Shown here: piece by piece, positions 1 through 64,000 of the stretch | How positions within the stretch are numbered: the first letter of the stretch is position 1 | Layout of the letters: each line of letters starts with the position of its first letter | Assembly: GCA_903857865.1 (NCBI GenBank) | Contig: CAIOGO010000020.1 | Coordinates: forward strand, 231,064-295,063 | Origin: an uncultured bacterium | GTDB taxonomy: Bacteria; Bipolaricaulota; Bipolaricaulia; UBA7950; UBA9294 | Reading direction: 5' to 3' | DNA length: 64,000 nucleotides | Position numbers and translations under genes: made by a program | The notes under the pieces: model-generated | What the model was told of the DNA's origin: nothing | What the model saw: the letters and a program-made list of their open reading frames with translations, nothing else | Databases searched by the model: none

Positions 1-699
1 CCCCAGAGCGTCAAGGAGGCGGGCGTTCGCGAGGATCTGCTGGTTGGGCACGCCCGTCTCCGCCTCGTGCCGCGCGCACTCCATGACCTTGAGGTCGTAG
101 AGGAAGAGATCGGTGACCTTCGCGAAGGCTTCGACCACCTCGGTCGGCCCGTAGCCGCAGGTGTCGACCGCAGTGTGGATGCGCCGCGCGCGACACGCAT
201 CGAGGATCCCGAGAGAGAACTCAGCCTGAGACAGCGGCTCGCCACCGGACAGCGTCACCCCGCCGCACGACTGGTCGTAGAAGAGAACGTCACGATCGAT
301 CTCGGCAAGCAGATCGTCGAGCGACTCTCTTCGCCCAATGACCGCGCGCGCCCGCGCCGAGCAAGCCGCGACGCACCGGCTGCACCCCGCGCACGCGTCG
401 CGATCCGTCCAAGCGACGCCGCCCCGAAGGGAGACGCAGCCTTCCGGACATGCGGACACGCAGGCGCCGCAGCCGACGCAGGAAACCGCATCGAAGAAGA
501 TCTCGGGAGAAGCGTGCTGGCTCTCCGGGTTGTGACACCACCGGCACGACAGAGGGCAGCCTTTAAGGAAGACCGACGTCCGTATGCCCGGCCCGTCGTG
601 GATGGCGAACCGCTTGACGTCGAAGACAACGCCCGCTTGCGCCGACGCGCAGCCAGCGCCATGCAGTGTCACTTCACGATCTTTCACATCCGCACCCAT
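1..699 (-). CDS. Glycyl-radical enzyme activating protein (radical SAM), 3' end outside window
   Basis: Radical-SAM activase of the pyruvate formate-lyase activase type. It would generate the glycyl radical on a partner enzyme in the cytoplasm. Reading from the ATG at 699, the radical-SAM cysteines are C48, C52 and C55 in GCPLSCRWC, preceded by FAIHDGPGIRTSVFLKG, which is typical of the family. Two ferredoxin-type [4Fe-4S] cysteine clusters follow (CVGCGACVSAC and CAGCSRCVAAC), as in activases for glycerol dehydratase, choline lyase and similar enzymes rather than short PflA. Then come the SAM-binding SGGEPL and TGVPNQQILAN motifs. An in-frame ATG lies at 711, but 699 has GAGGA at the right distance. 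The gene runs off the left edge after about 233 codons. The target glycyl-radical enzyme is not in view. Confidence 0.9.
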   Translation of the reverse strand, partial: MGADVKDREVTLHGAGCASAQAGVVFDVKRFAIHDGPGIRTSVFLKGCPLSCRWCHNPESQHASPEIFFDAVSCVGCGACVSACPEGCVSLRGGVAWTDRDACAGCSRCVAACSARARAVIGRRESLDDLLAEIDRDVLFYDQSCGGVTLSGGEPLSQAEFSLGILDACRARRIHTAVDTCGYGPTEVVEAFAKVTDLFLYDLKVMECARHEAETGVPNQQILANARLLDALG

Positions 700-817
700 G
701 CTATTCCTCATCCGAGCGATTGTAGCGCAGTTCAAAGGCGCAAGTTGCCCTAGCCTCGTACAGTCCCACTGCACATCGCGTAGACAGGTTGCCAAAGCCA
801 TCGGCGCACGGGCCAAC

Positions 818-2461
818 TCAGCCGAGAATTGCCTTGAGGTCCGCCTCCGGCGTGGTGATCGGCGTGAGGGCGAAGGTCTTGACAAGCATGTCGAGCACGG
901 CGGGCGTGACGAACGCAGGCAGCGAAGGTCCGATGCGGATGTTCTTGACCCCGAGATGGAGCAGGGTCAGGAGGATGACGACCGCCTTCTGCTCGTACCA
1001 CGAGAGAATGAACGAGAGCGGCAGCGAGTTCACGTCGGTCTCGAACGCGCCCGCAAGCGCAACGGCGATCTGGATCGCCGAATACGCGTCGTTGCACTGG
1101 CCGACATCAAGCAGTCGCGGGATGCCGGCCACTTCGCCAAAGTCGAGCTTGTTGAATCGGTACTTGCCGCAGGCGAGCGTCAGGATCACGCAATCCCGCG
1201 GCACGCGCTGTGCGAACTCGGTGTAGTAGTTCCTACCAGGCTTCGCGCCATCGCAGCCGCCGACGAGGAAGAAGTGGCGAACCTTGCCACTCTTCACGGC
1301 ATCGACGACGGCTCCGGCAACGCCGAGGACGGCATGGTGTCCGAACCCCACGGTGATCGTCCGGTCCGACCCCGCCTGCGCGAAACCGGGGGCAGCAAGA
1401 GCGGCGGCGATGACCGGCGAGAAGTCACGGCCAGCGACGTGCCGGACGCTGGGAAACGCCACCAGACCACAGGTGAAGATGCGGTCGATGTAGGTCTCTC
1501 GCGGCTTCTGGATGCAGTTCGTCGTCATCACAATGGCGCCGGGGAAGGCGTCGAACTCCTTCTGCTGGTCCTGCCAGGCACCGCCGTAGTTCCCCACCAG
1601 GTGCTTGTACTTCTTCAAGCCGGGATAGCCGTGGGCGGGCAACATCTCGCCGTGCGTATAGACATGGATATCCTTCCCCTTCGTCTGCTTCAGCAACTCC
1701 TCCAGATCCTTGAGGTCGTGTCCAGACACGAGGATGGCTTTGCCCGCGGCGGGTTCCATGCGCACAGCGGTCGGCTCAGGCGCGCCGTAGGCGCCCGTGT
1801 TCGCCTCGTCGAGCAACTCCATCACACGGAGGTTCACTTCCCCGCAGCGGAGGCACATGGCCGTGAGCGCTCCGATGTCGGTCGGATCGCCTGCCAGGAA
1901 GTCGAGCGCCTCGTGGAAGAAGGACCATACGACCTCGTCTTCCTTGCCGAGGACGAGCGCGTGATCGGCGTACGCAGCCGCGCCCTTGAGTCCGTACGTC
2001 AACAGCTCCTGCAGCCCGACGGCGTCATCGCCGTGTGCCACGCGCCGGACGTCGACGCCGATCGCCTGTTCCTGTTCGAGAAGTCCCGCCAGCGTCGCTG
2101 CGGGCGCGAACGCCGCAGGCCCGAGCAAGACGGCTGCCGGCCGCCCGGCCTTCTTCGCCGCTTCCTCGGCCAGCCGCTTGGCCTGATCGCGCATGGCTCC
2201 CCCTTGGCGCACGAGGCTTTCAAGTCGCCGCGGATCGAAGTTGACGTTCGTCACGGTCGTGAACAGTGCCTCGACGATGAAGCGATCCACGTCTCGGTCC
2301 CGCGCGCCGAGCTGACGCGCCCGATGTGCGTACATCGCAATCCCTTTGGTGGTGTAGATCAGGAGATTCTGTAGAGCGGCCGAGATGGGGTCCTTGCCGC
2401 AGACTCCGAACGAAGTGCATCCTGTCCCATTCTTCGTTTGCTCACACTGATAGCAGAACAT
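818..2461 (-). CDS. hcp: Hydroxylamine reductase / hybrid cluster protein
   Basis: Hybrid cluster protein (prismane), a cytoplasmic Fe-S enzyme that reduces hydroxylamine in vitro and is linked to NO detoxification in anaerobes. At 547 aa it has family length. The N-terminus carries C3, C6, C15 and C21 (spacing CX2C-X8-C-X5-C), the cubane-cluster pattern of anaerobe-type Hcp rather than the longer spacing of enteric proteins. C-terminal cysteine segments such as GGCDGAKPGRNYY and LTLACGKYRFNK match hybrid-cluster ligands. The start has GGAGGT just upstream, overlapping the 3' end of the Rrf2 regulator gene, so the two genes form one transcription unit. No hcr reductase gene is next to it. Confidence 0.95.
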   Translation of the reverse strand: MFCYQCEQTKNGTGCTSFGVCGKDPISAALQNLLIYTTKGIAMYAHRARQLGARDRDVDRFIVEALFTTVTNVNFDPRRLESLVRQGGAMRDQAKRLAEEAAKKAGRPAAVLLGPAAFAPAATLAGLLEQEQAIGVDVRRVAHGDDAVGLQELLTYGLKGAAAYADHALVLGKEDEVVWSFFHEALDFLAGDPTDIGALTAMCLRCGEVNLRVMELLDEANTGAYGAPEPTAVRMEPAAGKAILVSGHDLKDLEELLKQTKGKDIHVYTHGEMLPAHGYPGLKKYKHLVGNYGGAWQDQQKEFDAFPGAIVMTTNCIQKPRETYIDRIFTCGLVAFPSVRHVAGRDFSPVIAAALAAPGFAQAGSDRTITVGFGHHAVLGVAGAVVDAVKSGKVRHFFLVGGCDGAKPGRNYYTEFAQRVPRDCVILTLACGKYRFNKLDFGEVAGIPRLLDVGQCNDAYSAIQIAVALAGAFETDVNSLPLSFILSWYEQKAVVILLTLLHLGVKNIRIGPSLPAFVTPAVLDMLVKTFALTPITTPEADLKAILG

Positions 2462-2462
2462 C

Positions 2463-2876
2463 CTACCTCCGTTCTCCTGCGATGACGTCTTCCAGGGTGG
2501 TCGAGCGCAAGTGCTCGAACACTTGATTCCGTACTCCTACGACCACTTCGCCAAGGGCACACGTCGTCCGCCGACACACCGGCTTGGCGAACAGGCACCC
2601 ATCGTGCCGCATCGGGCCTTCCAGGGCCTCGTAGATGTCGAGGAGTCGGATCTCGTCGCGGGGCTTGGCCAACGTGTAGCCTCCGTTCGGGCCACGCCGT
2701 GCCTCGAGCAGTCCGGAGCGCACGAGCGTCTGGAGCACCTTCGAGAGGTGGGCGGTCGAAACCTCGAGGTTCTCCGCCGCGGCGGCCGCCGACAGCGGTT
2801 GGTCAGCTCGGGACAGCACGATCATGGCGTGCAATCCGATCGCCGTCGCCTCCGACATTCTCACGAGCTCAGCCAT
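2463..2876 (-). CDS. Rrf2-family regulator, NsrR-like, upstream of hcp
   Basis: A 137-aa winged-helix regulator of the Rrf2 family. The recognition region reads SAAAAAENLEVSTAHLSKVL, followed by the wing motif RGPNGGYTLAK and the effector segment with three cysteines C94, C101 and C106. That is the number and area used to bind an Fe-S cluster in IscR and NsrR. Because it directly precedes hcp, a classic target of NO-responsive regulators, an NsrR-like sensor of nitrosative stress is the best guess (inference). The start at 2876 (MAELVRMSEAT) is preferred over an upstream extension because GGAGAG lies 8 bases before it and a promoter sits in the extension. Confidence 0.88.
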   Translation of the reverse strand: MAELVRMSEATAIGLHAMIVLSRADQPLSAAAAAENLEVSTAHLSKVLQTLVRSGLLEARRGPNGGYTLAKPRDEIRLLDIYEALEGPMRHDGCLFAKPVCRRTTCALGEVVVGVRNQVFEHLRSTTLEDVIAGERR

Positions 2877-2887
2877 GGTCTGTCTCT

Positions 2888-2938
2888 CCGTATTGCGGTA
2901 ATATGGTACCAGTATACGCTTATATATCGAACGGACAA
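2888..2938 (-). promoter_or_regulatory. Promoter and palindromic operator of the Rrf2-hcp operon
   Basis: On the minus strand TTGTCC (2933-2938) and TATACT (2911-2916) are spaced 16 bases, a good sigma-70-like promoter. Between the -10 box and the ribosome binding site lies an inverted repeat, CCGTATT-gcggt-AATATGG (2888-2906; 6 of 7 arm positions pair). Its position suits repression by the Rrf2 protein itself (inference). Confidence 0.6.
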
Positions 2939-3010
2939 CGCGGGGCACACCCGCATGGAAGGGATCTCCCGCGCCTGTAACCTGATTGGACTCTGCTGTC
3001 AACCGCCGTG

Positions 3011-4144
3011 CTACGGCACGCGGAATCCGCGCACGCCAACCACGGGGCCGTCGCCGCCGTACTCGAGCCGAACGACGGCTTGGTAGATGCCGCTCGGCAG
3101 ACCCGCGACCTCAGAAGACTCCGCAACGGAGAGCACTCGCATCCCCCCGGGCAGCACCTTGAACTCCGGGATGGCCATCTGCCGAACCACCGTACCCGTC
3201 CGGTCAATGATCTCGAGTCGGCCGCTCACGACAAGTTCGATGTTGCCGAGGTTCTCGAACGTCGAGGTCACCGCAAGCGGGGCCGCGCTCAGAACGCTCA
3301 CGCTCGCAACCCTAGCGACGAGGATTTCCGTGCCCGGCGCCGTGACGAAAATCTTGATCGCCGTGCGCGGAATGCTGAGGATTCGTGTGCCGCCCTGCTC
3401 GATGATCTCGGGTTGCGCTTCGACGAAGAGGGAACTCCAATACGAGCCGTCCATCGCGTCTGGCGTCGTGATCGTCAGCGCGACTTCCCTCTTCTCGCCC
3501 GGCAAGAGCTGGATGCTGCCCTCCGATATGACGATCCAGCTCGTACACGAGCGCTCAACCGTGTCGAAACTCCCGCCTGCGGGGTCGAGGCTCGAGAGCT
3601 GAACCGGTCCCGAGTACGCCTCCGTGAGGACGAGACCGTGGAAGTCGACGTGCGTCTCGAGGCGAAGCGTCACGATCCTGGCTTCGACGCTGCGCGTGAC
3701 GGTGACGGCCGCGCCCGCCGCGGACGCCTGAGTCTCGCTCCCATCGAGCCGACGGACGCCCGCGACCGCACCCGTCACTTGGGGGACGCCGGTCCGAAAC
3801 GATCCGACGATCGATAGGCCGTCCTCCGCGCCGGCCACCTCGTACTGGATCGTGACGACGTCCCCGGCGGCGAAGGACCCGTCGAGCGTCCAGCGGGCAC
3901 CGTTCACCGGGATGCCCCAATCGTGTTCCCCGTCCACCGCGCGCTTCCAGTCTCCGAGATAGAGGCGAACCTCCTCCGGCGCCTCCTGGTCGCTTTCAAG
4001 GAGCAGCGTGTAGGTCTCGGTCGTTCCGGGCGCCTGCGCAAGATCTAGGCGGTTCGGGATCACGCGCGCCGCCCACGACGCCCCTCCGAACGTCGCCGCG
4101 AGTGCAAGCGCAAGAGCGCAGAGTCTGGCCACCTGTGTCTTCAC
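3011..4144 (-). CDS. Exported protein with a pilus-chaperone-like N-terminal domain
   Basis: A 377-aa predicted exported protein. The GTG start at 4144 has GGAGGG upstream and begins a clean signal peptide (MKTQVARLC, hydrophobic ALALALAATFGGAS, small-residue cleavage site). The mature part opens with IPNRLDLAQAPGTTETYTLL and ...VRLYLGDWKR..DG, a pattern like the first beta-sandwich of periplasmic pilus-assembly chaperones. A second beta-rich domain near the C-terminus (ILVARVASVSVLSAAPLAV, FENLGNIELVVSGRLEI) resembles Ig-like chaperone or adhesin modules. It is the last gene of a four-gene operon with two other exported proteins and a sigma factor. A role in assembling a surface structure is inference. 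I do not recognise a named family with certainty. Confidence 0.6.
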   Translation of the reverse strand: MKTQVARLCALALALAATFGGASWAARVIPNRLDLAQAPGTTETYTLLLESDQEAPEEVRLYLGDWKRAVDGEHDWGIPVNGARWTLDGSFAAGDVVTIQYEVAGAEDGLSIVGSFRTGVPQVTGAVAGVRRLDGSETQASAAGAAVTVTRSVEARIVTLRLETHVDFHGLVLTEAYSGPVQLSSLDPAGGSFDTVERSCTSWIVISEGSIQLLPGEKREVALTITTPDAMDGSYWSSLFVEAQPEIIEQGGTRILSIPRTAIKIFVTAPGTEILVARVASVSVLSAAPLAVTSTFENLGNIELVVSGRLEIIDRTGTVVRQMAIPEFKVLPGGMRVLSVAESSEVAGLPSGIYQAVVRLEYGGDGPVVGVRGFRVP

Positions 4145-4171
4145 GAACCCTCCATCCGCACGCGCACCCAC

Positions 4172-4966
4172 CTAGTCCAATGCGACGGTGTACGTGATCG
4201 TGATCTCGTAAGTTCCCTCCGGTAGGCTTGCGAAATCCGCTTGCGCAACTCGAAGAGCGTACCCGACCGACACGTCCGTCGTGCCGGCGCCACTCGAGTG
4301 GCTGCCCACCGTGATCTCGAGGATTCTCTCGACCACTGTCTCCGAACCGCCCGCCGGGACCATGCACGTCGCGAGGGGGGAGAGCGTCCACCCCGGCGCC
4401 GTGCTCTGGACCCGCAGCGTCGTGCTGTTGAGGGCGGTGAAGAGACCGGGCCCGGTCACTGGCGGAAACGCAATGGCCTGTCCTGCCACCACTTGGACGG
4501 AAACCGACGACCCGCTGCAGGCCGGCCCGTCGACCCACCCTTGGAGGAACTGGCCGGCAACGTAGACTCCCACTGGCACTTCTGCGACGCTCCACTGGCC
4601 GGTCGCGTAGATGTCGAAGGTCTCCTTCTTCTTGGTCGGAGTGATCCTCAATCCAACGATGGGCGTCGTGACCCACGTGAAGTCCCCCGATGTCCACCAC
4701 AGCGCACTGTGGAATTCCTCACAGGATCCGAGAATCCAGTACGCGCACGACGGGCGCGACGTCCCACTCACTTCGTACACGAAGAGCGTATAGTCACCGC
4801 TTCCGTAGTAACGGGACGACTGAAGCTTGACCGTCACGCCACCGATCGTGACGGAGGACGCGGCCGACGCGGCGACCGCGACGAGCAGGGTCAGGGCAAC
4901 TGCGAGGGTCGCCGCACGCGCGCACCGCGCACCGCGGCCCCAGGGCCTCTGCTTGTTGATCCCCAC
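4172..4966 (-). CDS. Exported protein, unknown, pilin/spore-coat-U-like tail
   Basis: A 264-aa protein with an N-terminal signal segment (basic GINKQRPWGRGARCARAA, then TLAVALTLLVAVAASAAS). It starts at GTG behind a long purine run. The mature protein is beta-rich, with isolated cysteine pairs (CAYWILGSCEEF) that could form disulfides outside the cytoplasm. It ends with LPEGTYEITITYTV, the closing strand seen in spore-coat-U and chaperone-usher pilin-like proteins. It lies 27 bases upstream of a chaperone-like exported protein, so a subunit-chaperone relationship is plausible. This is inference; no family assignment is secure. Confidence 0.55.
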   Translation of the reverse strand: MGINKQRPWGRGARCARAATLAVALTLLVAVAASAASSVTIGGVTVKLQSSRYYGSGDYTLFVYEVSGTSRPSCAYWILGSCEEFHSALWWTSGDFTWVTTPIVGLRITPTKKKETFDIYATGQWSVAEVPVGVYVAGQFLQGWVDGPACSGSSVSVQVVAGQAIAFPPVTGPGLFTALNSTTLRVQSTAPGWTLSPLATCMVPAGGSETVVERILEITVGSHSSGAGTTDVSVGYALRVAQADFASLPEGTYEITITYTVALD

Positions 4967-5032
4967 GTCGTCCCCCCCTTCCGCCGAACCCGTCCTAGCT
5001 CGATTCTTCCTGGGCCGAGGGCTCCGCCAGAC

Positions 5033-5722
5033 TCACGCGGTCTTGTCAAACCCTTCCGCCCCGGGGTCGAATAGGTGTTGAACGAGGTTCTGCTGGAGCT
5101 CGGCCAGTCGTTCGAGCGCCGACGCGATCCTCACGCGGTACTCGATCGGGAACGGCACGGCTCTCACACCCCGGATTCGGCCGATGTCGATGCGCGGCGC
5201 GGGGTCATGCTCTCGCTGTTGCGCGTCGAGCGAGACGTAGCAGAGCGCTTCGCGCGCCTTGAAGATCTCGGCGATGCCGTCTTCGGTGATGTTGACGGAA
5301 TTCGCCAACTCCGCCAGCGTCGGCAGCCTGCCAAGCTCGCGCAAGAGCCGCGCCTGGGCTCGCTCAATCTGCCGATTGAGATCGTGCATCCACTGGGGCA
5401 CTGCGACGCGCGCCGCTTGGTCGCGAATGTGCCCGCGCACTTCGCCCTTGATGAGGTTCTCCGCGTACGTGACGAACGTCTGCCCACGCGAGAGGTCGAA
5501 GTTGTAGACGGCGTTCAACAGGCCGAGATACCCGGGGCGGAAGAGCTCGTCCGGTGTGAAGCCCGACGCGGAGAACCCATCCCGCACCACTGCATCAACG
5601 AGAGGAATGGCGAGGCGAAGCAGCTCCTCCCTCGCGTGCCGCTCCTGCCCAGGGTCGCCGGCCGCTTCGCGAAGAGCCCGCTCTGCTCGCTCGTTCAGGT
5701 CACCGCTGATCTCGCTCTTCAT
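5033..5722 (-). CDS. SigB/SigF-type sigma factor lacking region 4
   Basis: A 229-aa relative of group 3 sigma-70 factors. Region 2 is clear (DELFRPGYLGLLNAV, FVTYAENLIKGEVRGHIRD) and region 3 follows (VPQWMHDLNRQIERAQ, LPTLAELANSVNITEDGIAEI). The sequence then reaches the linker ALERLAELQQNLVQHLF and stops after DPGAEGFDKTA, where the complete paralogue at 19003-19839 continues with its region 4.2 helix-turn-helix (SQSEVGHELGISQRQVSR). I checked both other frames beyond the stop and saw no region 4. The protein therefore lacks -35 recognition. The start at 5722 sits 2 bases after the upstream gene's stop and inside its operon. It could be a working truncated sigma, a competitor, or an early decay product. 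Confidence 0.8.
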   Translation of the reverse strand: MKSEISGDLNERAERALREAAGDPGQERHAREELLRLAIPLVDAVVRDGFSASGFTPDELFRPGYLGLLNAVYNFDLSRGQTFVTYAENLIKGEVRGHIRDQAARVAVPQWMHDLNRQIERAQARLLRELGRLPTLAELANSVNITEDGIAEIFKAREALCYVSLDAQQREHDPAPRIDIGRIRGVRAVPFPIEYRVRIASALERLAELQQNLVQHLFDPGAEGFDKTA

Positions 5723-5724
5723 GG

Positions 5725-6903
5725 CTAGAACGTCAGTTCGAACCCGAAGGCCACGAGAGTGACACCATCCCACGCGAACTCGGCCTTCGTGGACAGTTGG
5801 ACCCCGCTGAACGCAACGCTGGCCCGGATGCACTCGCTCGCGAAACCCAACGCGTCGAACGTCGTCAGACTCACGAAGGTGACCGGATCGATGGAGGTCT
5901 CGATGGCCACGATCTCGGCCTCGAAGAGGAAGAGGTCGTCGAAGTCTGTCTCGCTCGTCACGGTCACACCGCACAGCTCGAAAGCCACGCCAAATCCCTG
6001 GCCCGCGAAGATGACGGGAAGCGGAACGGGGAACGTGGGCTCGGCGAACCTTGTCCAGGACGTGAAACGGACCACGTCAATCGACAGATCCACGATCACG
6101 TCGATCTTCGTGATCGAGAACGCACCGTCGACGACGATCGCGCTGAGAAACCCGAGCGACGGATCGTCGAAGTCGTAGCCAAACTCGAACACCATCTGCG
6201 CAAACCCCAACTCGTCGAACCACGTCGTGTGGCTGACAAGGAGACCCTGGAAGGCGAAGGTCAACCGCAGGAGCTCTTCCTCGAAGAAGAGCCCGTCGAC
6301 GATCGTCACGTCGAGGTCCGGGGCGGGGTCGCACACCGTGTCCAGATGCGTGAACAGGAAGAGCATCTGTTCGGAGAACGGCGCCGAGGCGCCGCCGAGG
6401 ACGTTGACCAAGTCGATCGCCCCGAATCCCGTGACGCTCGCGATCCCTAGGCCGCAGGGAATCTCGCTCTGGAATGCCACCACAACGCCCATGTCGTAGC
6501 TCGGCGTCTGGACCGAGCCGGTGTTGGCGAAGATCCAGTCCACGCCGATCTCGACCCCAACAATGGACAGGTCGAGCGACAGCTCGTTCCAGTCGAAGTC
6601 CGGCTCGAAACGAATCTCCTCGGCGATCTTCGCCGCGCCAAGGTCCACCCCGAGGGTCACGCGCTGGAACGTGAACCCCGTGAGATCGAAACCCGTCTCC
6701 GACTCGAGAGCGAACCCAGGAATCTCAAACGTCAACTGGAGGTTCGACCCGATGTTGTAGGACGCCGGCGGAACGGGCGTGTACGTGACTTCAAGCCCGA
6801 CGCTGGCCGAGAACCCGAGGTCGCTCGCCCATGCCGGCGCTGCCGCCGCAAGAATCAGAATGGCAACCCCAGCGGCTCGTCCTATGCCTTTCCAGAGCAT
6901 CAT
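5725..6903 (-). CDS. Exported beta-rich repetitive protein, possibly outer membrane
   Basis: A 392-aa predicted exported protein. Two adjacent ATG codons (6903, 6900) follow AGGAGGAGGG, and the signal peptide MLWKGIGRAAGVAILILAAA-PAWA is clear. The mature chain is almost wholly alternating hydrophobic/polar segments with recurring F-E-(I/L/F)-x-G and S-x-T-x-F-D-x-L-x-F patterns (LTFEIPGFALESETGFDLTG, VTVTSETDFDDLFLF, SLTTFDALGFASE). It ends in VAFGFELTF with a terminal Phe, as many outer-membrane barrels do. It is the first gene of an operon with the region-4-less sigma factor and two further exported proteins. A barrel or surface-lattice role is inference; no named family is recognised. Confidence 0.6.
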   Translation of the reverse strand: MMLWKGIGRAAGVAILILAAAAPAWASDLGFSASVGLEVTYTPVPPASYNIGSNLQLTFEIPGFALESETGFDLTGFTFQRVTLGVDLGAAKIAEEIRFEPDFDWNELSLDLSIVGVEIGVDWIFANTGSVQTPSYDMGVVVAFQSEIPCGLGIASVTGFGAIDLVNVLGGASAPFSEQMLFLFTHLDTVCDPAPDLDVTIVDGLFFEEELLRLTFAFQGLLVSHTTWFDELGFAQMVFEFGYDFDDPSLGFLSAIVVDGAFSITKIDVIVDLSIDVVRFTSWTRFAEPTFPVPLPVIFAGQGFGVAFELCGVTVTSETDFDDLFLFEAEIVAIETSIDPVTFVSLTTFDALGFASECIRASVAFSGVQLSTKAEFAWDGVTLVAFGFELTF

Positions 6904-7084
6904 GCCCTCCTCCTGGAACCCACCGCGCAAGAGTACGGCAGGTTGAGACCGGAAGGGGGAAAAAGGTTGCGGGACGCGACGCGGGTTCGTCACCGCACTC
7001 CAGGACATCTGTACCCCATGCCGCGAGAAGAGCGCGCGCCCTCCCCCTTGGGGGCGGGCGCGCGCTCTGCAACCGGACACTTCG

Positions 7085-8386
7085 CTACTTGCGGATCTCC
7101 ATCTTCATCGCCACGAGGCCGGTCAGCAGCTTCGGATAGAAGTCCGTCGACTTCTGCGGCATCTTCTCGCTGTGGTCCGCGACGCGAACCACCTCGTCCG
7201 CCCCGGTCGGATTGAGGAGGAAGAAGATCTGCTCCGTCCCCGACTCGATGCCCTTCCTCCCCTTCTCGAGGGTCACGGAGTAGGTGATGTTGCGCTCTTC
7301 CTCGAGGGCCTGCGCGTCGATCCCCAACAGCGGTTCGAGGATCGCTGCGTGGAGGATCGAGACGTCGAGCCGCCTGTAATCCGCGGACCACGATCCCGCG
7401 ATGAGCCGATCCATGACCCGCTCGTCGCGAAACCCAAGCGTCGCCTGCACACCCCGCGCGGCGAACCCGAACGTGTGTCGATCCATGCCCGCGCGCGTTG
7501 CCTCCTCCATCGCCTCGAACGTTGGGAACCGCGCGACCGCGAACAGCTCTGCAGCCTTGGCGAGGAAGGACTCCGCGTCGAATCCCGCAACCCCATGCAC
7601 AAGACGGTTGATCGGTCGGATGGACATCCCGGGCTCTGCGACGTTGAATAGGGTCATCAGTCGCTTGTCGAACGATTCGGGCGCTGCGGGCGTCCAACTC
7701 TTCCCGCGGCACTCGCGCAGGTAGTTGCCCGACGTCTCGAAGCGATGGTGGCCGTCGGCGATGTACAACTCCTTGTCTGCCAGAGCGTCCTGGACGCGAC
7801 GGATCACGCCGGGGTCAGTGATCTGCCACACTCGGTGGACGTTGCGATCGGCATCCTCGGCCACCATCGTCGGCGGTGCGCCGCTCACGGCCGCGTCGAT
7901 GACGCGGTCGGCCCGGCGCTCGGGATCTTGATAGAGCATGAACACATGCTCGAGGTTCGCCTCCGTCGCCCGCATCAACTTCAGGCGATCCTCCTTCGGG
8001 CCCTTCAGCGTTCGTTCGTGAGCGTGAACGCCCTCGGGCTCGAGCTGCGCAAGCGCCATGAATCCCTTCCGCGTCAGTCGCTCACCGCCGAACGTGTACT
8101 CCTGGTGGTAGACGTAGAGAGACGGCTCCCTGTCGCGAACGAGGGTGCCGTCCTCCAGCCACGCGTTGAGCGTCCGAGCGGCCCGCGTGTAGATGTTGTT
8201 CCGCTCATCGTCGCCGGGTTCTGCTCGCCCCTTGGTGATCCTGACGATGTTGTGGGGATGCCGCGCGTACAGCGCGGACTGCACGTCATCGGGCACCCGA
8301 TCGTAGGGCGGAGCCACAACGTTCGTCAGACTGTCGATCCTCCGCTGGTCGAAGTGCATGCCGCGAAATGGAAAGACCTGTGCCAT
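7085..8386 (-). CDS. DUF1015 family protein in the serine-biosynthesis cluster
   Basis: A 433-aa cytoplasmic protein of the DUF1015 family (COG4198). The hallmark motifs are present: FPFRGMHFDQ at the N-terminus, NVVAPPYDRV, HERTLKGPKEDRLKL, and DGHHRFETSGNYL near the middle, reminiscent of the ParB/sulfiredoxin/SerK-fold active-site loop. It lies 10 bases downstream of serA, which itself follows a class V aminotransferase, a neighbourhood repeated in Thermotogae and other deep-branching bacteria. The first two steps from glycolysis to phosphoserine are thus encoded and no serB is in view. DUF1015 may act on serine or phosphoserine; that is inference. The start at 8386 has GAGGGAG before it; an N-terminal extension upstream has no coding character. 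Confidence 0.85.
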   Translation of the reverse strand: MAQVFPFRGMHFDQRRIDSLTNVVAPPYDRVPDDVQSALYARHPHNIVRITKGRAEPGDDERNNIYTRAARTLNAWLEDGTLVRDREPSLYVYHQEYTFGGERLTRKGFMALAQLEPEGVHAHERTLKGPKEDRLKLMRATEANLEHVFMLYQDPERRADRVIDAAVSGAPPTMVAEDADRNVHRVWQITDPGVIRRVQDALADKELYIADGHHRFETSGNYLRECRGKSWTPAAPESFDKRLMTLFNVAEPGMSIRPINRLVHGVAGFDAESFLAKAAELFAVARFPTFEAMEEATRAGMDRHTFGFAARGVQATLGFRDERVMDRLIAGSWSADYRRLDVSILHAAILEPLLGIDAQALEEERNITYSVTLEKGRKGIESGTEQIFFLLNPTGADEVVRVADHSEKMPQKSTDFYPKLLTGLVAMKMEIRK

Positions 8387-8396
8387 CGCTCCCTCT

Positions 8397-9323
8397 CTAT
8401 TTCCGCGCCGTCTTGGCGAACTCGATGACGATTCGTGCGACCTCGTCGCCCACCCTGGCCTGAGCTTCCTCGGTCGCCGCTCCGATGTGGGGGGTGAGCG
8501 AAACGTTCGTCTGCCGGAGCAAGGGGTCGTCGGCCGCCGGCGGCTCGGTCGCGAAGACGTCGAGCGCTGCGCCTGCCACCTTGCCCGTCTCGAGCGCCCG
8601 CACGAGGGCAGCCTCGTCGACAACTCCACCGCGGGCGCAGTTGACGATACGTACCCCCGGCTTCATCTGCGCGAATTCCTTCTCCCCGATCGTCGCACCG
8701 ACGGCCGGATCGTACGGAATGTGAAGTGAGATGAAGTCACTCCGGCCCAACAAGTCGCCGAGCGGGACAAAGCGCGTGATCCCGGGAAGCGGGCTTGCCG
8801 TGAGCACCGCATCGTAGCACAGCACGGTCATTCCCAACCCGTGCGCCTTGCGCGCGAGGGATTGGCCGATGCGCCCGATGCCGATGATGCCGAGCGTCTT
8901 CCCCTCGATCTCCACGCCCTCGAGCTGCTTCTTCTCCCACTTGCCGGCCTTCGTCGATGCCGTGCCGCGTCCAATGTGCCTCGCCAGCGAGAGCATGTGG
9001 CCGAGCGCCAATTCGGCGACCGAGTTCGAGCTTGCGCCGGGTGTGTTGCGCACCTCGATGCCCTTCGCGCGCGCGTGGGCAGCATCGACGTTGTCCAGCC
9101 CCACGCCGGCGCGGACGATCAGCTTCAGACGCTTGCCCGCATCGATGACCTCCGCGCGGACCTTCGTCGCGCTTCGCACGACGATCGCGTCGTACTCGAC
9201 GATCTCGCGCACGAGCGCCTCGGGAGTGAGACTCGTCCGCTCGTCCACGATGAGGCCGGCTTCACGCATTGCCTTCGCGGCGCCCGCGTCGAGCGGGTCC
9301 GAGGCGAGGACCTTGAATGTCAT
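8397..9323 (-). CDS. serA: D-3-phosphoglycerate dehydrogenase, short form
   Basis: A 308-aa NAD-dependent D-2-hydroxyacid dehydrogenase, most likely the first enzyme of the phosphorylated serine pathway (3-phosphoglycerate to 3-phosphohydroxypyruvate). It has the NAD-binding GKTLGIIGIGRIGQSLARKA, the substrate-binding RAGVGLDNVD and RNTPGASSNSVAEL, the Arg of NCARGGVVDE, and the catalytic His in LTPHIGAATEE. It ends after the catalytic fold and has no ACT or ASB regulatory domain, so serine feedback through ACT is not expected. GGAGGAG precedes the ATG. The aminotransferase gene ends 11 bases upstream, giving an operon with DUF1015. A different hydroxyacid substrate cannot be excluded from sequence alone, but context favours SerA. 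Confidence 0.88.
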   Translation of the reverse strand: MTFKVLASDPLDAGAAKAMREAGLIVDERTSLTPEALVREIVEYDAIVVRSATKVRAEVIDAGKRLKLIVRAGVGLDNVDAAHARAKGIEVRNTPGASSNSVAELALGHMLSLARHIGRGTASTKAGKWEKKQLEGVEIEGKTLGIIGIGRIGQSLARKAHGLGMTVLCYDAVLTASPLPGITRFVPLGDLLGRSDFISLHIPYDPAVGATIGEKEFAQMKPGVRIVNCARGGVVDEAALVRALETGKVAGAALDVFATEPPAADDPLLRQTNVSLTPHIGAATEEAQARVGDEVARIVIEFAKTARK

Positions 9324-9334
9324 GTACTCCTCCT

Positions 9335-10402
9335 CTAGAGCCCGACGATGGTCTCGATCGCGCGCAGGAGACCGTAGATCTGATCGATCTGGACGTCGCC
9401 CATGTGGGCGATCCGGAAGGTCTTTCCCTTGAGATCGCCATACCCGTTCTCGATCCGAGCGTTGTAGTCGTTGACCAGCGATTTGATCATCGCCGACGCG
9501 TCGATCTCGCGCGTGTTCTTGATGCAGGTCAGGGTCTGCGACCAGTACCCCTTCTCCGGGTAGATGTCGAAGTGCTTCTTCGCCCACGTCTGCACGACGG
9601 CCGCCATCTTGGCGTGACGGACGAAGCGATTCTCGATCCCCTCCACGACGATCGCATCGAGCTGCGCGTCGAGGGCGAACATCTGGGGAATCGCAGGCGT
9701 AGCCGGGGTTTGATTCTTCTGATGGAACTTGTACATATCCGGCAGGTTGAAGTAGAAACTGCGCGGCGGCACGTGCTTCGCGCGTTCGAGCGCCCGCGCG
9801 CTCACCGCGGCGACCGCGAGGCCGGGAGGAAGCGCGAACGCCTTCTGCACTCCCGCGAGAACGTAGTCGATTCCCCACGCGTCGGTGTCGATCTTCGCGC
9901 CCGCCATGCCGCTTACGGCGTCGACGAGGAGGTAGACGTCCGGGTACTGTCGAACCACCTCCGCGATCGCCTGGAGGGGGTTCATCATTCCTGTCGACGT
10001 CTCGTTGAACACGAGAGCTACGGCGTCGTACTTGCCCGTCCGCAGCTGCGCGTCGACCATCTCGGGCTTGATGGCGGTGTCCCAAGGGATTTCGAACGCA
10101 TCGCAAGGGACGCCGTTGCCGACGGTGATCTCGTGCCACCGCTTCGAGAACGCCCCGTTCACCAGGTTGAGGCAGCGTTTCGCGACCAGGTTCGTCACCG
10201 CGGCCTCCATCGCTCCGGTCGAAGAGGCGGTGAAGAGGAGTACGGGATTCTCGGTGTAGAGGATCTTTTGCAGCTTCGGCTGGATGCGCGCGTACAGTTC
10301 CGAGAACTCGGGCGATCGATGGTGGATCTGCGGCGTCGCGAGTTCCTTCAGGATCTCCGGCCGGACCTCGGTCGGGCCCGGCGTGAAGAGACGCTTGAAC
10401 AT
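9335..10402 (-). CDS. Class V aminotransferase (alanine/serine-glyoxylate or phosphoserine type)
   Basis: A 355-aa PLP enzyme of aminotransferase class V. It begins FTPGPTEVRPEIL, carries the cofactor-contacting FTASSTGAMEAAV, NETSTGMMNPL and DAVSGMAGAKID segments, and the PLP lysine in AGVQKAFALPPGLA. This subfamily includes serine-pyruvate, serine-glyoxylate and alanine-glyoxylate transaminases. In several anaerobes and archaea a member next to serA serves as the phosphohydroxypyruvate transaminase. Since it is the first gene of an operon with serA, the phosphoserine step is the likely role (inference). The start at 10402 has GGAGGGAACC directly before the ATG, better than an in-frame codon 12 bases upstream. 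Confidence 0.88.
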   Translation of the reverse strand: MFKRLFTPGPTEVRPEILKELATPQIHHRSPEFSELYARIQPKLQKILYTENPVLLFTASSTGAMEAAVTNLVAKRCLNLVNGAFSKRWHEITVGNGVPCDAFEIPWDTAIKPEMVDAQLRTGKYDAVALVFNETSTGMMNPLQAIAEVVRQYPDVYLLVDAVSGMAGAKIDTDAWGIDYVLAGVQKAFALPPGLAVAAVSARALERAKHVPPRSFYFNLPDMYKFHQKNQTPATPAIPQMFALDAQLDAIVVEGIENRFVRHAKMAAVVQTWAKKHFDIYPEKGYWSQTLTCIKNTREIDASAMIKSLVNDYNARIENGYGDLKGKTFRIAHMGDVQIDQIYGLLRAIETIVGL

Positions 10403-10495
10403 GGTTCCCTCCATGCGAACGGACGTTTCGTCGCTCGATGAGCATACTCCAGCCCCCTACCCGTCGCAACAGAAGCTGCTCCCACAAGCGACCGC

Positions 10496-10525
10496 TTGGA
10501 TGTCGTCCCCGGCCGGGATTAGAAT
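10496..10525 (+). promoter_or_regulatory. Predicted promoter of lemA-DUF2207
   Basis: TTGGAT (10496-10501) and TAGAAT (10520-10525) with an 18-base spacer, 28 bases before the lemA start, in the gap between divergent genes. The match is moderate. Confidence 0.4.
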
Positions 10526-10552
10526 CCGATCGTTCCGCGAGAAGGAGGGGAC

Positions 10553-11110
10553 ATGTCACTTGGGGTCATCATTGTTCTAGCGGTACTCGCCGTCGTCCTT
10601 CTGTGGGCGGTGGCCGTCTACAACCGATTCGTGGGGCTGCGCGTCCGCGCCGAGGAGTCCTGGCGCGACGTCGACACCCAGCTGAAGCGACGGTGGGACC
10701 TGATTCCCAATGTCGTCGAGGCCGTCAAGGGCTATGCCACCCACGAGCGCGAGGTGTTCGAGCGGGTGACGCAGGCTCGCGCCCGCGCGCAGTCCGCGGC
10801 TACGCCGAAAGAGCAGGAGGCGGCCGAAGCTCAGTTGCGCGGCGCGATGCTCAACCTGTTCGCCGTCGCTGAGGCCTATCCAGAGCTGAAGGCGAACGAG
10901 GGCTTCCTTCAACTGCAGAGCTCTCTCGGCGAGCTCGAAGACGCAATCCAGAAGTCGCGCCGCTACTACAACGCCATCGTGCGCGAGTTCAACACGGCGC
11001 TCCAGGTCTTCCCGGGCAGCTTGGTCGCCGGCATCTTCGGCTTCAAGCCGCGCGAGTTCTTCACCCTCGAGGATGAGGCGCAGCGCGAGGCACCGAAGGT
11101 CAAGTTCTAA
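10553..11110 (+). CDS. LemA family protein
   Basis: A 185-aa membrane-anchored LemA-family protein. It has one N-terminal transmembrane helix (VIIVLAVLAVVLLWAVAVYN) and then the family signature RFVGLRVRAEESWRDVDTQLKRRWDLIPNVVEAVKGYATHE in separate conserved blocks, followed by long helices ending FGFKPREFFTLEDE. Function of the family is poorly defined. It is often paired with a DUF2207 or TPM-domain membrane protein, as here, where the stop and next start share TAATG. GGAGGGG precedes the ATG. Envelope location is inferred from the helix. Confidence 0.92.
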   Translation: MSLGVIIVLAVLAVVLLWAVAVYNRFVGLRVRAEESWRDVDTQLKRRWDLIPNVVEAVKGYATHEREVFERVTQARARAQSAATPKEQEAAEAQLRGAMLNLFAVAEAYPELKANEGFLQLQSSLGELEDAIQKSRRYYNAIVREFNTALQVFPGSLVAGIFGFKPREFFTLEDEAQREAPKVKF

Positions 11111-12858
11111 TGCGTTCCCTGGTGCTCGGCGCGATTGCCGTCCTGCTCGTCGGCCTTTCGGTCTCGGCATCTCTCTACATCCAGAACTTCGACGCCGCCA
11201 TCGAACTGACTCCGGCCGGCGAACTGCGGGTGGTGGAGACGCTAACCGTCGTCTTCCTCTCCGAGCATCACGGAGTCGAACGGTTCATCCCAGTCTCCTA
11301 TGAGAGCCCCTTGGGGACCCGCGTGACGATAGATCTGCGTCTCGGCGAGGTGACGCTCGACGGGCAAAGCGTACCCGTCCAGACGAGTCGTTCCGGAGGA
11401 AGACAGTACGTGCGGATCGGCGACCCCGACACGACGCTCACGGGGACTCACGTCTATCGGATCGCCTACTCGGCCGGCCGGGTGCTCCTCTTCCACGATG
11501 ACTACTTGCAGCTCTACTGGAACGTCACCGGGAACGACTGGGAGATCCCGATCCGCCAAACTGCGGCGACGCTGACGCTGCCATCCGAGGTCTCCCCCGA
11601 GAATGTGAGCGCGACGAGCTACGTGGGCTCCGCGGGGAGCACGGCGAGGGGGCAGACCGCAACCGCCGATGCCTCGGGCCGCTTCTCGTTCGCCGCCGGC
11701 GCGCTCAACCCCGGTTCCGGCCTCACGATCGACGTGGCCATCCCACGCAGTCTCCTCCCCATCAGCCCGCCGACGTTCGCTCAGAACCTCGCCCGCTTCC
11801 TGTGGGACAACAAGCTCGCGGTCCTGCCGATCGTCACGTTGATCGTCATGTTTGTCCTCTGGTACCGCCTGGGTCGCGACCCGCGAAAGGGCGTGATCGC
11901 CCCGGCGTTCGAGCCGCCGTCCGACCTCGGACCCGGCGCGGCCGGAGTCCTCGTCGACGACCGCATGGACCTCCGCGATGTCTCCGCCATGGTCATCGGC
12001 CTGGCCGTAGGTGGCTACCTATCTATCCGCGATGACGCGCTGGCTAGTGACTCGCTTGCCGACAAGGCACGCGCCTGGGTCGGCGGGTCGCGCGGATCCT
12101 ACACGTTCGTTCGCGGTCGCCGGAGCCCCGACGAGCTGTCCGCCGCGGAGCGGGCGCTCTACGACGCGATCTTCCCGACCGCCGAGACGAAGGAGATGCC
12201 GCTCGACTCGCTTGAGAACCGCTTCTACAAGCACCTGCCGACCATTCGCGTTCGGCTGTTCGACGAGCTGATCCAGAAAAGGCTCTACACTCAGAACCCG
12301 GAGCGCACTCGCGCTGCCTACGCAGGGTGGGGCGGCGCTCTCGTCGCCGCCGGCGTGGGCCTCGGCTTCGTCACCTCGTCTCTCTACGTCGCCGTGGCGC
12401 TCGGACTGTCTGGGCTCGTTGTCCTCGCGTTCTCGCCGATCATGCCGCGCAAGACGCAGAAGGGCGTGGCCGCCCTCGTCGACGTCCTCGGCCTCGCGGA
12501 GTACATCCACCGCGCCGAGGTCGATCGGATCGAGTTCACCGACGCGCCGGCGAAGAGCCCCGAACGGTTCGAAAAGCTGCTTCCCTACGCCGTCGCGCTC
12601 GGCCTCACGTCGATTTGGGTGCGCCAATTCGAAGGACTTCTGCGCGAACCGCCGCAGTGGTACACGGGCGCGCCGACGTTCAATAGTGCCCTCTTTGCCC
12701 TCTCGCTCGGGCGTCTCTCGGCGGGAATGCAGAGCACGTTCGTTTCGGCGCCTCGCACCGCTCCGTCGAGCGGTCGGTCCGCGTGGAGCGGGCACAGCAC
12801 GTTTGGCGGCGGTTTCTCCGGTGGGGGATTCGGCGGCGGCGGCGGCCGCGGGTGGTAG
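11110..12858 (+). CDS. DUF2207 membrane protein with Gly-rich tail
   Basis: A 582-aa membrane protein of the DUF2207 (YciQ-like) family. An N-terminal signal/anchor helix is followed by an extracytoplasmic beta-domain (INFD-type start QNFDAAIELTPAGELRVVE, DDYLQLYWNVTGNDWEIPI). Then come a central transmembrane helix (LAVLPIVTLIVMFVLWY), a cytoplasmic segment, and two more helices (GGALVAAGVGLGFVTSSLYVAVALGLSGLVVL). The tail GGGFSGGGFGGGGGRGW is the Ser/Gly-rich end typical of this family. The start overlaps the lemA stop, so translation is probably coupled. The molecular role is unknown; the LemA pairing suggests an envelope function. Confidence 0.88.
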   Translation: MRSLVLGAIAVLLVGLSVSASLYIQNFDAAIELTPAGELRVVETLTVVFLSEHHGVERFIPVSYESPLGTRVTIDLRLGEVTLDGQSVPVQTSRSGGRQYVRIGDPDTTLTGTHVYRIAYSAGRVLLFHDDYLQLYWNVTGNDWEIPIRQTAATLTLPSEVSPENVSATSYVGSAGSTARGQTATADASGRFSFAAGALNPGSGLTIDVAIPRSLLPISPPTFAQNLARFLWDNKLAVLPIVTLIVMFVLWYRLGRDPRKGVIAPAFEPPSDLGPGAAGVLVDDRMDLRDVSAMVIGLAVGGYLSIRDDALASDSLADKARAWVGGSRGSYTFVRGRRSPDELSAAERALYDAIFPTAETKEMPLDSLENRFYKHLPTIRVRLFDELIQKRLYTQNPERTRAAYAGWGGALVAAGVGLGFVTSSLYVAVALGLSGLVVLAFSPIMPRKTQKGVAALVDVLGLAEYIHRAEVDRIEFTDAPAKSPERFEKLLPYAVALGLTSIWVRQFEGLLREPPQWYTGAPTFNSALFALSLGRLSAGMQSTFVSAPRTAPSSGRSAWSGHSTFGGGFSGGGFGGGGGRGW

Positions 12859-12910
12859 ACCTGCACGTTCAACCAGAATCGAGTACGATGTGCCAAAGAA
12901 AGGGTGGTCG

Positions 12911-13516
12911 ATGAACGCACGTCGCCGAGCTTGGATGATCGCAGTCGTCGTTGCTGGCGCCGCGGCTGTCTGTGTTGGCGCGGCTGAGATTCCGGCCGGC
13001 GTCGTCTATTGGAGTGACCATGCCCTTTGCTGGAGCGACTTCTGCGCTACGCCTCCAGCCGGTGTCGGGCAGTCAAACTGGGTCGCGTCGCCGAAGTTGG
13101 TCATTAGCTGGTCGGCGACCTTCACGGCGGCGCGCAAAGGGACGACGTGGACGGCCACAGTGACCTCGCTCACGGTCGCGAACTACGTCGATCCTGCGAG
13201 CTCGTGGGCCGTTCCGTCGCGCACGTCGGCCGAGGCACTCCACCACGAACAGCTCCATTTCGATCTCCACGAGGTCTACCGCCGACTCCTGGAGAACACG
13301 CTCCGTCCCATGTCGTGTCAGGGGAGCACCGACTCCGCCAGTCTAAAGGCGTTGAATGGCCTTCTCAACTCCACCAGCGCCGCGATACTCGGGCGGGCCG
13401 AATCGGTACAGCTTGCGTTCGACAGCGAGAGCGCGCACGGCACCGACCTACGGACCCAGGCCGTGTGGGAAGATCGCATCGCTGACTGGCTCGCAAATCC
13501 GGCCTCGGCACCCTAG
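12911..13516 (+). CDS. Exported putative zinc protease, DUF922-like
   Basis: A 201-aa exported protein. The signal peptide is MNARRRAWMIAVVVAGAAAV-CVGA. The core contains H112-E113-x-x-H116 followed by FD (ALHHEQLHFDLHE), the metal-binding motif of DUF922 predicted secreted Zn-dependent proteases. The preceding WSATFTAARKGTTWTATVTSL segment and a one-sided charged C-terminal helix also fit. The ATG lies behind AGGGTGG and 52 bases after the DUF2207 stop, so it may share that transcript. Substrate unknown. Confidence 0.75.
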   Translation: MNARRRAWMIAVVVAGAAAVCVGAAEIPAGVVYWSDHALCWSDFCATPPAGVGQSNWVASPKLVISWSATFTAARKGTTWTATVTSLTVANYVDPASSWAVPSRTSAEALHHEQLHFDLHEVYRRLLENTLRPMSCQGSTDSASLKALNGLLNSTSAAILGRAESVQLAFDSESAHGTDLRTQAVWEDRIADWLANPASAP

Positions 13517-13520
13517 GGAA

Positions 13521-13622
13521 ATCCCTTCCCATCGGATGCGATCTCCCAGGGAGGTACCGCAGCGTCATAGGCGGATCCTTCTCATCGGAGTCGATCCCTA
13601 GGGAGGTCACCGCAGCGCCATC
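13521..13622 (+). repeat. Two imperfect direct repeats between convergent genes
   Basis: Two copies of a roughly 48-base unit, offset by 53 bases, centred on ATCGGAtgCGATC(T)CCcAGGGAGGT and ATCGGAgtCGATCCCtAGGGAGGT, each continuing into ACCGCAGCG(T/C)CAT. Each has a small CCC-AGGGA palindrome. The whole 13517-13851 gap holds no convincing gene; apart from these repeats and the hairpin at 13801 I see nothing else in it. Confidence 0.65.
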
Positions 13623-13800
13623 TCTCTCCACAGCCAATCCCCGACGGACGCCTCACTTCGCTGCCAGCGTGACCGCGCGGGCAGCCTCACTCCTTGGGGG
13701 AGGAGGGCAAGCGAAACCCCGAGCCGAGGCGCAGGTACATAGAACGTACAGGACGACATGCCAGCCTCCTCCTGTGCGAGACACCTCTTTCACGCCGAAC

Positions 13801-13824
13801 GGGGTGGCCTACCGAGGCCGCCCC
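13801..13824. terminator. Hairpin between convergent genes
   Basis: GGGGTGGCCT-accg-AGGCCGCCCC forms a 10-bp stem (one G-T pair) with a 4-base loop. It lies 28 bases beyond the hypF stop and between convergent transcription units. No T-run follows, so it is at best a weak bidirectional terminator. Confidence 0.4.
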
Positions 13825-13851
13825 GCCTCCATGTCTGGCTTGCGGTGCACC

Positions 13852-16128
13852 TCACGTCACTCGATCCGCCTTGAAATGCCATCCCGCGCCGACGAAGGCC
13901 GCTTGTCCGAAGGAGATGCCCCCGTCACCGCACGGGGCCCACTCGTTGGCTACAATTCGGAGTCCCGCCGCTTCGACTTGCCGACGGAAGGCGGTCGCGA
14001 TGGCATCATTCACCGCCACGCCCCCCGAGAGGCAAACGACGCCGATGCCTAGATCCCTCGCGACACGGACGGCCGCAGCGGCCACCCCCCGCGCCAACAT
14101 ACTTTGCGCCGTTGCGGCGATGTCGGCGAGCGGCGCACCCTTCGTCATCTCCACGAGGGTGGCGAAGCCCGACACGAGATCCACTTCGAGCCGTCCTTCC
14201 ACCTCACCGAGCGGAACCTCCACGCCGCGCGCAATCCCTCCGCGGGCCGCCGCCTCCAACCTCATCGCCGGCTCTCCCTCATACGTCCTCTCGCGGCAGA
14301 GGCCGATCCACGCCGCCACCGCATCGAGGAAGCGACCGCCGCTCGTCGTCCACGGTGCGTTGACTCCATGTTCGATCTGATACACCACGGCGTCGGCCGC
14401 TTCTCGCGACAGGTCGCGGCGCTCCAGCTCCTCGCGCAGCGCACCCTCGGACATGCCGCTTGCGGCGAGGTAGCCGGCGGCCGCGCGCAGCGGGAATCGA
14501 GTCGCCGCATCGCCACCCGGCAGACGGACCGGCCGCAGCGACCCGACTCGCTCCACCCCTCGTCCACGCCCGACGAATACCTCGCCGCCCCACGCCGTGC
14601 CGTCGCCACCGTACCCGTATCCATCGAGCACGACGCCGACCGCGTCGTCAAGATGGCGCTCGGCCATCGTTCCGACGAAGTGGGCCACATGGTGTTGCAC
14701 GGCGACGACTCGGCCACCGCTTGTCTCTGCGAGGTCGCGCGCAAGACGCGTCGTCATGAATTGTGGATGGGCGTCGCACGCAATCAAGCGTGGGCTCTCC
14801 ACACCCACGAGTCGCTCGAGGTGGTCGATCGCCTCGCGCAGGAACTCCAACGACTCGAGGTTGTTGACGGAACCGATGTGTTGCGAAAGAGTGATCGCCC
14901 CATCGTCGTACAAGGCGAACGCGACCCCGGTCTCCGGCCCAAGGGCGAGAATCGACTGCCGCCCAAGATCGATCGGGAATCCCTGCGGCGTGTACCCCCT
15001 CGACCGGCGCAGGAAGACGCTACGCCCGCCGGAACGCCGGATCACCGAGTCGTCGCAACGGGCGACGATGCGCCGATCGTGCAAGAGCCTGTGGTCCGCG
15101 ATTCCTTGCAGCCGGCGCTCGATCTCGCCGTTGTCGATCAGCATCGGCCGCCCGGGCAGGTTGGCGCTCGTCATCACGAGCGGGCCGCGAAACCGGTCCA
15201 AGATGAGAACGTGAAGCCCCGTGTACGGAAGCATCACGCCGACCGAGTCGAGGCCGGGCGCAAGCTCTGCCGCGAGCACTCCCGGCTTCCGGCGCACCAC
15301 GACGATGGGACGCTCGGGACGCTCGAGAACGTCCATCTCTTCAACCTCGACCCGAGCGAACGTCCCGACGTCCTCCCCGAGAGCCATCACCGCGAACGGC
15401 TGCGCCGAGCGCCCGAGCCGCACCCGCAGCAGGCGGACGGCGTTGGCGTTCGCCGCATCGCAGGCAATGTGAGTTCCGCCGAGACCCTTGATCGCCACGA
15501 TCTCACCGCGGCGGAGCGCGCTCACGGCACGGGCCACCGCCTCCTCCTCCGTCCCATCGAAGGCGAGCCGAGGCCCGCACGCTGCGCACGCCGTGGTCTG
15601 GGCGTGGTATCGACGATCCGATGGATTCCTGTACTCCGCCGCACAGTCGGGACACAGGGGGAACTCCCGCATCGATGTCTGAGGACGATCGTAGGGCAGT
15701 CCCTCAATCACGGTGAAGCGGGGGCCGCAGTCGGTGCAGCTCGTGGCCCAGTAGTCTGCGTAGCGCCCACTCCCACGCACGTCGACAACGCACGCCGGAC
15801 AGATTGACGTATCCGGCGGAATGGATCCGCCCGCGGCAGGGGATTCGACGGACGGGGCAATGGCGAACGTCGAGTCCCCGACGGGGGCAAGCGCCTCCTC
15901 GATGATCGACGCGATGCTCGCGAGCTGCGGCGGGCGAGAGCGCAACGTCTCAAGGAACTCGTCGACGGAGCCCTCGCTCCCCTCCACCACGATCTCGACT
16001 CCCGAGTCCCCGCGATTGCAGACGAAGCCCCCCAGCCCGAGGGACACCGCCATCCGGTAGACAAACGGGCGGAATCCGACGCCCTGCACAACACCACGAA
16101 CGATAAGGCGCCGCCTCACGCGGTTCAT
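13852..16128 (-). CDS. hypF: Carbamoyltransferase HypF, hydrogenase maturation
   Basis: A 758-aa HypF that uses carbamoyl phosphate and ATP to make the thiocarbamate donor for the cyanide ligands of [NiFe]-hydrogenase. The domain order is complete: N-terminal acylphosphatase-like domain (LIVRGVVQGVGFRPFVYRMA), two zinc-finger pairs (CPACVVD, CTDCGPRF, CPDCAAEY, CAACGPRL), a YrdC-like domain (RRGEIVAIKGLGGTHIACDA), and a Kae1-like C-terminal domain with VQHHVAHFVGTM metal ligands and CLSGGVAVND near the end. The ATGA overlap with hypA shows co-translation in a hypB-hypA-hypF operon. No hydrogenase structural genes or hypCDE are in this window. Confidence 0.96.
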   Translation of the reverse strand: MNRVRRRLIVRGVVQGVGFRPFVYRMAVSLGLGGFVCNRGDSGVEIVVEGSEGSVDEFLETLRSRPPQLASIASIIEEALAPVGDSTFAIAPSVESPAAGGSIPPDTSICPACVVDVRGSGRYADYWATSCTDCGPRFTVIEGLPYDRPQTSMREFPLCPDCAAEYRNPSDRRYHAQTTACAACGPRLAFDGTEEEAVARAVSALRRGEIVAIKGLGGTHIACDAANANAVRLLRVRLGRSAQPFAVMALGEDVGTFARVEVEEMDVLERPERPIVVVRRKPGVLAAELAPGLDSVGVMLPYTGLHVLILDRFRGPLVMTSANLPGRPMLIDNGEIERRLQGIADHRLLHDRRIVARCDDSVIRRSGGRSVFLRRSRGYTPQGFPIDLGRQSILALGPETGVAFALYDDGAITLSQHIGSVNNLESLEFLREAIDHLERLVGVESPRLIACDAHPQFMTTRLARDLAETSGGRVVAVQHHVAHFVGTMAERHLDDAVGVVLDGYGYGGDGTAWGGEVFVGRGRGVERVGSLRPVRLPGGDAATRFPLRAAAGYLAASGMSEGALREELERRDLSREAADAVVYQIEHGVNAPWTTSGGRFLDAVAAWIGLCRERTYEGEPAMRLEAAARGGIARGVEVPLGEVEGRLEVDLVSGFATLVEMTKGAPLADIAATAQSMLARGVAAAAVRVARDLGIGVVCLSGGVAVNDAIATAFRRQVEAAGLRIVANEWAPCGDGGISFGQAAFVGAGWHFKADRVT

Positions 16129-16520
16129 TGCACGCCGCCCGACGGCGGCACGTCGTCCTTGATGGCGACGCGGTCGACGTAGAGCTCACGGCCGCAGACG
16201 ACGGACACGGCAGCGCCGCAGCGGGGGCATGCGAGGACAGGAATCGCAAAGTGCCCGCCCTCGTCCCCGTAGTACGTTGACGCTCCCTCGTACGAACATG
16301 CGGCACAGCCCACGACGGCCGCGACGCTCTCGACGACAAGCCGGGCGCTTTCCAGCCGCGTCCCCCGCGAGAGGAGCTCGAACGCGTTCTCGAGCGCCCG
16401 ATCCGACAGGATGCGTAGCTCTCCCTTCCGCACGAAAACGGCCGATACCTCCCCAGGGATCGTCTCGAGGCGCGGCAGGAGGGACGTGATGAGCTCGTCT
16501 ACCACTGCGTATTCGTGCAT
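16125..16520 (-). CDS. hypA: Hydrogenase nickel insertion protein HypA
   Basis: A 131-aa nickel metallochaperone working with HypB to insert Ni into hydrogenase. The N-terminal MHE supplies the conserved His2 nickel ligand. The C-terminal half has the structural zinc site formed by two CxxC pairs (CAAC and CPRC) separated by an aromatic/acidic loop. The start lies inside the 3' end of hypB (22-base overlap) and its stop overlaps hypF by ATGA, so the three are one translationally linked unit. The ribosome binding site is weak, consistent with coupling. Confidence 0.93.
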   Translation of the reverse strand: MHEYAVVDELITSLLPRLETIPGEVSAVFVRKGELRILSDRALENAFELLSRGTRLESARLVVESVAAVVGCAACSYEGASTYYGDEGGHFAIPVLACPRCGAAVSVVCGRELYVDRVAIKDDVPPSGGVQ

Positions 16521-17164
16521 GGGAACCCCAGCAGCGCAAGAACCTCGTCGACTCCCCGTCCGCCCTTGGCTTCGGTGAGCACGATCTTCCCGTGCGGGTT
16601 GATGGCGGCGTAGTCGGCGACCAGGCGTTGGGGATCCACGCCTACTGCCGCGGCAAGATCCACCTTGTTGACGACGACGAGGTCGGTCTGCGCGAAGATC
16701 TTCGGGTGCTTGCGCACCATGTCGTCGCCCTCTGTCACGGAGATGACGACGATCTCGCGCTCCGTGCCCAGCGGGAAGTCGGCGGGACAAATCAGGTTGC
16801 CGACGTTCTCCACGAACAGCACGTCCAGTTCGCCCAACGGAAGATCATCCAGCGCGTGGTCCACCGTGTGCGCGTCGAGATGGCAGTCGTCCTGGGTGTT
16901 GATGTTCACCGAGCAGGCCCCCTTCGCGAGGAAGCGACGGTGATCGTCATCGCCCGCCGAGTCCGCAGCGATCGTGCCCACGCGCAATCCCTCGCCTTGG
17001 AGCCGGACAATGGCTCGTTCGATGAGCGTTGTCTTTCCGCTACCGATCGCGCCGAGCACGCTGACCGACCGAATCCCATGCTCGCGCAGCTTCTTGTAGT
17101 TCGCCTCCGCAAGCTCCAACTGACGACCCAGGATGTCCTCGCCCTTGAATCGCACGTCGTGCAT
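16499..17164 (-). CDS. hypB: Hydrogenase nickel incorporation GTPase HypB
   Basis: A 221-aa SIMIBI-class GTPase needed for nickel insertion into hydrogenase. It has the P-loop GAIGSGKTT, the metal-site CHLDAH loop, the switch region ENVGNLICPADF and the base-specificity motif VVNKVDLA. The protein lacks the N-terminal His-rich nickel-storage stretch of some HypB proteins and starts directly with the GTPase fold. CGGAGGGGGAT precedes the ATG at 17164, and a longer frame upstream has no coding character. It is the first gene of hypB-hypA-hypF. Confidence 0.95.
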   Translation of the reverse strand: MHDVRFKGEDILGRQLELAEANYKKLREHGIRSVSVLGAIGSGKTTLIERAIVRLQGEGLRVGTIAADSAGDDDHRRFLAKGACSVNINTQDDCHLDAHTVDHALDDLPLGELDVLFVENVGNLICPADFPLGTEREIVVISVTEGDDMVRKHPKIFAQTDLVVVNKVDLAAAVGVDPQRLVADYAAINPHGKIVLTEAKGGRGVDEVLALLGFPCTNTQW

Positions 17165-17344
17165 ATCCCCCTCCGTCTCCAAGCGAATGATAGGCCGCGC
17201 GCAGAAGGCCCGCCAACTGCGTGCCAGCCGAGGCTCGCACCCGGGTCGGCGGGTACATGGGCGGGCGGCGAAACGCATTCCGCGTACAATCGCCATCGCG
17301 CTGCGCGGCCAGATCGATGGTTCGCCAGGCAGGAGGTCACGAGA

Positions 17345-18394
17345 ATGGAGCGACTGGGTCTGGGACTTCTTCTCGCTGTCGCGCTCGGTGTCGCCGCTGC
17401 GGGGACGCCCATCCTTGGCGTGGACGCCATGGCGTACGATTTCGGGTCCGTCTCCGAAGGGACCATCGTTTCCCACACGTTCAGCCTAACGAACCTTGGA
17501 GACTCCCCGCTTCTCATCACGGGAGCGCGCGCAACCTGCGGCTGCACGACAACGGCGCTCCCGCAGACGACGCTCGCTCCGGGCGAGTCGGTCCCCCTCG
17601 AGGCTCGGGTGGACACGAGCAACTTCGGCGGACGGATCTCGAAGCAGATTTACGTAGACTCGAACGACCCCAGCACACCCTCGGCTGTTCTTCACATCGA
17701 GGGCGACGTCGTCCAGCTCCAGCCCTATAACATCTCCCCCAGCGACCTTCACTATCTCTTCTACCTCGCCATTGACGTGCGAAGCGCCGAGGCCTACGCA
17801 ACCGGGCACCTGTTGGGCGCCATCAGTGTCCCAAGCTCCACCCTGCCGCTGTGGGTCGACATCCTTCCGCGGGACATCATCCTCGTGCTCTATGACAACA
17901 CAGGCACGGAGAGCGCAGCCCAGGCACAGTACTTGCGCAGCGCCGGCTTCCCGGAGGCACGCAGCCTCGCCGGCGGCCTCGCGGCCTGGAGTCTCACCCC
18001 GAGCGCGGCGAGCTACATGGTCGGTTCGCCGCCCAGCGCCGCCGCCCCCGCGCAGAGTGCACTCCAGCCCTACGAGATGCCCAACGGCGACCTCCGATCG
18101 ATCTACTTGATCGTCATCGACCTCCGTTCGCCCGCCGAGTACGCCACGGGGCGCGCCTTGGAGGGACACTTCATGGGCGCGCTCAACATCCCGACCGCGG
18201 ACCTCGCTCGGTGGCAGAGTCTACTGCCCAAGGATGCCCAGATCGTGCTCTACGATCAGACGGGGCAGGAGAGCGACCGGCAGGCCCAGATGCTCCAGAG
18301 CGCCGGATTCGCGAAGACTCACAGTCTCGCGGGAGGCATCGATGCCTGGCTGCGCGCGTACAGCATTGAGTTCCTGATCAGGGAACGCGTGTGA
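17345..18394 (+). CDS. Exported DUF1573 protein with two Cys-less rhodanese domains
   Basis: A 349-aa exported protein in three parts. A short signal peptide (MERLGLGLLLAVALGVAAAG) is followed by a DUF1573 domain (residues about 25-125; YDFGSVSEGTIVSHTFSLTN, then the hallmark CGCTT). Then come two rhodanese-like domains, each opening IDVRSAEAYATGH or IDLRSPAEYATGR and closing with SLAGG. The loop where active rhodaneses carry the catalytic Cys reads VLYDNTGTES and VLYDQTGQES, so both copies have lost it. It is probably a binding rather than sulfurtransferase protein. AGGAGG lies 8 bases before the ATG. A thioredoxin-like exported protein follows, suggesting a shared envelope redox or sulfur role (inference). 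Confidence 0.82.
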   Translation: MERLGLGLLLAVALGVAAAGTPILGVDAMAYDFGSVSEGTIVSHTFSLTNLGDSPLLITGARATCGCTTTALPQTTLAPGESVPLEARVDTSNFGGRISKQIYVDSNDPSTPSAVLHIEGDVVQLQPYNISPSDLHYLFYLAIDVRSAEAYATGHLLGAISVPSSTLPLWVDILPRDIILVLYDNTGTESAAQAQYLRSAGFPEARSLAGGLAAWSLTPSAASYMVGSPPSAAAPAQSALQPYEMPNGDLRSIYLIVIDLRSPAEYATGRALEGHFMGALNIPTADLARWQSLLPKDAQIVLYDQTGQESDRQAQMLQSAGFAKTHSLAGGIDAWLRAYSIEFLIRERV

Positions 18395-18465
18395 CTCGCA
18401 GATTTCGCCAAAGATCCGGCCATGAGGCCGTCGGTCGCCCGGTGGGCGCTCCAAGGAGGACGACC

Positions 18466-18951
18466 ATGACCGCGCGTAACTTGCTGCTCCTCGTTCCAGT
18501 TCTCGGCCTGCTGACTGCCGTGCCCTGCATCGCCCAGGAGGCTCCCGCACCCCACCTGCCGATCGTCGTCTTCTTCTACCAAGACGGATGCCCCGATTGC
18601 GTGAGGATCGCGGAGGTCCTCGATGCCCTCGCGGGAGACCTCCCCGAGGGCGCCGTAGCCCGGTATGAGATCGGGGATCCCGAGTCGCGCCGCCTCTTCC
18701 AGAAGCTACAGAGGGCGTATGCGATCGATGTGTCAAGCGTGCCCGTCGTGTTCATCGGCGATCGCGCGATCGCCGGCGCAAGCCGTGTTCAGGAGCTCAT
18801 GCTCTCCGATGCCATCGGCGACTGCATCACAGGCGCGTGCACGTCGCCCCTGGACAAGATCCCTCCCGATGTCTTCCCGTGGCGAGACCTACTCGAGCTC
18901 GCCCTCCTCGGTTCTCTCGCCTTCCTCCTCGCGCTGCTCCAGCGTCCTTAG
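18466..18951 (+). CDS. Exported thioredoxin-fold protein with C-terminal membrane anchor
   Basis: A 161-aa protein with a signal peptide (ARNLLLLVPVLGLLTAVPCIAQ), a thioredoxin/glutaredoxin-like domain with the redox pair CPDC in VVFFYQDGCPDCVRI, and the cis-Pro loop VSSVPVVFIGDRAIAG. A second cysteine pair lies in DCITGACTSP. The last 25 residues (LLELALLGSLAFLLALLQ) form a membrane helix. AAGGAGG precedes the ATG at 18466. It sits 71 bases after the DUF1573-rhodanese gene. The exact reaction is unknown; periplasmic thiol redox is the natural reading. Confidence 0.75.
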   Translation: MTARNLLLLVPVLGLLTAVPCIAQEAPAPHLPIVVFFYQDGCPDCVRIAEVLDALAGDLPEGAVARYEIGDPESRRLFQKLQRAYAIDVSSVPVVFIGDRAIAGASRVQELMLSDAIGDCITGACTSPLDKIPPDVFPWRDLLELALLGSLAFLLALLQRP

Positions 18952-19002
18952 GCGCGACGGCGGGGGCAGGCGGTAGGTATACTGCCCGTGGAGGCGTGTC
19001 AG

Positions 19003-19839
19003 GTGACCGACGAGCGACCGCGCGGAACGCCGCGTCCGCGGCAGAAGCTGAGCAATGAGGATCTTCTCGCCATGCTCCGGGAAGCGAGCTCGTCGGGCGC
19101 TGAGCGTGAAGCTCTCGAAGAGCAGATCGTCGCACGCAACGTCGGCCTTGTGAAATCCATCGCCGTGAGATTCATAACGTCCGGCGAGCCGCTCGACGAC
19201 CTTATCCAGGCAGGGTACATAGGTCTCCTCAACGCTGTCGCCAACTACGATCTTGCGCACAACGCGCGCTTCTCGACGTATGCCACCCACCTGATCCAGG
19301 GTGAGATCCGCCACTACATCCGAGACCGGCATTCCACGATTCGTATTCCGCAATGGGTTCAAACGATGAACCGCCGCATCAAGCAGGCCGAAGAGGCCTT
19401 CTTTCAGGAGCACGGGCAGCCGCCCACGCTCCGAGAGCTGGGCGCCGCGCTCGATCTGACGGAGGTCCAACTCGCGGCCCTCCTTCGCGGACGGGACGCC
19501 ATGACGTACGTCTCGATCGACCAAGACCGCCGGTCGAGCGATCCGAATCCGGCGCCTCCAACGCTCGAAGAGACTCTTCCAGAGTCCACTGCGTTCTCGC
19601 TCGACACGCGAATGCACATCGTGGCGGCGATCGAGCAGCTGGCACGCATGCAACGGCACATCGTTGAGGGTCTGTTCTACCAGGGCAAGAGCCAGTCCGA
19701 GGTCGGGCACGAGCTTGGCATCTCGCAACGCCAGGTCTCGCGCATGAAGGACCGTGCCCTCGACGAATTGCAGCAGGCTCTGCTGCATCTCAACGCGAAG
19801 AGAGAGGAGCGGGGCCTCAAGAAAGATCCGCACAACTAG
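19003..19839 (+). CDS. SigB/SigF-family RNA polymerase sigma factor
   Basis: A 278-aa group 3 sigma-70 factor with all DNA- and core-binding regions. Region 2 is DDLIQAGYIGLLNAVANYDL...FSTYATHLIQGEIRHYIRD in consecutive blocks. Region 3 begins RIPQWVQTMNRRIKQAE, and region 4 ends with the helix-turn-helix SQSEVGHELGISQRQVSRMK. The best start is GTG at 19003 because GGAGG lies 8 bases upstream; a GTG at 18988 overlaps that site. It is clearly paralogous to the region-4-less factor at 5033-5722, down to the VPQW/IPQW segment. A small helical protein gene follows 44 bases later and could be a regulator (inference). Confidence 0.92.
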   Translation: MTDERPRGTPRPRQKLSNEDLLAMLREASSSGAEREALEEQIVARNVGLVKSIAVRFITSGEPLDDLIQAGYIGLLNAVANYDLAHNARFSTYATHLIQGEIRHYIRDRHSTIRIPQWVQTMNRRIKQAEEAFFQEHGQPPTLRELGAALDLTEVQLAALLRGRDAMTYVSIDQDRRSSDPNPAPPTLEETLPESTAFSLDTRMHIVAAIEQLARMQRHIVEGLFYQGKSQSEVGHELGISQRQVSRMKDRALDELQQALLHLNAKREERGLKKDPHN

Positions 19840-19883
19840 GTTGGGCATCCGCGTGGCATAATCCAGCTGTGGGTGGAGTCAGC

Positions 19884-20165
19884 GTGAAGCACACGGAAGA
19901 AACTGGGGACCTTCTGTCGCTCATCGGGCAGTTGATCGACGAGCTCAGGCTCTCCATCGGCCTGTTTGAGGCTTCCCAGCGGGAGGGCGGCCTCGAGCAC
20001 CTTGCGGTCGTCGTCGAGGCAATCGACGCTTACCTCGGTCGCCTTGAATCGGATCCACTCCTGCGCCTTGCCCCGATCGCCCCAGCGGAGATTCGCGACG
20101 GCCTGGATCATATCCGCCGTGACCTCGACGAGGTCATTCAGGGCCTCTCCACAACGCCGTCCTAG
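19884..20165 (+). CDS. Small helical protein downstream of the sigma factor, unknown
   Basis: A 93-aa acidic, wholly helical protein (ETGDLLSLIGQLIDELRLSI, GLEHLAVVVEAIDAYLGRLE). The GTG at 19884 follows GGAG at 6 bases; an in-frame GTG at 19869 would add five residues. No cysteine motif, membrane helix or known family is visible. It lies just behind the sigma gene on the same strand, so co-transcription is likely. The 260 bases after it (20166-20426) hold no gene I can support. Confidence 0.55.
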   Translation: MKHTEETGDLLSLIGQLIDELRLSIGLFEASQREGGLEHLAVVVEAIDAYLGRLESDPLLRLAPIAPAEIRDGLDHIRRDLDEVIQGLSTTPS

Positions 20166-20426
20166 CGCGCAAACGCGCGTCGAACGTCGTTGAGATGAAG
20201 CCCCGAATCTTTGTCAAACGGGTCGCTCGACAGACGCTGGTGGCAGGTCGCCTCGGATGACGCCGTGACTCCACGATGAGAACGCAGTAGCCCCTCGCTA
20301 CGACCGCATGCACGTCACCGCATGTCGAAGAGACACGAGAACCACGCGCCGCGAAGCCCCCGGCTGCCGCGATGAGGTCCCGCACTCCCCTGGTCGCCAA
20401 TGTCCGTGCTGTAAGCTCTCGTCCAG

Positions 20427-21830
20427 CTACCCCCCGATCGGGACGATCGTCGTCTGTCCGTCCAACACGACGACATTCTCGACCACGGTCACAGGCTGCG
20501 TGTTGACGACGACGCGGTAGACACCTGTCGGGAGCTGTGGGCTTGTCGCCTCGCCCAGCCGGCCGCTGTAGACCAGGGCACCGCTCGAGTCGTACACGGA
20601 GTAGCTGAACGGAGCCGACAGGCTTAGCGCGCGGCGAAGCTCCTCACGGCTTGACGCCTCCAGGAACACGCCGCCGGTCGCTTCCGCAATCTGCATGAGC
20701 TGATCGCGCGCCTTGCTGTCCTGTCCTATGTCGAAGCCGACGACGTTGATGCGAAGGTCATAGCCCGCGGCGAGCAGGTCTTCCGCTGCCTTGACAGGAT
20801 CTCCGTCGCAGGTCTCCATCCCGTCGGTAATCAGGAGGATCAGCTTCGTGCCTGTGGTGCTCGGGAAATCCCCCTTCACCTGCTCCAACGTGTAGGCAAT
20901 CGGCGTCGCGCCGTACGTCGTTACAGCGGTCACCTGGGCGCGGTACGAGCCATCTTTCACCAGCGGCTGAATCGGAATGATCAAATCAGACGATTCGCAA
21001 CCCGCGAGTCCGCGGAGTCCGACGGGCGATCCGGCAGGGAAGTCGTTGATGAGGTCAAGGATAACCTCCTTCGCGATGGTGATCTTCACCTCGCCCTGGA
21101 CCGTCTCCGCCATGCTGGAGGAGTGGTCGAGGATGATGAGCAGTTCGTCGGCCCCTCCGCCCGCAAGCGCCAGTTGGCCCACAGGCTGGACTTCCAGGTT
21201 CCCCGACGCCTCGCCGACGGCGATGGTCTCCTCGGGACCCATGGCCCCTACGGCGTCAATGCTCGCGCCAGGACAGCTCGAGTGATCCTCGTCCGAAGGG
21301 ATGTCACTCAGGCGGACGAAGCGAAACTCCGTGCCCGGCGTGACAAACGGGCCGATGTCGATCGCTCCGGGGTAACCGACGGTCACCCCAACGGAGATGT
21401 ACTGGGACCCGTCCGCGCTGATCTCAACTCGGCACGGCTTGTCGTTCGTGATGTAGACGAAGAGGTCGTTGCCCGGGCCGTCGAGCAGCACGTTGTCCAC
21501 GAACTCCAGGACAAGATGCCCTCGCGTGTCCAACTCACTGAGGCGAAAGCCGAGAGACACGGCGTTGGCATCGCATCCCCCGCAACCCTGGCAGCCATCC
21601 CTCTTTGCGTCGGGAGGACCGAGCGCTTCCTCCGGATCGTCAAATGCGTCGCGCACGCAGCTGGCGGACACATACTCCGCCACTCGATCCGCGAACGCAC
21701 GATCGCCAATCGGGAAACTCACCCCGCCGTATGTCACGGATTGCGCACTGAGCGCTCCAGCGAGCGCTGCGACCAACACAGCAAGCAGCAAGCCTCCAGC
21801 AGCCCAGCCGGCGTATGCCCTGGCTTTCAT
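20427..21830 (-). CDS. Exported von Willebrand factor A domain protein
   Basis: A 467-aa exported protein. Signal peptide: KARAYAGWAAGGLLLAVLVA..ALSAQ. Residues about 45-230 form a beta-rich domain with a cysteine cluster (RDGCQGCGGCDANAV). The VWA domain follows: MIDAS motif LDHSSSM (D-x-S-x-S), the Thr of YGATPIAYTL and the Asp of LITDGMETCDGDP. The tail (YSVYDSSGALVYSGRLGE, LPTGVYRVVVNT) is a beta-sandwich. The MIDAS set is complete, so metal-dependent binding of a protein partner outside the cytoplasm is likely. The VWA part resembles that of the large RTX protein at 29027. It has a single-gene arrangement, facing the tRNA. Confidence 0.85.
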   Translation of the reverse strand: MKARAYAGWAAGGLLLAVLVAALAGALSAQSVTYGGVSFPIGDRAFADRVAEYVSASCVRDAFDDPEEALGPPDAKRDGCQGCGGCDANAVSLGFRLSELDTRGHLVLEFVDNVLLDGPGNDLFVYITNDKPCRVEISADGSQYISVGVTVGYPGAIDIGPFVTPGTEFRFVRLSDIPSDEDHSSCPGASIDAVGAMGPEETIAVGEASGNLEVQPVGQLALAGGGADELLIILDHSSSMAETVQGEVKITIAKEVILDLINDFPAGSPVGLRGLAGCESSDLIIPIQPLVKDGSYRAQVTAVTTYGATPIAYTLEQVKGDFPSTTGTKLILLITDGMETCDGDPVKAAEDLLAAGYDLRINVVGFDIGQDSKARDQLMQIAEATGGVFLEASSREELRRALSLSAPFSYSVYDSSGALVYSGRLGEATSPQLPTGVYRVVVNTQPVTVVENVVVLDGQTTIVPIGG

Positions 21831-21946
21831 CCCGTCACCTCCGCCAAGTCTTGCCCCTCACACCTCGTGCATCATAGAGTACTTCGCTAGGGAAGGCAAA
21901 TACAGGCCTTCCGTCGCCGGATACGACCAGATTCGGCGCACTCTCT

Positions 21947-21975
21947 TTGCATTCCCCGGCCCCGCACGCTACTAT
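21947..21975 (+). promoter_or_regulatory. Predicted promoter for tRNA-Leu and the fatty-acid operon
   Basis: TTGCAT (21947-21952) and TACTAT (21970-21975) with a 17-base spacer, 12 bases before the tRNA 5' end. No other promoter is obvious before plsX, so it may serve both. Confidence 0.5.
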
Positions 21976-21986
21976 CCGGACCCATA

Positions 21987-22074
21987 GCCGAGGTGGCGGA
22001 ATTGGCAGACGCGCATGGTTGAGGGCCATGTGGGCATTATGCTCGTGGGGGTTCAAGTCCCCCCTTCGGCACCA
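21987..22074 (+). tRNA. tRNA-Leu (anticodon GAG)
   Basis: An 88-base class II tRNA. The acceptor stem GCCGAGG pairs with CTTCGGC (one G-U), the discriminator is A, and CCA is encoded. The anticodon stem is CATGG/CCATG around loop TTGAGGG, giving anticodon GAG, which reads CUC and CUU. A variable arm (TGGGCATTATGCTC) and the T arm with GTTCAAGTC are clear. plsX begins 27 bases after the 3' end. Confidence 0.96.
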
Positions 22075-22101
22075 ACTCTCACAACATCCGGAAGGCGGGG
22101 C

Positions 22102-23115
22102 ATGCGGATCCTACTCGATGTGATGGGCGGGGATCTTCCTCCTGGCGAACTCGTCGCAGGAGGCGTCGCAGCCGGGTGTCGCTATTCCATCGACATCCTC
22201 TTCGTCGGCGATCCAGAGATGATTCGGACTGCGTTGGGAGGTCTCGGCGAGACGGCCGGCGGGCGCTTCGAGGTCGTGCCGAGTTCCGAGGTCATCCGCA
22301 TGGATGACTCCCCCGTGCGCGCCGTCCGGGAGAAGAAGGACTCCTCTCTTCTCGTCGGCCTCGCGGCCCTGAAGTCAGGCATCGCCGACGCGTTTGTCTC
22401 TCCCGGAAACACGGGAGCGGTGGTCGCCGGATCCCTCTTCACTCTCGGGCGCGTCCCCGGCATCCCCAGGCCGGGTCTCCTTGCCGTCCTCCCCAGCTTG
22501 AGGAACCAAGACTTCCTCGTCATCGATGTAGGAGCGAACGCCGATTGCGCTCCCGAGCACCTGGAGGCCTTCGCGCTGATGGGGGCAAGCTATGCGCGCT
22601 CCGTCCTCGAAATCGCGCACCCGACGGTTGGCCTTCTCAACATCGGTGAGGAGGACACGAAGGGGAACCGCGTCGCCAACGAGACGTTCGCCATCCTTCG
22701 CGACGGACCCCTCCCCTTCACGGGCAATGTTGAACCTCATCTCCTCTTGACGGAGCGCCCCGTCGACGTGGTCGTCTGCGACGGCTTCGTCGGGAACATC
22801 TTTCTGAAGTCGATCGAAGGCGGCATCTCGGCGTTCTCCACGCTGCTGAAACGCTCTGTCCTCCGAAACGCACTCACGAAGGCCGGCGCGTTCCTCCTCC
22901 GCCGCAGCTTCGCCGACATGCGCCAGGTCTTTTCCTACAAGCGCAGAGGCGGTGCTCCGCTCCTCGGCGTCAACGGCGTCGTCGTCATCGCCCACGGGCG
23001 GTCCGACGCGGAGGCCATCGGGGGAGCCATCGACGTCGCACGCAGACAGGCCGAGGCGAACCTCACGAAGCGTCTCTCGAAAGGCCTCGAGGGGTGGGCG
23101 CTCGATGGGGGCTAG
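22102..23115 (+). CDS. plsX: Phosphate acyltransferase PlsX
   Basis: A 337-aa acyl-ACP:phosphate acyltransferase, which makes acyl phosphate for glycerolipid synthesis. It begins ILLDVMGGDLPPGELVAG and shows family blocks AFVSPGNTGAVVAGSLFTLGR, FLVIDVGANADCAPEHLEAFA, GLLNIGEEDTKGN and VVCDGFVGNIFLKSIEG. GGAAGG precedes the ATG at 22102. It heads a plsX-fabH-fabD-fabG-acpP operon, the common bacterial order, and its 3' end overlaps fabH by 11 bases. Confidence 0.96.
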   Translation: MRILLDVMGGDLPPGELVAGGVAAGCRYSIDILFVGDPEMIRTALGGLGETAGGRFEVVPSSEVIRMDDSPVRAVREKKDSSLLVGLAALKSGIADAFVSPGNTGAVVAGSLFTLGRVPGIPRPGLLAVLPSLRNQDFLVIDVGANADCAPEHLEAFALMGASYARSVLEIAHPTVGLLNIGEEDTKGNRVANETFAILRDGPLPFTGNVEPHLLLTERPVDVVVCDGFVGNIFLKSIEGGISAFSTLLKRSVLRNALTKAGAFLLRRSFADMRQVFSYKRRGGAPLLGVNGVVVIAHGRSDAEAIGGAIDVARRQAEANLTKRLSKGLEGWALDGG

Positions 23116-24082
23116 AATTACGGGCACCGGCTCATGCTTGCCGCAAAGGCGGGTCTCGAACGCCGACCTCGCGACTGTGGTGGACACGTCGGATGCGTGG
23201 ATCGTCAAGAGGACGGGCATCCGGACGCGCTTCCTTCTCAGCGAGGGCGAGACACCCTCGGACTTGGGTGTCGTCGCCTGCCAGCGTGCCCTGGAGACCG
23301 CCGGGCGACGCCCGGCCGACGTCGACCTCCTCCTTGTGGCGACGACATTCCCCGACATGATCTGCCCCGGCACGTCGCCGTTCGTCGCTCAGGGTCTAGG
23401 CATGCGCGGCGCCCCCTTCTTCGACATCACGGCCGGGTGCACCGGGTTCGTCTACGCTCTCGCGGTTGCCGAGGCCTACATCCAGGCAGAACTCGGCGAG
23501 CGCGTCCTTGTGCTCGGATTCGAAGCCTTGTCCCGCGTCACAGACTGGTCGGACCGTCGGACGTGCGTCCTCTTCGGGGACGGCGCCGGGGCGACACTCC
23601 TCGAGCGCGGCGGAGACGGCCAGGGCATCCTCGGCATCTCCCTGCGCGGCGATCCCGACAAGGCTCTGCTCCTCCACATGCCGGCCGGCGGGACGAGACG
23701 ACCCGCGTCGCACGACACCGTGGAAGGACGCGAGCACTTCCTGCGGATGGAGGGGTCCGGCGTCTTCCGCAGCGCAGTCCCGTTGATGCGAGAGGCCATG
23801 GACAACGCACTCCTCGCCGCTCATCTCGAGCGCGAGGCCGTGGATTGGATCATTCCGCATCAAGCGAACGTGCGGATCATCGATGCCTTCGCCGACAGGT
23901 TGACGCTGCCGCGCGAGCGAGTCATCGTCAACGTCGATCGCGTCGCCAACACATCCGCAGCATCGATCCCAATCGCGCTTGACGAGGCCGTGCGCGACGG
24001 ACGCATCCGCGCCGGCCACGTCGTGGTCCTCACCGCGTTTGGCGCCGGCGTGACATACGGAGCCGCCGTCATACGGATGTAG
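23105..24082 (+). CDS. fabH: 3-oxoacyl-ACP synthase III
   Basis: A 325-aa condensing enzyme that starts fatty-acid elongation from acetyl-CoA and malonyl-ACP. The catalytic triad is visible: C112 in ITAGCTGF, the His in IPHQAN, and the Asn in RVANTSAAS. The N-terminal VSNADLATVVDTSDAWI and GIRTRF blocks are also family-typical. The ATG at 23105 lies within the end of plsX, so translation is likely coupled. Length is normal. Confidence 0.95.
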   Translation: MGARITGTGSCLPQRRVSNADLATVVDTSDAWIVKRTGIRTRFLLSEGETPSDLGVVACQRALETAGRRPADVDLLLVATTFPDMICPGTSPFVAQGLGMRGAPFFDITAGCTGFVYALAVAEAYIQAELGERVLVLGFEALSRVTDWSDRRTCVLFGDGAGATLLERGGDGQGILGISLRGDPDKALLLHMPAGGTRRPASHDTVEGREHFLRMEGSGVFRSAVPLMREAMDNALLAAHLEREAVDWIIPHQANVRIIDAFADRLTLPRERVIVNVDRVANTSAASIPIALDEAVRDGRIRAGHVVVLTAFGAGVTYGAAVIRM

Positions 24083-24093
24083 AAGGAGGCACC

Positions 24094-24975
24094 GTGCCCG
24101 ACAAGTTCGCGTTCCTGTTCCACGGACAGGGTCAGCTGCCGTCCGACGTGCCCACCCTATCGCCCGAGCTGGCTCGGCTCTACGAAACCGTTGAAGCTCA
24201 AGGAATGGACATCCGTGACTGGATCAGCCGGGGAAACCTTGCCCGTCTCACCGCCACGGAGGTCGCCCAACCGGCCGTATTCCTCGACTCCCTGGCAAGG
24301 TGCGACGCCCTCCGGCGGCACGGCGTCGAAGCCCACGCCGTCTCTGGGCACAGCCTCGGCGAGTACGCCGCCTTGGTCGCGGCCGGCGTCCTCTCGGCCG
24401 CTTCCGCGCTGGCCCTCGTGACCCGCCGCGGCCGCCTCATGGCCGGAGTCCCCGGAGGCATGGCCGCCCTGCTCAAGCTCGATCTTGGGACCGTGACCCG
24501 CATCTGCGCGGCGGGGGCCGGCTGTCTCGTCATTGCGAACTACAACGGCCCCGCCCAATTCGTAGTCTCCGGCCGGCTCGACGCCCTCGCGGACGCGGAG
24601 CGACTCGCCGTGGAGTGCGGCGGGCGAGCCGTCCGACTCGCCGTCTCCGGCCCTTTTCACTCCCCTTTCATGCGACCGGCGGAGGACGGTCTCGCTCCGT
24701 TCATCGCCAAGACCCTGTTTGCGGCCCCGAGCATCCCGTTCGTTTCCTCCGCGAGCGGCAGGGTGGAAGTCAACGCCGAGGCCGTCCGGAACCTCCTCGC
24801 GACGCAGATCACGTCCGCCGTGCGTTGGACTGATGCCCTGCGCGCGCTCGGCGACCTCGGCGTCACGGACGCGATCGAGGTCGGCGCGGGGAACGTCCTC
24901 ACGCAATTGGGGAAGCAGGCCGGGAGCGGGATCCGGTTCCACTCGTTCGAGGAGGTGCTCCATGCCGGAGTTTGA
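24094..24975 (+). CDS. fabD: Malonyl-CoA-ACP transacylase
   Basis: A 293-aa acyltransferase that loads malonate onto ACP. It opens with FAFLFHGQGQLP (usual pattern FPGQG, here HGQG), has the nucleophile Ser in GHSLGEYAAL, the arginine region VTRRGRLM, the catalytic His in VSGPFHSPFM, and ends EVGAGNVLTQL. The GTG start has AGGAGG before it, 11 bases after fabH. The His replacing Pro in the first motif is a small oddity and not at a catalytic position. Confidence 0.94.
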   Translation: MPDKFAFLFHGQGQLPSDVPTLSPELARLYETVEAQGMDIRDWISRGNLARLTATEVAQPAVFLDSLARCDALRRHGVEAHAVSGHSLGEYAALVAAGVLSAASALALVTRRGRLMAGVPGGMAALLKLDLGTVTRICAAGAGCLVIANYNGPAQFVVSGRLDALADAERLAVECGGRAVRLAVSGPFHSPFMRPAEDGLAPFIAKTLFAAPSIPFVSSASGRVEVNAEAVRNLLATQITSAVRWTDALRALGDLGVTDAIEVGAGNVLTQLGKQAGSGIRFHSFEEVLHAGV

Positions 24976-25693
24976 GAAGAGAGTGTGCGTGGTTACGGGC
25001 GCGACAAGGGGAATCGGACGGTCCGTCGCCGATGCTCTCTACGCCGAGGGGGCTCAGGTCGTCGGGATGGGGCGCGATGAGACGGCAGGAAAGGCTCTGG
25101 AGACCGACCTGCCCGGTGCCCGCTTCTCCGCGGTAGACGTCACCGATCGTGACCAGGTCAAGCGCTGCATCGATGACGTCGTCTCCCGGTACGGCGGGAT
25201 CGATCACCTTGTTTGTAACGCCGGCATCTCACGGGACGCCCTCGTCTTGCGACTGTCCGACGACGATTGGGACCAGCTCTTGGCGGTGAACCTGACCGGC
25301 GCGTTCCATGTGATCCAGGCGGCGCTCCGCCCGATGCTCCGCCGCGAGCGCAGTTCGGTCGTCGCCGTCTCGTCCGTCATCGCAGAGACGGGAAACGTCG
25401 GACAAGCAGGCTACGCCGCCTCCAAGGCCGGAGTCGGCGCGTTCTGTCGCAGCCTCGCAAAGGAGGTCGCGTCGCGCGGCATGCGCGTGAACGTAGTGGC
25501 TCCCGGATACGTCGAAACCGACATGACGGCGACCCTCTCTCCGGAAGTCCGCGCCGCGTACCTGGCGCGGATCCCCCTCGGGCGCCCGGCGGATCCGCGG
25601 GAAATTGCGAACGTGATTCTCTTCTTGCTTTCCCCGCGGGCATCCTATATAACTGGGCAAATTGTCGGGGTCAACGGCGGGCTGTTTCCGTAA
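24962..25693 (+). CDS. fabG: 3-oxoacyl-ACP reductase
   Basis: A 243-aa short-chain dehydrogenase reducing 3-ketoacyl-ACP with NADPH. It has the Rossmann motif [18 protein letters not shown], the catalytic Ser in [12 protein letters not shown], and Y-x-x-x-K in GYAASKAGV. It also carries the FabG-specific [10 protein letters not shown] and the C-terminal [14 protein letters not shown]. It overlaps the fabD 3' end by 14 bases. Operon position confirms the fatty-acid role among the many SDRs. Confidence 0.95.
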
Positions 25694-25721
25694 AGGCCCA
25701 CGCCGAGGAGGTTTCCAAGCG

Positions 25722-25970
25722 ATGAGTGAGATAGGCGACAAGGTCAGGGCGATCATCTGCGACCAGCTCATGGTCGACCCGGACGAAGTGACGGACGAGT
25801 CCTCGTTTGTTGAAGATCTGGGGGCCGACTCGCTCGACACCGTCGAGCTGATCATGGAGTTCGAGGACGAATTCGGTGTCGAGATCCCCGACGAGGAAGC
25901 GGAGAAGATCTCTTCCGTAGGAGAAGCCGTCGCTTTCCTCGAGAAGCTTCTTGCGAACAAGACGGCTTGA
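25722..25970 (+). CDS. acpP: Acyl carrier protein
   Basis: An 82-aa acidic carrier protein. The phosphopantetheine attachment Ser is in [14 protein letters not shown], followed by [17 protein letters not shown], the canonical ACP sequence. GAGGAGG stands 10 bases before the ATG. It is the last gene of the operon, followed within 20 bases by an intrinsic terminator. fabF, usually next, is absent here. Confidence 0.96.
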
Positions 25971-25990
25971 CAGGCACGCGCAGGGGGAGA

Positions 25991-26022
25991 GGGACAACGG
26001 TGAGCATCGCTTGTCCCTTTTT
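25991..26022 (+). terminator. Rho-independent terminator after acpP
   Basis: GGGACAA (25991-25997) and TTGTCCC (26011-26017) form a 7-bp stem with a 13-base loop, followed directly by TTTTT. It closes the plsX-acpP operon. Confidence 0.85.
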
Positions 26023-26150
26023 CATTGGTTCGCCAACTGCAACGACGGGAAGGGGACACCTTGCGAGGGGAACCCAACAAGAGAGAGCGGAGCAGGCCGA
26101 CGGCGCGCACTGCCGGCAGTCTCCTCCGGAGTGGTGTGGGGGCGTGACAG

Positions 26151-26774
26151 ATGACACCGGATCTGAGCGGACTCCGCATCGCGGACTACCTCCAGGCGCT
26201 CGGGTCGGGCGCTCCGACACCGGGCGGCGGGAGCGCGGCGGCGCTTGCCGGGGCCCTCGCGAGCGCGCTCGGTCGCATGGTCGTGTCGGTCGCCCAGGAG
26301 AAAGAGCCGACTCCGGAGCGACAGTCTCTCGTTGCGGCATTTCGTGACCTTGAGGCGCACTTCCTCCGCTTGGCGGCCGAGGACGAACGCGCGTTCGCGG
26401 AGGTTATGGACGCGTTGCGCATTCCGAAGGATGTCGCCTCGCGCCAGGAGCACGTGCAGACTGCGCTTGAACGTGCAGCCGCCGTGCCGCTACGCGCGGC
26501 GAGCGCTTCGGTCTCCACGCTCGAGCATCTGCTCCTCGCCGAGCCCCACGCCTCGCGCTCCATCGTCAGCGACATCGGCGTCGCTGCGCACCTCGCTCTG
26601 GCCGCCCTGCGCTCGTCCCTCCTCAACACCGACGCCAATCTCCGTTCCATGAAGGACGCAGGGGCACGCGACCGGTTCGAACGCGAAGCCAACGCGCTAG
26701 CCACCGCCGCCGAAACGACGCACGACGACCTCGTGCACCGCGTCGCGCAGCGCCTCTCGTCCGGCCATTTCTAG
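26151..26774 (+). CDS. Cyclodeaminase/cyclohydrolase family protein (FchA-like)
   Basis: A 207-aa all-helical protein of the formiminotransferase-cyclodeaminase family. The diagnostic APTPGGGSAAALAGALASALGRMV is present as the N-terminal block, and the usual RAASASVS and DIGVAAHLALAALRSSLLN helices follow. Members are either formimino-THF cyclodeaminase (histidine or purine breakdown) or methenyl-THF cyclohydrolase (acetogen C1 pathway). The window also encodes molybdenum hydroxylase and ssnA/ygfK purine-type genes far downstream, so the formimino role is possible, but no folate gene is adjacent to decide. It is followed by an inositol phosphatase gene after one base. Confidence 0.88.
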   Translation: MTPDLSGLRIADYLQALGSGAPTPGGGSAAALAGALASALGRMVVSVAQEKEPTPERQSLVAAFRDLEAHFLRLAAEDERAFAEVMDALRIPKDVASRQEHVQTALERAAAVPLRAASASVSTLEHLLLAEPHASRSIVSDIGVAAHLALAALRSSLLNTDANLRSMKDAGARDRFEREANALATAAETTHDDLVHRVAQRLSSGHF

Positions 26775-26775
26775 C

Positions 26776-27588
26776 ATGTCAATGACTCCGTCAACCGTGC
26801 ACCGCCTGGCTCTCGGCGCAGCCGTCCGTGCGGCCCGACAAGCTGGAGCGGCCCTCCGCCGCGGCTTCGCTGACCCCGCCAAGGAGGCGCAAACGAAGGC
26901 GCATCGCCATGACCCCGTGACAATCTACGATCGCCAGGCAGACCGCATCATCGCCGACATCCTCCTCGCGGCGATGCCAGATGCCGGTCTGTTGTCCGAG
27001 GAGGGGACACGGAGCGACGGAGCCGGCCGTCTCTGCTGGGTCGTCGATCCCCTCGACGGGACGAACAACTTCCTCCGGGGCGTGCCGGACTTCGCGGTCT
27101 CCATCGCCCTCACCGACCCCGACGGCCCCTGCGTCGCCTGCATCTACGACCCATTGCGCGACGAGCTCTACACGGCGATCCGAGGCGCCGGAGCGGAGCG
27201 GAATGGCGAGCGCATTCGTGTGAGCGGACAGACCACGTTGGACGGAGCGGTCCTTGGCATTGGGTTCTCCACCGAGTCCGCCCGCCGACTCATCACGCTC
27301 GCCCAGCTCCCGACCTTCGCGCCCCGCGTCCGCTCTCTGCGCATCGTCGGCTCGGCGGCCCTCGATTTGGCCTACGTCGCGGCCGGCCGCTTCGACGCAA
27401 CGTGGTACCTCTCTCTGCACGATTGGGACGTGGCGGCGGGGCGACTCCTCGTCTCCGAGGCCGGCGGTCAGGTCACGAACCTCTCCGGCTCCCCACTCAC
27501 CTGTCCGCGTGACGACGGAATCCTTGCTTCCAACGGCGCCCTCCACGGACCCCTGCTCGCATCTCTGCGCACAGCGGCGCACCCATGA
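26776..27588 (+). CDS. suhB: Inositol monophosphatase family protein
   Basis: A 270-aa Mg-dependent, Li-sensitive phosphatase fold. Metal ligands appear in order: the Glu of LLSEEGTR, WVVDPLDGTNNFLRGVPDF and, near the C-terminus, the Asp in LHDWDVAAGRLLVSEAGG. Substrates in this family range from inositol-1-phosphate to fructose-1,6-bisphosphate and PAP. SuhB also has RNA-linked roles in enterics, so the symbol indicates family only. The stop overlaps the next start by ATGA, coupling it to an RNA methyltransferase gene. Confidence 0.88.
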   Translation: MSMTPSTVHRLALGAAVRAARQAGAALRRGFADPAKEAQTKAHRHDPVTIYDRQADRIIADILLAAMPDAGLLSEEGTRSDGAGRLCWVVDPLDGTNNFLRGVPDFAVSIALTDPDGPCVACIYDPLRDELYTAIRGAGAERNGERIRVSGQTTLDGAVLGIGFSTESARRLITLAQLPTFAPRVRSLRIVGSAALDLAYVAAGRFDATWYLSLHDWDVAAGRLLVSEAGGQVTNLSGSPLTCPRDDGILASNGALHGPLLASLRTAAHP

Positions 27589-28493
27589 CCCTCGAGACCC
27601 CTCGCCCCCTCGACCGGTACCGACCCTTCATCACGGAGTGGGACGAATTCGCAGCGGCCTGCGCACGCCCCCTTCCGACGGATGCGCGCATCAACCCACT
27701 TCGTTCGAGCCTCGAGTCTCTGCGCGACCGCTTCGCTCCACGCGGCATCACGATCGAGTCATCTGCCTGGGATCCCTGCGCTGTCCGCGCTTCGCATCCC
27801 ATAGGCCGAACCCTCGAGCATTGGCTTGGCCTCTTCTATCTGCAGGAGAGGGTCCAGGCCGCGCCGGTCCTCGCGCTCGACCCACGTCCGGGGGAACGGG
27901 TCCTCGACTTGTGCGCCGCGCCGGGCGGGAAGACCGTGGACATCGCAACGCGCATGCACAATGTGGGACTCGTCGTCGCCAACGAACCGAACGGACGACG
28001 CCAACAGGCTCTCCTCACCAACATCAATCGCATCGGCGTGTGGAACGTGACGGTGACGCAGTATCGCGGCCAGGACTTCCCTCATGCGATGGCCTTCGAC
28101 CGCGTCCTCGTCGACGCTCCGTGCTCCGCCGAGGGAACGCTGCGCAAGCAGTCGACGCTCCGCGATGGGGCCGCACTGCCGGCGATACGCCGTCTGGCGC
28201 GCATCCAGGAGCTGCTCATCGTGCACGCCTTCGACCTTCTTCGCATCGGCGGCGTGCTCGTCTACTCGACCTGCACGTTCGCGCCAGAGGAGAATGAGGC
28301 CGTGGTCAGTCATCTCCTCGCGCGGCGCGACGCGCGCGTCACCACGTTTCGACCGCCATTCCCGCACTCGACGGGACTCGAGGGGTGGAATGAAACGCCC
28401 TTTGAGAGTGGAACGGCGCTGTGCGTTCGTATCTACCCGCATCATCTGGACAGCGGAGGGGGGTTCGTTGCTCGCATCGAACGACGCGCTTAG
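27585..28493 (+). CDS. RNA (cytosine-5) methyltransferase, NOL1/NOP2/Sun family
   Basis: A 302-aa SAM-dependent m5C methyltransferase for rRNA or tRNA. Motif I is LDLCAAPGGKTVDIATRM, motif IV with the assisting Cys is VDAPCSAEGTLRK, and motif VI with the nucleophile Cys is YSTCTFAPEENEAVV. The N-terminal part includes LFYLQERVQAAPVLAL, as in RsmF/YebU-like and archaeal enzymes. It stops right after the catalytic fold (RIERRA) without the RNA-binding tail of RsmF. A tail-like protein is encoded by the overlapping next gene in another frame. Confidence 0.9.
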   Translation: MTLETPRPLDRYRPFITEWDEFAAACARPLPTDARINPLRSSLESLRDRFAPRGITIESSAWDPCAVRASHPIGRTLEHWLGLFYLQERVQAAPVLALDPRPGERVLDLCAAPGGKTVDIATRMHNVGLVVANEPNGRRQQALLTNINRIGVWNVTVTQYRGQDFPHAMAFDRVLVDAPCSAEGTLRKQSTLRDGAALPAIRRLARIQELLIVHAFDLLRIGGVLVYSTCTFAPEENEAVVSHLLARRDARVTTFRPPFPHSTGLEGWNETPFESGTALCVRIYPHHLDSGGGFVARIERRA

Positions 28494-28920
28494 GTGGGAA
28501 GTCCTCGACTACTTCGGCGCACGATTCGGCATCCCGCCCGCGGCGTTCGCAGAGACCGCCTTCGTTGAGACCTCAAACGGCGAGATCTGGATCACGAGCA
28601 CTCTCCCGCCGAGCGGGCTCCATCTACGTCGTCCGCCCGGCCTCCGCGCCCTCCGGCGAGCGCCGGCGGGGCTGAAGCCGACGAGCGCCTTCCTGGTATC
28701 GATTGGCCCGCTCGTCACGGCGTCGCGCTTCTCGCTCGACGCGGACGCCGTACGCCAACTGCTCCTGGGCCGGAGGATCCCCTGTTCCCACAGCAACGGC
28801 TACGTGGCCCTCGCCCACGACGGACTCATCTTCGGATGCGGCCTCGTCGCAGATGGCATCGTGCACTGCTTGATCCCTACCGGACGTCGACGAGAGCTGG
28901 TCGACGTTTTCGAGATCTAG
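28468..28920 (+). CDS. PUA-like C-terminal partner of the m5C methyltransferase
   Basis: A 150-aa protein in the +1 frame relative to the methyltransferase and overlapping its last 26 bases. The proposed TTG start at 28468 has GGAGGGGGG immediately upstream. The sequence (WEVLDYFGARFGIPPAAF, SNGEIWITSTLP, LRRAPAGLKPTSAFLVSIGP, SNGYVALAHDGLIFGCGLV) resembles the C-terminal PUA-like RNA-binding domain that follows the methyltransferase domain in RsmF-type proteins. Two readings fit: a separate coupled subunit, or a fused protein split by a frameshift. The strong ribosome binding site favours a real separate gene. Confidence 0.65.
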   Translation: MLASNDALRWEVLDYFGARFGIPPAAFAETAFVETSNGEIWITSTLPPSGLHLRRPPGLRALRRAPAGLKPTSAFLVSIGPLVTASRFSLDADAVRQLLLGRRIPCSHSNGYVALAHDGLIFGCGLVADGIVHCLIPTGRRRELVDVFEI

Positions 28921-29026
28921 ACACACCGCCACATTGCGAATTTGTAATCCCCATCACAGATTTACGCGCCAACGATCGGCTAGAATCCCACCGGAAGTCG
29001 GATCAATCGACAAGGAGGTACGGAGA

Positions 29027-31414
29027 ATGAAGACCAAACTTCTCCTATTGACGGCGATCGCTCTCGGGCTCTTCGCTTCGTTCGCCGCCAGCGGAGCTTC
29101 GCAGAATCTCGTTCTCATAGTGGATGCGTCGAACAGCATGAACAAGCCGTTCGAGTCCGGCACGCGAATCGCCGCGGCGCGATCCGCTCTCGCGGCTTTG
29201 CTCGCGCGCATGCCGGAGCAGGGCAATCTAGGACTGATCGTGTTCGGGCATCGCATCAGCTACAGGAACGAGGTTGAGAGCTGCCAGGACATCGGTTTTC
29301 TCTTCCCACTTGCACCCTACACGATCGCGATCGGTCAAGAAATGACTGGTGCCGTCGCGCAAGTGACGGCACAAGGGAAGACGCCCCTCGCGGATGCGCT
29401 GACCATGGCAGCCAATTCCATGGCCAGCCTCGGCCAGGGCGGCACCATCATCCTGCTGAGTGACGGCGAGGGGAACTGCGGCGGCCAGGAAGCCGTCGTC
29501 GCGCAGATGCTGGCGACGATGCAGCCTCCCATCGTGCTGCAGGTCATCGGGCTGGACATCGAGGCGCAGGCAAGCGAGACGTTGCGAGCCATGGCCCTGG
29601 AGACCGGCGGTAGCTACTGGGACGTGGCCGACTCCGCCTCCCTCGCCGATGCGTTGTTCGCCGCGGTATCGACGGCGCCGACTGAGCCGACGACAGATCG
29701 GGCAACAGTCCAGGGCACTCCTCCGGAGTACGCGGCCTTGGCAGCCAGGTTCGGCTTCACGATCGATAGCGTCATCTACGGAACTGAGAGAGATGACGTG
29801 ATCTATGGCACGCCGGGCAACGACCTCATCTTCGGCCTCGGAGGGAACGATTTCATCATCGGCCTCGGCGGCCACGACATTCTCGTCGGTGGGCCAGGGA
29901 GAGACATTCTTGAGGGCGGGGAAGGCAATGACGTCCTCATGGGCGACGACGGCGACGACCTCCTGTTCGGCGGCGCCGGCAACGACACTGTGTGCGGCGG
30001 CCCGGGCAACGACTCGCTCGAAGGTGAAGCGGGGAACGACATTCTGGATGGAGGCGAAGGGTGTGACACGCTCCTCGGCGGCGACGGCCAGAACCTGCTC
30101 TACTGCGCCGATGGACTCGATACGCTGTTCCAGGGCACCGCAGTCTTCGGAACGTACGGGTTGTGCGCAGATGGCTGCAACCCGCAGCGTCCCACGCTAG
30201 AGCAGCCGACGTGCGCTCTCCCGACGGCTCCCGCTTGCCCGACAAGCGCACCCATTCAGCCGGTCACAGTCCCGTGCAAGGCGCCAACCGTCGCCAAGGT
30301 CGTGAACGAGGGCGAATCGATCCAGCTTCACGGCACCGCGTCGGACTACGACTGCAACATCCTTTCCATCCTCTGGGAAGCCTCGGCGGGCACATTCGAC
30401 AACCCGACGTCGCTCGACCCGGTCTACACGGCTCCCATGCTCTCGGGGTGCAATGACGCGGAGGTCAATGTCGCACTCACGGCCGTCGATGGATGCGGCT
30501 CGTCGGGGACGGACTCGTTCCGGCTTCTCATCGTGAACGTGAACCACGCCCCGACCGTCTCCGCCGGGAACGACATCTGGATAGACGAAGGCGACGCGAT
30601 CGTGCTTCAGGCCGTTGCCCAGGACGCTGACAACGAAGGATTCGCAGTGCGTTGGGCCGCCGGCGGCCCAGGATCGTTCGATGATCCATCAGTACTCGGC
30701 GCCGTTTTCCATGCGCCGCTCATCGATCTCTGCGAAGGCATCGACATCCCGCTCGTCGTCACCGTCGTCGATCCGTGCGGAGCGTCCGCGTGCGACACGG
30801 TCATGGTCCACGTTCGAAACGTCAACCAAGCTCCCATCGTGGATCTCGGCCCCGACTTCGCCATCGACGAGGGACAAGCGATTCGTTGGACGCCCTCGGT
30901 GACGGACCCGGAGTGCGACGTTCTGCACTATTGCTGGACGTCGTCGGCTGGCACCTTCGACGCGCCGAGCGCCGTGAACCCATTGTTCACAGTCCCGGCA
31001 ACGTTCAAGTGCGCCGGGGAGCCCATCGTCGTAACGTTGACGGTCACGGACCCCTGCGGCCTTACGGCGACCGATTCGGTCACGCTCCAGGTGCGCAACA
31101 TCAATCGCGCGCCGACGGTGAAGCTCGAATCCGGGCTGTGCGTCAGCGAAGGCAATACGCTGACGCTGCTTCCGCAGGTCGCGGATCCGGACGGAGACGT
31201 TCTGCGCTACGTATGGACGGTTTCGGCGGGCCGCCTGGACAGCACGTGCGTCGCTACGCCGGTGTTCATCGCGCCCATCATCCAAGACTGCAACGGCATC
31301 GACGTCACCGTCACCTTGACGGTGACCGACCCATGCGGCCTCACCGCGACGGATTCGGCGGTGATTCGCGTCCAGAACGTGAACCAGCCACCGATCGTCA
31401 TCGCAGACCCGTAG
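29027..31414 (+). CDS. Large exported protein: VWA domain, RTX repeats, Ig/PKD-like repeats
   Basis: A 795-aa surface or secreted protein. Parts in order: signal peptide (residues 1-25); VWA domain (about 30-215; MIDAS DASNSM, TPLADALT, LLSDGEGNC); RTX calcium-binding nonapeptides (about 255-350; units such as GGNDFIIGL, GGHDILVGG, GGAGNDTVCG); and a Cys/Pro-rich linker. Four beta-sandwich repeats of about 90 residues complete it, each with EG(E/D/Q/N)-x-(I/A/T), a WxxSAGxFD-type strand and a DPCGLTATDS-type end. The paired cysteines in each repeat (DGCGSSG, DPCGASACD) suggest disulfides. GGAGG lies upstream of the ATG. Calcium-dependent adhesion or matrix assembly is a reasonable inference. 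The VWA part is related to the exported protein at 20427-21830. Confidence 0.88.
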   Translation: MKTKLLLLTAIALGLFASFAASGASQNLVLIVDASNSMNKPFESGTRIAAARSALAALLARMPEQGNLGLIVFGHRISYRNEVESCQDIGFLFPLAPYTIAIGQEMTGAVAQVTAQGKTPLADALTMAANSMASLGQGGTIILLSDGEGNCGGQEAVVAQMLATMQPPIVLQVIGLDIEAQASETLRAMALETGGSYWDVADSASLADALFAAVSTAPTEPTTDRATVQGTPPEYAALAARFGFTIDSVIYGTERDDVIYGTPGNDLIFGLGGNDFIIGLGGHDILVGGPGRDILEGGEGNDVLMGDDGDDLLFGGAGNDTVCGGPGNDSLEGEAGNDILDGGEGCDTLLGGDGQNLLYCADGLDTLFQGTAVFGTYGLCADGCNPQRPTLEQPTCALPTAPACPTSAPIQPVTVPCKAPTVAKVVNEGESIQLHGTASDYDCNILSILWEASAGTFDNPTSLDPVYTAPMLSGCNDAEVNVALTAVDGCGSSGTDSFRLLIVNVNHAPTVSAGNDIWIDEGDAIVLQAVAQDADNEGFAVRWAAGGPGSFDDPSVLGAVFHAPLIDLCEGIDIPLVVTVVDPCGASACDTVMVHVRNVNQAPIVDLGPDFAIDEGQAIRWTPSVTDPECDVLHYCWTSSAGTFDAPSAVNPLFTVPATFKCAGEPIVVTLTVTDPCGLTATDSVTLQVRNINRAPTVKLESGLCVSEGNTLTLLPQVADPDGDVLRYVWTVSAGRLDSTCVATPVFIAPIIQDCNGIDVTVTLTVTDPCGLTATDSAVIRVQNVNQPPIVIADP

Positions 31415-31432
31415 CCTCGTTCTCCGGACCAC

Positions 31433-31996
31433 CTATCGGTTGATCTGTGATCTGCTCCTCCCTCCGACGAGGGAGGAGCAGATCGTCTCTTCCGGCTCGC
31501 ACGCCGGCCCCGCGAGCATGTGGAGAACGATCTCGCCGATCGGGTTCCGTTCGGCAAGCGCGTGAGCGACGTGAAGATGGAGGCACTTCAGGCGCGTCCG
31601 ATCGGCGATGCCCCCAATTCCCCTGGTTTCGAGTTCCCGCAATTGGCCGCACCTCGCGAGCTCCCGCTCCTCTTCCATCGAGAGCAGCTTCCGCCGCGCC
31701 GCGACGTACTCGCCATCCGCTCGATCCAGCGCGGCCCGGAGATCCTCCTCCGACGCGAGGCGCGCTTCGAGTCGCCGCACCCAACCCAGCCCTTCCAGCT
31801 CGCTGACGGCACGACAGAGGAACGGGCATGTCAGCCAATAGAGCGTCGGGAACGGCTTCCCATCCACGACGGGCGGCACCCGCAGCACCTGCGGATGGTC
31901 GTGGGCGCACCGACGGGCGATGACGTACTCGCCGCGCGGGGCGCGTCCCATCTGGCGGGCAATGAGTTCCTGGTCGCCTAACGTGACTCGTTCCAT
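31433..31996 (-). CDS. DUF501 family protein at end of lipoylation operon
   Basis: A 187-aa cytoplasmic protein of the DUF501 family, function unknown. Family blocks: IARRCAHDHPQVLRVPPVVDGKPFPTLYWLTCP in successive segments, LCRAVSELEGLGWVR, GIGGIADRTRLKCLHLHVAHALAERNPIGEIV. Conserved Cys and His residues (ARRCAH, KCLHLHVAH) could bind metal. In other bacteria DUF501 is often near eno/ftsB; here it is the last gene of a lipoate operon, with its start inside the upstream ligase gene. The final residues are encoded by a perfect hairpin that probably terminates the convergent gene. Confidence 0.85.
   Translation of the reverse strand: MERVTLGDQELIARQMGRAPRGEYVIARRCAHDHPQVLRVPPVVDGKPFPTLYWLTCPFLCRAVSELEGLGWVRRLEARLASEEDLRAALDRADGEYVAARRKLLSMEEERELARCGQLRELETRGIGGIADRTRLKCLHLHVAHALAERNPIGEIVLHMLAGPACEPEETICSSLVGGRSRSQINR
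31449..31484. terminator. Perfect 16-bp hairpin shared by convergent genes
   Basis: GATCTGCTCCTCCCTC (31449-31464), loop CGAC, and its exact complement GAGGGAGGAGCAGATC (31469-31484). It lies 34 bases after the stop of the RTX protein gene and inside the last codons of the DUF501 gene. No long T-run follows on either strand. It is likely a transcription barrier for the plus-strand gene. Confidence 0.65.
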
Positions 31997-32721
31997 TCGG
32001 GGTTCCGATATCGCGCAGCTTCCAGCTCCGTTGCGAGGGTCCGCTCGTCGGGCGTGATCGGTGTCCGGCACCACGGGCGCGGGAAAAGGTCGGCCAGGCC
32101 CCGCAGCACGGCGTTCGCCGCTTCAGCAAGTCCCACCGGGCGCGCAAGGACGTCGGACAAGGTCGTCGTGGCCTGCGGACGCGATGGGGTCGACTGGGGT
32201 TCGTAGTCTGGCTGAAGTGCTCGCAGGACAACGGCCATCTCCACGGTGTCCGGCCACACGAGCATGGTCCCATGGATGAGAATGGCCTTCCCACGCCGTG
32301 CCTGCGCGGCGCCCGAGATCTTGCGGCTCCCGACAACGAGCGCCCGCCCGTGAGCGTCGACGGCCACGCCAAGACCGCCGCGCAGACCGCCGGCGAGCGA
32401 CTCTCCAAAACGGGCGAACGCTCCCTCCACCGTCCCGAACCGCCGCGAGTCCGCCGTCACCGACACGTTGAGATTCCCGGGGTAGTGGTAGACGGCTCCG
32501 CCGCCCGAGACGCGCCGCACGATGGGGATCGCCAGTCGCCGAGCGGCCTCGCGATCGCACTCGGCCGCCGCGGACTGCGAACGCCCGAGGATCACCGCAC
32601 GCGTCGACACCCACATCCGGATCGCGTCTTCGCCGCCGTTTCGCACCGACTCGAGGAGGGCGTCGTCGATTGCCAGCCCAATCGCCGCGTCGCGCGCTTC
32701 CAGGTCGAGGCAGAGTCTCAT
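31978..32721 (-). CDS. Lipoate-protein ligase A-like protein
   Basis: A 247-aa member of the biotin/lipoate ligase (BPL/LplA/LipB) fold. Signature blocks: VILGRSQSAAAECD, the Gly-rich VRRVSGGGAVYHYPGNLNVSV, and the ligase lysine in VVGSRKISGAAQ followed by ILIHGTML. It could ligate scavenged lipoate or act as an amidotransferase; sequence alone does not decide. Its ATG overlaps the lipA stop (ATGA), inside an operon that also encodes octanoyltransferase, lipoyl synthase and a free lipoyl domain. Both the de novo and a ligase route are therefore together. Confidence 0.88.
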   Translation of the reverse strand: MRLCLDLEARDAAIGLAIDDALLESVRNGGEDAIRMWVSTRAVILGRSQSAAAECDREAARRLAIPIVRRVSGGGAVYHYPGNLNVSVTADSRRFGTVEGAFARFGESLAGGLRGGLGVAVDAHGRALVVGSRKISGAAQARRGKAILIHGTMLVWPDTVEMAVVLRALQPDYEPQSTPSRPQATTTLSDVLARPVGLAEAANAVLRGLADLFPRPWCRTPITPDERTLATELEAARYRNPEWNESR

Positions 32722-33584
32722 GGGTCGCCGCGGACTGCGTCCGCGTGGTACGAGCTTCGCACGCGCGGGCCCGCGGTCACCGGATCGAATCCCAGCGCGC
32801 GAGCGTCCTGCGCCAACTCCTCGAACTCCTCGGGCGGGACGTAGCGCCGCACCGGCGCCGCTCGGCTTGACGGCGCTAGGTACTGTCCGAGGGTCAGCGA
32901 CGACACGCCGGCCCGGCGAAGATCGGTGAACGCTTCTCTCACCTCGCCCGGCTCTTCTCCCAATCCCAGCATCAGCCCGCTCTTCACCGGGCGGCCGCCG
33001 CCGCCAAGGCGAAGGGTGGCGAGGACGTCCAGGGATCGCTCGTACGACGCGCGCCGATCGCGAACTGCGGGCGAGATCCGTCTCACCGTCTCGACATTGT
33101 GTCCCAGGACGTCCGCGCCTGAAGAGAGGATGCGGGCAAGAGAGCGCGGGGCACCGCCAAAGTCGGGCATCAATACCTCAACGCGAGTCTCCGACGACGC
33201 CCGTTTGATTGCCCTCACCGTGTCGCAGAACGCCGTGGAGCCACCGTCCGGGAGGTCATCTCGATCCACCGACGTGAGGACCACATAGCGCAGACTCAGT
33301 TTGCGCACCGCTGCGGCCACCCGCTCCGGTTCTCCCGAGTCGATCTCCTGTCCCCGCAGGGCGTGTCGCACCGCACAGAAACGGCACGCGCGGGTACACA
33401 CTTCCCCGAGAAGGAGGAAGGTTGCGGTCCGCGCACTCCAGCACTCCACGACGTTGGGACACTGCGCCCCTTGGCAGATGGTGTGCAGTCTCTCCTGTTG
33501 CAGTACGTCCCGCACGGCGCGCATCCCCTCCGCCTCGGTGGCCGACGGCGCTCGCACTCTCAGCCAGACCGGTCTCTCAGACAC
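32718..33584 (-). CDS. lipA: Lipoyl synthase
   Basis: A 288-aa radical-SAM enzyme inserting two sulfurs into protein-bound octanoate. The auxiliary cluster motif CQGAQCPNVVEC and the radical-SAM motif CTRACRFC are both complete, and the C-terminal Ser ligand is in VRSSYHAD. DFGGAPRSL and DVLGHNVETV are family-typical. The GTG at 33584 with GGAGG upstream is preferred; the in-frame extension before it overlaps lipB and is Arg/Trp-rich nonsense. It overlaps the lipB stop by 8 bases. Confidence 0.95.
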   Translation of the reverse strand: MSERPVWLRVRAPSATEAEGMRAVRDVLQQERLHTICQGAQCPNVVECWSARTATFLLLGEVCTRACRFCAVRHALRGQEIDSGEPERVAAAVRKLSLRYVVLTSVDRDDLPDGGSTAFCDTVRAIKRASSETRVEVLMPDFGGAPRSLARILSSGADVLGHNVETVRRISPAVRDRRASYERSLDVLATLRLGGGGRPVKSGLMLGLGEEPGEVREAFTDLRRAGVSSLTLGQYLAPSSRAAPVRRYVPPEEFEELAQDARALGFDPVTAGPRVRSSYHADAVRGDP

Positions 33585-34245
33585 GCGCCGCCTCCAGGAC
33601 CGTCTCCAGCGAGGTCTCCAGCCATCGCACCCCGAGCAACTCGCCGTACACCCGGCAGAACTCATCCTCTACATCCGCGAGACGCGCCGGAACATCGAGG
33701 TGGTCGTTCATCGACACGGCCCGCACGGGAAGCCCACACGGATGAATCATGGCGAAGTGCGACGCGTCGATCTCCACGTTCAACGCGAGGCCGTGCATGC
33801 TCACCCATTTGCGGACGGACACGCCCACGGACGCGATCTTGCCTCGATCGGTCCACACCCCGGGAAGGCCGTCGCGCCGGCCGCCCGCTACCCCGTAGCG
33901 TTCGAGCGTGCGAAGGGCGGCCTCCTCGAGAGATCTCACGTGCGACTTGACGTTCCGTCCGTACAACCGAAGGTCAAGGATCGGGTAGGCCACGAGTTGC
34001 CCCGGCCCGTGATAGGTCACATCGCCCCCCCGCTCCGACTCGCGGATGGCGATTCCCGCCCTCTCGACATCCTCTGCGGCCACCCGAAAGCTCCCGTCGT
34101 GGGCGCTCCGGCCGCACGTGAAGACGGGATCGTGTTCGACCGTGAACAAGACATCGGGAACGAGTCCGGCCACGCGCAACGCGTGCATGCGTTTCTGGAT
34201 CTCCGCCGCCGCATCGTACGACAGCCGACCCAACGGCACGTGCAC
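33577..34245 (-). CDS. lipB: Octanoyltransferase LipB
   Basis: A 222-aa acyltransferase moving octanoate from ACP to lipoyl domains. It has VFTCGRSAHDGS, RGGDVTYHGPGQLVAYPILDL, the catalytic lysine region DRGKIASVGVSVRKWVSMHGLALNV, and the active-site Cys in IHPCGLP. The start is uncertain: GTG at 34245 gives the usual short N-terminus (HVPLGRLSYDAA), while a GTG at 34287 overlaps the lipoyl-domain gene by 32 bases. Neither has a strong ribosome binding site. Octanoyl-ACP from the fatty-acid operon would be its donor. Confidence 0.93.
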   Translation of the reverse strand: MHVPLGRLSYDAAAEIQKRMHALRVAGLVPDVLFTVEHDPVFTCGRSAHDGSFRVAAEDVERAGIAIRESERGGDVTYHGPGQLVAYPILDLRLYGRNVKSHVRSLEEAALRTLERYGVAGGRRDGLPGVWTDRGKIASVGVSVRKWVSMHGLALNVEIDASHFAMIHPCGLPVRAVSMNDHLDVPARLADVEDEFCRVYGELLGVRWLETSLETVLEAARV

Positions 34246-34255
34246 CGGGCCAGCG

Positions 34256-34501
34256 CTAGTTGACCTCGACGATTCCAAGGATCTCACCGATGCGTACGCT
34301 CGCTCCCTCGGGAGCGCGGACCTCCGTCAGGACTCCACTCGACGGCGCCGGAACGACGAACGTCGTCTTCTCCGTCTCCACTTCCACGAGGTCGTCGCCC
34401 TCCTTCAACAAAGAACCCGGGAGGCAAAGCCAAGCGACAACGACCGCGAACTCGATGTCCCCGAGATCGGGTAGCCGAACCTCCGTCGTCTTCCCGCCCA
34501 T
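34256..34501 (-). CDS. Stand-alone lipoyl domain protein
   Basis: An 81-aa protein that is one biotinyl/lipoyl domain: VRLPDLGDIEFAVVVAWL, the modified lysine in VEVETEKTTFVVPAPSSG, and ILGIVEV at the end. The ETEKT sequence marks lipoyl rather than biotinyl modification. It is not attached to an E2 acyltransferase and is not H-protein-like in length. It heads the operon lipB-lipA-ligase-DUF501. As a free swinging domain it may serve a dehydrogenase encoded elsewhere, or another lipoate-dependent complex (inference). AAGGATGG stands before the ATG. Confidence 0.88.
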   Translation of the reverse strand: MGGKTTEVRLPDLGDIEFAVVVAWLCLPGSLLKEGDDLVEVETEKTTFVVPAPSSGVLTEVRAPEGASVRIGEILGIVEVN

Positions 34502-34551
34502 CGCACCATCCTTTGGAGCCCAGTCTAGCCCATGCAGAGCGACGCTTCATC

Positions 34552-34580
34552 TTGTCGCAATTCCGTCGACGCCCTATAGT
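34552..34580 (+). promoter_or_regulatory. Predicted promoter of ychF-tsaC
   Basis: TTGTCG (34552-34557) and TATAGT (34575-34580), spacer 17, 18 bases before the ychF start. It matches the TTGTCx/TATAxx style seen before the Rrf2 and tlpA-like genes. Confidence 0.5.
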
Positions 34581-34598
34581 TGCCCCCGAGGAGGAAGC

Positions 34599-35687
34599 AT
34601 GGGGTTCTCGTGCGGGCTCGTGGGTCTGCCGAACGCTGGCAAGTCAACCCTCTTCAACGCTCTCGCCAACGCGTCTGCGCGCGTCGAAAGCTACCCGTTC
34701 TGTACCCTTGAAGCCAACGTCGGCAGCATCGCTGTCCCCGACGACCGTCTCGATCGGCTCGCGGCGATGTTCCCGTCTAAGAAGAAAATCCCTACGCATC
34801 TCGATTTCATCGACATCGCCGGCCTGGTTGAGCATGCCAACGAGGGCGAAGGCATGGGGAACCAATTCCTGGCCGAGATCCGCGCCGTCGATGCGATTCT
34901 CCACGTCGTCCGGTGCTTCGAGGACTCTAACGTCGCTCACGTCACGGGCACCCTCGACCCGCGGCGTGACATCGCCATCGTGGAGACGGAACTTCTGCTC
35001 AAGGACCTCGAGACGCTCTCCCGAACCGGGAAGCACCTTCACTTGGAGACCAAGGGGCCAGATCGTCTTGCCCCGGCCCGCGCCGCGGCGTGGGACGCGC
35101 TGGTCGACCACGTGGCCCGCGGACTCCCCGTGCGCTCCGCTCACATCGACCACGTCATCGAGGATCGTGTGCGCGAGGCGAGTCCACTCACCGCCAAGCC
35201 GTACCTGTTCGTGGCAAACGTCGGCGACGAGGGAGAGAATGGCTTCTCCGCCGACGTCGAATCCGCAGCGAGAGAGCGCGGCGCCGAGGTCATCGCCATC
35301 CGCGGGCGCCTCGAGGCGGAGATCGTCGAGGCCACGGCAACAATGGAGGAGAGATCGATGTTCCTCGCCGAGTTCGGCCTCTCCGAGACCAGTCTCGGCC
35401 CCCTCATTCGCGCGGGATACCGCCTCCTCCATCTCGTGACCTTCTTCACGGTGGAAGGGCCCGAAGTGCGAGCGTGGACGGTACGGGAAGGGATGACGGC
35501 GCCCCAGGCGGGCGCACGGATCCATTCCGACTTCGCCGACCGCTTCGTCCTCGCCGAGGTCATGGACCTTCCCCTCCTCATCGCTGCTGGATCCGAGAAG
35601 GCGCTGCGCGAGTCCGGCAAGATCCGACGGGCAGGCCGCGACTACTCGGTCCGGGATGGCGACGTCATCCACTTCATCTGCTCATGA
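34599..35687 (+). CDS. ychF: Redox-regulated ATPase YchF
   Basis: A 362-aa Obg-family P-loop protein that prefers ATP and associates with ribosomes. G1 is GLVGLPNAGKSTLFNAL, G3 is DIAGLVEHANEGEGMGNQFLAEI, and the altered G4 (VANVGDEG instead of NKxD) explains adenine preference. A coiled-coil region and the C-terminal TGS domain (LHLVTFFTVEGPEVRAWTV, DVIHFICS) complete it. GAGGAGG precedes the ATG. The stop overlaps tsaC by ATGA, linking two translation-related genes. Confidence 0.95.
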   Translation: MGFSCGLVGLPNAGKSTLFNALANASARVESYPFCTLEANVGSIAVPDDRLDRLAAMFPSKKKIPTHLDFIDIAGLVEHANEGEGMGNQFLAEIRAVDAILHVVRCFEDSNVAHVTGTLDPRRDIAIVETELLLKDLETLSRTGKHLHLETKGPDRLAPARAAAWDALVDHVARGLPVRSAHIDHVIEDRVREASPLTAKPYLFVANVGDEGENGFSADVESAARERGAEVIAIRGRLEAEIVEATATMEERSMFLAEFGLSETSLGPLIRAGYRLLHLVTFFTVEGPEVRAWTVREGMTAPQAGARIHSDFADRFVLAEVMDLPLLIAAGSEKALRESGKIRRAGRDYSVRDGDVIHFICS

Positions 35688-36298
35688 TCCCTACCGTCAT
35701 GAACGGCGAGGACCCGGGCGTCGCGGCCGCCGTCCGCGACGCGCTCGAAACCGGACAAACGATCATCTTCCCCACCGACACGATCTACGGGATCGGCGGC
35801 AACCCGTGGGATGACGCCGTTGTGGCCAAGGTTCGCGCGCTCAAGGGCCGCAGCGCGGACCAGCCCTTCACGCTTCACGTCGCCTGCGTGGCAGACGTGT
35901 CCCGATACGCGCATGTGGCGGATCGCATTCGATCTGCGGTGAACGAGCTTCTTCCCGGTCCCTACACGCTGATCCTGCCCGCTCGCCCCGAGGCGCCGCC
36001 GTGCTCCGTCACCGCGCACACGATCGGCGTCCGCGTCCCCCGCCACGTCTTCTTTGCATCGATCATGGCGTCCCTGGGAGCTCCCCTCTTCGGGACGAGC
36101 GTGAACGCGCACGGGGAAGACCCGATGTCCGACGTCAACGAGATGATCGACCGCTTCCCGTCCGTGGATCTAGTGATTCTCGGCGACATCGGAGGAAGTC
36201 CGTCCGACATCATCGATCTCTGCGTCGCCCCGCCGCGCGCCCTCCGCGGGCGGCTGCCGGCGTCACTGCGAACTTCTCCGACGGGGAGCGGCGGCTAG
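35684..36298 (+). CDS. tsaC: Threonylcarbamoyl-AMP synthase (Sua5/YciO/YrdC)
   Basis: A 204-aa YrdC-fold enzyme making threonylcarbamoyl-adenylate for tRNA t6A. It has GQTIIFPTDTIYGIGGNPWD, the substrate-binding LKGRSADQPFTLHV, LLPGPYTLILPA, IGVRVPRH and GTSVNAHGEDP. YciO-type relatives share these motifs, so the t6A role is probable rather than proven. It is coupled to ychF. Its stop shares CTAG with the convergent EamA gene stop. Confidence 0.87.
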   Translation: MIPTVMNGEDPGVAAAVRDALETGQTIIFPTDTIYGIGGNPWDDAVVAKVRALKGRSADQPFTLHVACVADVSRYAHVADRIRSAVNELLPGPYTLILPARPEAPPCSVTAHTIGVRVPRHVFFASIMASLGAPLFGTSVNAHGEDPMSDVNEMIDRFPSVDLVILGDIGGSPSDIIDLCVAPPRALRGRLPASLRTSPTGSGG

Positions 36299-37191
36299 GA
36301 CAACCAAAGGATGGCCACTCCGGACACCGCCAGGGCAGTCCCTGCCACCGAGCGCCACGTGATTCGCTCTCCGAACGCCAGAGCGCTAAGGGGCAGGAGG
36401 AACACGGGAGTGAGAGCCATGAGGGTCGACGCCACACCAACGCGGGAAGTGCTCAGCGCGACGAGAGACAACGTGACCCCGAGGACCGGCCCCACCACCG
36501 CCCCGGCGGCCGTGGCCGCCGCGGCAGGACGATCTCGAAGCGCCTCGAAGGTGCTCCGCCAACGGCCGCCGAGCAGCGCAAGCACCCATGCAGCCACGGT
36601 GGCCGCGAGGATTTGCATGACGTTCGTCGACAGAACCGGGAACCCGCCGCTCATTCCCTTCACGCAGAGCACGTAACGCAGCGACTGCGCGACGACGGTC
36701 CCGAGAGCGAAGAGCACTCCGAGTTTGGGATCCCGCGAGGCGTCCTCCTCTCCGAGGGACGGACGCGCCGTGACGATGAGGACGACGGCGGAGACCGTGA
36801 TGGCCACGCCGAGAAGCTGCATCCCCGATAGCCCCTCTCCCATCGTCACCCACGCGAGAAACGCGCTCGACACGGGAATGAGCGCCGTCACGATGGACGT
36901 TCGATGAGGGCCAAGGTGGTAGAGGGCGCGGAACAAGAAGGCATCGGCTAGGGTGAAGCCGATGACGCCCGAGAGGCCAAGCCAGACCCACCTCGCCCCT
37001 TCCACCGCCGTGGGCACGACCACGCCGTACACGACCAGGTGGGCAGTGGCCAGGATCCCCAACGCGAGCAACAGCCGCAAGCGGTTGACGTTGTCCGCAC
37101 CGATCCGCCGAACCGCCACCGTGAACGCAAGATAGCTTCCGGACCAGAGAGCCGCGGTTCCGAGGGCCGCCCACTCGCCGAGGTGATCCAT
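36295..37191 (-). CDS. EamA/DMT-family permease in operon with tryptophanase
   Basis: A 298-aa membrane protein with about ten hydrophobic helices in two EamA repeats (first from GTAALWSGSYLAFTVAV, second from GVLFALGTVVAQSLRYVL), typical of drug/metabolite transporters. GGAGAGGACGC precedes the ATG. It starts 12 bases after the tnaA stop, so it is likely co-transcribed, where many bacteria have a tryptophan permease. It might move tryptophan, indole or another aromatic metabolite (inference). Confidence 0.85.
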   Translation of the reverse strand: MDHLGEWAALGTAALWSGSYLAFTVAVRRIGADNVNRLRLLLALGILATAHLVVYGVVVPTAVEGARWVWLGLSGVIGFTLADAFLFRALYHLGPHRTSIVTALIPVSSAFLAWVTMGEGLSGMQLLGVAITVSAVVLIVTARPSLGEEDASRDPKLGVLFALGTVVAQSLRYVLCVKGMSGGFPVLSTNVMQILAATVAAWVLALLGGRWRSTFEALRDRPAAAATAAGAVVGPVLGVTLSLVALSTSRVGVASTLMALTPVFLLPLSALAFGERITWRSVAGTALAVSGVAILWLS

Positions 37192-37203
37192 GCGTCCTCT
37201 CCA

Positions 37204-38589
37204 CTAGCTCCGCGCCATGGGCGCGAAGCGTGCGGTGAAATGACGGAGCGGGCCCGCTCCCTCCACGATGCGATAGGCCGGCAGTTGGTCGCGCCCGGCG
37301 CTCACGCTGGCGGCCGCACGGACCACGGCGTCGAAGTGGTCGCGAGTATAGACGCGCCGAGGAATCGCGAGGCGGACAAGTTCCAGCCGTGGGTACACCG
37401 AACGGCCGTTCGCGTCCTCGTGGGCGAACATGACGCTGCCGATCTCCACCGCGCGGACTCCCCCTTCGAGGTACAGAGCGTTCGTCACTGCCAGGGCTGG
37501 GAACTGCGCCTGGGGAAACCCGGGGAGAAGTCCGGCGGCATCGATGTACACCGCATGACCGCCCACGGGCTCAAGGATGGGAACCCCATGATCTCTCAGA
37601 CCCGCGGCGAGATAGCGGGTCTCTCCAATGCGGTCGGCAAGATAGTGGACGTCGAGCGCCTCGTAGAGCCCAACCGCGATGCAGTCGAGATCCCGGCCCG
37701 CAAGGCCACCATACGATGTGAATCCCTCCATGAGAATGAGTCGATCGCGAGCTCTCTCGAACAGACTCGAGTCATTGAGCGCAAGGATCCCGCCGATGTT
37801 CGCCAGCCCGTCCTTCTTGGCACTCATCGTCATTCCGTCGGCAAGGGCGAACATCTCCCGCGCGATCTCGAGCGGAGACGCGCCCTCGTAGCCCGGCTCG
37901 CGCTCGTGAATGAAGTAGGCGTTCTCTGCATACCGGCAGGCGTCGAGAATCAAGGGAAGGCCCCGCGCGTGCGCGATCCGACTCACGTCGCGCAGGTTCG
38001 CGAGAGAGACCGGCTGGCCTCCGCCCCCGTTGTTCGTCACCGTCACCATCACGAACGGGACTCGATCGACGCCGACTTCATCCAGCAGGCGCTCGAGCTT
38101 CGCCAGATCCATGTTCCCTTTGAACGGATGCAGGGCACGCGGTTCGTACGCCTCGTCGATGACCAAGTCCACTGGCTGTCCGCCGTTCGCGAGGATGTTG
38201 GCCCGCGTGGTGTCGAAGTGCATGTTGTTCGGGATCACGTGGCCCGGCCGAACGACTGCGGAGAACAGGACGTTCTCGGCGGCGCGCCCTTGGTGCGTTG
38301 GAAGCACGTGGCGGAAACCGAAGATGTCGTCGGCCGCAGCACGGAACCGCTCGTAGCTGCGGCTCCCTGCGTACGCCTCGTCGCCACGCATCATCGCCGC
38401 CCACTGCTCCTGGCTCAGCGCGCCCGTGCCGGAGTCCGTGAGAAGGTCGACGTAGACGTCGGACGACCGCAGGTTGAACATGTTGTACCCTGCCGCCTCG
38501 AGGCAAGCGCGCCGCTCGCCTGCCGAGAGAACCGAAATGGGTTCCACGACCTTGATTCGGTAGGGCTTGTACGCTTCTTGTGGATGCAC
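37204..38589 (-). CDS. tnaA: Tryptophanase
   Basis: A 461-aa PLP beta-eliminating lyase converting tryptophan to indole, pyruvate and ammonia. The PLP lysine is in [14 protein letters not shown]. The close relative tyrosine phenol-lyase is distinguished by two positions. Here HFDTTR carries the Asp seen in tryptophanase rather than Thr, and VRAVEIGS carries Ile rather than the phenol-lyase Arg. The GTG start has GGGAGGAG before it. No obvious tnaC-like leader peptide is seen in the 280 bases upstream. It forms an operon with an EamA permease. Confidence 0.88.
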
Positions 38590-38670
38590 CTGTTCTCCTC
38601 CCTCTGACTTGACCGATCAACGCAGACCGCGCGCCCGACCTGTCACGACAAGAGGAAAGGAGGGTGAGGG

Positions 38671-38823
38671 ATGTTCCGTCGCGCCGCCTTCATCGCATCG
38701 AAGGCCCCATCCGCGATTCGGAAGTCAATCCTCGACGAAACCCGCATCCGCTGTCACCCCGCAGAAGAGTATCGTGAACATGGTAGAGCCTACGCCGAGT
38801 GCCTGCAACACGAGGCCGGTTGA
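38671..38823 (+). CDS. Possible small protein, unknown
   Basis: A 50-codon frame starting ATG behind AAGGAGGGTGAGGG, a strong ribosome binding site, and ending 48 bases before the HEAT-repeat gene. The product (RRAAFIASKAPSAIRKSI, then RIRCHPAEEYREHGRAY) is basic and has two Cys. No family is recognised, and chance occurrence in the gap between divergent genes is quite possible. Confidence 0.25.
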   Translation: MFRRAAFIASKAPSAIRKSILDETRIRCHPAEEYREHGRAYAECLQHEAG

Positions 38824-38871
38824 CCCTGCGAACCCTCCCGCCTACAGTTGCCGCAGACACTGAGGAGGAAC

Positions 38872-39714
38872 ATGCGCAAGGACGGAGCCCACGCTTCCCC
38901 GCTCGCGGACGTAGATGCCCTCACAGGGACTCTTGGCGGCAGTGGCCGGGGCACCCGGCTCACGGCGCGCCGACTGGCGCGCCGGCTGGCGGACGAACAG
39001 CTTCCCGTGCTCGATCGGGCTCAGCAGCTGTCGCAGCGCCCCGAGATTCAGGCACGCCTTATCGCATGCGAGCTCGTGCCCTTCTCGTTCGACGAGGATC
39101 CAGAGGAGGCCATGGCTGTGCTCCACGACTTGGTGGCCGACGGCGACCCAGCGGTACGCGCTGCGGCCGTCGCCGCGTGCGCCCGAATCACCCGAACCCA
39201 CTTCGGGCGCATCCTCGAGGTCCTCTCCGGATGGCGCGATAGCCCGTCCCCGCACGTGCGCCGCGCCGTCGTCGTCTCCGCAGCCCGAGCCGCGGAGTCC
39301 ACCAGACTCGAACGGGCCCCGCAACTCATGCGGCTCGTCGACTCCCTCCTCACCGACCGCGATCCCAGCGTGCGGCGCCTCCTCGGACCTTCGGCTCTCG
39401 GCGCCTTCCTCGGTGCCTATCCCGACGTCACGTTCGATTCCCTCATCGGGTGGTCCACGTCCAGCGACCCGCAAGTCCTGTGGAATGTTGCTATGGCCTT
39501 CACCTCCGCGCCCGCTGCACCCCTCGCCAAACGGGCACTCATCGTCTTGCGCAAACTGGCGCTGGACGAACGTCGCACCGTGTGGCGCGCCGTGGCTGCT
39601 GCGATGTGGCAACTCGGCCGCCGTCGCCCGGACGTAGTCCGCCCGGAGCTTGAGCGTTGGCTGGCGGACGAGACGCGGACCAAGGTCGCCCGAGAGGCCT
39701 TGAAGTACCTCTAA
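38872..39714 (+). CDS. HEAT-repeat / DNA-alkylation-repair-like protein
   Basis: A 280-aa all-helical protein built of HEAT-like repeats, e.g. VLHDLVADGDPAVRAAAVAAC, LSGWRDSPSPHVRRAVVVSA, LLTDRDPSVRRLLGPSAL and GWSTSSDPQVLWNVAMAF. The Trp/Asp/Arg pattern and arrangement resemble the COG4335/AlkD-like family, which includes base-excision glycosylases that bind alkylated DNA. No catalytic residue can be confirmed, so a scaffold role is equally open. GAGGAGG precedes the ATG. It is transcribed away from tnaA. Confidence 0.7.
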   Translation: MRKDGAHASPLADVDALTGTLGGSGRGTRLTARRLARRLADEQLPVLDRAQQLSQRPEIQARLIACELVPFSFDEDPEEAMAVLHDLVADGDPAVRAAAVAACARITRTHFGRILEVLSGWRDSPSPHVRRAVVVSAARAAESTRLERAPQLMRLVDSLLTDRDPSVRRLLGPSALGAFLGAYPDVTFDSLIGWSTSSDPQVLWNVAMAFTSAPAAPLAKRALIVLRKLALDERRTVWRAVAAAMWQLGRRRPDVVRPELERWLADETRTKVAREALKYL

Positions 39715-39755
39715 GCCAGCCCTGGAGCCTTCGCCTCCGCATAGTCGGCGATGTC

Positions 39756-40020
39756 ATGAGGACGGATACGCTTCTCCCCGGTGCGGTCGTGACGGGCGGT
39801 TCCCGCGGCAACGGCGCCGCCATTGCCCTCCGACTGGCGCGCCTCGGGTACCGCGTTTGCGTTAACTAGGGCAACTCCGCCGATCGGGCACGCGGAGTTG
39901 TGGACCAGATCGAGACAGCGCAAGGACGAGCCATCGCTGTGCGCGCGGACGTGCGCGACGTCGACGCCATCGAACGTATGACCGACCAAACGGCCACCGC
40001 CTTCGGCAGCGCCTTCTCCC
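39756..40020 (+). pseudogene. Truncated short-chain dehydrogenase remnant
   Basis: The frame from ATG 39756 encodes a Rossmann start (GAVVTGGSRGNGAAIALRLA, RLGYRVCVN). It hits TAG at 39867-39869 and resumes in the same frame with GNSADRARGVVDQIETAQG and RAIAVRADVRDVDAIERM, the next conserved SDR blocks. A single base change at one codon (probably Tyr) explains the stop. Homology ends near 40020, before the catalytic Ser-Tyr-Lys, so both a nonsense mutation and a 3' deletion are present. Confidence 0.8.
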
Positions 40021-40146
40021 GCCTCTGGCTCGGCGTGCGCTCGGCCACCAGCCGCTCGCGGACCGACGAGCTCTCTGCCTCCCCGGATCTCCTTGCGGAG
40101 CTCGACCGCGTGTCGTGCCTTCCGAGCCAGCGTCCGATGGGAACTA

Positions 40147-41334
40147 CTAGCCCCCGCTGACGCAGAGTATCTCGCGCTGGGGCCTCGACAAGAAGACGCT
40201 GCCCGTCTCGGTAACGAGAACATCCTCCTCGAGGCTGACGCCGCCGAACCCATCGGTTGGGACGTGCAACTCAAGAGTGAAGATGTTGCCTTCTTCGACG
40301 GTCCGCTCGACGGCACGCCCATAGCGCTCCCACGCCGGGCCGAGGAGCGTACCGCCATCGTGAGCGCTCTGTCCGATCTGATGCCCGAGCGCGTGCAGAA
40401 ACTCGGGGTACCCACGCTCGACGACGAATCCCCGCGCGATGGCATCGACATCGCGGCCCTTGACTCCGGGCCACAACGAGCGGCTCGCAAGCTCGATCGC
40501 GCCCGCCACGGCCTCGAACGCCCGCGCCACCTCGTCCGGCACCCGATGACGTGCGCCGAAGAAGGTCATGCGTTGAAGATCGGAACAGTAGCCCTCCGCC
40601 CGCACGCCAAAGTCCACATGCAACAAGTGACCTTCCCGCACGCGATTTTCCGTCGGACCCGAGTGGCCGAGGCGCTTCTCGGGACCGGCGTCGACAGCGG
40701 GATTGTGCGCAGCCGCCCACGCCGACGTCACTCCGCGCGCCACCATCTGCTCGTGGAATCGTCGATAGATGGACAGTTCGGTCTCGCCCACCGCCGTCCG
40801 CTCCAAGACGTACGTCAGGATGGACTCGGTGACTTCGACCGCGCGGCGAACGCGTCGCACTTCATCCGGGAGCTTCCGCCCCCGCAACCGCGCGAGGAGG
40901 TCCTCGCTCGACACGAGCCGATTGCGGTACGGGGTCCCGGCGAGCGCTTCCTCCAGGAGTTCACGCATTCCTGCCGTCAATCCATCCGCTGTCACGTCGG
41001 ACTTGCTGACATTGATGGCGATCGCGCGCGGATCGAGTCGACGAAGCTCCTCGAGCAGAGGAGCGCGGATCCCCCGGTCGTACGGAACGACACGGTCGAA
41101 GAGCCCGTCAGGGAGTCCATCCGCGTCGAACCTCCCGACGATCGCCGTGCGGCCTCCGCCTCGTGCATACAGAAAGGCCGCGGGCCACACCACGTTTCCC
41201 CGAAACGCGATCCGCAGCGCCGGATCGGCGATCTCGTCGGTCTCACGCACGAACACGAGCCAGACGTCCAGCCCCAGCTCTTCGAGGATCCTGCACGCTT
41301 GATCCGCTTTGGCAGTGGCCAATTCGTCTTTCAC
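40147..41334 (-). CDS. M24 family metallopeptidase (Xaa-Pro aminopeptidase-like)
   Basis: A 395-aa pita-bread-fold peptidase. The five metal ligands are present: Asp in LLHVDFGVRA, Asp in GYCSDLQRM, His in HALGHQIGQSAHDGG, Glu in FTLELHV, and Glu in SLEEDVLVT. The N-terminal creatinase-like domain (residues about 1-160) precedes them. GTG at 41334 with GGGAGG upstream is preferred over a longer frame whose extension overlaps nothing coding. Cytoplasmic; substrate probably Xaa-Pro peptides. Confidence 0.9.
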   Translation of the reverse strand: MKDELATAKADQACRILEELGLDVWLVFVRETDEIADPALRIAFRGNVVWPAAFLYARGGGRTAIVGRFDADGLPDGLFDRVVPYDRGIRAPLLEELRRLDPRAIAINVSKSDVTADGLTAGMRELLEEALAGTPYRNRLVSSEDLLARLRGRKLPDEVRRVRRAVEVTESILTYVLERTAVGETELSIYRRFHEQMVARGVTSAWAAAHNPAVDAGPEKRLGHSGPTENRVREGHLLHVDFGVRAEGYCSDLQRMTFFGARHRVPDEVARAFEAVAGAIELASRSLWPGVKGRDVDAIARGFVVERGYPEFLHALGHQIGQSAHDGGTLLGPAWERYGRAVERTVEEGNIFTLELHVPTDGFGGVSLEEDVLVTETGSVFLSRPQREILCVSGG

Positions 41335-41460
41335 GGCACCTCCCGCGGTTCCAATCCCTTCCCACACGTGAACACCCGCCGCCGCCCCGTGAACCTCTGG
41401 CCGGACAGTCAACACTCACTTATGATGAACACCGGTCATCGTACAGAAAGGGGGTTCGAT

Positions 41461-41691
41461 GTGAAGTTCCTTCGTGGCGTTATTCGGGGTGGCGGAATCG
41501 GAGCGTTCTTCTTCTTCAGCTGGATCATCCAGCTTCTCTGGAACAGCATCCTCGTCGACCAGTTGGGCCTGGTCGCAACAAAGGTGACGTACTGGCAGGC
41601 CGCCGCATTGTGGTTCCTGTCGATCATCTTCTTCGCCTGGGCGGGAATCGGCAGCTCGCCAAGCCTTCGCCGATGGTGGAAGTGGGAGTAG
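41461..41691 (+). CDS. Small two-helix membrane protein, unknown
   Basis: A 76-aa protein with two transmembrane segments (GGIGAFFFFSWIIQLLWNSIL and TYWQAAALWFLSIIFFAWAG) and a short basic aromatic tail (SLRRWWKWE). The GTG start follows AGGGGG at 6 bases. It lies 10 bases before an exonuclease gene. No family recognised. Confidence 0.65.
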   Translation: MKFLRGVIRGGGIGAFFFFSWIIQLLWNSILVDQLGLVATKVTYWQAAALWFLSIIFFAWAGIGSSPSLRRWWKWE

Positions 41692-41701
41692 CCGCCTGAA
41701 T

Positions 41702-42310
41702 GTGACTGCGCACTCTCTGCCATCTGACGCGGTGCCCGATGCGTGGGGGGAGCTTCGTCGGCTCACGGCGGAGCCCTTCGTCATTCTCGACACGGAGACA
41801 ACAGGCCTCCTCAATCCGGAAGTGGTCAGCGTCGCGGTCGTCGACGACCGCGGGCGGCCACTGCTCCACCAGCTCGTGCGACCGGAGAAGCTCATCGAGC
41901 CTGGGGCGGCGCGTCTGACGGGGCTGTCCCTTGAGGCGCTCAAGGGGAAGCCGTCTTTCCTTGAGATCGCACCGGCCGTCGCAGGCGCCATTCGAGGGCA
42001 TCGCGTCGTGATCTACAACGCCGCCTACGATGTCGCGACACTGCAGAACACGCACCGACGCTACGGTCTCGACATGCCGATCTTCGAGCCTTGGTGTGCG
42101 ATGGAGTGGTTCGCCCGCATCTACGGGCAATGGGACCCCGAGCGGAACGCCTTCGTGTGGCAGTCACTCACTAAGGCCGCGGCTTTCTTCGGAGTGCGCG
42201 TCGAGACCGCGCACGACGCGCTCGCCGACTGCATGACGACGTGGCACGTCCTCCAGGAGGCGGTGCGGCGCTCCGGCCTCCGACGGTGCGGCATGGATTC
42301 TCTCTTCTAG
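41702..42310 (+). CDS. DnaQ-like 3'-5' exonuclease domain protein
   Basis: A 202-aa DEDDh exonuclease. ExoI is FVILDTETTGLLNPEVV, ExoII is VVIYNAAYDVATLQNTHRR, and ExoIII with the catalytic His is RVETAHDALADCMTTW. All acidic residues are kept. It may be a proofreading subunit-like or RNA/DNA-processing enzyme; the family includes DNA polymerase III epsilon, RNase T and free-standing exonucleases. GTG start with a weak ribosome binding site. Confidence 0.88.
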   Translation: MTAHSLPSDAVPDAWGELRRLTAEPFVILDTETTGLLNPEVVSVAVVDDRGRPLLHQLVRPEKLIEPGAARLTGLSLEALKGKPSFLEIAPAVAGAIRGHRVVIYNAAYDVATLQNTHRRYGLDMPIFEPWCAMEWFARIYGQWDPERNAFVWQSLTKAAAFFGVRVETAHDALADCMTTWHVLQEAVRRSGLRRCGMDSLF

Positions 42311-42390
42311 GTGCATCTCTCGCTAGACCGGAGCGCGCTCGCGTGAGAGTCCACCGCACGGTACAGTTCCTTTCGCCGGACGGAGGCCCG

Positions 42391-42852
42391 ATGACCGATC
42401 AGATGTACCGACAGCCTAAGGACGCCATGTTGGGCGGGGTCTGCCGCGGCCTCTCCCAGTACTTCCGCGTGGATGCGACTCTCGTACGGATTCTCTTTCT
42501 CCTGTTTGGCGTCCTGACGGGGTTTGGGATCCTCGTCTATCTCGCTCTGTGGATCATCCTGCCCGTCCCCGGCGAATCACCCGCGACGTCGCGGGGCGAG
42601 CGCGTGCAAGACGTGGCGGAGACGCTCACCGATCGAGCAGCGGCCCTAGGATCGGAGGTTCAGCAAGTCGCCCGACATCCTCTCATGGTGCCTGCCGCCG
42701 CGGTGACTCTCATCGCGTTCGGCGCGGTCCTCTTGCTGCACAATCTCGGCGTCCGCTGGATGTGGTGGGCCAATCCGGGAACCCTCTGGCCGGCCCTTCC
42801 CATTCTCGTGGGCCTTGCGTTCCTCTGGCGATGGATACGAGGAGCATCGTGA
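42391..42852 (+). CDS. PspC domain membrane protein
   Basis: A 153-aa protein beginning with a PspC domain (YRQPKDAMLGGVCRGLSQYFRVDATLVRILFLLF in successive blocks), followed by a membrane helix and linker. A LiaF/DUF5668-like transmembrane segment ends it (AAAVTLIAFGAVLLLHNLG, LWPALPILVGLAFLWRW). CGGAGG precedes the ATG. The stop TGA overlaps the next ATG, so a second small membrane gene was meant to be co-translated. An envelope-stress role is inferred from the family. Confidence 0.88.
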   Translation: MTDQMYRQPKDAMLGGVCRGLSQYFRVDATLVRILFLLFGVLTGFGILVYLALWIILPVPGESPATSRGERVQDVAETLTDRAAALGSEVQQVARHPLMVPAAAVTLIAFGAVLLLHNLGVRWMWWANPGTLWPALPILVGLAFLWRWIRGAS

Positions 42853-43031
42853 TGCGCAGATCCGTGCTTGGAATTCTTGCACCGCTCGCTTCACGCCGGC
42901 CGGCACAGCGCTTCTCTTGAACACGCTCGGCGCTCTTCCCTGGGACATCTGGGACAACATCGCCCGCTGGTGGCCCGCTCTGCTCATTCTCCTCGGCCTT
43001 GGGGGTACTCGCGAAGAACCTCAGGGCCTAG
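42852..43031 (+). pseudogene. LiaF-TM/DUF5668-like small membrane gene with two compensating frameshifts
   Basis: The ATG at 42852 gives RRSVLGILAPL, and in that frame TGA soon follows. The frame +2 relative to it carries the expected TALLLNTLGALPWDIWDNIARWWPALLILLGLG segment, in pieces, but has no start. After the G-run at 43001-43005 the original frame returns with VLAKNLRA and TAG at 43029-43031. One missing base near 42890 and one extra G in the run restore a protein of about 60 aa. Sequencing error at homopolymers or true decay both fit. Confidence 0.7.
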
Positions 43032-43059
43032 CGGCCCCGAGCCTCCCGCGACGACGAGC

Positions 43060-43509
43060 CTAGAGTCCCGCCTTCGGCTTCCAGAACTCCCAGAACCTAC
43101 GCCCGACGAGATTCGCCTGCACGTCCCCGTTGCGAAGGGTCACGACGAGATCCATCACGTAGTCTCTATGCGTCCGCACATTGACGACGCGGCACACTGC
43201 CGCCGCCCGCCCCGAGAGCTTTCCGCCCGCAAGCGCGAGTTCGACATTGCCAAGGTCCAGCTGTCCATAGGTCAACGCAAGTACGATATCGGCCGTTTGC
43301 TCATCGCTCACGGTCCGGAGATCGCGTCGCCCAAGGACAACTCGGAGCTCGCCGGCGAAGTCCACGACGGCTGACGAGGCTTCGCCGCCGATGCGAAGAG
43401 CGACCGTCTTTGCCCCTGCAAACGGATCAGGCGCCGGCCAGGCGAGGATGACGACCGCCGCGACCACAACCGCACTTGCACCCACCAGAATCCACGACCT
43501 CCGTACCAT
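43060..43509 (-). CDS. Membrane-anchored protein, unknown
   Basis: A 149-aa protein with one N-terminal helix (SWILVGASAVVVAAVVILAWP) and a beta-rich extracytoplasmic domain (TVALRIGGEASSAVVDFAGEL, DIVLALTYGQLDLGNVELALA) ending RRFWEFWKPKAGL. GGGAGAGGG precedes the ATG. No family recognised. It is transcribed divergently from the TlpA-like gene. Confidence 0.65.
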   Translation of the reverse strand: MVRRSWILVGASAVVVAAVVILAWPAPDPFAGAKTVALRIGGEASSAVVDFAGELRVVLGRRDLRTVSDEQTADIVLALTYGQLDLGNVELALAGGKLSGRAAAVCRVVNVRTHRDYVMDLVVTLRNGDVQANLVGRRFWEFWKPKAGL

Positions 43510-43605
43510 CGCTTCCCTCTCCCTTTCCGTGGCCCGCTTCCCGGACCCGCGCCGGCGAATCCTCGCGAAGAGACCTACGGTCCCTCTCTTGAGGAGTCGA
43601 CCGAC

Positions 43606-43633
43606 TTGTCGTATGGTCCGCGGGTACTATACC
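43606..43633 (+). promoter_or_regulatory. Predicted promoter of the TlpA-like gene
   Basis: TTGTCG (43606-43611) and TATACC (43628-43633), spacer 16, 25 bases before the proposed GTG start. Confidence 0.45.
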
Positions 43634-43658
43634 GCAGGGACCAAAAGGGGTGCCACGA

Positions 43659-44303
43659 GTGGCCCATCATCCGACGAGAGTACGCCGCTGGATTCTGTGG
43701 TGTCTGTTGTGCCTCTTCGCCGTCGCCGCCGCAGGCTTGACGTACGCCGTTGCGTCTGGCTGGTTTGCGAACGACGTTCGGCCTGCAGACGAGCCGGAAC
43801 CCGTTCAGGCGCTGGCGCCGGCTGCGCCGGTCGTCGAACAGACGACGACGGCATCTCCGCCCCCGGCGCTCGTCGCGACCGGGAGTCGGATCGGTGAACG
43901 CGCCCCCGACTTCTCCCTGCGATCTCTCGGCGGAGAGGTCTTCTCGCTCGCTCAATTCCGCGGACGCGTCGTGATCCTCGACTTCTGGGCCAGCTGGTGC
44001 GGCCCTTGCCGAGCCACCATGCCGACCCTGCACGCGCTGTGGCAGGACGTGGCCAGCCGTGGAGTCGTCCTCGTGGGCATCAGCCTGGATCGATCCGAAT
44101 CGGCGGCAGCGACCTACTTGGCCGCCAACAATTACGAGGACATGGTCGCACTCTGGGAGTCGCTCGCAGCGGCCCAATCGGTGGCCAGCCTGTACGGGGT
44201 CCGAGCCATTCCGCGGACGGTGGTCATCGACCGCAACGGCGTTGTCCGCTTCAACGGCCACCCAGCCACGCTGGGCCGGGCGGCCCTCGAACCCATCCTG
44301 TAG
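43659..44303 (+). CDS. TlpA/ResA-like thiol-disulfide oxidoreductase
   Basis: A 214-aa membrane-anchored thioredoxin. The N-terminal helix (ILWCLLCLFAVAAAGLTYAVA) is followed by a Pro/Ala-rich spacer and the domain APDFSLRSLGGEVFSLAQFRG, with the redox motif WASWCGPCRATMP and the cis-Pro loop VRAIPRTVVID. GTG at 43659 is favoured because AAGGGG lies about 8 bases upstream; the GTG at 43650 is too close to it. It probably reduces periplasmic disulfides, for example in cytochrome or metalloprotein maturation. Transcribed alone from the promoter upstream. Confidence 0.9.
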   Translation: MAHHPTRVRRWILWCLLCLFAVAAAGLTYAVASGWFANDVRPADEPEPVQALAPAAPVVEQTTTASPPPALVATGSRIGERAPDFSLRSLGGEVFSLAQFRGRVVILDFWASWCGPCRATMPTLHALWQDVASRGVVLVGISLDRSESAAATYLAANNYEDMVALWESLAAAQSVASLYGVRAIPRTVVIDRNGVVRFNGHPATLGRAALEPIL

Positions 44304-44389
44304 GCTCTCGCCGTCGACCTGAACCCCCGCTATACTGACTGTGCGTCCTAGCGTAGTGCCCGCCTCAATCGACGCGAAAGGGGTCTACT

Positions 44390-45880
44390 GTGACCACACT
44401 GGCCAACTACCGCGACCACCTCGCCGAAATGCGCAAACTGAACTCCGCCGCAAGCCTTCTCGGGTGGGATCAGCAAACGCACATGCCGCCGAAGGCGGCG
44501 CCCCATCGGGCTCAGGTCATCGGGAAGCTCTCGCGCATGGTCTTCGAGCTCTCCATCAGCGACCAGCTCGGAGGGTTCCTCGCCGACCTGCGCAAGGATG
44601 GCGGCCTCTCGCCGCTGGAGAAGGCGAGCGTCCGAAAGGTGGGGAAGGACTACGATCGCAACCGCGCCGTGCCGCCGGAGTTCGTCGAGCAGTTCCAGAT
44701 TGCTCAGTCCGAGGCACAGGCTGCCTGGATCGCCGCGCGCAAGGCCAACGACTTCGCTTCCTTCCAGCCCCATCTAGAGAAGATCGTCGAGTTCGCGCGA
44801 CGCCTAGCCGAGTACTACGGCTATGAGGATCATCCCTACGACGCCCTGCTCGAGGACTACGAGCCCGGCATGACGTGCAAACAGCTTCGCGCCATCATCG
44901 AGCCTCTCAAGTGCGACCTTGTCCCCTTCCTGCGGGATCTGGCGACCCACGGAACCCCGCCAGACAAGTCCGTCGTCCACGGCTCGTTCGACCCAGACGC
45001 GCTCCGGCGCTTGTCGCGCCGCGCGCTGGAGCTCATTCAGTACGACTTCGAGGCCGGCGCACTCGACGATGTCGCTCACCCCTTCACGGCCACGATCGGC
45101 CCGGGCGACGTACGGATCACCAATCGCTATCCGACCGACTCTTTCATGCCAAGTCTCCTCGGGGCGCTTCACGAAGGCGGCCACGCCCTGTACAACCAGG
45201 GATTCCCTGAAGAGCTATACATGCTTGGGCTGGCAGGCGGCTCGTCCAATGGAATCCACGAATCCCAGTCGCGCATGATCGAGAATCAGATCGGCCGCAG
45301 CCGTGCGTTCTGGCAGTTCTTCCAGCCCGTGCTGGCCGAGCACTTCCCCCAGTACGGCTCCGGCTCTCCTGAGGCGCTGTATCGCGCTGTCAACGTCGTC
45401 GAGCCGTCGCTGATCCGCGTCGAGGCCGACGAAGTGACCTACAACCTCCACATCATGCTGCGGTTCGAGATCGAGGCCGGTCTGATCGACGGGTCGATTG
45501 CCGTCGCCGACCTCCCGGCGCTCTGGAACCAAGCGATGAGCGACTACCTGGGCATCGTCCCTCCCAACGACGCCCAGGGGGTCCTGCAGGACGTCCATTG
45601 GTCGATGGGATACATCGGCTACTTCCCCTCGTACATGCTGGGGAACCTCTACGCGGCGCAGATGTTGCCGAAGATCCGCAAGGCTCTCCCGACGTTGGAT
45701 GCCGACATCCGAAGAGGAGACATGAAGCCTCTTCTCGGGTGGCTGCGCGAGAACGTCCATCGCCACGGGGCGACATACCAGCCGAACGAACTCATCGAGC
45801 GGATCACTGGACACCCGCTCGACCCCGCCCACTTCGTGCGCTACGTGAAGGAGAAGTACAGCGACATCTACGGGCTCTAG
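44390..45880 (+). CDS. M32 family metallocarboxypeptidase (Taq type)
   Basis: A 496-aa zinc carboxypeptidase of family M32, full length for the family. The zinc motif is HEGGHALYNQGFP (HExxH), followed by HESQSRMIENQIGRS with the third ligand Glu region. WDQQTHMPPKAAPHRA near the N-terminus and the HRHGATYQPNELIERITG tail are typical. The GTG start follows AAAGGGG. TATACT at 44331 may be its -10 box, but no convincing -35 is seen. Cytoplasmic peptide turnover is likely. Confidence 0.93.
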   Translation: MTTLANYRDHLAEMRKLNSAASLLGWDQQTHMPPKAAPHRAQVIGKLSRMVFELSISDQLGGFLADLRKDGGLSPLEKASVRKVGKDYDRNRAVPPEFVEQFQIAQSEAQAAWIAARKANDFASFQPHLEKIVEFARRLAEYYGYEDHPYDALLEDYEPGMTCKQLRAIIEPLKCDLVPFLRDLATHGTPPDKSVVHGSFDPDALRRLSRRALELIQYDFEAGALDDVAHPFTATIGPGDVRITNRYPTDSFMPSLLGALHEGGHALYNQGFPEELYMLGLAGGSSNGIHESQSRMIENQIGRSRAFWQFFQPVLAEHFPQYGSGSPEALYRAVNVVEPSLIRVEADEVTYNLHIMLRFEIEAGLIDGSIAVADLPALWNQAMSDYLGIVPPNDAQGVLQDVHWSMGYIGYFPSYMLGNLYAAQMLPKIRKALPTLDADIRRGDMKPLLGWLRENVHRHGATYQPNELIERITGHPLDPAHFVRYVKEKYSDIYGL

Positions 45881-45903
45881 AAACCGCGACAGAGGACCCT
45901 CTT

Positions 45904-46563
45904 CTAGGTGCGGGCGCCCCTCTTCTCGTCTCCTCCGTGTCGTCGGGATGGGGAACGTGGCGCCCGTCGCCCTCTCCGGGGATCGGCCAGCGGTTCCTTC
46001 ATCACACGGGGAGCGGCTGTGCACATGGTGACGAGTGCGTCATGAATGGTCTCAAGTTGGTACTCGCGCGTGCCTTGCGTCACAGAGATGAAGTCGAACG
46101 GAGCCGCGCCGAGCTGCCGGGCGAGCCGCTCCATCTCGATGAGGCAGTGAACGGCACCGCCGCCGCTGCCGCCCGCTGCCGCGATAGCGACGGTGGGTTT
46201 CCCGAGCAGCACGCTGGCCGAACCCTCCGGCTTCGACGCTTCGCACCTCCGGAGTCGGTCGAACAGTGCCTTGAACGTCTCGCTCGGCTCACCGAAGTAG
46301 ACCGGCGTTACCCAGACGTACGCCTCTGCTTCGACGAACATCTGTTGGAGGCTGGGGAAGTCGTCATCGAGCGAGCACTCGTGCTTCGAGCGACAGGTCC
46401 CCCATCCGTCGTCGCAAACGACGCAACGCTCGAGGTGGAATCCGTTCAGATTCACTACACGCGCTCGACTGTGACCGTCCACCACTCCCTGGCGCGCCGC
46501 TTCGCCACACGCCGCAGTCAGTCCGTCTTCGTTGGGACTGCTCGTCATCACGAGAACCTTCAT
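45904..46563 (-). CDS. Iron-sulfur flavoprotein-like (NADPH-dependent FMN reductase family)
   Basis: A 219-aa flavodoxin-fold protein. It begins KVLVMTSSPNEDGLTAA (FMN phosphate loop), continues CVVCDDGWGTCRSKHEC, a compact cysteine cluster like those that bind a [4Fe-4S] cluster in iron-sulfur flavoproteins, and has TPVYFGEPSETFKALFDRL for the isoalloxazine region. AGGAG lies 4 bases before the ATG at 46563. It follows the molybdenum hydroxylase large-subunit gene by 46 bases on the same strand and may be its electron partner or a co-regulated reductase (inference). Confidence 0.83.
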   Translation of the reverse strand: MKVLVMTSSPNEDGLTAACGEAARQGVVDGHSRARVVNLNGFHLERCVVCDDGWGTCRSKHECSLDDDFPSLQQMFVEAEAYVWVTPVYFGEPSETFKALFDRLRRCEASKPEGSASVLLGKPTVAIAAAGGSGGGAVHCLIEMERLARQLGAAPFDFISVTQGTREYQLETIHDALVTMCTAAPRVMKEPLADPRRGRRAPRSPSRRHGGDEKRGART

Positions 46564-46609
46564 CTTTCTCCTTTTCACATTCCGCTACAACCCAGAGCCA
46601 CACAGGCAG

Positions 46610-48928
46610 TCAGACGCGCTGAAGGGCCTCGAGAACGCGCTCTGGCGTGAACGGCGTCTGACGCAGGCGAACGCCGACGGCATCGTAGATCGCGTTCGCG
46701 ATCGTTGGAATGGGTCCATTGATCCCGATCTCGCCCACCGACTTCGCGCCCATCGGTCCGGTCGGCTCGTAGGAATCGACGAGCACGACGTCGATGCGGG
46801 GAATGTCGAGAGCGCCGGGGATCTTGTAGTCGAAGAGCGTCGGGTTCCGGACCCGACCTCTTGAACTGAACTGCATTTCCTCCGAGAGCGCATAGCCTAT
46901 CCCGTTCACGATCGCGCCCTCCACTTGGCCCTCCGCCAGGCGCGGATTGATCGCCACGCCGCAATCGACGACCGCCACGTAGTGCAGGACCTTGATCACG
47001 CCAGTGTCCGTGTCGACCGCCACTCGCGCGAAGTTCGCCAGGAAGGGCGGCGGGGATTCCGACGGCACACACGAAGCCGTCGCCGCGATCTGAAACTGGT
47101 CCGTCTCGTACATCGCTCGCTGGCACACGCGAGAGAGAGACACCGACGCTCCGGCCTCCCCGATGACGCTCTCGCTCCGCAGCGCGAGCCGTTCCGTCGA
47201 CACGCCGAGCATCGGAGCCGCCACGCCGAGGATCTGCTCGCGCACCTTTTCCGCCGCCCGCTGCACCGCCATGCCGGAGACGTACGTCGTGGAGGAAGCG
47301 TAGGCTCCCACATCGAACGGCGTCACGTCGGTGTCAGATGACGTGACCAAGATCTTCGCCAGGGGGACTCCCAGCACTTCCGCGGCAATCTGCGCCAGGA
47401 TCGTGTCCGATCCGGTCCCGAGATCGGTCGCACCCACGAGGAGGTTGAACGAGCCGTCCTCATTCATCTTGATCGTCGCCGCCCCCATGTCGATCTCCGG
47501 AATGCCCGATCCTTGCATCATGATGGACATCCCCACGCCGTGCACCCACGACCCGCGGCGCTCCTTCTTGCTGCGCGCCGATGTCCAGCCGATCCGCTCG
47601 GCACCCACTTCAAGGCAGCGCTCAAGTTCGCAGCTCTTCACCGTCTGTGACACACCCTCGCGTCCCTCCCCAAGTTTCGCGAAGATGGGCGACCCTTCCC
47701 CGGTTCGAATCGCGTTCCGAAGCCGGAACTCGATGGGATCGAGGCCGAGCCGTTCCGCCGCCTCGTCCATCGCCGTCTCCAGCGCGAAGTACCCTTGCGT
47801 CGCTCCGTATCCACGATACGCACCGCCAACCGGAAGGTTCGTGTACACAGCCTGTCCGAAGAAATGCGCATTCTCCGCCTTGTTGTACAGAGGCAACGTC
47901 TTCGACCCCGTGTTCGCGAGCACCGTCAGACCGTGGGCACCGTACGCCCCCGTGTTCGAGACCGCTTCCATCTCGATCGCGTGGACAAGCCCCGTCTTCT
48001 TGACTCCGACCTTCACGCGCACGCGCATCGGGTGCCGAGTCCGCGAGGAGGTGAACTCCTCCCGCCGAGACAGGGTGAAGAGGGCCGGCCGCCTTGTCTG
48101 GAGGGTCACCCAGCCGGCCACGTCCTCAAGCAGGACCTCCTGCTTCACGCCGAATCCGCCCCCGATTCTCGGTTTGACGACTCGAATCCGATGGACCGGG
48201 ATGCCGAGCGTCTGGGCAACGATGCGCCGAACGTGAAACGGAACCTGCGTGCTCGTGCGCAACACAAGGCGATCGTCAGCATCCAGGCTCGCCAGCACGA
48301 CGTGCGTCTCAATCGGCGTGTGCTGCGCGTACTGGGTCTCGCACGTTGTCTCCACGATCAGATCCGACTCGCCGAACCCCACGGCCACGTCACCCACATC
48401 GATGTCCACGTCGGCGACGACATTCTTCGAAGGGTCGTAGATCCCTGTGGCATCCGACTCGTCGTGGACGATCGGCGCGCCCGGCCGCCGCGCCTCGTCG
48501 ATCGACAGCACGGCGGGCAGCTCCTCATACTCGACGCGGATCGCGGCCAGCGCGCGCTCGGCCACTTCTTCCGTCTCCGCAGCCACGGCAGCCACTCGGT
48601 CGCCCACGAAGCGCACTTTCGTGTCGAACATCCGCGCGTCGTAGGGCGATGGCTCGGGGAACCCCTGGCCGGCCGTCGTGTGCCGCGTCGCGGGCGTGTT
48701 CTTGTGCGTCAGGACGCAGGCGACGCCCGGCATGCGCTCCGCGTCGGCGGTGTCGATGGACGCAATTCTCGCGTGCGCGTACGGGCTCCAAAGCATCTTG
48801 ATGACGAGGGCGTCCGACACGTCCACGTCGGCGACGAACATCGGGCGGCCGGTCACCAACCCGCGTCCGTCCACCTTCGCTTCGCTCTTCCCGACCACGA
48901 CGAACGCGCGCGACTCGCGCTTTTTCAT
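46610..48928 (-). CDS. Molybdenum hydroxylase large (molybdopterin-binding) subunit, xanthine dehydrogenase family
   Basis: A 772-aa catalytic subunit of a xanthine dehydrogenase/aldehyde oxidoreductase-type enzyme. It starts with the (a/b)-hammerhead domain (VDGRGLVTGRPMFVADVD) and has the cofactor-binding KPRIGGGFGVKQEVLLEDVA, GGAYRGYGATQGYFALE and DLGTGSDTILAQIAAEVLG blocks. The conserved late Glu region is KSVGEIGINGPIPTIANAIYDA. The ATG at 48928 overlaps the [2Fe-2S] subunit stop (ATGA). The substrate cannot be named from motifs; purine hydroxylation is favoured because ssnA and ygfK, partners in anaerobic purine degradation sets, lie beyond the island. Confidence 0.92.
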   Translation of the reverse strand: MKKRESRAFVVVGKSEAKVDGRGLVTGRPMFVADVDVSDALVIKMLWSPYAHARIASIDTADAERMPGVACVLTHKNTPATRHTTAGQGFPEPSPYDARMFDTKVRFVGDRVAAVAAETEEVAERALAAIRVEYEELPAVLSIDEARRPGAPIVHDESDATGIYDPSKNVVADVDIDVGDVAVGFGESDLIVETTCETQYAQHTPIETHVVLASLDADDRLVLRTSTQVPFHVRRIVAQTLGIPVHRIRVVKPRIGGGFGVKQEVLLEDVAGWVTLQTRRPALFTLSRREEFTSSRTRHPMRVRVKVGVKKTGLVHAIEMEAVSNTGAYGAHGLTVLANTGSKTLPLYNKAENAHFFGQAVYTNLPVGGAYRGYGATQGYFALETAMDEAAERLGLDPIEFRLRNAIRTGEGSPIFAKLGEGREGVSQTVKSCELERCLEVGAERIGWTSARSKKERRGSWVHGVGMSIMMQGSGIPEIDMGAATIKMNEDGSFNLLVGATDLGTGSDTILAQIAAEVLGVPLAKILVTSSDTDVTPFDVGAYASSTTYVSGMAVQRAAEKVREQILGVAAPMLGVSTERLALRSESVIGEAGASVSLSRVCQRAMYETDQFQIAATASCVPSESPPPFLANFARVAVDTDTGVIKVLHYVAVVDCGVAINPRLAEGQVEGAIVNGIGYALSEEMQFSSRGRVRNPTLFDYKIPGALDIPRIDVVLVDSYEPTGPMGAKSVGEIGINGPIPTIANAIYDAVGVRLRQTPFTPERVLEALQRV

Positions 48929-49392
48929 TGGCTCTCCCGCATCCGCGCGGCGGCCCGTTCGATCGCCGCGATCTGTTTCACGTATCCGGTGCAGCGGCAG
49001 AGGTTCCCGGAGATGGCCTCGCAGATCTCTGCCTCGCTCGGATCCGGATTGTGCGACAAGAGAGACACGGCGCTCAGGACCATTCCCGGCGTGCAATAGC
49101 CGCATTGCACCGCCCCCGCCTCGAGGAAAGCCTCCTGGACGGGGTGAAGTCGCCCGCCTTGCGCGACCCCTTCAATCGTCACGACCGTGTGGCCCTCCGC
49201 CTTCACCGCAAGGACGAGACACGCGTTGACCGCGCGCCCGTTGAGAAGCACGGTGCAAGCGCCGCAGTCGCCCGTCCCGCACCCCTTCTTGACCCCGGCG
49301 AATCCCTCGCGTCGCAAGACGTCGAGCAGCGTGTCCCCGGGGGCAACTTCCCACGTCCGCCCCGTGCCGTTCACGGTCAGGTGGATCCTCAT
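48925..49392 (-). CDS. Molybdenum hydroxylase [2Fe-2S] subunit
   Basis: A 155-aa electron-transfer subunit with both clusters. The plant-ferredoxin-type motif is CGTGDCGACTVLLNG plus the downstream Cys in VNACLV. The helical-domain motif is QCGYCTPGMV with GNLCRCTGYVKQI. It passes electrons from the Mo centre to FAD. The ATG at 49392 overlaps the FAD-subunit stop, and its own stop overlaps the large-subunit start, so all three subunits are coupled. Confidence 0.95.
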   Translation of the reverse strand: MRIHLTVNGTGRTWEVAPGDTLLDVLRREGFAGVKKGCGTGDCGACTVLLNGRAVNACLVLAVKAEGHTVVTIEGVAQGGRLHPVQEAFLEAGAVQCGYCTPGMVLSAVSLLSHNPDPSEAEICEAISGNLCRCTGYVKQIAAIERAAARMRESQ

Positions 49393-50243
49393 TCCTTGAC
49401 CTCCGACCCGAGGCCTGCGAGGTTCTCAAGACACCGACGCACGCCCACTGCGGTCAACACCCGGCGGTACTCGGCCGTCGCCCGTCGATCGTCGCGCACA
49501 TCGACGACGCCGGCCGCCGTCTGCGCGGCAAGGGCGATCTGCGAAGCGGAGAGGGGTTTCCCAACGAGCGTCTCCTCCACTCGCGGCAACCGCCGCGCGA
49601 CCGACGGCGTGCCCCCAACCGCCACACGGGCTGTCCGACACAGGCCGCGCTCGATGATCGCGAAGCACGCGCAATTCAGGACTCCGACGTCAAAGCCCGT
49701 CCTCGCGAACTTCTCAAATGCCCCCCTGCCGTCACACGACGCGCCGGGCAGCCGCACCGTGAGCACGAGCGGAGACGGGCTCTCGCTCCGCGCGCGAACT
49801 TCGGACAACTCGACCGTCGAGCGCCTCCCGTCGAACACATCGAGCTGCGCGTCGAGCACCAGCAACGCGGGAATTACATCAGACCACGGATGGGCGCGCA
49901 CCACGGCACCCCCGAGCGTCGCGACGTTGCGTTGCAGCGGCGAGGCCACGCGCCGCAACACATCGCGGAGAAACCCGCCCGCGAACTCGCCGACGAGCGG
50001 AGACTCAAGCACCTCCGTGAGGGTCGCCATCGCGCCCATCACGACGTCCGAGCCCTCTTGACGCACGGCGTCGATTCCGAGGCACGAGAGGTCGATCAGG
50101 GTCGATACGGTCGGTGGAACGTAGAGGACGAGATCGATGCCGCCCGCAAGAAATCGAGAGGCGCCCGGTTCGCTGCGCCGGCACTCCCACGCCTCCTCAA
50201 GGGTCGCCGGGCGCACGACGCTACGGATCTGGTGGACGGCCAC
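49389..50243 (-). CDS. Molybdenum hydroxylase FAD-binding subunit
   Basis: A 284-aa FAD subunit. The N-terminal FAD motif appears as RFLAGGIDLVLYV (usual AGGTDL), and SPLQRNVATLGGAVVRAHPWSDVIPALLVLDA is the second nucleotide-binding block (usually NxATxGGNI, here GGAVV). The C-terminal CO-dehydrogenase-flavoprotein domain follows. Asp replacing the expected Thr-Asp pair is minor. GTG at 50243 is preferred because AGGAG lies 5 bases upstream, right behind a predicted promoter. It is the first gene of the operon. Confidence 0.9.
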   Translation of the reverse strand: MAVHQIRSVVRPATLEEAWECRRSEPGASRFLAGGIDLVLYVPPTVSTLIDLSCLGIDAVRQEGSDVVMGAMATLTEVLESPLVGEFAGGFLRDVLRRVASPLQRNVATLGGAVVRAHPWSDVIPALLVLDAQLDVFDGRRSTVELSEVRARSESPSPLVLTVRLPGASCDGRGAFEKFARTGFDVGVLNCACFAIIERGLCRTARVAVGGTPSVARRLPRVEETLVGKPLSASQIALAAQTAAGVVDVRDDRRATAEYRRVLTAVGVRRCLENLAGLGSEVKE

Positions 50244-50265
50244 AGTTTCTCCTTTCGCGTCCCCG

Positions 50266-50294
50266 ATTATGGCTGGGCCCCCCAGAGGAGACAA
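50266..50294 (-). promoter_or_regulatory. Predicted promoter of the molybdenum hydroxylase operon
   Basis: Minus-strand TTGTCT (50289-50294) and CATAAT (50266-50271), spacer 17, 22 bases before the GTG. The IS110-derived repeat begins 15 bases further upstream, so the island abuts but does not cut the promoter. Confidence 0.5.
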
Positions 50295-50308
50295 GCGGGC
50301 ACGATGTG

Positions 50309-50575
50309 TCAGATGCTGTATCGAATGTCAACTCACCTCCTCGGCGGGAACCTTGAAGCGTTCGCCGCTTTCGTAGATGGCATGCGCCAGAAGCAGGAGC
50401 TCCCGCGCTGCGGCGATCCGCGCAACCTTGTCCGGCTTGCCCTCGTCCTTCAGACGGCGGTAGATGGCGTGGATGCCTGGGTTGAAGCGCGCAGCAGACA
50501 GAGTTGCTTCGAAGAGGCACCTCCGCACTTCGCGGTTGCCGCGCTTGCGGATTCGGGGCGACGTAGGGGATGGGG
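50309..50575 (-). mobile_element. IS110-family transposase 3' remnant, copy A
   Basis: The minus strand encodes the C-terminal end of an IS110/IS116 transposase: RIRKRGNREVRRCLFEATLS, ARFNPGIHAIYRRLKDEGK, ARELLLLAHAIYESGERF, stopping at 50328. The DEDD domain and most of the gene are absent. The following bases to 50309 are the element end and are repeated exactly in copy B. Confidence 0.85.
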
Positions 50576-50754
50576 GCACGTCCTGCATTCGAACATCCTG
50601 CGCTCGCCTGACTAGACCTTGGCGTCGGCGCAACAAGTGGTCCTCTCTCAGCCACGCCACTTGCTCTTCACCTCACAGCTGGCCGAGGAACCTGGCGGCA
50701 ACTACACTGTAAGCACGATGGGAGCAGGCCCTACGATATCAACGAGGACGGGAA

Positions 50755-51489
50755 GTGGCGCTTAAGGATCTGCTTGGCTCTGACCACGAAGAGGAACTGC
50801 AGGCGTATCTCGCGGAGAATCCCGACATCCTCACTGCAGCGTTCGGCCTCCCACTCATCTGGTCCGGGAGGGGACCTGACACGGCAGGCAACTCGGCAAT
50901 ACTGCTTCCCAAGCTGCCTCTCGGGGGAGAATACGTCTCTGACTTCTGTCTTGCCGTAAGCCGATCGATACAGCTGGACTTCGTGCTAATTGAACTCGAA
51001 CGCGCGATTGATCGCCCATACCAGCGCAACGGCAACGCTACATCACGCCTGAACACTGCGGTCAGACAGGTCCTCGATTGGCTCGGCTGGCTAGAAGACA
51101 GCACGAATCTGGAGTTCTTTCGAAAGGCGATTCTGAGACAGCTACGGTGCGAAACACGCTACGGGCAGCTCGTTCTTGGGATGACCGGGGCCCTTCCGCT
51201 CAGTCTCCTGGAGGTTCGCCCCTTTCTCACCGGCAAGATAGTGATAGGCACGAGATCCATGCTCACAAGACGAGACAACAGTCGGCGCACGGCACTGATG
51301 CGTCAAACATCGAGGAGCATCGAAGTGGTCCCGTACGACCGCCTAGTCGAGACTGAGGCAGCGCTCCAGCGGTCGGGGATGGAAGCACTCGAACAGAAGC
51401 ATCGCGAGGCATTCGACCGCGAGACCAACCAGGCTCCGAGAGATGAGGCACCTGAGCAGGGCACATTGCTCGAGGCGGAAGAAGACTGA
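50755..51489 (+). CDS. Shedu-like (SduA, DUF4263) nuclease-domain protein
   Basis: A 244-aa protein matching the DUF4263 nuclease domain of the Shedu anti-phage protein. The opening HEEELQAYLAENPDILTAAF matches the family's start. The PD-(D/E)xK-like core is EYVSDFCLAV then FVLIELERAIDRPY, followed by LNTAVRQVLDWLGWL. Shedu acts as a stand-alone nuclease in phage defence. This protein lacks the N-terminal extension of longer SduA and ends in a charged tail. GTG start behind GAGGACGGG. It is bracketed by direct copies of an IS110 3' end, on a stretch visibly less GC-rich than the housekeeping genes, so recent acquisition is likely. Confidence 0.78.
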   Translation: MALKDLLGSDHEEELQAYLAENPDILTAAFGLPLIWSGRGPDTAGNSAILLPKLPLGGEYVSDFCLAVSRSIQLDFVLIELERAIDRPYQRNGNATSRLNTAVRQVLDWLGWLEDSTNLEFFRKAILRQLRCETRYGQLVLGMTGALPLSLLEVRPFLTGKIVIGTRSMLTRRDNSRRTALMRQTSRSIEVVPYDRLVETEAALQRSGMEALEQKHREAFDRETNQAPRDEAPEQGTLLEAEED

Positions 51490-51503
51490 CAGGGGCGCCG
51501 GGA

Positions 51504-51700
51504 TCAGATGCTGTATCGAATGTCAACTCACCTCCCCAGCGGGAGCCCTGAAGTGCTCGCCGCTTTCGTAGACGGCGTGCGCCAGAAGCAGGACCTTCCG
51601 CGCTGCGGCGATGCGCGCCACCTTTCAGGCTTGCCCTCGTCCTTCAGACGGTGGTAGATGTCGCGGGTGCTTGGTTTGCGGCGAGCTGCGGACGGCGTCG
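51504..51700 (-). mobile_element. IS110-family transposase 3' remnant, copy B (frameshifted)
   Basis: Direct repeat of copy A. The first 32 bases are identical (TCAGATGCTGTATCGAATGT, then CAACTCACCTCC), and similarity continues about 180 bases with indels. The coding trace (RDIYHRLKDEGK) is broken by at least one small deletion near 51620. More decayed than copy A. The stretch 51700-51817 after it holds nothing I can assign. Confidence 0.8.
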
Positions 51701-51817
51701 CCTTGTAGAGACGTCCCGTACGTCCTGGGCTGCATCCTTGCTCAGCCCCGACTTGCCGTGCGCTGAAGCCGTGGCCAGACAGGGATCGCAATCTCCCGCC
51801 TGACGCCACGGGCCGGC

Positions 51818-52108
51818 CTACTTCCCCTTCTCGCAGGTTTCCTTCTTGTTTGCCGAGACAAGTCGGTAGGCGTCGGACACTTCCAGGACCCCCGTGCTCT
51901 TGTTGTGAGCGCTGCAGAGTGGGTAGATGTACCACTTTTCGTCGGGGCTGTCGTCTTTTTGAACATGGGCGCCAACGAGGTCTTTCTGCATGCACCCCCC
52001 AACCGGGCAGTACACGACTGTCTGGCCGCTGAACTTCTCCCAGTGCTTCAGCCACGAGCCGCAGGCGCACGTGGTCTGCGATGTACCGTTGATGTTCTTG
52101 ATCTTCAT
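51818..52108 (-). CDS. Small zinc/HNH-like protein
   Basis: A 96-aa protein with metal-binding pairs: CACGSWLKHWEKFSGQ, VYCPVGGCMQ, GAHVQKDDSPDEKWYIYPLCSAHNKST. The His in GAHV and the C-x-x-H-N at the end give an HNH-nuclease-like arrangement found in many small bacterial proteins of unknown role. AAGGAG precedes the ATG at 52108; an upstream in-frame extension looks non-coding. It lies in the defence island beside IS remnants. Nuclease activity is inference. Confidence 0.65.
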   Translation of the reverse strand: MKIKNINGTSQTTCACGSWLKHWEKFSGQTVVYCPVGGCMQKDLVGAHVQKDDSPDEKWYIYPLCSAHNKSTGVLEVSDAYRLVSANKKETCEKGK

Positions 52109-52293
52109 TCCGCTCCTTTCGTCCTCCATCGCGATTCCGCAGTCGGTCCACCCCAGGATGCTCCACACTTCGCGTCGCGCCAGGCACACTCAAGAGATCC
52201 CATGTGGCCGCTTCTCCTCGCGTCTTTCATCATCTTACATACGTCTATGGTTCCTGTCGCGTGTCCTCGGAAGGGCGACGGGGTTAGGTCTGG

Positions 52294-52850
52294 CTAGAGC
52301 GACCCGATCCCCTCGCGGAGAAGCTCTCCAACCTCCCGTGCTACGCCGCCGTACCCAGGCCAGACACTGGATGCGGAAACGCCTTCTGCAGCCAACAGAT
52401 ACAGAAGCATCCAAGCATCCTTCGCTGGCAGCACGAACCGGTGAAGCAGGGTCGCGACAACCCCACTGCCCTGCAAGGACTTGACCAACTCGTCAATGGA
52501 CGTCGTCGGTACCGGAGCGTCCGGACCACAGAGCTGGTCGAGTAGTGTAAAGACGCCCTCTTGGGCCCGCAGGTTCTGATTCCCGGCACCAGGCGCAGTG
52601 ACAAGCTTGAGCTCACCGCCTCGCCATTCGATGCCGAGTTGTTTCGCCAACGTGCGCGTGCTGAACACGTCCCTGCTGAGAGCGTAGACCTCGAAAGCAT
52701 CCTTCTCATCCAGCTTCTTGTCTTTGACAGCTTGGAAGGCATCCGACGCTGCGAAGTACGCCGCTACATAGGGATTCCATGTCCAATCGAGCAGACGAGT
52801 AGGGAGGCCATTGTGTCTTGCGAGCGCGAGCAGCGGGCGGAATGCCGCCG
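52294..52850 (-). pseudogene. FRG-domain protein, N-terminus missing
   Basis: The minus-strand frame reads [20 protein letters not shown], then [13 protein letters not shown], the FRG-domain signature. It continues through [16 protein letters not shown] and [16 protein letters not shown] to a normal stop. No start codon or N-terminal half exists: upstream, the sequence merges out of frame into an aquaporin fragment near 52835-52850. FRG domains are common in predicted defence and toxin-like proteins. This one is a 5'-truncated remnant. Confidence 0.75.
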
Positions 52851-53215
52851 ACGAGAGCTCCGACCAGAGGCGCGGCCCAGAAGAGCCAGAGCTGCTGAAG
52901 CGCCCATCCTCCCTGGAAGATCGCGACGCCCGTCGAGCGCGTCGGGTTGACCGACGTGTTCGTAATTGGGATCGAGATCAGGTGGATGAGCGTGAGCGCG
53001 AGCCCGATCGCGATCGGTGCGAAGCCCTTCGGCGCCCGCTTGTCTGTCGCGCCAAGGATGACCATCAGGAACATGGCCGCCATGGCGACCTCAGCCACGA
53101 TCGCCGCCGTCATCGAGTAGCTGCCCGGCGAGTGGATCCCGTAGCCGTTTGTCGTGAACCCGCCTGTGATGTCGAAACTGGGCACCCCCGCCGCAATGAC
53201 GCAGAGCATACCTGC
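52835..53215 (-). pseudogene. Aquaporin (AqpZ-like) C-terminal fragment
   Basis: The second half of an aquaporin is encoded: [60 protein letters not shown], then [20 protein letters not shown]. The second NPA box is NPT. The N-terminal half with the first NPA box is missing, and the C-terminus runs out of frame into the FRG remnant. Sequence 53216-53561 upstream shows no recognisable gene. A recombination or deletion scar. Confidence 0.8.
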
Positions 53216-53561
53216 TCCCACCGGTCTGCGCGCCCGCAGGGGAGAGCAGGGACGGCCAGACGCGTCTTCCCGGTGAGGGCTGCCCGTGTCAGGCTTCCGG
53301 TTCTCACCCTTCCCAAGTCGGGGACGATCCCACTCCCGTCGCGTATGACCGTCGACCTGCGGTCGTCCCGAGGAGCAGCTGGCTTCTAAGGTGGTCTGGC
53401 GGTGACGAGCATCGAGGAGCAGCCTCCTCTTGGCGCGAGCGGCGTCCATACGAATGAACTCGATGATGATGTCAAGAATCAGGATGCGCCCCGGGTTGAC
53501 CGGATGGTGTCTCGGCTGTAACGTGCTTCCCGGGTGTAAGTTGCGGCCACTCGGGGGGTGT

Positions 53562-54032
53562 ATGCACCAAGTCCATACCAGGCTCTTCATCGGAACGGAA
53601 CTCGACTGCCGCATCGGTGACGGCAGTTGGGCTGTGGTCCACGCTTGCAAGAGTCCGTGCCATCAGAGAGCGGTCGGATACCGAGGAAGTCTCCCGAGCA
53701 CTCATCCGAACTACCTTGCGTTTGAGAAGGGCAGCGACCTCTATCTGAACATGATCGATCCGCCACAGCCCTTATTCATGTCTGGCCTATTCGTCACCTT
53801 TCTCCGCTTTGGTGCGCAGAACTGGGACGCAGGCCGTTCTCTGCTGATACACTGCAATCTCGGGGAGTCACGCGCACCTTCTCTGGCCATGCTCTTTCTC
53901 GCGAAACACCTTCATGCGATCACGAATTCGGGCTTCGATGCCGCCCGCAGCCAGTTCAGCAGCATCTTTCCTCCGTATGCACCAGGCCTGGGGATTCAGA
54001 GCTATCTCCGTCAGCATTGGGATGAGCTCTAG
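53562..54032 (+). CDS. Dual-specificity protein phosphatase family protein
   Basis: A 156-aa cysteine phosphatase. The P-loop is [20 protein letters not shown] (HCx5R), and an acid loop ([13 protein letters not shown]) precedes it by about 40 residues. The N-terminal [17 protein letters not shown] matches small bacterial phosphatases of this type. GGGGGGTG lies just before the ATG. The neighbours are island genes and fragments; its 3' end overlaps, on the opposite strand, the unlikely tail of the RES protein frame. Dephosphorylation of a protein, nucleotide or ADP-ribose-derived product is possible. Confidence 0.78.
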
Positions 54033-55412
54033 ATGTACCTGGCAACTCGGCGAAGTCAGATGGCTGGCGTGGGGAGAACCGCCGTTGCCAGGGAAGCTGC
54101 CGTGAAGTCGTCGGAGAGCAGCTCCAGCCACTGGGCGGCTCCGTCTAACGCATCTGTGGGGACCGGTGGCTGAGAGGACGGTTCCGGGATACCGCAAATG
54201 ACACTGACGCTGAAAGAATCTCGTGCGGTTGCTGACATGGCGCAGTTGCTGTACGACTTCCTCCCCGGGTCTGGGAATGCCCAGTGGAAGGGCCACATCT
54301 CGTTCAAGACCGTGGCCGCCAGGGCCGGAGTGGGCGACTTCTGGCAGCCTGGCAGCAAGATGCCAATGATCGTTGCATTGCTGCAGCGGACTCTGAGGAT
54401 CGGACGGAGGGTGCACTTCGCGGCCTGGATCTCTTGGTGGCTCACGGGTTCCGGCAGGTCCGTCTGCTAGGCCGCAGGGCGCTGTCTCCTTTCCTTCCGA
54501 TCCCTGGAACGGATCACCCTTGACCATGCGCCCAGCAGCGTCGGCCGCGGGCCCCAGGACGGCAACGTTGACAGCTTCTGGATTCTCCTCGTATCCCCCG
54601 CGAACGCTGGGATACTCCACTGCCTGAATGCCTCTCAGCCTGCACAGAAAGGCCAGGAACTGCGTGGCGCGATACGGGTCAGCTACGAACTCGCACTCCT
54701 CAGGCAGGTACTCACTCTCGAGTAAGAGGTACTGGATCGTAGGCGCCCTACCCTCCAGATTCTCGTCCAGCCTCACGACTCGCCATGCGCGGGAGACGAT
54801 CTCGAATTCCTGAACGTAGATCTCTGGGCGATCGGGATCGAACGGGGACTCGAGAGCAGCCAACTCACTCGTTCGTGCAAGGTAGAGGACACTGTGCTTA
54901 CCTTCGGTGTACCTGCCCTCAGTCTGCTTCTCAAGGGGGGCTGGCCCGAAGACCGCTGAAGAGGGGCACGGGCTGCCGACATGGAAACGTCGGGATCTGA
55001 AGTACGTAGAGTCAATTCCGATCGATGCCGCTCTCCCGAGGTCAGCGAAGAGCCGCCACGCGACCGGGCGGAAGGCAAGGACGAGCCACCAGTTCGGGCG
55101 CTTCGTCGTTGAGTCCATGCTTTGGACGAATGATTGGACAGCCGCGTGGTACGTGCGCCTGTTGTTGAGGAGGACCTGACCTGACCTCCCGGTCTTGCCG
55201 CCGATCTTCCGAGCGTGGACGCTGGCAGAAACCGCGTTGCGCGCGACCAGTGTCTTATGCACTCTCATCGTGTCGGTCCGCTTGCACTTCGGACAGCGCT
55301 CGAGGTTCCCGGAGTCCCACGAAGCCCCACAGGCCACACACTCAGCCCTTATCTGCTCACCCGTCCGTGGGCCTTTCTGCGACCGCCGCCCCAGGAACCG
55401 ATCAAGGCGCAC
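53868..55412 (-). CDS. RES-domain (putative NAD+-consuming) protein with zinc ribbon, abnormal tail
   Basis: The frame begins at GTG 55412 behind GAGGAGG and overlaps the restriction gene stop by 11 bases. Residues about 28-45 form a zinc ribbon (CVACGASW, LERCPKC). The RES domain follows (about 145-300): TYFRSRRFHVG, SAVFGPAPLEKQTEGRYTEG, HSVLYLARTSELAALESPF, TQFLAFLCRLRGIQAVEY. The Arg, Tyr and Glu/Ser positions used for NAD+ phosphorolysis in RES toxins appear to be kept. After residue about 313 (position 54471) the reading loses coding character and runs antisense through other genes to 53868, so the natural stop seems lost. The RES domain itself looks intact. Confidence 0.65.
   Translation of the reverse strand: MRLDRFLGRRSQKGPRTGEQIRAECVACGASWDSGNLERCPKCKRTDTMRVHKTLVARNAVSASVHARKIGGKTGRSGQVLLNNRRTYHAAVQSFVQSMDSTTKRPNWWLVLAFRPVAWRLFADLGRAASIGIDSTYFRSRRFHVGSPCPSSAVFGPAPLEKQTEGRYTEGKHSVLYLARTSELAALESPFDPDRPEIYVQEFEIVSRAWRVVRLDENLEGRAPTIQYLLLESEYLPEECEFVADPYRATQFLAFLCRLRGIQAVEYPSVRGGYEENPEAVNVAVLGPAADAAGRMVKGDPFQGSEGKETAPCGLADGPAGTREPPRDPGREVHPPSDPQSPLQQCNDHWHLAARLPEVAHSGPGGHGLERDVALPLGIPRPGEEVVQQLRHVSNRTRFFQRQCHLRYPGTVLSATGPHRCVRRSRPVAGAALRRLHGSFPGNGGSPHASHLTSPSCQVHLELIPMLTEIALNPQAWCIRRKDAAELAAGGIEARIRDRMKVFREKEHGQRRCA
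54198..54470 (+). CDS. N-terminal fragment of an unrecognised island protein
   Basis: The 90-aa frame starts with a coherent helical segment (LKESRAVADMAQLLYDFLPG, then HISFKTVAARAGVGDFWQPG) that reads like the N-terminus of a conserved bacterial protein of unknown function. After about residue 66 (LLQRTL) it turns into unrelated Trp/Arg sequence. Probably a 3'-truncated gene, joined head-on to the tail of the RES frame. The ribosome binding site is weak. Confidence 0.4.
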   Translation: MTLTLKESRAVADMAQLLYDFLPGSGNAQWKGHISFKTVAARAGVGDFWQPGSKMPMIVALLQRTLRIGRRVHFAAWISWWLTGSGRSVC

Positions 55413-58386
55413 CTGTCGCCTCCTCGACGACCAAGATCTCATCGTCGGTCAGGCCGTAGAGGACGTAGACGAGCTGGTCGATCTTCCGGTCCGTTGCGTC
55501 GATCTGGCGCTGCAGAAGGCCTCGCTCGTGCTCAGTGCGGGCTGCGGAGGCAGATGCTGTCAGCGCCAGCATCACACCGACTGCAGTCTCAAGCTTCAGG
55601 TTGCCGCCGTCTCTGCGACACGCTCCGGCGGGGATGGGTAAGGGTTCGAGCTTCGACGCCTTGACCTGAGGGATCACCCGTGACTCGCCCTGATTCGCAA
55701 CGCGATATAGAAAGTCAAAAGTTCTCGATTGCATGACGGCAATCACTGCAGCAGGGGAGTACTCGGGAAGCGGCCTGAAGACGTACATCGCATCCGTCAC
55801 GAAGAGAGAAGACGCAGGATCGAGTACGAGAGCCAGTGACTTGGTGGTGGTGAGTCCGATGATCTTGGGCGACTCGAATATCTCGGGAGAGCGCGGCCGG
55901 TGAAGTGCCCACCATGGGTGCTTACCCTGCGCGACCTCGGGGCAGCTATTCAGGTGACGGTACTTCGCCAGGTGTGCGAGAGCTCTGGGATAGTGAGCCA
56001 TTGGCGTCGCCCTCGTGGTGTACAGGATGTGCTGGTGTGGCTGTGCGACAGCGTATCTCTTGATCGCTGATCCGCCGATGCTGGGGCGGAGCAGTTCGCT
56101 CTCGATTCCCGAGGCCTGGGCGTCTTCTTCCAACACTACGTGCGCCTCCGCGACATCGGGCGTCACGCCACGCTGAATGGTTCCGTCAAGGATTGAGCCG
56201 AGGGAGGGTAACTCGGCGCGAAGGCGACGGAGGAGCTCAGCCGCCTCAAGGTTGCTGACAAAGAACGTGGCGTGTGGATCCGCTAGGCAGAGCTCTTTCC
56301 AGCCATCCCATGCCACGGAGCTGAGCCCTTCCAGACCCTCAACGAGCAGGCCCCCTTCGCAGGCTACATCGCCGACGTGGACGAGTGCCCTCGGTCCGGG
56401 GGCGGTGGCGACGACTATTGCCGACGTGTTCAGGACCCGCTTTCCAAAGACCCCTTGTCCAAGGTTCACAAGCAGCGAGAGCCCATGGCCAAGAAGTCGA
56501 TGTCTCAGAGATGTAGCGTCAGCCTGGTTGAGGATGGTCCCCGGCACAATGAAGCCGGTCGCACCCCGCTGCCTCGTCAGAGAGAGCGCTAGGTCAAGGA
56601 AGTAGATGTACGAGTCGACCATTCTGTCGACAACAGCCCGATGGCGGCTTCTCAAGTACTGGAGTTCGTGCTCCGTGAAGCTCGCTCCCCACGGGGGATT
56701 CCCAATCACGACATTGAAGCCACCGGCAGTCATGATCTCGGGGAACGCGGTTTCCCAGTCGAAGGCGTTGATCCGGTATCTCTCTTCTTCCGTGAGCGCG
56801 TCAATCAGGTGCTCGTCGTAGAAGTCGGTCCCAATCAGGGAGTTGCCACACTGGATGTTCTTCCCAAGGTCGGGCAGGGCTCGCTCGCGGAAGAGCTGGA
56901 GGTGCTTCACAAGCGTCTCAGCATCCTCTCCCTCCAGCACCTTCAGCAGGAGAGAGAGCTTGGTCACCTCGACGGCCTGCGGGTCGATATCGACACCGTA
57001 GATGCAGTCTAGAAGGATTCTCTTCCTCTCGGCCGTTGTCAGTCGCCATTCGTCATCCTGTCCTCGGAAAACCTTCGGCCGCCGGCCACGAGCTAACCGT
57101 TCTGGATCGTGGCTTGCATACCAGGCCTGATGCCAGTCGAGCAACAACTGGTACGCACCGAGAAGGAACGAGCCCGAACCACAGGCGGGATCAAGAATGC
57201 GAAGGTTTCCTGCTTCCTTGGGCGTCATCCCATCAATCAGCTTGCCAACGGTGTTCTTGACGATGTAGTCGACGATATACGTCGGCGTGTAGTAGACGCC
57301 GCCGGCCTTCTTGACTTCTGGCTTCTCCTCGACAACCGCATGGTGCCCGGCCGTTAGTCGGATGACCTTCCCAAGGAATTGCTCGTACACATGGCCAAGG
57401 ATGTCGGCAGGGAGAACGGAGAACTCGTACGGGCTCTTCGGGTAGTAGAGTGCATCGAGAATCTCCTTCAGTGCTTTGTCGTCGATTGTGAGCCCCGGAG
57501 TCAGCGTGTCCGGTTCCCCTGGCCGGTCGTTCTCGCTGCGGAAATGGAAGAGACCAGAGTTGTATCTCTCGTCGGCAGTGCGGAAGACTCCCAGCAACCG
57601 CCCGTAGATGCACGTGCCGTTGAGGAGCCCGCGCAGCACGCCATACTCCTCGATGCCTCGGTCTTCGCAGATTCGGAGGAAGATGATCCGGTCGATGGTC
57701 GTTTGCACTGCCGTGTTCAGTTCCCTCTGACTCAGGCCCGGATTCCGTAGCGCGAGGTTGTGGGCAAGAAGGTCACGCCAGGTCTCTATCTCCTTCAAGA
57801 AGGCATCGTCGACGGTAGTGGTCCCTTTCTTCTTTGCCGAGGCGGCATGCTTGTCGAAGGCGCCTTTCTGGATGGCTTCGGGAGAGAAGAGCTCCGCGAT
57901 CTCTTCCCATTGCTTGGCATAGTCTTCGCACGTGAGGTAGAGGATCCGGCCGTTGGCAGCTGTGTCCGTCGGATCCGGCTTCTTCGTGCAGTCGTACACA
58001 GCGAGCTCGTGGAAGTCCGTCAGAATTGAGAGAGGAAGCTTCGCCGACCAGGCGTAGCGGCGCAGTTGGTAGGCGGGAGAAGGATCTCCCTTCACGTCGA
58101 CCGACGGTTTCTTCGCTTCGACAAAGAACTTGCGCACGCCGCCGAGGCGGAAGGCGTAGTCCGGTGCCTTCGTCGCCCCGGAGATCTTGATGGCATCCTC
58201 GTGGACGACTTCCTTGTATGCCTCCGCGTAGCCCTTGGTGTTGTCCACGTCCCAGCCCAGCGCCTCAAACATCGGCTCGAGGAACTCGCGCCGCAGCGTG
58301 GCTTCGTTGTACCCAGCGGAGAGGTACTCATCGCGGTGTTCTCGGAAACGCTCGACAAGAGAGAGCACGCTGTCTGGAGCCGGCAT
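55402..58386 (-). CDS. Type IIG restriction-modification enzyme (Eco57I-like methylase fusion)
   Basis: A 994-aa single-chain restriction-modification protein. The N-terminal nuclease domain has PDYAFRLGGVRKFFVEAKKP (PD...E-x-K). A helical connector follows. The N6-adenine methyltransferase has motif I LDPACGSGSFLLGAY, YGVDIDPQAVEVTKLSLLL, and motif IV NVVIGNPPWGASF. The C-terminal specificity domain (about 690-930) ends with KLEPLPIPAG and a coiled coil. No separate methylase or subunit genes are needed. The predicted promoter leaves almost no leader and there is no good ribosome binding site. The stop overlaps the RES-domain gene, making an RM-RES transcription unit. Confidence 0.9.
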   Translation of the reverse strand: MPAPDSVLSLVERFREHRDEYLSAGYNEATLRREFLEPMFEALGWDVDNTKGYAEAYKEVVHEDAIKISGATKAPDYAFRLGGVRKFFVEAKKPSVDVKGDPSPAYQLRRYAWSAKLPLSILTDFHELAVYDCTKKPDPTDTAANGRILYLTCEDYAKQWEEIAELFSPEAIQKGAFDKHAASAKKKGTTTVDDAFLKEIETWRDLLAHNLALRNPGLSQRELNTAVQTTIDRIIFLRICEDRGIEEYGVLRGLLNGTCIYGRLLGVFRTADERYNSGLFHFRSENDRPGEPDTLTPGLTIDDKALKEILDALYYPKSPYEFSVLPADILGHVYEQFLGKVIRLTAGHHAVVEEKPEVKKAGGVYYTPTYIVDYIVKNTVGKLIDGMTPKEAGNLRILDPACGSGSFLLGAYQLLLDWHQAWYASHDPERLARGRRPKVFRGQDDEWRLTTAERKRILLDCIYGVDIDPQAVEVTKLSLLLKVLEGEDAETLVKHLQLFRERALPDLGKNIQCGNSLIGTDFYDEHLIDALTEEERYRINAFDWETAFPEIMTAGGFNVVIGNPPWGASFTEHELQYLRSRHRAVVDRMVDSYIYFLDLALSLTRQRGATGFIVPGTILNQADATSLRHRLLGHGLSLLVNLGQGVFGKRVLNTSAIVVATAPGPRALVHVGDVACEGGLLVEGLEGLSSVAWDGWKELCLADPHATFFVSNLEAAELLRRLRAELPSLGSILDGTIQRGVTPDVAEAHVVLEEDAQASGIESELLRPSIGGSAIKRYAVAQPHQHILYTTRATPMAHYPRALAHLAKYRHLNSCPEVAQGKHPWWALHRPRSPEIFESPKIIGLTTTKSLALVLDPASSLFVTDAMYVFRPLPEYSPAAVIAVMQSRTFDFLYRVANQGESRVIPQVKASKLEPLPIPAGACRRDGGNLKLETAVGVMLALTASASAARTEHERGLLQRQIDATDRKIDQLVYVLYGLTDDEILVVEEATGAP

Positions 58387-58395
58387 GTTGTCTTC

Positions 58396-58423
58396 AGTCT
58401 AGCGCGGCTACCCGATGAATCAA
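58396..58423 (-). promoter_or_regulatory. Predicted promoter of the type IIG gene, near-leaderless
   Basis: Minus-strand TTGATT (58418-58423) and TAGACT (58396-58401), spacer 16. Only 9 bases separate the -10 box from the ATG, so the transcript would start a few bases before or at the start codon. Confidence 0.45.
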
Positions 58424-58492
58424 GGAAGTGAAGGAGTTGGCCGACGGTGAGCGGCTACAATCTGCCCGATATCCTGTGGCGCTACGTTAGGC

Positions 58493-58586
58493 AATCGGGG
58501 GACACATACCTATTTCCCGGCTGCTGCCCGCCGTACATGGCACTCCTCCGAGCGGGCCACAGAATTGAGGTATGTGTCCCCCGATT
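58493..58586. repeat. 94-base palindromic (REP/MITE-like) element
   Basis: A perfect 19-bp inverted repeat AATCGGGGGACACATACCT (58493-58511) and its complement (58568-58586), with a nested 6-bp stem GCCCGC/GCGGGC (58526-58531, 58552-58557). The outer arm resembles the GGGGACACATACCT-type ends linked to REP-associated tyrosine transposases, but no transposase is in the window. Confidence 0.8.
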
Positions 58587-58611
58587 CTAACAGATCTGGA
58601 GAATCGCCTGA

Positions 58612-58822
58612 CCAACTCTTCCCTGCCCGATAAACGTGCGAGATCGTCGCCAAAGTACGCTCACTGATTGGCAAGCAACGCTCATCCCGAGCAGGTTGTG
58701 ATGCCGAGATGGATGAGCTTCGTACCGATATCGATGTCCTCGTTTGCTTCCTGTACGGAACCAGCGAGTAACTGTCGCCAGGGCGCCCAACTCTCCTTTG
58801 CCCGATAAACGCGGAGACGCCT
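58612..58822 (+). repeat. Imperfect direct repeat around GCCCGATAAACG
   Basis: CCAACTCTtccctGCCCGATAAACG continuing to GAGAtcgtCGCC (from 58612), and CCAACTCTcctttGCCCGATAAACG continuing to GAGACGCC (from 58788). The interval 58424-59008 contains no gene I can support; a minus-strand frame across it shows no domain. Function unknown. Confidence 0.55.
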
Positions 58823-59008
58823 AAGGCGTGCCCGAGGTGCAAGAGTCCGTACTGGGACAGGCCGAGAACGCAGGGCGCGAAGGCCAGTACAACCCATACG
58901 AGAACGTAGTTCCGCGCGCGTAGCGCAAGACAGGATTCTTCCTGCTTCTCAGTTTGGCGCAAACGCGCCAAACTCAGTACGGATGGCGGTTACGCGGCGC
59001 CTCTGCTG

Positions 59009-59036
59009 TTGACTTCTACCCCGTTTCGGGTATACT
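59009..59036 (+). promoter_or_regulatory. Strong promoter-like sequence with no gene downstream on its strand
   Basis: TTGACT (59009-59014) and TATACT (59031-59036), spacer 16, the closest match to a sigma-70 consensus in the island. Transcription would run into the folded segment at 59044-59127. Confidence 0.65.
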
Positions 59037-59042
59037 GCGATA

Positions 59043-59130
59043 GACGCAGGCAAGCGCGGGATGAATCGCTGGCCGCCAGCAAGGCGACAGCGCGAAAGCG
59101 TGGGATCCAGCGACCCGGGGCCTGCGTTAA
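59043..59130 (+). ncRNA. Candidate structured small RNA, class unknown
   Basis: The segment folds with nested, mutually compatible helices. P1: ACGCAGGC (59044-59051)/GCCTGCGT (59120-59127). P2a: CGGG (59057-59060)/CCCG (59114-59117). P2b: TCGCTGG (59066-59072)/CCAGCGA (59107-59113), with bulge ATGAA between P2a and P2b on one side only. Inside are two hairpins: CGCC-AGCAA-GGCG (59074-59086) and GCGC-GAAA-GCGT (59090-59101), the latter with a GNRA tetraloop. This is a three-way junction. A promoter lies just upstream. No protein on the plus strand fits. The ATGAATCGCTGG region reminded me of transposon guide RNAs (HEARO/omega type), but I cannot confirm this. No terminator T-run is seen. Confidence 0.5.
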
Positions 59131-59136
59131 TGTTTG

Positions 59137-59940
59137 CTACCAGAATCGCTCCATCCTGCCAGCGGTGCACTCTGCGTTGACGACAGCAAGCGCATCTCCG
59201 GGAACGATCTTGATTCCGTACGACTCGGCAGAGCCGTTGTGCTTGTACAGTATGGGACGAAGGATGTGAGCGTACCTCGCTTCTCTACTGCCGTAGGTGT
59301 CTGTCTCAAGCGCGTTCAACGTGGCTCCTGCCAAGGCATCCGCCAATTGCAGACCAGCCCAACTCACTGGTGATTCGACATGCACCTTGCTGGGATCCAT
59401 CTCAAGACTGGAGAACTCAATGCGGATGTCTTCTCCGGCTCCCTTCTTCGTCTTCAGGAGTGACAGATAATTCAGCAAGTTGGAGTACGACAGGTTCTTC
59501 CGTTTCGAGAACCACAGTTCGGCGCGTCCGTCTCCTTGTCCATCTACTCGGTTGTCCCGCGCCAGCCAGGAGACTCTTTCGAGAAGATACCGCACTGCGT
59601 AGAAGTACAAGACATCCCGCTCCCCAAAGGTAGCAGCGTCTTTCAGCGATGGCTTGTGCACGGCGACGCTGCACCCTCGCGCGCTCATCTCAGCTACGGT
59701 CTGAGCGTACAGCACCTTCTGGCCGTGCGGCAGCTTGCGCCAGTGGACGTGCGCGTCCTTCTCGCGATTCGTCGCTGTGCGGAACTCCCTAAGGCGGTTG
59801 ACACACTGACCATCATTGATTGCGCGCACTGCGAACGCGCTGAGCACAAACCACTCGGAGCTACCCTTCTGCGGATGAGGCAGGAAGGTGAAGCCTTCAT
59901 CACCAGATTCATCGATGTATACGCGATATGATGCGACCAT
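59137..59940 (-). CDS. DUF3800 domain protein
   Basis: A 267-aa protein of the DUF3800 family, thought to have an RNase H-like fold and frequent in defence and mobile regions. The N-terminal VYIDESGDEGF and the C-terminal SWAGLQLADALAGATLNAL hallmarks are both present, with HVHWRKLPHGQKVLYAQTV in between. The ATG at 59940 has no ribosome binding site, and TATAAT ends 7 bases before it, suggesting a leaderless mRNA. It closes the island on the right and is transcribed away from ssnA. Confidence 0.85.
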   Translation of the reverse strand: MVASYRVYIDESGDEGFTFLPHPQKGSSEWFVLSAFAVRAINDGQCVNRLREFRTATNREKDAHVHWRKLPHGQKVLYAQTVAEMSARGCSVAVHKPSLKDAATFGERDVLYFYAVRYLLERVSWLARDNRVDGQGDGRAELWFSKRKNLSYSNLLNYLSLLKTKKGAGEDIRIEFSSLEMDPSKVHVESPVSWAGLQLADALAGATLNALETDTYGSREARYAHILRPILYKHNGSAESYGIKIVPGDALAVVNAECTAGRMERFW

Positions 59941-59946
59941 AAGTCG

Positions 59947-59952
59947 ATTATA
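59947..59952 (-). promoter_or_regulatory. Perfect -10 box abutting the DUF3800 start
   Basis: Minus-strand TATAAT, with 6 bases between it and the ATG. No clear -35 box is visible at 16-18 bases. The expected transcription start coincides with the A of ATG. Confidence 0.5.
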
Positions 59953-60054
59953 GGAGAAGGCGCCGCTGTTTTCTCATTCCGCCTTCCCCTGCTGCGGTCG
60001 CGGGATAAACGGGCGGGCTCCCCGATTGTCGGACCGCCTGACAGGTCGTATGCT

Positions 60055-60098
60055 CCTCCCATCCTGCGTCGCTCACGGCACGTGAGCAAGATGGGAGG
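60055..60098 (+). promoter_or_regulatory. Leader hairpin sequestering the ssnA ribosome binding site
   Basis: CCTCCCATC (60055-60063) pairs perfectly with GATGGGAGG (60090-60098), enclosing a second stem GCTCAC-ggcac-GTGAGC (60071-60087). The right arm contains the GGGAGG ribosome binding site, 3 bases before the GTG start. When folded, translation of ssnA-ygfK should be blocked. Confidence 0.65.
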
Positions 60099-60101
60099 GC
60101 T

Positions 60102-61460
60102 GTGACGAAGACGGCTGTGACGAGGACCATTGAGAACGCCATCGTCTGGGATGGCGCCGACCGGGTGGCCCGCGCGACGATCACGATCGACGAGGATCGG
60201 ATCGCCGACGTCGCTGAATCGCCCGCCACCGGACGCCGGCCGCGCGGCGAGCAAATCGACGCCACGGGCAAGCTGGCCATTCCCGGGCTCATCAACGCCC
60301 ACACGCACGCGTACAGCGCGCTCGCTCGCGGCATGGCCATCCCGGGGTTCGCCCCTCGCTCCTTCACGCAAATCCTCGAGCAGTTCTGGTGGCGGCTCGA
60401 CAAGGCACTGGATCCGGCGTCCGTTCGGGCGAGCGGTCTCGTGGCCGCCATGGATGCGGCGCGCTGCGGGGTCACGACGATCCTCGACCATCACGCCAGC
60501 CCTTCCTGCATTCCCGGGTCCCTTGATGTCCTGCGAGAGGCGGTGTGCGACACCGTCGGACTGCGAGCCGCCCTCGCCTACGAAGTCACGGATCGAGACG
60601 GCAGGGAGAGGACTCACCAGGGGATCGAGGAGAACGTCCGCTTCCTCGCGTCGGCACGGACTTCGGCGGGACGGTTCGCCGCCCACTTCGGCCTGCACGC
60701 TGCGTTCACCCTGAGCGACGAGACGCTCGCTCTCGTGGCCGCGAGGATCCCAACGGATGCCGGCGTCCATATTCACGTGGCTGAGGGCCCCGAAGATGAG
60801 GCTCTATCGATGGAGCGTCACGGAGTCCGAATCATCGAGCGGCTGGACCGCTTCGGGCTCCTGCGGCCGAGTTCGATTCTCGCCCACGTTCTCCACCTCG
60901 ACGACGGAGAGAAGGACCGCGTTGCCGAACGCCACGTCGCCGTCGTCCACAACCCACGCTCCAACATGAACAACGCCGTGGGCACATTCGATCTCCACGG
61001 CACCCTGCGCCGGGGCACGCTCGCGGGGCTCGGGACGGACGGGCTAGGATCGAATCTCCTCACCGAGCTCTTCACCGCCGGACTGCTCCAGAAGCACGCG
61101 CACCAGGATCCCCTCGCGGGCGGATTCTCCGACCTCCATCGGCTCCTCTTCGTCAACAACCCGGAGATCGCCGAACGAGCCTTCGGCTTCCGGTTCGGGC
61201 GCCTCGCGCCAGGATACCCGGCCGACATTGCGCTCATCGACTACGAGCCTCCAACGCCGATCGATTCAGACACGATTCTCGGCCACCTCCTCTTCGGTGT
61301 CGCCGTGCACGCCCTTCGCGTGTCCGATCTCTTCGTCGCCGGTCAACCGGTCCTGCGGCGCAGCACGTTCATCCACGTCGACGAGGCGGCGGAGCTTGCC
61401 CACGCCAGAGAACAGGCCGCGCTTCTGTGGACCCGCACGCGGGAAGGAGGGGCGTCGTGA
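60102..61460 (+). CDS. ssnA: SsnA-type amidohydrolase
   Basis: A 452-aa metal-dependent amidohydrolase of the SsnA/cytosine-deaminase group. Metal ligands: IPGLINAHTHAYSALARGM (HxH), FGLHAAFTLSD, HIHVAEGPEDE, and the late Asp in GLGTDGLGSNLL. The absence of a typical aminohydrolase His-Asp alternative is not apparent. In enteric and gut anaerobes ssnA is next to ygfK and near xdh genes in clusters for anaerobic purine and urate breakdown, matching the pairing here. GTG start with a buried ribosome binding site. The stop overlaps ygfK by GTGA. Confidence 0.9.
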   Translation: MTKTAVTRTIENAIVWDGADRVARATITIDEDRIADVAESPATGRRPRGEQIDATGKLAIPGLINAHTHAYSALARGMAIPGFAPRSFTQILEQFWWRLDKALDPASVRASGLVAAMDAARCGVTTILDHHASPSCIPGSLDVLREAVCDTVGLRAALAYEVTDRDGRERTHQGIEENVRFLASARTSAGRFAAHFGLHAAFTLSDETLALVAARIPTDAGVHIHVAEGPEDEALSMERHGVRIIERLDRFGLLRPSSILAHVLHLDDGEKDRVAERHVAVVHNPRSNMNNAVGTFDLHGTLRRGTLAGLGTDGLGSNLLTELFTAGLLQKHAHQDPLAGGFSDLHRLLFVNNPEIAERAFGFRFGRLAPGYPADIALIDYEPPTPIDSDTILGHLLFGVAVHALRVSDLFVAGQPVLRRSTFIHVDEAAELAHAREQAALLWTRTREGGAS

Positions 61461-64000
61461 CCGCGACGATGCGCCCGTTGTCGTTCAGCCAACTCCTCGA
61501 CTGGGTTCTCACCGAGGTTGCCCAGTGCGGCTCCGTCTTCGGCATCCCCAGTTCGCTCTTTTACCGCCCCCGCACGGATCGTCGTTTTGAGACCCGCCGA
61601 CCGTTCGGAGCGCGACTCGGAACCCCTTTCGGGCCGGCGGCGGGTCCGCACACGCAGCTCGCGCAGAACATCATCTCCGCATGGTTGTGCGGCGGCCGCT
61701 ACATCGAGCTGAAGACCATCCAAGTCCTCGATCGCTTGGAGATCCCCCGCCCGTGCATCGACGCGGCGGACGAGGGCTACAACGTCGAGTGGTCGCAGGA
61801 ACTGAGCCTCGACGAGTCGGCGCGCGAGTACGCCCACGCGTGGGCGATGATCCACCTTCTGCCCCGCATCCTTGGATTCGATCACGCCCCGAGTGATGTC
61901 GTCTTCAATCAGAGCGTGGGGTACACCCTCGACGGCGCCCGAAGCCCCGGCGTGCAGGCCTTCCTCGACAGGATGGCGAACGCGAAGAGCCTCCTGGATC
62001 CGGTGAGGGAGTCGCTCCGATCCAGGTTCCCGACGCTCGCCGACATCGAGATTCCCGAGCGGATCTCGGACAGCGTCACGCTGTCCACGATGCACGGCTG
62101 CCCTCCTGAGGAGATCGAGAAGATCGCCCGCCACTTCATCGAGGATCGTGGCCTCCACACGATCGTCAAACTGAACCCGACGCTGCTCGGGAAGGCGCGC
62201 GTCGTCGACATCCTCCACGACCGGCTCGGCTTCCGCGAGGTCGAGATACCCGATGACGTGTTCGAGCACGATCTTGGTCTGCCCGCGGCCCTCGACCTCA
62301 TCGCGTCGCTTCGTGCGACGGCCGCTCGTTGTGATCGTGGCTTCGCGGTCAAGCTGTCCAACACGCTCGCCATGCGCAACGCCCGCGGCGTCCTGCCGGG
62401 AGACGCGGCGTACATGTCGGGCCGAGCGCTCTATCCCATCACGGTCGAATTGTTCCGCGAACTGCGGAAGGCCGTGGGCCCGGATCTTCGCGTTTCGTAC
62501 TCCGCCGGGGCCGACGCTCTCAATGCGTCGGCCTTGCTCGCCTCGGGGGCGTGTCCGGTCACCGTCGCTTCGGATCTACTCAAACCTGGAGGCTATACCC
62601 GCCTCCGCCAGTACGTGGATGTACTGGAGCGCGCAATGGACGACGCGGGAGCCGCCTCGCTGGACGCGTTCGCCTCGAATGCGTCGCAGACACTCGAGAA
62701 GACCGCCGAGGACGCACGGCGGAACCCGCGGTACCGCAAGGAGTACGCGGCTCCCGACCTCCCGAAGCTCTCCACGACGCTCGGCCCGTTTGACTGCATC
62801 GTGGCCCCCTGCATCGCCACCTGCCCGGCATGTCAGGACGTGCCCGTCTACGCAGCCCACATCGCGGACGGAAAGCACGATGCGGCTCTCGCCGCGATTC
62901 TTCACCGCAACCCGCTCCCTTCGATCACGGGGCACATCTGCACCGCGCGATGCGAGACCCGCTGTACCCGAGCGAACCTCGATCGTCCCGTGCGGATCCG
63001 CGACCTGAAGCGCTTCGCGGCAGAGAGAGGAAGAGCACCACTTCCCCGCGCGCCCCGAAGCGGCGCTCGCGTAGCCGTCATCGGCGCCGGTCCCTCCGGC
63101 CTCGCTGCGGCCGGCTTTCTCGCCGTGTCCGGGGTTGCGGTCACCGTCTTCGAAGCCAAGGGCCGCGCCGGCGGAATGCCGGCCCTTGCTCCGGCGTTCC
63201 GCATCCCGCAGGCAGCTCTCGCAAGCGATGTCGAGCGCATCGCCGCCCTCGGGGTCGAGATCCGCCTCGGCGAACCTGTGTCTACCCCACCCGGCGACCT
63301 TCTCGGTCGGGGGTTCGATGCCGTCTACATCGCGTGCGGTTTCCCCACGGACGCGCCCCTCGCCGGCGTGACGGGCCTCGAGACCGACGGCGTCTTCGGC
63401 GCTCTCGACTTGCTCGACCGCCTCGCGGAGGGCCGCCCGCCCTTCCTCGGCCCGCGCGTACTCGTAGTCGGCGGAGGGAACACGGCCATCGACGCGGCGC
63501 GCACGGCTCTCCAGCTTGTCGATGGACCCGTGTCCGTCCTCTACCGCCGCACCCGGGCCGAGATGCCGGCCGACGCGGAGGAGGTGGCCGACCTCCTCGC
63601 GGAGGGCGCGGTTCTCATCGAACTCGTCTCCCCGGTCGCCGTCGTCGCCTCGAGCGGCCGCGTCGCAGGCGTCGACTGCGTGCGCAACCACCTCGGACAT
63701 CCCGGGCCGGACGGCCGCCGTCGCCCGATCCCCGTGCCCGAAACGCGCTTCCACATTGCAGCCGAAAGCCCCGTCTTGGCCGTCGGCCAGCAGGCCGCAG
63801 ACGGCCTTCTCTTCCCCACCATCCTGACACGGGATCTGGGCGGCCGGATCCTCGTCGACCCCACCACGGGCGCCACAAGTCTTCCGAACGTGTTCGCCGG
63901 TGGCGACACCACGCGCGGTCCGGCCACCGTCATCGAAGCCGTCGCCGACGGGCGCCGTGCGGCGGCTGCGATCTGCTCGCGGCTCGGCGTGCCGTTTTGC
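61457..64000 (+). CDS. ygfK: YgfK-type oxidoreductase (putative selenate reductase subunit), 3' end outside window
   Basis: At least 848 aa of a YgfK protein. The N-terminal half is a dihydroorotate-dehydrogenase-like barrel (LGTPFGPAAGPHTQLAQNII, IELKTIQVLDRLE, DSVTLSTMHGCPPEEIEKIA). The second half is GltD-like, with [4Fe-4S] cysteines (APCIATCPACQDVPVYAA, GHICTARCETRCTR), the FAD motif VAVIGAGPSGLAAAGFLA and the NAD(P) motif VLVVGGGNTAIDAARTAL. It starts at GTG 61457, overlapping ssnA, behind AAGGAGGGG. An ATG four codons later is the alternative. It probably transfers electrons for reductive steps in purine catabolism (inference from known clusters). Confidence 0.92.
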   Translation, partial: MTATMRPLSFSQLLDWVLTEVAQCGSVFGIPSSLFYRPRTDRRFETRRPFGARLGTPFGPAAGPHTQLAQNIISAWLCGGRYIELKTIQVLDRLEIPRPCIDAADEGYNVEWSQELSLDESAREYAHAWAMIHLLPRILGFDHAPSDVVFNQSVGYTLDGARSPGVQAFLDRMANAKSLLDPVRESLRSRFPTLADIEIPERISDSVTLSTMHGCPPEEIEKIARHFIEDRGLHTIVKLNPTLLGKARVVDILHDRLGFREVEIPDDVFEHDLGLPAALDLIASLRATAARCDRGFAVKLSNTLAMRNARGVLPGDAAYMSGRALYPITVELFRELRKAVGPDLRVSYSAGADALNASALLASGACPVTVASDLLKPGGYTRLRQYVDVLERAMDDAGAASLDAFASNASQTLEKTAEDARRNPRYRKEYAAPDLPKLSTTLGPFDCIVAPCIATCPACQDVPVYAAHIADGKHDAALAAILHRNPLPSITGHICTARCETRCTRANLDRPVRIRDLKRFAAERGRAPLPRAPRSGARVAVIGAGPSGLAAAGFLAVSGVAVTVFEAKGRAGGMPALAPAFRIPQAALASDVERIAALGVEIRLGEPVSTPPGDLLGRGFDAVYIACGFPTDAPLAGVTGLETDGVFGALDLLDRLAEGRPPFLGPRVLVVGGGNTAIDAARTALQLVDGPVSVLYRRTRAEMPADAEEVADLLAEGAVLIELVSPVAVVASSGRVAGVDCVRNHLGHPGPDGRRRPIPVPETRFHIAAESPVLAVGQQAADGLLFPTILTRDLGGRILVDPTTGATSLPNVFAGGDTTRGPATVIEAVADGRRAAAAICSRLGVPFC

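What the first reader, a model, noticed from the sequence alone, without database searches (positions are those of the whole stretch)
59009..59130. Orphan structured RNA with its own strong promoter inside the defence island
TTGACT-16-TATACT leads directly into about 84 bases that form an 8-bp closing stem, a bulged 4+7-bp helix and two inner hairpins, one with a GAAA tetraloop, all nested without conflict. No plus-strand protein is encoded and the segment ends where the opposite DUF3800 gene ends. Such a compact fold is unlikely by chance. It could be a regulatory RNA, the RNA of a toxin-antitoxin or RNA-guided system, or a remnant of a transposon guide RNA.
Basis: partly seen in the sequence, partly recalled or inferred. 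Interest (0 to 1): 0.75.

Follow-up and report, generated by a model that had tools for sequence, protein, structure and literature searches.

The report
DUF3800-VII RNA with its partner gene
The segment is a real small structured RNA with its own promoter, but it belongs to a catalogued family (Rfam DUF3800-VII) that travels with the neighbouring RNase-H-like DUF3800 gene; what the pair does is still unknown, and the likeliest reading is a nuclease held in check, or armed, by its private RNA.

Summary
Window 59045-59131(+) folds as described, carries an adjacent sigma-70-type promoter, and matches Rfam RF02967 (DUF3800-VII RNA) at 74.6 bits, twice the gathering score. It is not an orphan: it abuts, tail to tail, its usual partner, a complete DUF3800 gene (59137-59940, minus strand). 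Of 80 DUF3800 relatives fetched by protein, 74 have this RNA at the gene's 3' end, and three more have a divergent copy in the same place (two clear, one weak). All five helices covary: 25 of 29 pairs show compensatory changes. A promoter starts transcription at about the first base of the closing stem in most loci, leaving no room for a 5' guide. The protein is modelled confidently and resembles RNase HII. The pair moves as a two-part cassette, including on phages, proviruses and a conjugative plasmid. I favour an RNA-protein complex in which the RNA binds and restrains (less likely activates) the nuclease, by analogy with AbiF-RCd22; no experiment shows this. RNA-guided action is disfavoured. 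Verdict: a new member of a known RNA family of unknown function.

The parts
59009..59014 (+). -35 hexamer TTGACT of the RNA promoter
   Evidence: same position relative to P1 in most homologues
59045..59131 (+). DUF3800-VII RNA (Rfam RF02967)
   Evidence: 74.6 bits, full-length model 1-90; only copy in the genome
59044..59051 (+). P1, 5' strand (pairs with 59120-59127)
59055..59071 (+). P2, 5' strand: C59055, CGGG 59057-59060, internal loop, UCGCUG 59066-59071
59072..59088 (+). hairpin P2a (one C.A mismatch in this copy)
59091..59100 (+). hairpin P2b with GAAA tetraloop
59101..59107 (+). conserved unpaired element UGGGAUC in the three-way junction
   Evidence: G59103 and G59104 are invariant in 34 sequences, U59101, G59102 and A59105 nearly so
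59108..59118 (+). P2, 3' strand: CAGCGA 59108-59113, CCCG 59114-59117, G59118
59120..59127 (+). P1, 3' strand
59137..59940 (-). DUF3800 protein, 267 aa, RNase-HII-like fold; partner of the RNA

Best explanation
The segment is a DUF3800-VII RNA, the regular genomic partner of the DUF3800 gene that ends 5 nt away. A strong housekeeping-type promoter makes an RNA of about 85 nt whose 5' end is the first base of the closing stem. The RNA folds into a bulged stem and a three-way junction carrying the conserved unpaired UGGGAUC element and binds the RNase-HII-like DUF3800 protein. I propose that binding by the abundant RNA keeps the nuclease inactive, and that an insult such as phage takeover of transcription lowers the RNA or changes the complex and frees the nuclease. 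The pair would then work like an RNA antitoxin with a nuclease toxin. Shown here: family membership (about 0.97 sure), structure, promoter, partnership, predicted fold of the protein, mobility as a pair. Inferred: physical binding (about 0.8), inhibition rather than activation, nuclease activity, and a role in defence.
For: RF02967 at 74.6 bits and DUF3800 next door. RNA at the gene's 3' end in 74 of 80 protein-selected loci, plus divergent copies in L061, L065 and weakly L069. Genome searches made with the RNA alone gave 17 further loci: 11 have an intact DUF3800 abutting the RNA, 4 a split one or a C-terminal remnant. RNA and protein distances agree (Mantel r = 0.74, 0 of 5000 permutations). 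Covariation in all helices. Promoter fixed at P1. RNase HII is the best fold, Z 12.6, with D10, E11, E121 and D201 near-invariant. Two-part cassette on proviruses, a Rhizobium phage and a conjugative plasmid. A demonstrated analogue: AbiF-RCd22, where the adjacent RNA binds and neutralises the toxic protein (PMC12373285).
Against: No toxicity, binding or transcript data exist in what I could read. Unlike type III antitoxins and RCd22, the RNA is a separate, mostly convergent unit, not the leader of a shared transcript. The excess of 'protein lost, RNA kept' over 'RNA lost, protein kept' (about 5-8 against 1) is also what neutral decay of a gene ten times longer would give. Activation or scaffolding by the RNA fits the genomic evidence almost equally well. 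One RNase H carboxylate (the D105 position of RNase HII) has no obvious equivalent, so activity is not assured.
Confidence: 0.45

Rival explanations
1. The RNA is a required cofactor or scaffold: it activates the RNase-HII-like protein or places it on its substrate, as an effector complex without a guide.
For: Near-perfect co-occurrence and shared history; a protein without a complete RNA is almost never seen (L049 only); strongly conserved unpaired element in the junction.
Against: Intact RNAs are kept after the gene is lost (L107, L112, L118, L120, L121), though these could be recent remains.
Confidence: 0.33
2. The RNA is a guide RNA that directs the nuclease by base pairing to targets, like OMEGA or CRISPR RNAs.
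For: RNase H folds occur in guided nucleases; DUF3800 proteins accompany some Cas12a2 and type VI-F loci (PMC10910872; PMC12669027).
Against: The promoter places the 5' end at P1; unpaired variable stretches are at most about 6 nt; many copies end in a U-run or inside the partner's last codons.
Confidence: 0.05
3. The RNA mainly regulates its neighbour's mRNA as an antisense RNA to its 3' end.
For: Convergent and abutting or overlapping the stop codon in most loci.
Against: In L063, L064, L081 and L090 the RNA is on the same strand as the gene, yet keeps the same fold; antisense action would not need covarying stems.
Confidence: 0.1

Closest known systems
Rfam RF02967, DUF3800-VII RNA (one of the DUF3800 RNA classes described, to my knowledge, by Weinberg et al. 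2017; that paper was not readable here)
   Same: Full-length covariance-model match, same position beside a DUF3800 gene.
   Different: Nothing beyond ordinary sequence divergence.
AbiF-RCd22 of Clostridioides difficile (RNA motif RF03085)
   Same: Two-part, phage-associated system of a nuclease-like protein and a roughly 100-nt structured RNA with its own promoter.
   Different: Unrelated protein family (linked to ancestral Cas13); RNA lies upstream and is co-transcribed with the gene; binding and neutralisation are demonstrated there, not here.
Type III toxin-antitoxin systems (ToxIN kind)
   Same: Structured RNA paired with a putative nuclease.
   Different: No tandem RNA repeats, no shared operon, RNase-HII-like rather than ToxN-like protein (general knowledge for ToxIN).
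DUF3800 accessory proteins of V-A2 and VI-F CRISPR loci
   Same: Same Pfam domain, RNase H fold noted by the authors (PMC10910872, PMC12669027).
   Different: There the DUF3800 is joined to a TPR domain and lies beside a CRISPR effector; here it is a stand-alone 267-aa protein with a private RNA.

Membership tests
RF02967 DUF3800-VII RNA | Covariance-model score above the gathering threshold | tested here: met
   74.6 bits against 36.2
RF02967 DUF3800-VII RNA | Consensus P1, bulged P2, P2a and P2b supported by covariation | tested here: met
   91.9% of cells paired, 25 of 29 pairs with double changes, 0 of 500 shuffles
RF02967 DUF3800-VII RNA | Neighbouring DUF3800 gene | tested here: met
   (PF12686, 51.9 bits), 5 nt away
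DUF3800 (PF12686) | Pfam score above cut-off | tested here: met
   51.9 against 21
Type III toxin-antitoxin | Toxic protein neutralised by binding the RNA | not testable with these tools
   needs experiment
Type III toxin-antitoxin | Tandem-repeat RNA upstream of and co-transcribed with the toxin gene | tested here: not met
   single copy, separate promoter, convergent
RNA-guided nuclease (OMEGA/CRISPR kind) | Variable guide segment of about 15-20 nt | tested here: not met
   none at the 5' end or inside; a long 3' extension is not excluded where the U-run is missing
RNase HII | RNase H fold with D-E-x-G motif and two further carboxylates | tested here: inconclusive
   fold, D-E-x-G and D201 present; fourth carboxylate not located

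The most novel reading that the evidence does not exclude
DUF3800-VII RNA and its RNase-HII-like partner form a new type of mobile two-part RNA-protein defence or toxin-antitoxin system, in which a guide-free structured RNA sets the activity of an RNase H fold nuclease.
Probability: 0.4. Interest if true: 0.7.

Novelty: new member of a known kind. Interest (0 to 1): 0.3.

Why it matters
The DUF3800 RNAs are catalogued but, in the papers I could search, nobody has tested what they do. The locus adds a compact cassette with a confident protein model, a defined transcript start and clear residues to mutate, so a simple expression test could settle whether the RNA restrains or activates an RNase-H-like nuclease.

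Tried and rejected
Dimerisation through the GGAUCC palindrome: variants GGUUCC, GGAACC and GGACAC in homologues break self-complementarity. A conserved third gene: 135 flanking proteins share no family in more than 5 members; only scattered restriction-modification and DUF1016/PDC-S02 genes. Another RNA class beside the second DUF3800 gene of this genome (L082): no Rfam match at E up to 1. RNA in Mycobacterium phage Mask beside its DUF3800 relative: none of this class found. L111 was first counted as an orphan RNA, then found to abut a DUF3800 of another subfamily. The 'RNA survives loss of the protein' asymmetry as proof of an antitoxin: rejected, because target size alone predicts it. Sequence search of solved structures gave only spurious hits. 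Foldseek had no match at E below 0.001; the RNase HII call rests on a consistent block of top rows and Z about 12.

Full report
What is there. The window holds a promoter (TTGACT-16-TATACT, 59009-59036) followed by an RNA of about 87 nt. An Rfam scan names it: RF02967, DUF3800-VII RNA, 59045-59131(+), 74.6 bits against a gathering score of 36.2, E = 1.1e-13, over the full model. It is the only copy in the 2.2-Mb genome. The RNA alone folds at -43.6 kcal/mol, z = -3.4, with none of 200 shuffles as stable. The opposite gene, 59137-59940, is a complete 267-aa DUF3800 protein (PF12686, 51.9 bits), and its stop codon is 5 nt from the RNA's end.

Is it a real, conserved RNA? A protein-based scan gave 80 loci from many phyla. 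74 carry RF02967 at the 3' end of the gene: convergent in 71, same strand in three (L063, L064, L081). In 66 of the 72 of these loci with an undisrupted gene the gap between stop codon and RNA is -10 to +9 nt. Of the six without a match, two contigs end inside the gene (L057, L073); three have a divergent copy in the same convergent place, scored by my own model with filters off at 32.4, 27.1 and 15.2 bits (L061, L065, L069; the last is weak on its own); one (L049) keeps only what looks like the 3' strand. On 34 aligned RNAs, 91.9% of pair cells are standard, 25 of 29 pairs show double changes, and no shuffle of 500 reaches any of the five measures; sliding the partner by 1-3 columns collapses the signal. 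The structure used is close to Rfam's; the alignment was made by MAFFT without it.

Transcription. In 84 loci a TTGACA/TATAAT-like pair lies within 4 mismatches in 74 (28 expected from shuffles), and the -10 box ends 5-8 nt before P1 in 54 of those 74, whereas shuffles show no preferred distance. So the transcript very probably starts at the first base of P1, including in L063 and L064 where the RNA lies downstream of the gene on the same strand. The 3' end has a U-run in many copies but not in all; in the window it is UUAAU, and no terminator was called.

Reverse test. Searching genomes with the RNA family alone gave, apart from centres chosen for having it, 17 loci. Eleven have an intact DUF3800 gene abutting the RNA, four a split gene or a C-terminal remnant (L084, L107, L112, L118), two none (L120, L121). 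L111, one of the eleven, is notable: its DUF3800 belongs to another subfamily, sits among type I restriction-modification-like frames (my reading of the translations), and still ends beside a class VII RNA. The family is sporadic: 2 of 100 genomes in the window's phylum set, 4 of 399, 14 of 384 and 1 of 392 elsewhere, counting the centres.

The protein. AlphaFold2 gives pLDDT 94. The best solved structures are all RNase HII/H2/HIII (VIA-align Z 12.6 to 1eke, 172 residues, 3.8 A; Foldseek E 1.3e-3). Y8-G16 (YIDESGDEG) resembles the D-E-x-G motif of RNase HII (general knowledge); E121, R122, Q198, D201, Y223 and G242 are invariant in 55 sequences. Published work independently gives DUF3800 an RNase H fold with a catalytic rearrangement (PMC10910872; PMC12669027).

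Mobility. Viral contigs L088-L091, Rhizobium phage RHph_TM3_3_3 (L094) and a conjugative Cupriavidus plasmid (L093) carry the pair. L006 carries a tandem duplication of more than 1.6 kb that includes both parts (an assembly error is possible). Neighbours otherwise vary. RNA and protein distances correlate strongly, so the two have been inherited together.

How it works. Shown: the family, the fold, the promoter, the partnership. Inferred: an RNA-protein complex. Between restraint and activation the evidence here does not decide; I lean to restraint because a strong private promoter for the RNA suits a stoichiometric inhibitor and because AbiF-RCd22 is a demonstrated precedent for a phage-associated nuclease-like protein with an adjacent RNA (PMC12373285). 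A guide role is disfavoured by the transcript start and by the lack of any variable unpaired stretch.

Limits. The 2017 paper that I believe described the class was not held. Many loci are from metagenome bins, where frameshifts can be errors. PADLOC gives the DUF3800 only a weak match to a candidate defence family (PDC-M04A, E 2.8e-4).

Noticed in passing
L061:3847-3936(-), L065:3776-3869(-), L069:3777-3881(-): A divergent form of the RNA with a longer P2b, missed by Rfam's model, sits at the same place beside DUF3800 genes of alphaproteobacterial bins; a candidate sub-class.
   Followed up: partly
L111:1501-1587(-) and the L111 frame ending at 1499(+): A DUF3800 of a different subfamily, lying among type I restriction-modification-like frames, ends beside a class VII RNA.
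   Followed up: partly
L006:2587-5943: Tandem duplication of more than 1.6 kb that copies the DUF3800 gene and its RNA together.
   Followed up: partly
58493-58511 and 58568-58586: Perfect 19-nt inverted repeat AATCGGGGGACACATACCT with 56 nt between the arms, flanked by GTTAG/CTAAC; looks like a mobile-element end or hairpin; no other copy in the window.
   Followed up: partly
58612-58636 and 58787-58811: 25-nt direct repeat CCAACTCTTCCCTGCCCGATAAACG (88% alike) between the restriction gene and the RNA.
   Followed up: no
L095:3980-4714: Mycobacterium phage Mask carries a DUF3800 relative in its repressor-integrase region without a class VII RNA; the 168-nt gap downstream may hold another class.
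   Followed up: partly
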